A DNA stretch of 32,564 bases from Alphaproteobacteria bacterium. Its GTDB lineage: Bacteria; Pseudomonadota; Alphaproteobacteria; UBA9219. The DNA is taken from positions 1 through 32,564 of the forward strand of contig JAQVZU010000014.1 of assembly GCA_028708035.1 (NCBI GenBank). Reading direction: 5' to 3'. The notes beneath the pieces were generated by a model that was given only the letters and a program-made list of their open reading frames with translations, did not search any database and was not told where the DNA came from. Of this stretch, positions 1 through 32,564 are shown in pieces. Within the stretch, counting starts at the first letter, position 1. Each line of letters opens with the position of its first letter. Position numbers and translations under genes: made by a program.

Positions 1-3000
1 CGCGCCGCGAATGTCCATGTCGTGGCTTGCCAGCTGGAACCCCGCCCCAAGTTGTTCAAGCGTCTGAATGACCTCAAGCCTTTGCTGCGCAGTCTTCGAA
101 AGCGCCTTCGCCGGATCGTAAGTAAAGTACGCATACCCACGCAATTTTCCGCGCCCGACACGTCCCCGAAGCTGGTAAAGCCCCGCAAGCCCGAACCTGT
201 CGGCCCGATGCAGTACAATTGTATTGGCGTTCGGAATATCCAGCCCCGACTCGATAATGTTCGTAGCCAAAAGCACGTCGAACTGCCGGGTGTCGAACGC
301 CGTCATGATGTCCTCAAGCTGCGATGCCGTCATCCTTCCATGCGCCATAACGATCTTCACTTCCGGCACAAGCTCGCGCAGTTGCTCGGCAACGCTTGCG
401 AGATCCTCAATATAAGGGCACACATAAAACGATTGCCCGCCGCGATAATGCTCGCGCATCAAAGCTTCGCGAATCACAAGCGGGTCATAGGGCAGAACGA
501 ATGTTCGCACCGAAAGCCGGTCCAACGGAGGCGTTGCAATCAGACTCAGCTCCCTGACGCCCGCCAGAGCCAATTGCAAAGTCCTCGGAATAGGCGTTGC
601 CGTAAGCGTCAGCACATGAACCTCCGCCCGGATCTCCTTAAGCCGCTCTTTCTGCTTCACGCCAAAGTGCTGTTCCTCGTCGATGATCATCAATCCAAGA
701 TGCTTGAACGAAATCTCCTTCCCAAGCAAAGCATGCGTCCCGATCACGATATCGACACGGCCTTCCTTCATATCCTCTTTGGTGCGCTTGGCCTCAGCGG
801 AGGGAACCATCCGTGACAATTGCGCAATCCGTATCGGAAACCCCCTAAACCGCTCCGTAAAGTTGTTAAAATGCTGCCGTGCCAGAAGCGTCGTCGGCAC
901 AACGACAGCCACCTGCAAGCCCGCCTGCACCGCGACGAACGCCGCACGCAAGGCGACTTCAGTCTTTCCAAACCCGACATCTCCGCAAACCAGCCGGTCC
1001 ATCGGTTTCCCGCTTGAAAGATCGTCAAGCACGTCGCCGATGGCTTTCTCCTGATCGTCCGTTTCCGCATACGGGAACCGTGCGGCGAATTCCTGATACA
1101 CCCCATTGGGGCTTTCGATGACCTCGCCTTTCCGTATTTCGCGCTCCGCTGCGACTTTAATAAGCGAATCCGCAATGTCTTTAAGCCGCTTCTTGACGCG
1201 CGACTTCCTCTGCTGCCACCCCAGCCCGCCGAGCTTGTCCAGCGCCGCATTTGACTCCTCGCCGCCGTATCGGGTCAGCAAATCAAGGTTCTCGACCGGA
1301 ACGAACAGCTTGTCTCCGCCGTCGTATATCAGCTTCACGCAATCGTGCGAAATCCCGAGAACGGTAACATTCTCAAGCCCTTCATACCGCCCGATCCCGT
1401 GCTCAGAGTGAACCACGAAATCTCCCGGATTGAGCGATCCAAGCTCCAACTGAAACTGCTTCGCGGCCCGCCTTTTCTTCGGCGCCCTCACAAGCCTGTC
1501 GCCCAAAATATCTTGCTCGGTGATGACCGCCAGATCCGGCGAGACAAACCCGTGCTCAAGCCCCAGAATAATGAGGCCCACCAGCTTGGTATCGAGCTTC
1601 TTCAAAGCCTCGCAGCTTGCCACCTGCGTCTGAGCCGAAATCTCGTGCGTCCGCAAGAGGCCCGCCATGCGTTCCGCCGATCCTTGGCTATAGCAAGCCA
1701 ATGCCACGCGCTTGTTTTGCTTTTGCTGCTCCTCGATATAGGCCTGAACGTCGCTATAAAGATCTTTTTCCTGCTGCGACACTCGCGCCGCCGAAAAATC
1801 CTTCCCCCTCCGCCCCTGACAGTTGCATACAAGCAAATGCCGCTCATCAAGTTCGGAAAGTCCCGCAGGAATTCCCTCCCCCTTGAGGGGAGGGTTAGGG
1901 AGGGGGGGAAGCTGCTGGGAACACTCAGACGATATTTCATCCGACTGCCTACAATGAGAAACGGATTCACGGTCTGGGATTGCGCCACCCTTTACCGCCG
2001 CAAACGGAGAAACCGTCGCAACGGCTTTCGCCTCCAACTCTTTCGCAAACAGGCTCTTGGTCAAATACAAGCTCTCCACCGGAGCCGGTTTGTACGGAGC
2101 ACTACCGTCCTTCTTTTTTGCTCTCTTGGAAGCTTCATAAAGCGACTGCCGAGCCTGAAAAAAGTCTTCAATCTGCTGGAATCGTGCATCGAGTGCTTCT
2201 GAAGCCTGGTAATCGAAAACGACCGGAGCCCCTTCCATATACTCAAACAAACTAAATAGTTTCGGATAAAACAGCCCTAGCCAATGCTCGACCCCAGGAA
2301 AGCGTTTCCCTGCCGTCACGGATTCATAAAGAGCGTCCCCATCCATCACCGCCCCGAACAGCGCGCGGTACGAACTCCTGAAATGCGCAATTGATCCTTC
2401 CGTCAGGATCGCCTCTGCGCTCGGACCAAGATGAAAGCGGTCGATCTTGTCGGTGGTGGTCTGCGACATCGGATCGAAGACGCGAATGCTGTCGATTTCA
2501 TCCCCGAAGAAGTCAAGCCTCAACGGCGCGTCATATCCCGAAGGAAATAGATCGACAATTCCTCCGCGCACGGCAAACTCGCCCGCCTCGCGCACAGTCC
2601 CCGCATTCACATATCCGTTTTGCGCCAGAAACCCGCGAAGCCTGTCTATCGGAAGCGCATCCCCCACAGCCGCGTCAAGGCTCGCTAGCGCAAGCACATC
2701 GGGCGGCACGATCTTTTGGGCAACCGCGTTGACGGTCGCGATGACAACGCAAGGCCCCTTGAAGGCCTTCCGAAGCCGCGACAGTGCCGCAATCCTTTGA
2801 GATACGATATCCGTATGCGGCGAAACCCGATCATACGGCAAGCAATCCCAAGCCGGAAACGGCACGACCTCGCAATGGGGCGCAAAAAACGCCAGCGCAT
2901 CGGCCATCACCGCCGCTCGCGTCTCGTCCTGCGCCACGTAAAGAACAGGTCGCCCGGCAACCCGCCCAGCAATCTCGGCCAAAAGACGCGCGTCATGCCC

Positions 3001-3063
3001 CTCGGGAGCCCCCGCCAGCACCACGCGCTCATTTATTTCCAGATTCCATCCGCCTGTAAACAT
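1..3063 (-). CDS. mfd: Transcription-repair coupling factor Mfd (partial, C-terminus outside window)
   Basis: Mfd removes RNA polymerase stalled at DNA lesions and recruits UvrA for nucleotide excision repair. The frame is open from ATG at 3063 to the left edge, giving 1021 codons; the usual length is about 1150, so roughly the last 130-150 residues are missing. The N-terminal UvrB-like region is followed by the RNA polymerase-interacting domain (HSEHGIGRY, near residue 553), then the RecG-like translocase with Walker [10 protein letters not shown] (Lys700) and the DEEQ box (Asp795). The last visible residues, DMDIRGA, are a conserved late motif. Residues about 340-410 form an extra stretch rich in Cys, Ser and Pro that contains a translated palindromic repeat (residues 386-397, [12 protein letters not shown]). 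It lies just before the family-like segment GRRGKDF. The start fits family N-termini, although no strong ribosome binding site is visible. Long plus-strand frames opposite it are shadows. Confidence 0.96.
1873..1908. repeat. REP-like palindromic G-tract repeat inside mfd
   Basis: On the plus strand CCCTCCCC (1874-1881) pairs with GGGGAGGG (1887-1894), followed by TTAGGGAGGGGGG. The same core recurs at 5785-5818 in the same orientation. It sits within the mfd reading frame without a stop and encodes a proline-rich insert on the minus strand. Similar C-rich/G-rich palindromes are widespread intergenic repeats in proteobacteria; the copy inside a conserved gene is the unusual part. Confidence 0.8.
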
Positions 3064-3238
3064 GCTTAATATGCCGCAATTAACAAAATCAAACCGCTCT
3101 TAGCGCGATATTCAAGGCTCGGCTACCGCTATTCCATAATTCGCCATAAAAGGCTTGAAAAGATTGGACATATACTAAAGACTGTAAACGAGAATAGCGA
3201 AATCAATATGAGCCACCTTTGACTTAATTATATTATAT

Positions 3239-4117
3239 ATGCGACAAATAAATGAAGACGAAAAAAAATTCCTTCTACCTCTTAATATCTATCTCGTCAG
3301 ACATGGCCAAACAGAAGGCAATGTCGATCGCAAACTTTATGCTGAAAAAGCCGACCACGCTATCCTTCTGACTGAGCGTGGCATCCGGCAAGCTGAAGAA
3401 GTCGGTGACTTCTTTGCACGTTTGTTTGCGGAGCAGCGAGCCAATGACCCTGAAGGTTTTGGGTCTGTGCGCGTGTGGCACAGCCCGTACTACAGAGCGA
3501 GGCAAACGGCCTACTATCTTCTGCAAAGCTTTCCACGCCATATTGACAATCCTTCTTCGTTCGTGAGCTATCGTGAGGAGCCTTTTTTGTTTGAGCAAAA
3601 GGGCGGCTACTTGGACGGCTGTACGGATGAAGAGATTGCAAAACTTTTTCCCGAAGCTGCAAAGGATCACGAGAAACACTGCAAGTATAACGGTCGAACC
3701 TATTCGCCTTGCCTCAATGGGGAAAGCCGCATGGAAACGGCTATTCGCACAAAATTGTTTTTTCAAAAAGTGCTGAGCGATTATCGAGAACGTAACATTC
3801 GACATGTCGTTGTCGTTTGTCATGGAGTAACCGCGCGCGCTTTTACCCTCGGATGGATGCACTACTCTCCAGAGTGGATGGATGCCGAGAAAAACCCAAG
3901 TAACTGTTGGGTTCGCCATATCGAGGGAACGCCAAAGACGGGTTATATCGATCACGGATATATATATGGCGAAGGCGCGCCGTTGAATGACGTGATGGCA
4001 ACCCAACGGCAATTAGACAATGCGCAAGATATTTTTATGCTGAAACCCCAAAGGCCGAACGCTATCATTCCCAAAGGGGTTAAGTGTTTCGATCCATTTG
4101 CGCGACGACAGCCGTAG
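3239..4117 (+). CDS. Histidine phosphatase superfamily protein
   Basis: This 292-residue protein carries the histidine phosphatase (phosphoglycerate-mutase-like) signature VRHGQTEGN, with Arg21 and His22 as the phosphate-binding and phospho-accepting residues. A second Arg lies in the YYRARQTA segment and the second His in VVVCHGVTARAF. The family hydrolyses phosphate from small molecules or proteins through a phosphohistidine; the substrate cannot be read here. No signal peptide or membrane segment is seen, so it is probably cytoplasmic. The ATG at 3239 is required, because the next in-frame ATG would remove the RHG motif; the upstream DNA is very AT-rich with no clear ribosome binding site. 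The gene stands alone between divergent mfd and dnaB and is visibly more AT-rich than both, which hints at separate acquisition. The C-terminal extension with TGYIDHGYIYGEGAPL is not one I can tie to a named subfamily. Confidence 0.9.
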   Translation: MRQINEDEKKFLLPLNIYLVRHGQTEGNVDRKLYAEKADHAILLTERGIRQAEEVGDFFARLFAEQRANDPEGFGSVRVWHSPYYRARQTAYYLLQSFPRHIDNPSSFVSYREEPFLFEQKGGYLDGCTDEEIAKLFPEAAKDHEKHCKYNGRTYSPCLNGESRMETAIRTKLFFQKVLSDYRERNIRHVVVVCHGVTARAFTLGWMHYSPEWMDAEKNPSNCWVRHIEGTPKTGYIDHGYIYGEGAPLNDVMATQRQLDNAQDIFMLKPQRPNAIIPKGVKCFDPFARRQP

Positions 4118-4145
4118 AATTGCACCCGGTTTTCAAAACCTGCAC

Positions 4146-4172
4146 TTATCCCCACTTTCCCCGTTATCCACA
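4146..4172 (+). promoter_or_regulatory. Two DnaA-box-like sites upstream of dnaB
   Basis: TTATCCACA at 4164-4172 matches the DnaA box consensus exactly, and TTATCCCCA at 4146-4154 differs at one position. They are in direct orientation, 18 bp apart start to start, and the second ends 55 bp before the dnaB start. That the replication initiator DnaA controls dnaB from here is inference. Confidence 0.45.
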
Positions 4173-4227
4173 GGGTAAGGAATGGAAAAACTCCCTTCCA
4201 GGCTCATGATGTGTTAGCTTCCCCACC

Positions 4228-5739
4228 ATGTCCGAAACAGCCAACCTCCCAGCCCTCCGAGCCATAACAAACACCGATCCCATCGGATCGGTCCGCACGC
4301 CGCCACATAACATCGAAGCCGAGCAAGCGCTGCTCGGCGCGCTGCTGGTCAACAACGTTGTTTATGAAAAAGTCGGCGAGATCCTCCAGCCGAGCCAATT
4401 CTTCGACCCTGTGCATGGCCGTATCTATGAAGCCGTCGCCACGCTCTGCAACCGGGGACAGATCGCGGACCCCAAAACTCTGCGCGGCGTCTTTGAAAAC
4501 GACCCGGCCCTCGCAGGCGTGGGGGGCGCGAACTACCTCGTCGATCTCGCGGCAAATGTCGTCACGATCTTCAACGTCGAAGACTATGCGCATCTGATCC
4601 ATGACCTGCATTTGCGCCGCGAGTTGATCTCGCTCGGCACTGACATCGTTAACGACGCCTTCCAACAGGACCTCGACAAACCCGCGACTTCGCAGATCGA
4701 AGGAGCGGAAGGCAAGCTTTTCGAGCTTGCCCAAACAGGCGAAGTGGACCGTGGCTTCGTGAAGCTCGAAAAGGCGCTGACCATCTCGATCAAGATGGCC
4801 GAGGAAGCCCACAAGCGGGACAACCATATCACGGGCGTCACGACCGGATTCACCGACATGGACCGCCGCATGGGCGGGCTTCAGCGCTCGGACCTCATCA
4901 TCCTCGCCGGGCGCCCCTCGATGGGCAAAACCGCGCTGGCGACCAACATTGCCTTCAACGCCGCGCATGCCTTCTATAAAAGCGAAGGCAAGAACGGCGC
5001 GGGCGTCGCCTTTTTCTCTCTTGAAATGTCGAGCGAACAACTGGCGACGCGCCTTCTTGGCGATTTTGCGAGCGTTCCCTCCGACAAAATCCGGCGCGGC
5101 GAGATTAAGGCCGACGATTTTTCAAAATTTGTCGAGGCTTCGCAAACAATGTCGCGCTGCCCGCTCTATATAGACGACACTCCGGGGCTTTCCGTCGCCA
5201 GTCTGCGAACGCGGGCGCGACGACTCAAACGAACTGCGCCAAACTTGGGGTTGATCGTCATCGACTATCTGCAGCTTTTGCATGGAACGGGCGGAAAACG
5301 CGAAGAAAACCGCGTTCAAGAGGTTTCCGAAATTACGCGAAGCCTCAAGGCGCTAGCCAAGGAGCTAAACATCCCCGTCCTCGCACTTTCCCAGCTCTCG
5401 CGAGCGGTCGAACTCCGTGAAGATAAAACGCCGCAACTCGCCGACCTTCGTGAATCGGGTTCTATCGAGCAGGACGCCGACGTTGTGATGTTCGTCTACC
5501 GCGAAGAGTATTATCACTCGCGCAGCGAACCGTCCCGCCGCCCCGAGGAAGACGAAGGCAAGTTTAACGACCGCTATGCCCGATGGATGCAGCGCGGCGA
5601 GGAAGTAAACAACATTGCCGAAGTAATCGTCGCCAAGCAGCGCCACGGCCCCATCGGCACAGTCAAACTGCATTTCGACGGGCAGTTTACGAGATTCTCG
5701 AATCTGGAAAACAGGTTCGGCGATGTGGAAAACGGCTAG
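4228..5739 (+). CDS. dnaB: Replicative DNA helicase DnaB
   Basis: DnaB is the hexameric helicase that unwinds the fork and engages primase. The 503-residue protein has the usual N-terminal helical domain (PHNIEAEQALLGALL, residues 26-40) and a RecA-like C-terminal domain with Walker A GRPSMGKTA at residues 228-236 (Lys234). A Walker B strand LIVIDYLQLL and the SRAVELREDKTPQLADLRESGSIEQDAD segment follow, the latter containing the typical DLRESG..EQDAD motif. Length is normal and there is no intein. The start is chosen by family similarity; upstream there is no strong ribosome binding site. Its stop codon TAG overlaps the left edge of a small inverted-repeat element (5737-5867), so the insertion apparently landed exactly at the gene end. 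The downstream neighbour is murB rather than the alr or radA often found after dnaB in related bacteria (neighbourhood is established knowledge, not universal). Confidence 0.97.
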   Translation: MSETANLPALRAITNTDPIGSVRTPPHNIEAEQALLGALLVNNVVYEKVGEILQPSQFFDPVHGRIYEAVATLCNRGQIADPKTLRGVFENDPALAGVGGANYLVDLAANVVTIFNVEDYAHLIHDLHLRRELISLGTDIVNDAFQQDLDKPATSQIEGAEGKLFELAQTGEVDRGFVKLEKALTISIKMAEEAHKRDNHITGVTTGFTDMDRRMGGLQRSDLIILAGRPSMGKTALATNIAFNAAHAFYKSEGKNGAGVAFFSLEMSSEQLATRLLGDFASVPSDKIRRGEIKADDFSKFVEASQTMSRCPLYIDDTPGLSVASLRTRARRLKRTAPNLGLIVIDYLQLLHGTGGKREENRVQEVSEITRSLKALAKELNIPVLALSQLSRAVELREDKTPQLADLRESGSIEQDADVVMFVYREEYYHSRSEPSRRPEEDEGKFNDRYARWMQRGEEVNNIAEVIVAKQRHGPIGTVKLHFDGQFTRFSNLENRFGDVENG

Positions 5740-5867
5740 TGGTCTGCGTCAGCTCAATGGTCGAGAAATGGCCGAGGAGTCTTCCCCTCCCCCTCGCGGG
5801 GAGGGTTAGGGAGGGGGGAGTTCCGCAAGAAAAGCATTCCCGTATTTTTAGCTGACGCAGTCCACTA
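5737..5867. mobile_element. Short TA-flanked inverted-repeat element (MITE-like)
   Basis: Terminal inverted repeats GTGGTCTGCGTCAGCT (5739-5754) and AGCTGACGCAGTCCAC (5850-5865) match at 15 of 16 positions. They are each flanked outside by TA (5737-5738 and 5866-5867), as expected for the TA target duplication of Tc1/mariner-IS630-type transposons. The 127-bp interior is non-coding and holds the REP-like G-tract core at 5785-5818. There is no transposase, so it would be a non-autonomous element. The left TA forms part of the dnaB stop codon. If transcribed it could fold into a long hairpin between dnaB and murB. Confidence 0.65.
5785..5818. repeat. REP-like palindromic G-tract repeat, intergenic copy
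   Basis: CCCTCCCC (5785-5792) and GGGGAGGG (5798-5805) form a perfect 8-bp stem around CTCGC, followed by TTAGGGAGGGGGG. Apart from the loop it matches the copy inside mfd almost base for base. Four G-runs (5798-5818) fit a G-quadruplex pattern. Confidence 0.75.
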
Positions 5868-5912
5868 GCATTTGATTCCAGATGACAATCGCTTTCCCAG
5901 AAGGATTTTTGG

Positions 5913-6860
5913 ATGACCCCACAAGTTCCCCCAGTCTTTGATAACGACCTCATAGGGCGTCTGCCTGAAACGCGCGGTCCATTGATTCCCAACGGGCCGC
6001 TGGCCGATCAAACGTGGTTTCGCGTAGGCGGTCCTGCGGAGGTCCTTTTCCGCCCCGTCGATGCCGAGGATCTTGCTTATTTCCTTAAGCATTGCCCTAA
6101 GGATGTGCCTGTGACGGTGCTGGGCGTCGCCTCGAATGTGTTGATCCGCGATGGAGGCATCCCGGGTGTGGTGGTACGCATGGGGCCGAATTTCGCGTTC
6201 GTCAAAGTGCAGTCTGACGGCATCCACGCAGGAGCGGCGGCAGTCGATATGAACGTAGCGCGAACAGCGCAGGCGGCTGGGGTCGCAGGGCTTGAATTTC
6301 TCTATGGCATTCCGGGAACCATCGGAGGCGGCTTGAGAATGAACGCGGGAGCCTATGGCCGTGAGTTTAAGGACATCGTATTTACGGCAGACGTGTTGGA
6401 CAGAAGGGGCGAGCGTCATACGCTAAGGCACGAGCAGATCGGGTTTCATTATCGCAAAACAGACGTGCCTGCAGACAATATCTTTATCGAAGCGCACTTG
6501 CAGGGCGAAGAGGGCGATCCCGAAGAGATTAAAAAACGTATGCAGGAGATTCAGCAAAAACGCCGTGCATCGCAGCCGATTGGCGAAAAAACGGGCGGTT
6601 CGACATTTGCAAACCCTGAGAACGACCCCGAGGGCCGTAAGGCTTGGCAACTTATCGAAGGGGCAGGGTGCCGGGGGATGAAAATTGGCCAAGCAAAAGT
6701 ATCGGAAAAACACGCCAACTTCCTTATCAACACGGGCTTTGCGACGGCTTCTGATATCGAAAAACTTGGCGAAGAAGTTCGCCGCCGCGTGAAAGATAAA
6801 TACGGCATTGACCTGCGCTGGGAAATCAAGCGTTTAGGCGTGGAGAAATCTACGCCATAG
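5913..6860 (+). CDS. murB: UDP-N-acetylenolpyruvoylglucosamine reductase MurB
   Basis: MurB reduces UDP-GlcNAc-enolpyruvate to UDP-MurNAc with NADPH and bound FAD in peptidoglycan precursor synthesis, in the cytoplasm. The 315 residues show the FAD-binding segment GVASNVLIRDGG (71-82, where the second Gly of the usual GxGSN is Ala) and YGIPGTIGGGLRMNAGAYG (131-149). The proton-donor Ser230 lies in GGSTFANP and the C-terminal glutamate Glu265 in VSEKHANF. The overall form fits the shorter type II proteins, as expected outside gammaproteobacteria. A ribosome binding site AGAAGGA (5899-5905) sits 7 bases before the ATG. The gene is isolated from other mur/fts genes in this window, converging on uvrB with a 14-bp gap. 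A short inverted-repeat element lies immediately upstream and could affect its expression. Confidence 0.96.
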   Translation: MTPQVPPVFDNDLIGRLPETRGPLIPNGPLADQTWFRVGGPAEVLFRPVDAEDLAYFLKHCPKDVPVTVLGVASNVLIRDGGIPGVVVRMGPNFAFVKVQSDGIHAGAAAVDMNVARTAQAAGVAGLEFLYGIPGTIGGGLRMNAGAYGREFKDIVFTADVLDRRGERHTLRHEQIGFHYRKTDVPADNIFIEAHLQGEEGDPEEIKKRMQEIQQKRRASQPIGEKTGGSTFANPENDPEGRKAWQLIEGAGCRGMKIGQAKVSEKHANFLINTGFATASDIEKLGEEVRRRVKDKYGIDLRWEIKRLGVEKSTP

Positions 6861-6874
6861 CCATCGAGGCAAGC

Positions 6875-8932
<2,058 letters not shown>

Positions 8933-8983
8933 ATCTTTTTTCCGGCATGCGCGGGCATATGGCATCGCCATTAGGGAGTGCCC

Positions 8984-9008
8984 GGACGCGCCCGTAAACC
9001 GGGCGCGT
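8984..9008 (-). other. Strong GC-rich hairpin upstream of uvrB
   Basis: GACGCGCCCG (8984-8993) and CGGGCGCGTC (8999-9008) form a perfect 10-bp stem with a 5-base loop. A second, outer pairing GGGAG (8973-8977) with CTCCC (9010-9014) could extend it. There is no T-run after it on the minus strand, so it is not a classic intrinsic terminator. It lies between the stop of the cysteine-rich gene and uvrB and may attenuate or stabilise that transcript. Confidence 0.55.
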
Positions 9009-9029
9009 CTCCCTCAATATAAGTCAGTT

Positions 9030-9437
9030 TTAGCCGTTCTTGAAAATATCCATTAGTTTTTCATCGAACTCCGCATGAGCTTGACGCTCAGACATCTTGT
9101 TCTTCATCCACGAAAGTGCCGCATCCACGGCAATGTCCGCGATTTTGTCCATTTTTTTGCCCATCTTCGCTTCAAGCGCCGCTTTCATTTTTTCAATAAG
9201 CAACTCTTTATGAGCTATTTTGGCCAGCATCATGAGCTCCATGCACTTTTCGTGTTCCCCGCCCATGTTGTTACAGCAGCATGAGCAATTACAGCCGCCG
9301 CCGCATCCGCATGAACACTCTGATGTGCATCCACAACTGCATCTTCCGCTCATCTCTTCATGAAAACCATGCATCGCTCTCCCCATTTTGTGCATTCCAC
9401 TATACATGCCACAAGAACCCGATTTGCATTCGTCCAT
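9030..9437 (-). CDS. Small cysteine-rich, probably metal-binding protein
   Basis: I do not recognise this 135-residue protein. It has 14 cysteines, 13 of them in the first 55 residues, spaced mostly as CxC (residues 33, 35, 37, 41, 43, 45, 49, 51, 53-55), with many Met and several His nearby. A final Cys lies at residue 65. From about residue 65 on it becomes a helical Met/Lys/Glu-rich domain without cysteines. This layout suggests binding of soft metals (Cu, Zn, Cd) or metal clusters, similar in spirit to metallothioneins, but no named family is visible. There is no signal peptide or membrane segment. GGGAGG, 6 bases before the ATG, is a strong ribosome binding site and makes this a convincing gene. 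It is followed on the same strand by uvrB after a hairpin; whether they are co-transcribed is unknown. Confidence 0.8.
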   Translation of the reverse strand: MDECKSGSCGMYSGMHKMGRAMHGFHEEMSGRCSCGCTSECSCGCGGGCNCSCCCNNMGGEHEKCMELMMLAKIAHKELLIEKMKAALEAKMGKKMDKIADIAVDAALSWMKNKMSERQAHAEFDEKLMDIFKNG

Positions 9438-9587
9438 AGCTGCCTCCCTCGTTGATCGGATGATTTCCAGGAAAGGACTATACCACGTCCGTCAAATCCT
9501 ATGATGCTCAATTTTAAAGGAAAAATTGGAAAGCGATGTTTTAGGGCCTATCCATGATCTTTGTGGCCAAATTCTTTTTTTCCAAGA

Positions 9588-11228
9588 TCAAGCCAAGGCG
9601 TCGTCTTTCTTGGCGTTGGGAAGGTCAAGAGAGGGCATCCCAAAATAATATCCTTGCAGATAGTCGATCTTCGTGTTGCGAAGCCACTCCGCCGTTTCTT
9701 GCGTCTCGACGCCTTCCGCGACGGTCTGAATGCCCAACCCTTCAGCAAGGTCGATCAGGACTTTGACTAAATGTTGCTGTTCGTGGTCGGTCAAAACATC
9801 TTTTAAAAGATCCTTGTCGATCTTCATGATCGAAACGCCAAGTTCGCGTAAATATCGCACAGAGGTTGAACCTGCTCCGAAATCATCAAGCGAAACGCGT
9901 GCCCCCAATTCCCGAAGCGTCAAAATGAGCCGCCTTGTTGCGGCGATGTCCACAAGCACCGCCGTTTCGGTGATTTCGACCACGAGACGGCTTGCGATAT
10001 CCGGTTTGTGCTCAAGCATGCTACGCATATGGTCCGCGAATTCGGGCTGCGACGCTGAGAATCCTGAAATGTTCACGGCAAGCGACAGCGAAGGCGCCGC
10101 TTCAAGATCGCGCAGGGCCATCGAAAGAACGAGCCTGTCAAGTTGTCCCGCAAGCCCCAACTGTTCAATAGTTGGAACGAACCGTGCTGCAGGAATAGGT
10201 TTACCGCCTTCTCCGAACATGCGCACAAGCGCCTCATAGCAGACAGGCTGGCTATTTACGGCATCAACAATAGGCTGGTAGGCAAGGCGGAAAGAATTCG
10301 ACTTGAATGCCGCTTTAATTTGCTCAGTTAACTCAAGCAACTGCCTGTTTTCCTGAACACGCAAGGGGCTGTCGATATATTCGATAAAATTGTTAAGTCC
10401 CCGCTGATGCGCCATATGCAAGGCTTGCTCGGCGAAGATCATCGCTTCGTTGGCGTTTTTGGCCACCGTCGGAACGCGTACCCCTCCCACCGAAACGGTG
10501 ATGTGCAAAGGCGCATTGGCTGCGATAAGCGGCGAATTCCGGAAATCGTCGATCACGCGATCCGCAAGCGCTTCAAGATCGTTCCCTAAAGGTTCGGGTA
10601 AAATAATGCCGAAGGTATCTCCTGCCACGCGCCCCAAAACCGCTCGTGTTGGGACGATTTGCGCCAACCTTTGCGCCACACCCCGCAAAACCGAGTCGCC
10701 ACCTTCGGCTCCGATGGCCTCATTGACGAATGACATTTTATCTACATCAATGACAAGATAAGCGCCCACTCGCCGCGCCATCTTGGCGTTTTCGATCATC
10801 CGGGAAAGTTGCGCATGAAGCGCATGACGTTTAAAGCACCCTGTCAGCGTATCGTGCATTGGCTCTTCAGACAAAACCGGGGACCGTTGCGGCGCGTCAA
10901 TAATGCGCCAGACGCCGCGCTGCCTCACGGGATTTTTGTTTGCTCCATTGTCGCACCGCCCGCGCTCATGAACCCAAAGAATGCCGAGCGATGGCGTTTT
11001 TATGCGAAACTGCCGATTAAGCGCGTTGGCCTCTCCGCTAAAAAAGATGTGGAGATCATCCGGATGTATGAGATGAAAGAGCGCCTGGGAATCTTTGGGC
11101 GGGGCATCTCCCTCGAACAAGGCTTTCCAGTTACCAAACCACAGGATCGAGTCTTTGACGAGGTCCCAGTTGTACGCAAGGTCGCCGGACGCCGCTAATA
11201 CCTCGATGAAATCATTTTCCTCGGTCAT
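9588..11228 (-). CDS. PAS / degenerate GGDEF / EAL cyclic-di-GMP phosphodiesterase
   Basis: The 546-residue cytoplasmic protein has a PAS-like N-terminus (about 10-110, with FHLIHPDDLHIF), a GGDEF-fold domain (about 125-285) and an EAL domain (about 300-535). The GGDEF signature is replaced by AGDTF (202-206), so diguanylate cyclase activity is unlikely; such domains often act as GTP-binding regulators. The EAL domain keeps its metal and catalytic residues: EAL at 332-334, Asn386, Glu418, Asp448-Asp449 in DDFGAGST, Lys469, Glu505 and Gln525. It should therefore hydrolyse c-di-GMP to pGpG, lowering c-di-GMP and favouring motility over attachment. The gene lies downstream of the CheX-like gene on the same strand, separated by 327 bp, so it probably has its own promoter. 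It is close to a YfiR/TonB-receptor/kinase set, which suggests the same signalling network; that is inference. Confidence 0.92.
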   Translation of the reverse strand: MTEENDFIEVLAASGDLAYNWDLVKDSILWFGNWKALFEGDAPPKDSQALFHLIHPDDLHIFFSGEANALNRQFRIKTPSLGILWVHERGRCDNGANKNPVRQRGVWRIIDAPQRSPVLSEEPMHDTLTGCFKRHALHAQLSRMIENAKMARRVGAYLVIDVDKMSFVNEAIGAEGGDSVLRGVAQRLAQIVPTRAVLGRVAGDTFGIILPEPLGNDLEALADRVIDDFRNSPLIAANAPLHITVSVGGVRVPTVAKNANEAMIFAEQALHMAHQRGLNNFIEYIDSPLRVQENRQLLELTEQIKAAFKSNSFRLAYQPIVDAVNSQPVCYEALVRMFGEGGKPIPAARFVPTIEQLGLAGQLDRLVLSMALRDLEAAPSLSLAVNISGFSASQPEFADHMRSMLEHKPDIASRLVVEITETAVLVDIAATRRLILTLRELGARVSLDDFGAGSTSVRYLRELGVSIMKIDKDLLKDVLTDHEQQHLVKVLIDLAEGLGIQTVAEGVETQETAEWLRNTKIDYLQGYYFGMPSLDLPNAKKDDALA

Positions 11229-11555
11229 CTAAGGCTAACTTTCTACATAAGAGAAAATCATATTAGACGAAAGGGTGTTAAAAATTGATAAAATGTCAAA
11301 AAATTATCTCAAACTTTATAAAAAACATACCAATGCATGATGAAAATTTTTTTACAAAAAAAACGAAGGATTCACGTCCTCGATTTTCCCATTAGGTTTG
11401 GAGCATTTTGTGTCAGATGCCTTCTTGGCATCATGCTCGTTGTTATGGATTAGTCGCACGCGAAAGGCTGACAATTGTAATTGACATGTCATTGCTGCGC
11501 CGCACCGAGAAATGTAATTACCTCAATGTATCTTTGCTCATTCTGCAAACAGTAG
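11229..11555. other. AT-rich intergenic region with nested hairpin
   Basis: This 327-bp gap between the CheX-like gene and the EAL gene (both minus strand) has no convincing gene. It is strongly AT-rich at 11280-11365. A nested dyad lies at 11401-11438: inner stem GATGCC/GGCATC (11416-11421 with 11427-11432) and outer stem GAGCAT/ATGCTC (11401-11406 with 11433-11438). No T-run follows on the minus strand. It probably holds the promoter for the EAL gene and a 3' structure of the upstream transcript. Confidence 0.5.
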
Positions 11556-12098
11556 TCAATGCGCCTGTATGGGGGATGCTGGGCTGGCGCCTTGCGAATC
11601 GCAGACAAGGCTGAGGCGTATGTGCGCTTCGGGGGAAATCTCGAAATCTTTTTTGAACACGATGTTTGGTGATGGTTGCTCGCAAGGGCAAGCCTCGCCC
11701 ACGACTATGTTCGGGATGTCGAAGTCGAAATAAAGTCCAGGAACTTCTGACAGAACAGTGCGAAGATTATTTCCGACAATATTCGTAAGTTCGCAGACCA
11801 CATCTTGATAAAGCGCAAGAGATTGGTTGTCCGTTTGCACAATGCCCACACGCTTTGCTATAATTTCGGCTGTTGTGCTTTTGATGCGGAAGGAAATGCA
11901 TACTTTAATTTTTTCATGGCGCAAGACAAGACGCGCGGTTACTGAGTCCTCGTCATCGATCACCGCATCGGGCGCGTCGAAAAGAGTGAGGTTAAACATT
12001 AGAAGAAAAACATCTCGCACCAGCCGTTCGATATTTTTCTTGATGGAATCGACTACGTCGGCGCTGACTTTTTCACTGCTTTGTTCAAGTGTGGCCAA
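11556..12098 (-). CDS. CheX-like chemotaxis phosphatase family protein
   Basis: The 180-residue protein resembles CheC/CheX phosphatases, which dephosphorylate CheY-type regulators. The recognisable part is VCELTNIVGNNLRTVLSEV (residues 101-119), matching the ExxN...GN catalytic helix, with Glu103 and Asn106 as the expected acidic and amide residues. The glycine comes one position earlier than in the pattern I know for the family, so this may be a divergent branch. The C-terminus carries CPCEQ and is not recognisable. Its ATG overlaps the end of the CheY-like gene by 14 bp, implying translational coupling and co-expression. The natural inference is that the pair is a regulator and its own phosphatase. 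No membrane segment is seen. The family call rests on motif shape only. Confidence 0.65.
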   Translation of the reverse strand: MATLEQSSEKVSADVVDSIKKNIERLVRDVFLLMFNLTLFDAPDAVIDDEDSVTARLVLRHEKIKVCISFRIKSTTAEIIAKRVGIVQTDNQSLALYQDVVCELTNIVGNNLRTVLSEVPGLYFDFDIPNIVVGEACPCEQPSPNIVFKKDFEISPEAHIRLSLVCDSQGASPASPIQAH

Positions 12099-12519
12099 TT
12101 GTTTCCGCCCATGCTGAGATTTGTTTTATCGCTTCGGCCACTTTTTGTGGCTCGAAAGGTTTTGTAACGTATGCCGTCGCTCCTTTTTTGATTGCTAGCA
12201 TCATATCGCTTATTTCACTGATGGCCGTCAGCATGACGATAGCCATGCTATCCAGCCCTCGATCCTCCCTGCATTTTTCCAGTAGTGCGAGTCCATTCAT
12301 GCCGGGCATCGACCAGTCGAGAATCATGATGCGGAACAGCATGTTTTCGGACTTTGCTTTCTGAAGCTTCTCCCATGCGACAAGGCCGTTTTCCGCTTCT
12401 TCGAAACTGGAATAGCCCATTTCGGACAAAAGATTTCGCATCATCGCTCGGATGATTAAACTGTCGTCAACAATGAGGATGCGACTGTCTTTCACGATCG
12501 ACGGCATTTCTTGTCCCAT
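12085..12519 (-). CDS. CheY-like single-domain response regulator
   Basis: This receiver-only protein has the acidic pocket ILIVDDS, the phospho-acceptor Asp68 in MILDWSMPGMNG (numbered from the ATG at 12519), the switch Thr in VMLTA and the conserved Lys in VTKPFEP. There is no output domain, so it works by protein contact, as CheY does at the flagellar motor or as a phosphorelay intermediate. The frame extends further upstream to a TTG (12555), but that extension is hydrophobic and not part of the fold. ATG at 12519 or 12507 is the likely start; 12507 follows GGGACAAGAA and is equally possible. It overlaps the CheX-like gene by 14 bp and is divergent from the YfiR-like/TonB-receptor/CheA-like kinase genes, whose kinase is the obvious candidate partner. 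Confidence 0.9.
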   Translation of the reverse strand: MGQEMPSIVKDSRILIVDDSLIIRAMMRNLLSEMGYSSFEEAENGLVAWEKLQKAKSENMLFRIMILDWSMPGMNGLALLEKCREDRGLDSMAIVMLTAISEISDMMLAIKKGATAYVTKPFEPQKVAEAIKQISAWAETIGHT

Positions 12520-12561
12520 GGAAAAGATAAACTCGAAACAAACTAACAACAACAAAGTTTA

Positions 12562-12576
12562 TCAAAAAGAGATTAA
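12562..12576 (-). promoter_or_regulatory. CtrA-like half-site pair upstream of the CheY-like gene
   Basis: On the minus strand this reads TTAA-N7-TTGA, one mismatch from the alphaproteobacterial CtrA pattern TTAA-N7-TTAA. It lies 43 bp before the ATG at 12519. It sits in AT-rich DNA, so a chance match is quite possible. Confidence 0.25.
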
Positions 12577-12677
12577 TTATATGTGAGGCGTCGTGCTTCG
12601 CTTAAAAAAATCGAAACAGGTATGAACCCTTTTTCTTTTGCTCATTTTCGTGTTTATGATTTGTAAATAATTATGTT

Positions 12678-12712
12678 TTAACGATCTCCTAACCATACTT
12701 ATTACGGAGATC
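12678..12712 (+). promoter_or_regulatory. Dyad covering the YfiR-like ribosome binding site, with CtrA-like site
   Basis: GATCTCC (12683-12689) is the reverse complement of GGAGATC (12706-12712), which contains the ribosome binding site GGAG of the following gene. In RNA this 7-bp stem would hide that site. Overlapping it, TTAA-N7-CTAA (12678-12692) is one mismatch from the CtrA consensus. Either an operator, a translational switch or coincidence is possible. Confidence 0.35.
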
Positions 12713-12717
12713 ATGTG

Positions 12718-13278
12718 ATGTCCAAAGCGTTTTTTATTTTCTCCCGTTTGAAGAAAACGATGGCGGCCATTGCTGCGGTCGGATTTTTGTTCGCATTGGC
12801 GGTTCCGGCGGCGGCCAAGGAGAACACTGACGTTCTTGTCGGCGTTAAGATTCTGTCGATGCTTAATCGCGAACTGCCCGCGCCCTTGGTGATGGGCATC
12901 GTCTATGATCCTGGTAACTCGGAGTCCAAGTCCAGCGCCGAGTCGATCAAGGCGGTTCTGGACGCTGGTGTGAAAACATCGGAAGGGGCCGGAGTCTCGG
13001 GACGGCTTATTCCTCTTGCCGAAATAGACAAGCTTTCGCAGGTGAGCTTCGCCTTCATCACGACGGGCGTGAAAGCTCAGTTTGACAGAATCGCGCAAAT
13101 CTCCGCGTCTCATGGAATTTTGACCATGACCTCGGATATCGAGTGTGTGCGTGCGAACAAGTGCATCCTCGGGATCGAATCACAGAATGTCGTTCAAATC
13201 TATTTTAGCCGCGCGGCCAGCGAAACGGCTAAGATCAATTTTGATTCGGCGTTCATCATGCTGGTAAAGAAGGTCTAG
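12718..13278 (+). CDS. YfiR-like (DUF4154) periplasmic protein
   Basis: A 186-residue exported protein: basic start, hydrophobic core AAIAAVGFLFALAVP and an AAA-K cleavage region near residue 37. The rest resembles the YfiR/HmsC family, best in its second half, where GILTMTSDIE, ILGIESQNVVQIYFSRAASE and NFDSAFIMLVKKV match the family order of a strand, a glycine-rich turn and a C-terminal amphipathic strand. YfiR proteins are periplasmic and control a membrane-bound partner, classically the diguanylate cyclase YfiN. Here the membrane partner in the cluster is a CheA-like kinase. Two cysteines lie in CVRANKC. The GGAG at 12706-12709 favours the ATG at 12718 over the GTG at 12715. The TonB receptor gene follows after 40 bp, so they are probably co-transcribed. 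Family assignment is by pattern, not by search. Confidence 0.65.
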   Translation: MSKAFFIFSRLKKTMAAIAAVGFLFALAVPAAAKENTDVLVGVKILSMLNRELPAPLVMGIVYDPGNSESKSSAESIKAVLDAGVKTSEGAGVSGRLIPLAEIDKLSQVSFAFITTGVKAQFDRIAQISASHGILTMTSDIECVRANKCILGIESQNVVQIYFSRAASETAKINFDSAFIMLVKKV

Positions 13279-13318
13279 TTCTCTTGGGGCGGTTGGTGTT
13301 TTCGCAAAGGAATATCCT

Positions 13319-15457
13319 ATGAAGAGATCGTTGATGAAAAGCGGTTCGGTGGTCGTTTTTTCTGCAGTTGCCGCCTTTGTTCTTTCCGGCGGGCAGGCAA
13401 GGGCCCAATTCATCAATTACGGCGCTTTGCAGGACATCTTTGATGAGCCGGTTACGACGTCGGCAACAGGAACGCCTCAACGCGCCAGTGAAACAGCTGC
13501 CGACATGACCATCATTACCGCCGATCAAATCCGCCAGTCGGGTCTTCGGAAAATTCCGGAAATTCTCAATATGTATGCGGCGGGCCTCAATCTTCTCCAG
13601 ACGGGCGTCAATGAGTACGACGTCGGTATTCGCGGCTTTCAGCAGCCTTACAGCCCGCGTCTTCTTGTTTTGATCGATGGAAGGCAAGTGTTCAACTATG
13701 ACTATTCACGTACCCAATGGGAAAATTTGCCCATAAACGTTGACGATATTCGCCAGATTGAGGTTGTGCGCGGCGCAAGTTCGGCACTGTTTGGATCAAA
13801 TGCGACAAGTGGCGTCGTGAATATCATCACCTACAGCCCTCTTTATGACACCAATAATGTAGCTAATTTTACCTTGGGGACACAGTCTTCTTATCAGGGG
13901 GACGCAACTGTCACTCAGCGGATCGACCGGGTCGGTGGCGTGAAGGTTTCCACGGGAGGGCTGACTGAACACGAGTTTGCGGGAACGGCGACTGGACCTT
14001 CGGATTATGCCGGGGCGGAGAATCCGTTTCACGGATATGTGAATGGCAGCGGATATTTTAAGGTGTCGCCGACGTTTATCGTTGGCGGCGAAATCTCGGC
14101 GTCCCGCAAGAAGGGCGAGGAGGTCTTGCCTGACTTTACTGAACACACGACGTCCACCACGACCTATTCGGTCCGCGGCGGTTGGCAGTGGGCTTCGCCT
14201 TTCGGGACGATCAAGCATGACAATTATATCAACCAGAATATTCTGGATTATACGGGGCAGTTCCCGAATCCATATGCTTTGCTGGGCGCATACGGAACGG
14301 ATCCCCAAGTAGTGAGCACGACAAACAGTTTGTTCGTTAGTCGTATGGAAGACCTTTTCGATGTCGGGCCGAGCCATACATTCCGCATAGCGGGTGAGTA
14401 CAGGCACAAATACATCACTTTCAAAAGCAATTACTATGACACTTACGAGAAGCCCATCATTAATCAGGATGTTTTCTCTTTAGGCGGAACGTGGCTTTGG
14501 CATATTCGCGACGACCTGTCATGGACGAACGCCGCGCAATATGAAGTTAACCAAATGGATGCGATGGGGGGCACGTTGAACGATACCGTGCTTTTCGGAT
14601 CGACGCAGCCGTACACGAAGGCGGATTTCGATAGGCAATTCCAGACTTTTGCGTTCAACTCCGGCCTTGTTTGGACGGTGACCGATAAGGATACATTGCG
14701 CGCGACCTACGGACGCGGCATTCAGGACCCAAGCCTTATCAACGCGGGCTTCTTTGGAAATGAATATATCACGTCCGGAGCGCCCCCAGGCTATCCGCGC
14801 CTTGTTTACCAGGCTCTGGGCTCGCCTTATATTAAGCCAACTATCATGAACGATTACAATTTGGCTTATGACAGGAAGGTTCCGGAAATTTTCTCAAAGG
14901 TTCACGTTGCGGCGTATTATAAGTCGAGCCGGGATATTATCGGCGACTTGACGCCGACGGTAACAACCGGGCTGGATTCTCATGGCGAGTTGGTGACGAT
15001 CATGACGCAGGGGCAGGGGAATCTTGGGCCTGCGCATGGTATTGGCGGTGAGCTTTCCATTGATGGAACATTCGATGGATTTCGTTGGGATGCGAGCTAC
15101 AGCTATACCTATGTTCACGACAGCGCTGCGGTGAAGGAGCACTTGGCATTTAATGGCTCGGCGCCGCAGCATGAAATTCGCGGACACGTCGGAAAGACTA
15201 TCGGAAAATGGGAACTTGACGGATCGACGCATTATGGCTCGTCTACGGATGTGCTGCGCACGACAACCCCCCTGTCTCTGCCGACAATCGTGCATATCGA
15301 CAATTATTATACGGTCGGCGCGCGCGTGGGGTATAAGATTGACGATAATTTTGTCGTCGCTCTTTCGGGGTCGAATCTCAGCAACATGCGGACTAAGGAA
15401 AATCCATATACGATTCTCGAACGGCGGTTGTTCCTGGGCGTAACGATGCACTTCTGA
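13319..15457 (+). CDS. TonB-dependent outer-membrane receptor
   Basis: The 712-residue protein has a signal peptide ending near residue 29 (SGGQARAQ) and a plug domain (about 45-170) with the typical TIITADQIRQSG, GIRGFQ, VLIDGRQV and IEVVRGASSALFGSNATSGVVNIIT segments. A long beta-barrel rich in aromatic and Gly residues follows, ending in terminal Phe (GVTMHF). Such receptors import siderophores, cobalamin, sugars or other large ligands using TonB energy; the ligand cannot be inferred. No N-terminal signalling domain of FecA type is present, so signalling, if any, would go through the YfiR-like protein encoded just upstream. AAAGGA ahead of the ATG is the ribosome binding site. The kinase gene follows after 116 bp. 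The association of a receptor of this kind with DUF4154 proteins and membrane kinases is known from other genomes, but its mechanism is not settled. Confidence 0.93.
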   Translation: MKRSLMKSGSVVVFSAVAAFVLSGGQARAQFINYGALQDIFDEPVTTSATGTPQRASETAADMTIITADQIRQSGLRKIPEILNMYAAGLNLLQTGVNEYDVGIRGFQQPYSPRLLVLIDGRQVFNYDYSRTQWENLPINVDDIRQIEVVRGASSALFGSNATSGVVNIITYSPLYDTNNVANFTLGTQSSYQGDATVTQRIDRVGGVKVSTGGLTEHEFAGTATGPSDYAGAENPFHGYVNGSGYFKVSPTFIVGGEISASRKKGEEVLPDFTEHTTSTTTYSVRGGWQWASPFGTIKHDNYINQNILDYTGQFPNPYALLGAYGTDPQVVSTTNSLFVSRMEDLFDVGPSHTFRIAGEYRHKYITFKSNYYDTYEKPIINQDVFSLGGTWLWHIRDDLSWTNAAQYEVNQMDAMGGTLNDTVLFGSTQPYTKADFDRQFQTFAFNSGLVWTVTDKDTLRATYGRGIQDPSLINAGFFGNEYITSGAPPGYPRLVYQALGSPYIKPTIMNDYNLAYDRKVPEIFSKVHVAAYYKSSRDIIGDLTPTVTTGLDSHGELVTIMTQGQGNLGPAHGIGGELSIDGTFDGFRWDASYSYTYVHDSAAVKEHLAFNGSAPQHEIRGHVGKTIGKWELDGSTHYGSSTDVLRTTTPLSLPTIVHIDNYYTVGARVGYKIDDNFVVALSGSNLSNMRTKENPYTILERRLFLGVTMHF

Positions 15458-15573
15458 GTTTTGTGGAAAGCTTCGGGCGCCTATTTTCCTAGATTGTTTT
15501 TGCATTCGGGGGGATGGGCTATTAAATTGGGTGCGGATTTTTTATCCGCGTTGACCATTGCTTCCGGTCCTTA

Positions 15574-17859
15574 ATGCCCAAGATTTTCTCGACTTCAAAC
15601 TGGCCTTTTGCGCTGAAGTTCGCCATCCCGTCGCTTTTGGCGCTTATCTTGGTATGCGTCATCGAATATGCGGCGCTGAACGCCCTTAATGTCATTAAGA
15701 ACAGCCTGAACGATGTCGTCGAGCGCAAATATAACGCGAGCCTGCTGCTTGAGCAGTGTGTGGACCGTTTGCGCGCCGTTAATGGCGAACTGTATCTGCT
15801 TCAGACGAAAAAAGCGGCGGGAATGGAGCAGGACGTCGTTCAGAGAACGAAGGAGCTTTCGGACCAATTGGAGCAGATATCCGTCTCGTTGTCCCGATTT
15901 AAAAGTTACTATGCTCGGCCAGAGGACTTGCCCCAAATCGATGGCGCGCTCCAAAATGTTCGCCAGTATCGCAAAGCAGTCGGTTTCGTGGGCAGCATGC
16001 TCGACATCGATTTCAAGGCAACCGTGACGTTTATCGTTCCTTTGCGCGGTGCCTACGAAGAAATGATTGGCAACCTGTCATCGGTTTCCAATGATTTTCT
16101 TGTCGCATCCCGCAAGGCTTCCGAGAGGGCCGACTCTTTAGCGCGCGCCCGAACGCAATTTATTCTTATCTTCAGTTCGGCGGTGCTGATCCTGTCGCTG
16201 GGGGTTATGATTCCTCTCGCTTATTCAACCGTGCGGTCTATCAAGACGTTGGCTGCGGCTACCGTACATCTGGCCGATGGTGACACACGGATCGATCTTA
16301 ACGCGCTTGCGCGCCATGACGAACTTGGACGCCTTGTCAGCGCGTTGACCGTTTTCCGCGACAATATTGAGCGCGTGGCGATGCTTAAGAAGGTTTCGCT
16401 GCTTTATGCGTCGATGAACGCAATGCTCAACTCGCTGAAGGAAGGGCTTTTTACCTTCGGTCCCGACGGAGTGTGCTCGGAAAATTACTCAACGGCTTGC
16501 GTAAAGCTTTTGAATCAGACGCCTTCGGGGCATCCTTTGGCGGATGTTTTGAACATGTCGGCCTCGGAGCGAGAAGGCTTGCAAGAATTGCTGAACCTTA
16601 TCTTCATCGGTAGCGATACTTTCGCCATGTCCGTTCAGAGCCTTTTGGACATGCTGCCACGATACTACTACGATGCCGACGACAAAGTTCGCAAAGGCGA
16701 GACGCCGATTTCTTTGGCCTATCGCCCGATTTTGAATGCTTCGGGAAATGTTCAGTCCGTGCTTGTAATTGCGACGGATCATTCGGAAGAGATCGCGGCG
16801 GCGCAGTTGAATCAGGAAAGACAAAACAGGGTTCTGCGCACATTGCGGCTTTTGTCGAGCCGGAACATGTTCGTGCGCTTTTGGAACGGGATTATGGACT
16901 TCTTTTCCCAACCGCAGAAGCTTTTCGCCGACGCATCGCTGGAGCAGGTCAAGCGCGATGTCCATACCTTTAAGGGCGTGGCGGGGATCTATTATCTCGA
17001 TAAGGTCGCGAAGAGCCTGCATCATGTTGAGACCGTTTTCCCCGATAGCATTGAGCCGGGATTTAAGGGCGATACCGTTTTGATGGCGGCTCTTGTCTCG
17101 GTGAAAACGGCGCTGTCGGAAGCGCGCGAGGAAATCTCGGAGATCCTCGGGCCGTCGTTCGATAAGCAGGGGATGATCCGAACGATTTCGCTCGACTCCC
17201 TGAAGGACGTCCTGTCCTGTATTCCGGCGGATGAGGCAAACGCGGCGCTTCGTTTAAAATACACGACGCTGTTGATCGGCGAGCCCATCCACAGCCTCTT
17301 GGCCAACACTCAGGCGGAACTGCGCGAGCTTGCGGACCGTTACGGAAAGGCGCTTGAGCAGCCGCGGATCGAAGGCGAAAACTTCCCGATCCTGACAGAA
17401 TCATATGGGCATGTCTTCGCGAGCCTGACGCACATTTCCAGAAACATTATCAGGCATGGGGTCGAGGAGCCCGACGTTCGCAAGCAGCGCGGCAAGCCGG
17501 AAAAGTGCACAGTTATTATCACAACCGAAAAGATCAAACGAAATGGCGCAGATTGGTTTCGCATCGTTTTCCATGACAATGGCAGCGGCATCGATCCCAA
17601 TCGGCTTAAGCAACTGCCCGCGATTGCATCGAACAAGGCCTTGGCGAAAGCGAGTCGTGAAGAGCTCTTGCAGCATTTGTTCGACGGCAATATGTCGACG
17701 GCTAATGAGGTCACGGCTCTTGGAGGGCGCGGCGTGGGGATGTCGGCGGTGAAAGTGGCTGCTGAGGAAGTGGGCGGGAGCGCTCGCATCGAAAGCTCGT
17801 TCCACAATTATACGAAGATCGTGATCGAACTGCCATTTATCTGGAAGATAGCCGCATAA
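15574..17859 (+). CDS. Membrane-bound HAMP / Hpt / CheA-type ATPase sensor kinase
   Basis: The 761-residue protein starts with a membrane segment (about 13-35), a periplasmic helical region (about 36-193), a second membrane segment (about 194-216) and a HAMP linker (about 217-270). A PAS-like region (about 280-410) precedes an Hpt-like helix with KRDVHTFKGVAG (phospho-acceptor His464). The C-terminal ATPase is CheA-like: N-box ISRNIIRHGVEEPDVR near residue 618, G1 box DNGSGID (668-674) and G2 box GGRGVGMS (about 717). There is no HisKA domain and no CheW-like P5 domain, so it does not look able to dock in a classical receptor array. Phosphate would pass from His464 to a receiver, plausibly the CheY-like protein encoded divergently. 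The start is the only sensible one, since an upstream in-frame GTG runs into a stop. The last gene of the YfiR-like/receptor/kinase set, it is followed after 4 bp by an IS remnant. Confidence 0.88.
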   Translation: MPKIFSTSNWPFALKFAIPSLLALILVCVIEYAALNALNVIKNSLNDVVERKYNASLLLEQCVDRLRAVNGELYLLQTKKAAGMEQDVVQRTKELSDQLEQISVSLSRFKSYYARPEDLPQIDGALQNVRQYRKAVGFVGSMLDIDFKATVTFIVPLRGAYEEMIGNLSSVSNDFLVASRKASERADSLARARTQFILIFSSAVLILSLGVMIPLAYSTVRSIKTLAAATVHLADGDTRIDLNALARHDELGRLVSALTVFRDNIERVAMLKKVSLLYASMNAMLNSLKEGLFTFGPDGVCSENYSTACVKLLNQTPSGHPLADVLNMSASEREGLQELLNLIFIGSDTFAMSVQSLLDMLPRYYYDADDKVRKGETPISLAYRPILNASGNVQSVLVIATDHSEEIAAAQLNQERQNRVLRTLRLLSSRNMFVRFWNGIMDFFSQPQKLFADASLEQVKRDVHTFKGVAGIYYLDKVAKSLHHVETVFPDSIEPGFKGDTVLMAALVSVKTALSEAREEISEILGPSFDKQGMIRTISLDSLKDVLSCIPADEANAALRLKYTTLLIGEPIHSLLANTQAELRELADRYGKALEQPRIEGENFPILTESYGHVFASLTHISRNIIRHGVEEPDVRKQRGKPEKCTVIITTEKIKRNGADWFRIVFHDNGSGIDPNRLKQLPAIASNKALAKASREELLQHLFDGNMSTANEVTALGGRGVGMSAVKVAAEEVGGSARIESSFHNYTKIVIELPFIWKIAA

Positions 17860-17863
17860 TCGC

Positions 17864-18494
17864 ATGCGCATCAACCCATGGCGCGCACGGCTGGATCCGT
17901 TCATCGACATGAAACACCCATTGGTGCGGCTGAGCCGGAAGATCGATTGGGGATACATGAGCGAGACGTTCAGGGCAGTGTATAAAGACGGTCCCGGCCA
18001 ACCGCCGTGCCCACGCGGCTGATGGTCGGGCTTGCGATCATCAAGCATATGGAAAACCTGTCGGACGAAGACCTGACCGAGCGGTGGGTGCGCGACCCAT
18101 ATTACCATATTTGTGCGGGGAAGAGTTCTTTCAGCACAAAGCGCCGTTCGACCGGTCTTCACTGACGCATGGGCGAGGAACGCCTGTCGGCGTTGATCTT
18201 GGAAGAGGCCATGTGGACAAAGGCTACAAAGGCCACAATTACAGGAACAAGTTCAAAATCTGGATCACGGATCAAGTCCGCAACGTCACGAAACAAATCC
18301 GGCGCGAAATGAAGCGCCGCGCTGCCGTTGAGCCCGTCATCGGTCACGTCAAGGCCGAACACCGCATGGGAACAAATTATCTCTCAGGTCACAGCGGCGA
18401 CCGCCTCAACGCCGTCCTCGCTGCCGCTGGCTTCAACTTCCACCTCCTGCTCAGGTGGTTCGCCGCCCTTTTATTGCGCCTCTTAGCGTTTTAA
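17864..18494 (+). pseudogene. IS5-family transposase remnant
   Basis: The N-terminal part reads as an IS5-type transposase (MRINPWRARLDPF, SRKIDWGYMSETF) until a one-base loss near 18005 shifts the frame, after which LMVGLAIIKHMENLSDEDL continues in another frame. Another shift near 18110 opens CGEEFFQHKAPFDRSSLTH, and a deletion at 18170-18215 removes most of the catalytic core. The C-terminal piece (VDKGYKGHNYRN, RRAAVEPVIGHVKAEHRMG) is intact in frame up to TAA at 18494. With several frame breaks and a missing middle it cannot be active. No clear terminal inverted repeats or target duplication were found at the edges. It sits directly after the kinase gene and shows a past insertion between the signalling genes and cutA. 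Confidence 0.85.
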
Positions 18495-18503
18495 AGTGCG
18501 GGT

Positions 18504-18818
18504 TTAAACCTCGCTTTTCAGCCACTCCAGATACGCCTCGCTGCCCGCCACAATCGGCGTGGCCACGATGCATGGGCATTCATAAGAATGAAGCTCTTTT
18601 ACGCGATTCATAAGCATTTCTAATTTTTCGGCGGAGGTTTTGGCGATCATTGCGCATTCGTCTGCGCGCTCAACCTTTCCCTGCCATCTGTAAATTGACC
18701 GGACGCCATCGAAGATATTGCAACACCCTGCCAATGCTTCGCCGACAAGCGTTTCGGCAATCTTCTCCGCCTCCGCCCGTGACGAGGCTAAGATGTAAAC
18801 AAGGAGAAAGTCCGGCAT
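18504..18818 (-). CDS. cutA: CutA1-type divalent cation tolerance protein
   Basis: A 104-residue protein of the CutA1 family, a small trimeric ferredoxin-like fold originally linked to copper tolerance; its biochemical role is not settled. Recognisable are the family strands LLVYILASS, the GCCNIFDGVRSIYRWQGKVE segment with its Cys pair, and the ending HSYECPCIVATPIVAG (the usual SYExPxI pattern, here with Cys in place) followed by YLEWLKSEV. The ATG at 18818 overlaps the fabD stop as TGATG, a typical coupling arrangement; a GTG at 18821 would add one residue. It is therefore the second gene of a fabD-cutA unit. It converges on the IS remnant. Confidence 0.93.
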   Translation of the reverse strand: MPDFLLVYILASSRAEAEKIAETLVGEALAGCCNIFDGVRSIYRWQGKVERADECAMIAKTSAEKLEMLMNRVKELHSYECPCIVATPIVAGSEAYLEWLKSEV

Positions 18819-19759
18819 CACAACCCTTTTAAGAACGTTTCAATACCCTGCGGCGTTGAAAGCGATACGGCAGCCACTTCTTTATCGATTCTCTTCGCCA
18901 TCCCGGCCAGAGCCGATCCGTTTCCGCATTCGATAAGCTGCGAAACTCCCTGTTGCTTCATGTAAAGAACCGATTCCCGCCATCTCACCGCCCCCGTGAC
19001 CTGCCTCACCAGCAACTCTCTTATCGTGGCGGCGTCGGATACGGCTTCTGCCGTCACATTCGCCACCACCGGAACGCATGGCTTGCCGATATTGATCTCT
19101 GCCAGTGTTCGCCGCATGACTTCCGCCGCAGGTTGCATAAGAGAGCAATGGAATGGCGCTGAAACCGGAAGTTTAATGCATCGCCTAAGCCCGCGCTCCG
19201 AAGCAATGGCGATTGCTCGGTCAACAGCCGCCGCATGTCCACTAATCACCACTTGCCCCGGCGCGTTATCGTTAGCCGCCGCGCAAACATCTCCCTGCGC
19301 TGCCGCGGCTGCGATTTCCAAAGCGATTTGAACGTCTGCTCCGATCAGCGCTGCCATAGTCCCCACGCCCACAGGGACCGCTTCCTGCATAGCCATTCCG
19401 CGTTTCTTGAGTAGCAGGGCAGTATCCGAAAGCGTCAAGCTCCCTGCCGCGCACAGGGCCGAGTATTCGCCCAGACTATGCCCGGCCACAAACGCGGCTG
19501 CATCCGGAAGCTTAAAATTTCCTTGTTTGGCCAGAACGCGGACGACAGCCATGCTCACCGCCATAATCGCCGGTTGGGCATTTTCGGTAAGCTTGAGTTG
19601 TTCGGGATCGCCCTCAAAAATCAGGGAGCTCAAATGCTGGCTCAAGGCCGAGTCGACTTCCTCAAAAACTTCGCGCGCCTCCGAAAAAGCAAGGGAAAGC
19701 TCGCGTCCCATTCCAACGGATTGGCTACCCTGGCCGGGAAAAACAAAGGCTCTTTTCAT
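18818..19759 (-). CDS. fabD: Malonyl-CoA:ACP transacylase FabD
   Basis: FabD moves malonyl groups from CoA to acyl carrier protein for fatty-acid synthesis. The 313 residues start MKRAFVFPGQGSQ, the family's N-terminal oxyanion loop, and carry the nucleophile Ser95 in GHSLGEYSA and the catalytic His204 in SAPFHCSLM. The C-terminal GNGSALAGM is also typical. The reading frame is open much further upstream (to 20641), but that extension lies antisense to hldE and is not real. GAGG five bases before the ATG at 19759 supports this start. Other fab genes are absent here; instead cutA follows with overlapping stop and start. The 105-bp gap to divergent hldE should hold both promoters. Confidence 0.96.
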   Translation of the reverse strand: MKRAFVFPGQGSQSVGMGRELSLAFSEAREVFEEVDSALSQHLSSLIFEGDPEQLKLTENAQPAIMAVSMAVVRVLAKQGNFKLPDAAAFVAGHSLGEYSALCAAGSLTLSDTALLLKKRGMAMQEAVPVGVGTMAALIGADVQIALEIAAAAAQGDVCAAANDNAPGQVVISGHAAAVDRAIAIASERGLRRCIKLPVSAPFHCSLMQPAAEVMRRTLAEINIGKPCVPVVANVTAEAVSDAATIRELLVRQVTGAVRWRESVLYMKQQGVSQLIECGNGSALAGMAKRIDKEVAAVSLSTPQGIETFLKGL

Positions 19760-19803
19760 AAAAACCTCAAATAAACCAAATGAAACAGCTACTATGAATA
19801 CAC

Positions 19804-19832
19804 TTGTCAAACGTAAGTCAAGCTTGTCTATT
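19804..19832 (+). promoter_or_regulatory. Candidate sigma70-type promoter for hldE
   Basis: TTGTCA (19804-19809, five of six matches to TTGACA) and TCTATT (19827-19832, four of six to TATAAT) are separated by exactly 17 bp and end 32 bp before the hldE start. It is a pattern match only. Confidence 0.3.
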
Positions 19833-19864
19833 AGACGCAAAAACAAGGATATAGGAACCCCTTC

Positions 19865-21319
19865 ATGTCGACTCTCTCCCAGCGCCTGGACACCTTTGCC
19901 TCCCGCCGAATCCTGTGCATCGGTGACCTGATGCTTGACCGCTATATCTACGGGCAGGTAGAGCGCATCTCTCCAGAAGCGCCGATACCTGTGCTTCATG
20001 TCCAGCGCGAGACCGCGACGCTTGGCGGCGCGGGCAATGTGGTGCGTAATCTTGCGGCTCTTGGGAGCAAAGTGGAGGTCATTGGTGTCGTTGGCAACGA
20101 CGAAGCCGCGGACAGCGTTGAGCATGAGTTTGCCATTCTCTCGGGCGTCACTGCGCATCTTCTCCGCGATTCCTCGCGCCCCACAACGCAAAAGACCCGC
20201 TACGTTGCGGGAAGCCAGCAACTCCTTCGCGCCGATCGTGAACAGGCCAAGCCCATTGCCGAGGATATACAGAAACAAATCGTCGAATTCCTTCGGAAGG
20301 TCGTGGACAACGCCGACGCCGTTATTCTTTCCGATTACGTGAAAGGCGTTCTGACACCGTTTGTCATCTCCGAAACCATCAAGATCGCGAAGCAAGCCGG
20401 AAAGCTCGTTATTGTCGATCCAAAAGGCCGGGATTTTGGCCGTTACAGAGGCGCTTCGTGGTTGACCCCGAACCGCAAGGAGCTTGCGGACGCCACGGGC
20501 ATTGCGATTCAATCCATCGAGAATGCCGACAAAGCTGCCCACAGCCTTATCGGCGATTTCGATATTGGCTCTGTTCTTTGCAAGCTTGGAGCCGAGGGTG
20601 TGTGCCTTGTTCGCAAGGATAATAAAACAGAACACTTTCAAACCAAGGCTCGCGAGGTTTTCGATGTTTCGGGGGCAGGGGATACGGTCATCGCCACGCT
20701 TGCCTTGGCTTTAACCAGCGGCTTCACTCCGTCGGAAGCTTCCGAACTTTCAAATATTGCCGGTTCCGTTGTCGTCGGCAAAATCGGGACGGCAGCCGTA
20801 ACACGTGATGAAATTGCGAAAGAACTTAGGCATGCCGAAACCCAGCGGGCCGAAGACAAGCTGACTGGTTGGGGCGAGATCAAGGATATTGCCGAGCGCT
20901 GGCGCAAAGAGGGATACAAAGTTGGTTTTACGAACGGTTGTTTCGATCTATTGCATCCCGGCCATATTTATTTGCTGCGACAGGCTCGCGCCGCATGCGA
21001 CAAACTGGTCGTGGGCCTCAACACCGACGCGTCAGTCAAGCGCCTGAAAGGCGAAACCCGGCCGGTCCAGAATGAAACCGCAAGAGCCACGGTCTTGGCG
21101 TCTCTGGCGGACGTGGACCAGGTGGTCCTTTTCAGCGAAGAAACCCCGCTTGAACTGATTAAGGTCATTCGCCCGGATGTTTTGGTCAAGGGCGCGGACT
21201 ATACGATAGACAAAGTGGTTGGGGCGCCCGAAGTCCAAAGCTGGGGCGGCAAAGTCGTGTTGGCCGAACTTGTCCAAGGCCAAAGCACAACTAAGACCAT
21301 CGCAAAAATGAAGGCATAG
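19865..21319 (+). CDS. hldE: Bifunctional heptose 7-phosphate kinase / heptose 1-phosphate adenylyltransferase HldE
   Basis: HldE makes ADP-heptose for the lipopolysaccharide inner core by phosphorylating D-glycero-beta-D-manno-heptose 7-phosphate at C1 and later adenylylating the 1-phosphate. The 484 residues contain a PfkB/ribokinase-type domain (1 to about 320), with GGAGNVVRNLAALG and the catalytic Asp273 in SGAGDTV. A nucleotidyltransferase domain (about 345-484) follows, with GCFDLLHPGHI near residues 357-367 and the metal/nucleotide segment VLVKGADY. Both halves are complete, so it is a full fusion. AGGAA about 9 bases before the ATG is a plausible ribosome binding site. It implies an outer membrane with heptose-containing LPS. 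It converges with the YibQ-type gene with only a few bases between stops. Confidence 0.96.
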   Translation: MSTLSQRLDTFASRRILCIGDLMLDRYIYGQVERISPEAPIPVLHVQRETATLGGAGNVVRNLAALGSKVEVIGVVGNDEAADSVEHEFAILSGVTAHLLRDSSRPTTQKTRYVAGSQQLLRADREQAKPIAEDIQKQIVEFLRKVVDNADAVILSDYVKGVLTPFVISETIKIAKQAGKLVIVDPKGRDFGRYRGASWLTPNRKELADATGIAIQSIENADKAAHSLIGDFDIGSVLCKLGAEGVCLVRKDNKTEHFQTKAREVFDVSGAGDTVIATLALALTSGFTPSEASELSNIAGSVVVGKIGTAAVTRDEIAKELRHAETQRAEDKLTGWGEIKDIAERWRKEGYKVGFTNGCFDLLHPGHIYLLRQARAACDKLVVGLNTDASVKRLKGETRPVQNETARATVLASLADVDQVVLFSEETPLELIKVIRPDVLVKGADYTIDKVVGAPEVQSWGGKVVLAELVQGQSTTKTIAKMKA

Positions 21320-21322
21320 GTT

Positions 21323-22279
21323 TCAAAAGCCCACCAGCGCATTCACGGGCACAAGCTCGACCCCTCTGTGCGGAGCCTCCGCTGCCCATGTCTCGATAGC
21401 GTCGATGGTGGCCGCATGCGGATGTCCGATGGCGACCGCATGTCCTTTCTGCCGCGCTAGGCGTTCCGTAAGTGCGATTTGTCTGCGAATGGCTTCGGGC
21501 GAGGGATCGTCGTCGAGAAAAATGTCGCGGCCAATCGTCGGAAGCCCTTTTTCCCGCGCGATTTTTGTCCCGATGCTTTGGGCGCTCGTTCGGGAATCGA
21601 GGAAAAACAGGTTCCTTTCCTTCAGGTCGTCCACAACCATGGCCATACCGTCCGAGTAAGCGGTGAACTTGCTTCCCATGTGATTGTTGATCCCGTCAAA
21701 CCCGGTGAAGCTCGCAAGAGCCGTTTCAAACCGCGCATGCAACTCCGCCATGGGGAGATCGACCGTTAACGCCCCTTTACCCGGATTTTCATGTCCCAAA
21801 GGCTCCATGGGCATGTGGAGCAAAACCTCATGTCCTCTCTCTCGGGCTTCTTTGCTTTGCTCGCGCGTGCGCACCGCGTAAGGCAGAAATGAAAGCGTGA
21901 CCGGGGCAGGAAGCCGGAGGGCTTTTTCGCTGGATTTCATCTCCGCGCCCATGTCGTCAATGACGATGGCGATTTTCGCAATGCGCCCGGGAACTTCGGA
22001 CGGCTGCTCGGGAATCACCGGAACGGTTACGGAGCCCTCTTTCGGTTGTTCATCGGAGGCAGGCTTTCCGGACGGCAAGGATGCTTCCGGAGCTTGCGCC
22101 TGTGGCGGCTTTTCCGAAGCCTGCTCGACGGGTTGAGAAGGATGTTGGACTTTGACGGTGATGGAGGGTGGTGGGGAAGAAATGCGGGTGTGAGGAGCAA
22201 AAACGACCCAGAGACAACCAGCGAGGAAGACAAGCCAAAAAACGGCCTGAAGTTTCCTCCGACCTTTCTTTTTTTTCAT
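21323..22279 (-). CDS. Divergent polysaccharide deacetylase family protein (YibQ-like)
   Basis: The 318-residue protein has a basic N-terminus and one membrane segment (about 12-28), acting as an anchor or uncleaved signal, then a Pro/Glu/Ser-rich linker (about 33-98) and a divergent polysaccharide deacetylase domain. Typical segments are IAIVIDDMG (with the Asp pair), VTLSFLPYA, EVLLHMPMEP, INNHMGSKFTA, FFLDSRTSA and AIGHPHAATI. The domain would face the periplasm. The family is widespread in proteobacteria next to envelope genes; its substrate is not established. The upstream gene on the same strand ends 4 bp before this start, so they form a unit. No strong ribosome binding site is visible before the ATG, which fits translation coupled to the upstream gene. 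Confidence 0.93.
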   Translation of the reverse strand: MKKKKGRRKLQAVFWLVFLAGCLWVVFAPHTRISSPPPSITVKVQHPSQPVEQASEKPPQAQAPEASLPSGKPASDEQPKEGSVTVPVIPEQPSEVPGRIAKIAIVIDDMGAEMKSSEKALRLPAPVTLSFLPYAVRTREQSKEARERGHEVLLHMPMEPLGHENPGKGALTVDLPMAELHARFETALASFTGFDGINNHMGSKFTAYSDGMAMVVDDLKERNLFFLDSRTSAQSIGTKIAREKGLPTIGRDIFLDDDPSPEAIRRQIALTERLARQKGHAVAIGHPHAATIDAIETWAAEAPHRGVELVPVNALVGF

Positions 22280-22283
22280 GCAG

Positions 22284-22793
22284 TTAGTCGGTAGGTCCCG
22301 TCAGTGCCGAAAATAGAGCGCCGCGACCGCCCAATCCTCTGGAAGGTGTATCCGCTCTTGGCTTGTTATGAAGCGCGGCTCTTGTCCTCAGGACAAAGGC
22401 ATCTTCCTCCTCTTCCTTCTCTTCCTTCTCTTTTTTCTTCATGGAAGGGGACAGCGCCATTGCCCCGGCTCCTAACAGAAGGGCTATTTCATGTTCGCGT
22501 TTTTCCTTGTGCTCCTCGGCTTTTTTCAGTTCATCAGGAGTTGGCTGGATGCCTATGATCTTGAGTCCCTCAACCTTGATCTCGGGATTCTCCGAGGTGA
22601 CCATGCCGATGACGACATCTCGTTCTCCGGGTGTCGTCGTGTTGATCAGATACTCTTTTACCTTGGGATCAACCCTGTACTGGTCGCATAAGCCCTCAAA
22701 ATCGTCGTCTTCAGGGCCATGAGGGATTCCATCAGAGTGGACCCTTTTTTTCATCTTTGGTGCGAATTTGTTTTCCGGAGGAACATCGACCAT
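22284..22793 (-). CDS. Hypothetical charged protein upstream of YibQ-like gene
   Basis: I do not recognise this protein. From the ATG at 22793 it has 169 residues, with no signal peptide or membrane segment. Its middle (PGERDVVIGMVTSENPEIKVEGLKIIG) looks folded, followed by a highly charged Glu/Lys helix (DELKKAEEHKEKREHE and KKKEKEEKEEEED) and a Gly/Arg-rich tail. An earlier ATG at 22838 would add 15 residues. I prefer 22793 because TTGGAG stands 9 bases before it and because a perfect TATAAT (22844-22849, minus strand) lies only 5 bases before the earlier ATG, so transcription would begin at about that ATG. It is the first gene of a two-gene unit with the deacetylase-like gene and is divergent from shc. 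Confidence 0.75.
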   Translation of the reverse strand: MVDVPPENKFAPKMKKRVHSDGIPHGPEDDDFEGLCDQYRVDPKVKEYLINTTTPGERDVVIGMVTSENPEIKVEGLKIIGIQPTPDELKKAEEHKEKREHEIALLLGAGAMALSPSMKKKEKEEKEEEEDAFVLRTRAALHNKPRADTPSRGLGGRGALFSALTGPTD

Positions 22794-22843
22794 GGCTGAT
22801 TGCTCCAATTTGAGTTTGTGTAAGGCAGCATTTTTCATTCCTA

Positions 22844-22849
22844 ATTATA
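22844..22849 (-). promoter_or_regulatory. Candidate -10 box for the hypothetical/YibQ-like unit
   Basis: The minus strand reads TATAAT here, an exact sigma70 -10 match. No good -35 box is found 17 bp upstream. The position implies transcription starting around 22838, which makes the ATG there nearly leaderless. Confidence 0.3.
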
Positions 22850-22981
22850 CAGCGATTTAGCGAATTCGGGAGAATAATCTTCGTCTTGAAGTCGCGGCGC
22901 GGTTAACTGGACAAGTCCTTAAAAATATTGTCTAAAGAGTCAATTCCCGGCCATTTACGAAGAGGGGAACATCGTTAAGCC

Positions 22982-24928
22982 ATGCCAGAAAGCCTTCCAA
23001 ACCCTGCACAGCCTCTTTTTTCTCGTGAAAATGCCGCCGCTGCGGCGACTCTCGGCTCCGAAGCGTTGCTGAAACTTCAGAACGCCGACGGTCATTGGGT
23101 GTTCGAGCTCGAAGCGGACGCGACGATTCCCGCCGAATACATTCTGCTTGACCATTTTCTGGATACGGTCAATCAGCCGCTCCACGAACGCATGGCTGAC
23201 TATTTGCGCTCCATTCAGGAAGAGCACGGCGGCTGGCCATTGTTCCGCAAGGGCGCGCTTGATGTCAGCGCGAGCGTCAAGGCCTACTTCGCGCTCAAAT
23301 GCGTGGGCGATAGTACCGATGCTCCGCACATGGTTCGCGCGAGGAAAGCCATTTTAAGCAAGGGCGGCGCGGCGGCGAGCAACGTCTTTACGCGAATTCA
23401 GCTTGCTCTTTTCGGCGCAGCCCCTTGGACGGCGGTTCCGGTGATGCCGGTCGAAATCATGCTTTTGCCGAAATGGTTTCCGTTTCATTTGGACAAAGTG
23501 TCGTATTGGTCGCGCACCGTCATCGTGCCGTTGCTGGTTTTGATGGCTAAAAGGCCGAAGGCCCGCAATCCGCGCCACATCAATGTCAATGAGCTGTTTC
23601 TTAAGGAACCATCCAAGGTTGTGTCCTGGGGACCGCGAAACAATGCGCATTTGATTCTTGGCCCGGTGTTTGAGATTCTGGACGACATTTTGCGCCTCGC
23701 AGAACCCCTTATTCCCAAAACCCTTCGCGCGAAGGCCATCGAGAAAGCCGTCGCATGGGTCAAAGAGAGATTAAATGGCGAAGATGGTCTTGGGGCCATC
23801 TATCCGGCCATGGCGAATTCAGTGATGATGTTCGATTGCCTTGGTTATGCGCCCGAAAGCTCCGATTATGCGATTGCGCGCAAGGCCGTGAACAAGCTGG
23901 TCGTTGACAAGCCGGGACGCGCATATTGCCAGCCATGCCTCTCGCCCGTCTGGGACACGGCATTGTCCGCGCACGCGCTGATGGAAGCCAAAGCGCCGCA
24001 CGAAGTTATCGAAAAGGCTTGCGATTGGCTGAAGGAGCGCCAAGTGCTTGATGTTATGGGCGACTGGGCCATACGTCGCCCGAATGCGATTCCCGGTGGA
24101 TGGGCTTTTCAGTACAACAACGCGCATTATCCGGATCTCGACGACACGGCGGTTGTCGTTATGGCCCTCGACCGTTTTGACCGCATCAAGTACCGCCACG
24201 CCATCGAACGCGGAGCCCAATGGGTCTTGGGCCTTCAGTCATCAAACGGCGGCTGGGGAGCCTTCGACGCGGACAATACCTATTATTATCTCAACAGCAT
24301 CCCGTTCGCCGATCATGGGGCGCTCCTCGACCCTCCGAGCGCGGATGTGACCGCGCGGTGCCTTAGCATGCTGGCCCAACTTGGATACAGGAAAGAGAAC
24401 GCGCAGATTCAGGCGGGAATCGATTACCTTCGTAAAGAGCAGGAGCCCGAAGGCTGCTGGTTCGGACGGTGGGGCACCAACTATATATACGGCACATGGT
24501 CGGTTCTGTGCGCGCTCAATGCTGTCGGCGTTAATCCCAAGGACAAAATGATCCGCCGCGCGGTCCGCTGGCTGTCCGAAAAACAGAAAGAAGACGGCGG
24601 TTGGGGCGAGGACGGCGCAAGCTATTGGAAATCCCGCCCCAAGGGCGAAGGTCCCGAAAGCACACCCTCGCAAACCGCATGGGCGCTTATTGCGCTGATG
24701 GCGGCGGGCGAAGTCCAAAGCGACGCGGTCAAGCGAGGCGTCGCATGGCTGATGAAGAACCAAAAGCCCGACGGCACATGGGACGAAGAGCGCTACACGG
24801 CCGTGGGTTTTCCGCGAGTCTTCTACCTTCGCTATCACGGTTATAAGGCGTTTTTCCCGCAGTGGGCGCTGGCGCGGTACACAAGCCTGCAATCGGGCAA
24901 TGCGCCGACAACATTGTATGGAATGTAG
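22982..24928 (+). CDS. shc: Squalene-hopene cyclase
   Basis: The enzyme cyclises squalene to hopene/hopanol, the first committed step of hopanoid synthesis, and sits in the cytoplasmic membrane as a monotopic protein. The 648 residues show the protonating DXDD motif as DLDD at 385-388 (Asp387 in the catalytic position) and a series of QW repeats, for example VLGLQSSNGGWGAFDAD, LRKEQEPEGCWFGRWG, LSEKQKEDGGWGED and LMKNQKPDGTWDE. The length and C-terminus are normal for the family. The start matches family length; AGGGGAA lies rather far upstream, so translation may be weak or the leader structured. The hpnG gene follows after 3 bp. No other hopanoid genes (hpnC-F, hpnH, hpnN) are in this window. 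Confidence 0.97.
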   Translation: MPESLPNPAQPLFSRENAAAAATLGSEALLKLQNADGHWVFELEADATIPAEYILLDHFLDTVNQPLHERMADYLRSIQEEHGGWPLFRKGALDVSASVKAYFALKCVGDSTDAPHMVRARKAILSKGGAAASNVFTRIQLALFGAAPWTAVPVMPVEIMLLPKWFPFHLDKVSYWSRTVIVPLLVLMAKRPKARNPRHINVNELFLKEPSKVVSWGPRNNAHLILGPVFEILDDILRLAEPLIPKTLRAKAIEKAVAWVKERLNGEDGLGAIYPAMANSVMMFDCLGYAPESSDYAIARKAVNKLVVDKPGRAYCQPCLSPVWDTALSAHALMEAKAPHEVIEKACDWLKERQVLDVMGDWAIRRPNAIPGGWAFQYNNAHYPDLDDTAVVVMALDRFDRIKYRHAIERGAQWVLGLQSSNGGWGAFDADNTYYYLNSIPFADHGALLDPPSADVTARCLSMLAQLGYRKENAQIQAGIDYLRKEQEPEGCWFGRWGTNYIYGTWSVLCALNAVGVNPKDKMIRRAVRWLSEKQKEDGGWGEDGASYWKSRPKGEGPESTPSQTAWALIALMAAGEVQSDAVKRGVAWLMKNQKPDGTWDEERYTAVGFPRVFYLRYHGYKAFFPQWALARYTSLQSGNAPTTLYGM

Positions 24929-24931
24929 CCG

Positions 24932-25585
24932 ATGATCGGCATTCTCTGCGGTCTCGATTCCGAAAAACGGATTGCGCGCGGCATCCCGGGAAGCGCGGTT
25001 GTCTGCGCCGCCGCCCAGCCGCGCAAGGCGCGCGACCTCGCACGCAAATTAGTGGCTCTCGGCGCGACAAAGCTTCTCAGCTTCGGTATCGCCGGATCTC
25101 TTGACTCGTCCGTCCGCCTTGGGGACGTCTTTGTCGCCACCCGCGTCGCGTCCGAAACCGGTCAGTGGCCATGCGATGAAGCGTGGGGTCGCGAGATCGC
25201 AAAGAAAATTCCTCACGCGCGGCGTGGGGGCGTCTTCGGCTCCGAAATACTGGTGCCTACCATCGGCGAAAAGGACGCTCTGTTCCGCAAATCAGGCTGC
25301 GCTATTGTCGACATGGAAAGCCAATGCGCCGCCGAAATCGCTTCGGAGGCAAGCCTTCCTTTAGCTGTGGTCAGGGCCGTCTGCGATGACGCGGTCATGA
25401 ACGTTCCTCCCTTTGTGATGGCCGCGATAAAGGAGGATGGGAGCGCCAGCGCCTTTCGCGCGCTCGCTTACCTGTTTCTCCATCCCGGACAGACATCCGA
25501 TTTGCTAAAGGTCATGCGCGGTACGAATAGGGCGCTCAACGCCCTTGCCGGGATCAAAGATTTCCTCGGAGAAAACGCTCTTTGA
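24932..25585 (+). CDS. hpnG: Hopanoid-associated phosphorylase HpnG
   Basis: HpnG belongs to the purine-nucleoside-phosphorylase-like fold and is known from other bacteria to remove adenine from adenosylhopane, giving ribosylhopane or its phosphate on the way to bacteriohopanepolyols. The 217 residues begin MIGILCGLDSEKRIA, with GIAGSLD (the phosphate/ribose loop of the family), and contain VDMESQCAAEIA, the ribose-binding ME motif, then VRAVCDDA with the base-contacting Asp. It starts 3 bp after the shc stop, so the two are co-transcribed and probably coupled. Gene identity rests on this linkage as well as the motifs. It converges with the HAMP/coiled-coil gene with 8 bp between stops. Confidence 0.92.
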   Translation: MIGILCGLDSEKRIARGIPGSAVVCAAAQPRKARDLARKLVALGATKLLSFGIAGSLDSSVRLGDVFVATRVASETGQWPCDEAWGREIAKKIPHARRGGVFGSEILVPTIGEKDALFRKSGCAIVDMESQCAAEIASEASLPLAVVRAVCDDAVMNVPPFVMAAIKEDGSASAFRALAYLFLHPGQTSDLLKVMRGTNRALNALAGIKDFLGENAL

Positions 25586-25593
25586 GCCAGATT

Positions 25594-28005
25594 CTACGCC
25601 GCGTTGGTTTCCGGCTTGATCTGCTGCATGTGGGCGTCAATCAGGCTTAACGTCGAAACCATCTCGGTCAAGATCTCTGTCTGCTTTTCGATATGCAGCT
25701 GAACCTCGCGGTCCGAGGCGCTTTTGCTGTTTGGATGTTGGGCAAGGCGGGTTTCAAGTTCGCGAAGCTGTTCGCCGATGGCTTCGAGCATACTTGAGCG
25801 CGAAGCCTCAATCTGCGCGGACATCTGGAACCACTGGTCAAGAAACTGTTTCTGAAGATCTTGCGGCAGAGCGTTTCCATTGTTTGCCTGCGGGGTCGTC
25901 GCTATTTTCTCTAGCGTTTGCAGTTTGCTTTCTATCAGCGTACGTTGTTCGTCGATGCGGGCCGTCAGCTTGTCCCCTACCTCTTGGATCATTCGGGCGT
26001 AATGAGGCGATACGGACAATGCGGCAAGCAGCATTTCGATCTTCTTCTGAAGCTCGACAACCTTGTCCGGAGCCGATGCCGCCGAGGCGCTCTGGATTTC
26101 CTCTTTCAATGCTTGTCTTAAATCTCCGGGCAGGGCAGAGACGAACACAGCGACCCTTCCATCCAATTCAACCAACTGGCCAATCTTATCTTCGATAGCC
26201 GCAAGTCCGTTGGAATCCGGTCCGGCAGGCAAGATTTCCGCAACAGGCGCGACGCGCTCGGTCAGCGCGACGTGCAAGGATGCCAGTTGATCCATGACCT
26301 GACCCAACTGCCCCGTCAGCGAATTTAGCGCAGCTTCCTGCATTTCGCTTGACGTTCCGTGTGAGGCCTGGGCCACCGCCTTCGCGACATCCTCTTGAGA
26401 ACGCGCCTGAGCATTAAGCATTTGTTGCAAATCGCCCAGATGCTCCATGATGCCCGAAATCTGCGTCCCCAAAGGCGCGAGCGCCGCGCGCAGTGTGTCG
26501 GGCGTATCGCCGCTTCTATGGGAGGTCTCTTCCAGCGCTTTGGCAAGACCAAATTGCGAATCCGCCTGCACGTCGAGCTTGTCCTGAAGCCCAGAAAGCT
26601 GCTGCGAAATGGAGGAAAGCTTGTCCGAAATGCTGGCGTCGCTCCACCGGGTTCTGATGTTTTCTGTGGTTTCGTTCAGCACCTTTCCGCCCGCCTGAAG
26701 CAGGTTGATCGCGCCGAAAAGCCGCTGCCCCAGATCGTCCGCCGTCGAAGACAGCTTATCCAGAGTCTCCTTGACCTGATCGGCGTTAGCCTTCAAGGTA
26801 ATCTCGCTCGACGCTAGAGACTGCAAGGTATGAGTCAGTTGCTTGCCTGTAATTTGTGTGATCTCGGCCAGTCCTTGCGCGCGGTCCTGAATGGCGGGGA
26901 TCAACCGCGCCAATTGATCCGACGTGTGTGCATGGGCATTCTTGAGATTTTCGGCTCCGCCCGCCATTTCGGCAATGGCTTTCATGATCTGCTTGTTTCC
27001 GTCTTTGCTTCCTTTTTCGATCTCGTCGAGAATGGTCTCGACCCTCGACGTAAGAAGCCCGATCGCTTCTTTCTGCTGCTTGATCGCGTTCGTCAATGCG
27101 TTAGCCTGCTCGCGGATGGTCTCGGAATCCGTCGAAATCGCCTTCATCATGCCTTCGAATAGAGACCGTGAGCCTCCTTCGAATCTCAGCCGCACGGGGC
27201 CTTGTTCGCTTACCAGCGAGACGTCGGGGAGGTGGCTGAAGTTATACCGCGCAATGTCGATGGCTCGCGCCAGTTCGCCAACCATGTCCTGTCGCTCGAT
27301 CCCCCAAATAGCGGACCGCATGTCGCCATGGGCCATATTTTGAATGCTCTGGGCCAAAGCATGCATCGGAGCCGATTTCTTGTCGCGTAAAACCATGTAA
27401 ATCGCTGTCGCGCATCCGGCGGCAAGAATAAGGCTAAGCCAGCTTACGACCGTCAGCAGCGTTGCCCAAAGCTGAACCTGATTTTGCAGATCGAGTTGCG
27501 TTTTGGAAGTCGTGGATGCCCTTAACGTATCAAGCGCTGTCACGGCGGCGTACAGAGGGGAAAGATCGGCGGCAATAAGCTCGTTGGAAAGCTCTCCGCC
27601 TGCCGGAGCGGCAATTTTCTCCATCGCCAAATCGAAAAGGGAAGCGACGGAGGCCAGTTCTTTTTTAGTAGCTACGGGAATGGACGTAGGCAATTCAGCG
27701 ACGATGGCGTCCGCAGCCTTGATATGCTCTTTCATCGCCGCGATCCCTGAAAGGTCGTGCGAGAACAGGTAGTTTTGAGCTAACCCAAGAAAGCCGCCGT
27801 ATCCCCATTCCTGCCGAAGCCTATTAAACGCGTTTTGGCTGTCCGAAGGCGCATTGTCCACCGAAACCAACGCCGCTTCGGCGCGGTCGAGCCTGTACTT
27901 CAAATAACCGGTCCCGCCGATCATCGAAACGCAGAAGAAAACAACGAACCCAAGAACAGCGGCCGTCACACGACCAATGTTGGACGAAGGTGCAGAACCG
28001 GACAT
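25594..28005 (-). CDS. Membrane protein with HAMP-like segment and long coiled coil (chemoreceptor-like, no signalling tip)
   Basis: The 803-residue protein has two membrane segments (about 13-35 and 184-207) flanking a periplasmic helical region, the layout of methyl-accepting chemotaxis receptors. A HAMP-like stretch follows (about 208-260), then roughly 500 residues of predicted helix rich in Gln, Ala, Ser, Glu and Leu. The conserved receptor hairpin tip (the family pattern with NLLALNAAIEAA) is absent, so it should not bind CheA/CheW in the classical way. Long coiled-coil membrane proteins may act in cell-pole or envelope organisation, or be remnants of receptor families; no function is assigned. 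No strong ribosome binding site is seen before the ATG. It lies 168 bp downstream of alaS on the same strand. Confidence 0.8.
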   Translation of the reverse strand: MSGSAPSSNIGRVTAAVLGFVVFFCVSMIGGTGYLKYRLDRAEAALVSVDNAPSDSQNAFNRLRQEWGYGGFLGLAQNYLFSHDLSGIAAMKEHIKAADAIVAELPTSIPVATKKELASVASLFDLAMEKIAAPAGGELSNELIAADLSPLYAAVTALDTLRASTTSKTQLDLQNQVQLWATLLTVVSWLSLILAAGCATAIYMVLRDKKSAPMHALAQSIQNMAHGDMRSAIWGIERQDMVGELARAIDIARYNFSHLPDVSLVSEQGPVRLRFEGGSRSLFEGMMKAISTDSETIREQANALTNAIKQQKEAIGLLTSRVETILDEIEKGSKDGNKQIMKAIAEMAGGAENLKNAHAHTSDQLARLIPAIQDRAQGLAEITQITGKQLTHTLQSLASSEITLKANADQVKETLDKLSSTADDLGQRLFGAINLLQAGGKVLNETTENIRTRWSDASISDKLSSISQQLSGLQDKLDVQADSQFGLAKALEETSHRSGDTPDTLRAALAPLGTQISGIMEHLGDLQQMLNAQARSQEDVAKAVAQASHGTSSEMQEAALNSLTGQLGQVMDQLASLHVALTERVAPVAEILPAGPDSNGLAAIEDKIGQLVELDGRVAVFVSALPGDLRQALKEEIQSASAASAPDKVVELQKKIEMLLAALSVSPHYARMIQEVGDKLTARIDEQRTLIESKLQTLEKIATTPQANNGNALPQDLQKQFLDQWFQMSAQIEASRSSMLEAIGEQLRELETRLAQHPNSKSASDREVQLHIEKQTEILTEMVSTLSLIDAHMQQIKPETNAA

Positions 28006-28173
28006 GGTGAGTAAGCTACAGGAAAATGAAAAGGAAAAGCGCTGGGAATTATGGTAAATATTTCGCCAAAAAGCAATCTTTCCAGATTTCCATGCACGCG
28101 GGGAAAATCAGTCTAACGAATATAGCGAGTTATCTTACTTTCAATTCTGTGCGCCTAACCGTTTTGCAACTCC

Positions 28174-30840
28174 TTACTTTACTTTTAGCGCGGCTTCGAT
28201 GGCTTCGATGGCTTTGGACATCGCGGAGGTGTCGGAGCCTCCGGCTTGGGCCATGTCGGGACGTCCGCCGCCGCCTTTGCCTCCTACCGCTGCTGCGCCG
28301 GTCTTAACCAAGTCCACGGCGCTAACTTTCTTCGTCAGGTCGCCCGTAACCGCGACGACCAACGAGACTTTGCCTTCGAAGCTTGCTGCCAGAGCGACGA
28401 CGCCCGACTTGATCTGTGCCTTGAATTCGTCGGCCATTGGCTTGAGGTCTTTCGCGGGGATGTCCGTAAGAATGCGGCTCACGAAGTTTATGCCGTTGAT
28501 GACGCGAGGCGCTTCGGCTTGAGAAGAGCCGCCGCCCAAGGCAACTTGCTTGCGCAGATCCTGCACTTCGCGTTCGAGCTTCTTGCGGTCTTCGAGGAGC
28601 TGCGAGATGCGTGCCGGAAGCTCGGAAGCGGGAGCCTTGATCGCTTCGGCGGCTTCGGTCAACGATTTTTCTTCGGCATTGACATAGTCAAGCGCGGCGT
28701 CGCCCACAACCGCCTCGATGCGGCGGACGCCCGCCGAAACGGCGCTGTCCGAGACGATCTTGAATAGCCCGATGTCGCCCGTGCGGAAAGCGTGCGTGCC
28801 GCCGCAAAGTTCAACCGAGAAATGCTCCTTTCCGTACTGGTCTTTTGGCTGATGGCCTCCCATGAAAATCACGCGGACTTCATCGCCGTATTTCTCGCCA
28901 AAAAGCGCGCGCGCGCCATGTTCAACCGCTTCTTCGGGCGACATCAGGCGCGTTTCGATTTCCGTGTTCATGCGGATGCGTTTGTTGACTTCGGCTTCGA
29001 CGCGGGACAAGGACTCGGCGGAAATCGGCGTCGGCTGAGCGAAGTCGAAGCGCAAGCGGTCGGGCGCGACAAGCGAGCCTTTCTGCGCGACGTGATCGCC
29101 GAGTTCGCGGCGCAAGGCTTCATGCAACAGGTGCGTTGCCGAGTGGTGAGCGCGCAGGGCCGAGCGGCGTTCGTGGTTGACGGTGAGGGTCGCGTCGTCG
29201 CCGGTTTTGACGGTACCGGACACGACGCGGCCCGTGTGAACGATGACGCCGTCGGCCTCCTTCTGCGTGTCGATGACTTCGATGACGGCTCCGGACGTTG
29301 TTTTAATGACTCCGGTGTCGCCTTTCTGGCCGCCGCATTCGCCATAGAAGGGAGTCTGGTTGACGATCACGTGGACGTCCGCGCCTTCCTTGGCATCGGC
29401 AACGCGCGTGCCGTTGCGAACCAGCGCGTTAATGTGGCCTTCGGACTGCTCGGTGCTGTAGCCGAGGAATTCCGTAGGCCCAAGTTCGTCTTTAAGCTCG
29501 AACCAGATTTTAGCCGTTCCGGTGTCGCCCGAGCCCGCCCATGCTGCGCGCGCGATTTCCTTTTGCTTTGCCATGGCGGCATCGAAGCCCGCGACATCGA
29601 CTTTTTTGCCTTTGCCTCGCAGGACGTCCTGCGTGAGGTCCAAGGGAAAGCCAAAGGTATCGTAAAGCTTGAAGGCGACATCGCCCGGCAACATGCCGCT
29701 TTGCCCAATCTTTTGGGTTTCATCGTCGAGAAGGCGCAAGCCGCGGTCGAGCATCGATTTGAAACGGGTTTCTTCGAGCTTTAACGTTTCGGCGATCATG
29801 TCCTGAGCGCGGACAAGTTCCGGGTAGGCCGTGCCCATTTGCTTCACCAGCTCGGGCACCAGCCGATAAATCAGGGGATCTTTGGCGCCAAGCATATGGG
29901 CGTGGCGCATGGCGCGGCGCATGATGCGGCGCAGGACATAGCCCCGGCCTTCGTTACTGGGCAAAACGCCGTCGGCAATCAGAAACGCACTGGAGCGCAG
30001 ATGGTCGGCGATGACTCGGAAGGACGGCTTTTGCGGGCCTTCGGGATCGGCGCTGACGAAGCCGCCGATGTCCGCGATCAGGGCTCGGAAAAGGTCGATG
30101 TCGTAGTTCGAGGTGACTCCCTGCAAAATGGCGGCGATGCGCTCAAGCCCCATGCCGGTGTCGATTGAGGGTTTGGGGAGGTCGATGCGGCGGCCATCGG
30201 GGAGTTCCTCAAACTGCATGAAGACGAGATTCCAGAATTCGAGGAAGTGGTCGCCGTCTTCGTCAGGACTTCCGGGAGGGCCGCCCTGAAGCTTATCGCC
30301 TTGATCGATGAAGATTTCAGAGCATGGGCCGCAGGGGCCCGTCTCGCCCATGCGCCAGAAATTGGCGTCGGTCTTGATGCGGATGATTTTTTCGTCCGGA
30401 AACCCGGCGATCTTTTTCCAAAGCTCGGCGGCTTGCTCGTCTTCGTGGTAAACGGTGACGAGTAGGCGGTCTTTGGTCAGGCCGAGGTGTTTCGTGACCA
30501 GGGTCCAGGCAAACTCAATAGCCTCGGGCTTGAAGTAGTCGCCGAAAGAAAAGTTGCCGAGCATTTCAAAAAACGTATGGTGGCGGGCGGTGTAGCCGAC
30601 GTTTTCGAGGTCGTTATGCTTGCCTCCGGCGCGAACCGACTTCTGGCACGAGGTTGCCCGGGTATAGGGACGCTTTTCCGCTCCGGAAAAAACGTTTTTG
30701 AACTGGACCATCCCGCAATTCGTGAACATCAGCGACGGGTCGTTGCGCGGAACCAACGGGCTCGAGTCGATGCGGGTGTGTCCCTTGGATACGAAATAAT
30801 CAAGGAAGGTCGAGCGGATATCCGAAAGTGACTTGGCCAT
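28174..30840 (-). CDS. alaS: Alanyl-tRNA synthetase
   Basis: AlaS charges tRNA-Ala and edits mischarged serine and glycine. From the ATG at 30840 it has 888 residues: class II catalytic core with [16 protein letters not shown] and [16 protein letters not shown], editing domain with [12 protein letters not shown] (zinc ligands near residue 565) and CGGTH near 678, and a C-terminal coiled-coil/C-Ala part ending [16 protein letters not shown], the typical Gly-rich signature. An upstream ATG at 30849 would add MNL; AGGGAT overlapping that codon sits 8 bases before 30840 and favours the shorter start. The long plus-strand frames opposite this gene are shadows caused by codon bias. The recA gene, a frequent neighbour, is not here; the pentapeptide-repeat gene is divergent. 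Confidence 0.97.
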
Positions 30841-31033
30841 AAGATTCATCCCTAATAGAAATCTGTCTTTCCAAGAATAGCGGATAGCATATTTCAGGAT
30901 CTTTTAAACAGGCGTTTTTCTCTCGCTTTAGTTGAATAGGCTTTTTGAATTGCGAATCCTGCGTTCTGCGGCGTATAGGGTACACAGGACGGCGTCACTG
31001 GGAAAGATATCGCATACGGGGAACCTGAATACG

Positions 31034-32344
31034 ATGGAAGACAACAAGGACGAAAACGGCAGCGGTGAAGAAAGTCTTCGCCGATTGACCCAGCAGGAAC
31101 TGGAAAAAATAATCAAAAAGCACGAAGATTTTACCACGGGGCGCAAGGGAGGGATTCGCGCCAATCTCTCACATTATAACCTTGAGGGAATGTCGTTCGT
31201 CTCCAAAGACCTTTCGGATGCCGATTTTACGGGGTCCTCTTTGAAAGAGGCCGATTTCTCGAACACCAAGCTCGACAGGGCCATTTTATATTGTGTCGAT
31301 CTGCGCGGCGCGAATTTGCTCGGCGCTAGCCTCAAGAATGCCGATCTGCGCGGCGCCTCATTGCGAGGCTCGAACATGATCGGCGCGAATATGACCGGAG
31401 TCGACTTGCGCGAGGGATCGCTTTCGACATCGACGCGCGAAGGCGGTTTGAAGGAAGCTCATGAGCAGTTGACCATTGCCGACAAAGGGGGCGCGAACCT
31501 TTCGGGCGCAAATTTGAATGGCGCTAAGATGTCCGGCGCGGTCGCGGTGGGCAGCAATTTCAGCGACGCGACCATGAAGGGAGCGAAGATCAGAAAGGCA
31601 AGTCTTAGGAATGCCGATTTCAGCGGCACCAATCTTGAAAATGCCGACATGAGCGAATGCGATCTGGAGAACGTCGTTCTTAAAGGCGCCGTTTTGACTG
31701 GAACCGCTATTAACCTTAGCGAGGTGAAGAAGGAAAACCTTGAAGGCGCTTTGATGAGCACGCCTCACGGGCTTACCGTCAAGGATATGGAAACGCCTGT
31801 TGCAGAATTGCTTGCTCTGCACAAGCAGTGGGTCGAAAGCAACGGCAAGATAGGCAAGCAGTTCGACGTGAGCGGATACGATCTTCGCGGAAACATAGAA
31901 TTGAGCCATGAATGCCTGATCTTGATGAGGGCCAAAGGCGCTATTCTTTACGAGCTCGATCTCACGAAGACGCAGTTGCAGGGCGCGGATTTCCGCGAGG
32001 CGGACCTGCGCCATGTCAACTTTACCAATGCCGATCTGCGCGGCGCGAATTTCGAAAAGGCGCAGCTCAGAAACGCTATTCTGACAGGGGCAAAGCTGCA
32101 GACGCTTGTATTGTCAGAAGGGCACAAGATGCCTACAAGCATGAAGGGAGCCTCTTTGCGCCATGCGATCATGACCAAGGCTGTCTTCCGCGAGGTCAAT
32201 TTCGAAGGCGCGGATTTGATGGATGCCGATTTGCGCGGCTCGGACATTACGGACGCGAACTTTAAAGGCGTGATGTTCGAAGGCTTGCAGACAGACCCCG
32301 AACAGCGCGAGATCATCAAAAAGACATTCAGTCCGAAATATTAG
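31034..32344 (+). CDS. Pentapeptide-repeat protein with repeated helical module
   Basis: The 436-residue protein consists mostly of pentapeptide repeats of the A(D/N)LxG type (for example DLRGANLLGASL, FREADLRHVNFTNADLRGANF), which fold as a right-handed square beta-helix. There are no membrane segments or signal peptide. Two copies of a helical module introduce repeat blocks: residues about 22-52 (KKHEDF then 17 residues to SHYNLEG) and 256-286 (ALHKQW then the same distance to SGYDLRG). A third, weaker one may be at about 138-155 (LKEAHEQL then KGGANLSG). The function is unknown; some pentapeptide proteins mimic DNA and protect gyrase, most have no assigned role. The frame is open to a TTG at 30932, but ATG 31034 with GGGGAA about 10 bases upstream is more plausible. 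Confidence 0.9.
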   Translation: MEDNKDENGSGEESLRRLTQQELEKIIKKHEDFTTGRKGGIRANLSHYNLEGMSFVSKDLSDADFTGSSLKEADFSNTKLDRAILYCVDLRGANLLGASLKNADLRGASLRGSNMIGANMTGVDLREGSLSTSTREGGLKEAHEQLTIADKGGANLSGANLNGAKMSGAVAVGSNFSDATMKGAKIRKASLRNADFSGTNLENADMSECDLENVVLKGAVLTGTAINLSEVKKENLEGALMSTPHGLTVKDMETPVAELLALHKQWVESNGKIGKQFDVSGYDLRGNIELSHECLILMRAKGAILYELDLTKTQLQGADFREADLRHVNFTNADLRGANFEKAQLRNAILTGAKLQTLVLSEGHKMPTSMKGASLRHAIMTKAVFREVNFEGADLMDADLRGSDITDANFKGVMFEGLQTDPEQREIIKKTFSPKY

Positions 32345-32477
32345 CCGGGACGCAGCGGAAAAGTGACGGAGCCGCTGGTTCTCGTTGCTTTATCGGGGCA
32401 ATAGCTTTTTCTTTATTGAGGATGGGAAACAAAGCTACTTCATATCAAAAAATCCTTTTTGGTTTAAAAAATTGGCA

Positions 32478-32564
32478 GTTCCCCATGGGGTGTCCTTACG
32501 GACCTACAACAGCCCCAGAAGAGCCGTTCACCTCCATAATGTGCACCTTGGAGGGAGGGACCGG
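32478..32564 (+). ncRNA. Candidate 6S RNA, 5' half (cut by window edge)
   Basis: The stretch has no reading frame but clear stems: GTCC/GGAC (32492-32495 with 32500-32503, loop TTAC) and CCTCCA/TGGAGG (32531-32536 with 32549-32554). The order hairpin, CCCC-AGA-GAGCCG, then a second stem resembles, from memory, the 5' half of 6S RNA (E. coli has a GCAAGC hairpin, then CCCCTGAGCCG). 6S RNA inhibits housekeeping RNA polymerase. The rest lies beyond the window, so this is a tentative call, and a structured leader is an alternative. Confidence 0.35.

Follow-up and report, generated by a model that had tools for sequence, protein, structure and literature searches.

Do the genes at this locus, which run from an outer-membrane receptor to chemotaxis-type regulators, act as a single signalling pathway, and where would such a pathway end? 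The window (the whole stretch of 32,564 nucleotides that we analysed) is contig C59 of a 2.09-Mb alphaproteobacterial genome. An initial annotation, made from the sequence alone, singled out six genes: a TonB receptor, a YfiR-like periplasmic protein, a membrane CheA-like kinase, a CheY-like regulator, a CheX-like phosphatase and a c-di-GMP phosphodiesterase. It proposed that together they make a nearly complete path from ligand capture to second-messenger output. Reading of the open reading frames and their Pfam domains recovers all six. Five of them belong together: the YfiR-like, TonB receptor and kinase genes on the plus strand and the CheY and CheX genes on the minus strand.

Layout of the locus

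The features are listed in order of position, with the two halves of the kinase given separately.

9588 to 11228, minus strand: PAS-GGDEF (degenerate)-EAL protein; orthologues at other loci throughout the order; judged not part of the set
11556 to 12098, minus strand: CheX-like candidate phosphatase; TTG start; Pfam CheX, 28.2 bits over a cut-off of 27; groups with type II CheX
12085 to 12519, minus strand: CheY-like single-domain response regulator; Pfam Response_reg, 88.8 bits
12556 to 12714, no strand: divergent intergenic region of 159 bp between the two transcription units (CheY and YfiR-like)
12715 to 13278, plus strand: YfiR-like (DUF4154) periplasmic protein, 187 residues; fold match, Pfam score below cut-off
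13319 to 15457, plus strand: TonB-dependent outer-membrane receptor, 712 residues; Pfam Plug and barrel; beside YfiR in most relatives' loci
15574 to 17859, plus strand: membrane kinase with HAMP, Hpt and HATPase domains
15574 to 16389, plus strand: kinase input half, residues 1-272; 41-42% identity to the chemoreceptors (MCPs) of YfiR-TonB-MCP clusters; hydropathy; model helices
16402 to 17859, plus strand: kinase output half, residues 277-761; 38-39% identity to type II kinases; Pfam; Foldseek; tree support 98/94

The cheY reading frame opens at a TTG at 12555 and ends at 12085, its likely start being the ATG at 12519 or that at 12507. It shares 14 bp with cheX (12098 to 11556), the overlap that the initial annotation had described, and the pair does diverge from the receptor set as claimed, with 159 bp between the CheY and YfiR-like starts. 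On the plus strand the YfiR-like gene has a probable ATG start at 12718, after CGGAG; 40 bp separate it from the receptor gene, and another 116 bp separate the receptor gene from the kinase gene. No sigma-70-like site was found in the 159-bp region, a promoter and terminator scan gave no more matches than chance, and an Rfam search yielded no RNA element at gathering scores. An insertion-sequence remnant (18084-18494, DDE_Tnp_1_6) lies directly after the kinase gene.

A kinase with two sets of relatives

The small periplasmic protein scores 16.6 bits against Pfam DUF4154, under the cut-off of 24.9, and for that reason we call it YfiR-like. A search of the host genome with the DUF4154 family model gave no match, which we read as a limit of sensitivity because both fold and alignment support the assignment. 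The model of the protein (mean pLDDT 83.7) superimposes on Pseudomonas aeruginosa YfiR (4yna) with Z 15.4 and rmsd 2.7 over 143 residues, a match that related substrate-binding proteins nearly equal in score. YfiR has a disulphide between Cys145 and Cys152 (PMC4655355). The corresponding positions in the YfiR-like protein are C144, invariant in a 13-row alignment, and C150, near-invariant. The receptor next to it matches Plug (70 bits, from residue 57) and barrel (68 bits). Plug and barrel are all that it has: Pfam detected no STN domain, in contrast to transducers of the FecA and FpvA type with their N-terminal STN signalling domain.

These two genes recur as neighbours. Within the host order, represented by 33 genomes in our collection, they adjoin at nine loci besides the window (most of the loci read), and outside the order at nine of the ten YfiR loci read. 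The third gene of the cluster in G009 and G018 encodes an MCP that shares 41-42% identity with the kinase over the first 272 residues of each. Co-directional YfiR, TonB receptor and MCP genes with a homologous sensor also occur, in varying order, in G377, G157, G301 and G334, which brings such clusters to six alphaproteobacterial genomes. Elsewhere the pair stands beside GGDEF-EAL proteins (G355, G363), another MCP (G115) or hybrid kinases (G267 and several members of the order).

What does the sensor half look like? Hydropathy puts the membrane-spanning helices of the kinase at about residues 12-30 and 195-215; they flank a long helical periplasmic bundle, and a HAMP domain follows at residues 215-266. 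The structural model has helices at 10-81, 85-113, 119-142 and 148-215 and a PAS-like domain at about 290-401, its confidence being low around HAMP. No Pfam family of its own matched the sensor half. In the output half, the Hpt domain scores 24.0 bits in Pfam, just under 24.6, and we count it as present. The HTFKG motif lies at 464, and H464 is near-invariant. The CheA-type HATPase (P4) scores 49 bits, phmmer aligns residues 571-757 with CheA structures, and Foldseek matches the output to CheA P3P4 and P4. Every CheA protein in a published survey has CheW (P5) as a core domain (PMC10542144). The window kinase has no Pfam CheW match and ends after its HATPase, and a search of the host genome for CheW misses the window. 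Because it has no CheW domain, we class the protein on its sequence as CheA-like rather than as a CheA.

The most telling feature of the kinase is where its relatives change. Local alignments with MCPs stop at residue 272, and alignments with kinases of a divergent type (type II) begin at 272-281; residues 277-757 are 38-39% identical to the kinases of CheY-CheX-kinase operons. Because the best relatives switch cleanly at residues 272-281, just after HAMP, the alignments identify the kinase as a chimera, with the input of a YfiR-TonB-linked chemoreceptor joined to the output of a CheW-less type II kinase. On the simplest reading, a type II kinase output would have replaced a chemoreceptor signalling domain, or a chemoreceptor input would have replaced that of a type II kinase; the exchange may have run in either direction.

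The output half brings its own partners. A kinase of the cassette type was found in 30 of the 33 genomes of the order, and a complete cassette, with CheX between CheY and the kinase, in 24, a count to which several genomes cut by contig ends or unread do not contribute. The CheY-CheX-kinase cassette, with a kinase that has Hpt and HATPase but lacks CheW, is ancestral in the order, and the host keeps its own complete core cassette at G000:C82 (L066). Among 289 genomes sampled from the class, CheX was detected in six, of which three belong to the host order. The window too holds a CheY, a CheX and a full-length PAS-Hpt-HATPase kinase (full-profile match, 2.3e-169), though in divergent units. Type II kinases lie within CheY-CheX-kinase operons at G006:C68 and G016:C96, the only records found by a profile scan of genome contigs, and the type II relative in G249 belongs to a CheY-CheX-FIST-kinase operon. 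In the kinase tree the window clusters with these three genomes (98/94), and every type II kinase found, four with that of the window, adjoins CheY-CheX. Outside the order, full-length kinase matches came from G249, G415, G703 and G705, with CheX and CheY nearby in G415 and G703, both outside the class. We set aside profile matches in hundreds of genomes that covered the ATPase part only, as in canonical CheA.

The motifs of these partners are intact. CheY has the motifs DDS, LDWSMP, MLTA and TKP. CheX carries DVVCELTN, with D99, E103, N106 and P129 conserved; E103 and N106, the residues of the E..N catalytic motif, are invariant in 21 relatives, and on this basis the protein is a candidate CheY-P phosphatase. 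In trees whose deep branches are poorly resolved, the window CheY falls outside the clade of core-cassette CheY proteins and the window CheX groups with type II rather than core CheX. The window set is a second, divergent copy of the cassette whose input has been replaced.

A proposed single pathway across the divergent region

We found the exact five-gene set in the window's genome alone. Having turned up in full in no other genome, it amounts to two recurring modules combined locally and not to a conserved six-gene system. Its linkage nevertheless exceeds chance, because the YfiR-TonB and the CheY-CheX-kinase adjacencies both recur. We put at roughly 0.6 the probability that a single signalling pathway spans the two divergent transcription units, from TonB receptor through YfiR-like protein and kinase to CheY, with CheX as the reset.

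In such a pathway, a ligand bound or imported by the receptor would alter the YfiR-like protein, which would contact the helical periplasmic bundle of the kinase. These first two steps are suggested by analogy, because the YfiR-TonB-sensor trio recurs and because the YfiBNR system offers a precedent (PMC4655355). HAMP would relay the change to the PAS-Hpt-HATPase output, and the kinase would autophosphorylate at H464 and pass the phosphate to its partner CheY. CheX would then remove it. Recurrence of the CheY-CheX-kinase cassette argues for these phosphotransfer steps and for CheY as the likely substrate. CheY-P would probably act on the flagellar motor, a target made possible by the FliM and the two canonical CheA/CheW loci of the host; given those loci, the kinase is separate from the array kinases. 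Against this model count its limitation to a single genome, the occurrence of type II CheX without a type II kinase and the poorly resolved deep branches of the CheX and CheY trees. In addition, several YfiR-TonB pairs in the order have no adjoining gene of the sensor family, and the 116-bp gap before the kinase gene exceeds the 28 and 43 bp of the MCP clusters.

We regard as evenly balanced the broader proposal that receptor, YfiR-like protein and helical-bundle/HAMP transducer constitute a general input unit from outer membrane to cytoplasm. Its outputs would be interchangeable, whether an MCP, a GGDEF-EAL protein, a hybrid kinase or a CheA-like kinase without CheW, and the locus would be a natural case in which the unit passed from a chemoreceptor to a kinase of the chemotaxis type that stands alone and bypasses receptor arrays.

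In which direction would the signal act? Free YfiR-like protein might repress the kinase, as YfiR represses YfiN in P. aeruginosa (PMC4655355), and loading of the receptor would sequester or release it, so that ligand turns the kinase on. The shared fold speaks for such a sign. The kinase, however, senses through a helical bundle and not through the periplasmic PAS domain of YfiN, and the set contains no YfiB-like gene. We hold this version tentatively, at somewhat under even odds; it is compatible with the pathway above and does not exclude it.

The two units might instead be neighbours by chance, the kinase signalling to another regulator (for example the core CheY at G000:C82) and the window CheY being fed by another kinase. 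Type II CheX does occur without a type II kinase, as a CheY-CheX pair in G005 and by itself in G004 and G008; inheritance of the kinase is thus not strictly tied to that of CheY-CheX. In addition, the core cassette of the host (L066) is complete. Yet none of the four type II kinases found lacks an adjacent CheY-CheX pair, the window falls outside the core clade by its kinase as well as by its CheX, and the two units share the 159-bp divergent region. We therefore consider chance neighbourhood unlikely.

That leaves the sixth gene. Its product has a strong EAL domain (223 bits) with the EAL motifs present and a degenerate GGDEF motif, AGDTF, from which it is probably a phosphodiesterase only. 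Nearly every genome of the order that was searched has a strong orthologue (56-75% identity within the genus), and the neighbourhoods of these orthologues in 14 order relatives contain no cassette CheX or kinase and no YfiR or TonB gene. The EAL gene lies 327 bp downstream of cheY-cheX on the same strand, and YfiR-TonB pairs adjoin GGDEF-EAL proteins in G355 and G363, but with orthologues that sit away from the partner genes throughout those 14 relatives, and with a PAS domain but without a receiver domain that could take a CheY-type input, its inclusion with the five genes in one pathway ending in c-di-GMP is very improbable. The neighbourhood data led us to reject the six-gene unit and to judge the EAL gene, by comparison with its orthologues, an unrelated resident outside the pathway. 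Of the nearly complete path first proposed, then, the part from receptor through relay and kinase to CheY and CheX has comparative support, both halves recurring as linked units; the c-di-GMP end is without comparative support, and the co-occurrence of six genes in relatives that it called for was not seen, since the EAL gene does not travel with the set. We also tried the EAL gene and uvrB as a syntenic anchor; relatives show no synteny there, and the pair thus gives no proof of an insertion site.

Comparison with known systems

All the components come from known families. The initial annotation knew of no described system with this combination, and our literature search, which missed most subscription journals, agrees: it returned no account of YfiR proteins with TonB receptors and chemoreceptors or kinases, and none of CheX-paired, CheW-less membrane kinases. 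If the proposal is true, outer-membrane receptors would control cytoplasmic phosphorylation in a reusable way, through a periplasmic YfiR-like adaptor that can be rewired at the HAMP junction. Since this input half is also joined to other outputs elsewhere, the locus can be used to test directly if YfiR-like proteins convey the state of a TonB receptor to inner-membrane transducers. The locus further draws attention to a class of kinases that has been little described: membrane-bound and CheA-like, lacking CheW and partnered by CheY and CheX.

The closest precedent for the relay is YfiBNR of P. aeruginosa, where a transducer with a HAMP domain is under the control of YfiR (PMC4655355). Both systems have a YfiR-fold periplasmic protein, with a conserved C-terminal cysteine pair, thought to connect the outer membrane with an inner-membrane transducer that contains HAMP (PMC4655355). 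The window has a TonB receptor in place of YfiB, a helical-bundle sensor in place of the periplasmic PAS that marks a YfiN-type target, and a kinase rather than a diguanylate cyclase as output. Separate sensor proteins also control kinases in NosP-NahK and HnoX-HnoK (PMC8846402), and the G249 relative of the cassette includes a FIST protein. Unlike the window, those systems sense NO or heme, work with c-di-GMP regulators and have no outer-membrane input (PMC8846402).

With CheA, CheY and CheX the locus shares an Hpt phospho-acceptor, a P4-type ATPase, a candidate CheY substrate and the E..N motif of CheX. CheA has no sensor domain of its own, whereas the window kinase is membrane-anchored, with helices, bundle and HAMP; it lacks a CheW domain, shows no P2 and a reduced P3, and has an architecture that requires no receptor array. 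The order-wide cassette (G000:C82, L066) agrees with the locus in its three genes and in the PAS-like, Hpt and HATPase output. Its kinase, however, is about 580 residues long and has no YfiR-linked sensor, whereas the window copy belongs to a second, divergent type, with 28% identity over the output half, and is split into divergent units. Nearest on the input side are the YfiR-TonB-MCP clusters, with the same YfiR and receptor families and the same sensor half up to residue 272; there the output is an MCP signalling domain, and in the window it is a kinase.

The CheY-CheX-kinase cassette and its relatives

The cassette of CheY, CheX and a kinase without a CheW domain is ancestral in the window's order. 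It lies at the host's core locus (L066:2985-5815) and at 23 other loci in the order; our literature search found no description of its function.

L094:6788-10798 (G249:C6): CheY-CheX-FIST-kinase, a cassette relative
L152:7678-12890 (genome G703): CheA-like kinase set
L153:7805-12909 (genome G705): CheA-like kinase set

In G249, a FIST-FIST_C protein is encoded between CheX and the kinase; this position inside a cassette relative suggests an NO- or heme-type sensor feeding into the same output. The G703 and G705 loci form a parallel set with a membrane-bound CheA-like kinase. In G703, a 4HB_MCP-HAMP-PAS-Hpt-HATPase kinase is followed by CheX (326 aa) and CheY; in G705 a similar kinase occurs together with a CheY, and a 328-aa frame occupies the place of CheX. 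Elsewhere, two tandem CheX genes lie behind CheR (L096:1696-3547, G268:C74).

Other features of the window

9030-9437, minus: Cys/Gly/Met-rich protein, 135 aa
17865-18494, plus: broken insertion-sequence remnant
30932-32344, plus: pentapeptide-repeat protein, 470 aa

The 135-aa protein, very high in Cys, Gly and Met and with no Pfam match at 0.01, is possibly metal-binding. The insertion-sequence remnant begins at most about 10 bp past the stop codon of the kinase.

YfiR-TonB pairs and c-di-GMP

The c-di-GMP link suspected in the initial annotation exists in other genomes: GGDEF-EAL or EAL proteins adjoin YfiR-TonB pairs in G355 and G363 (L173, L178).
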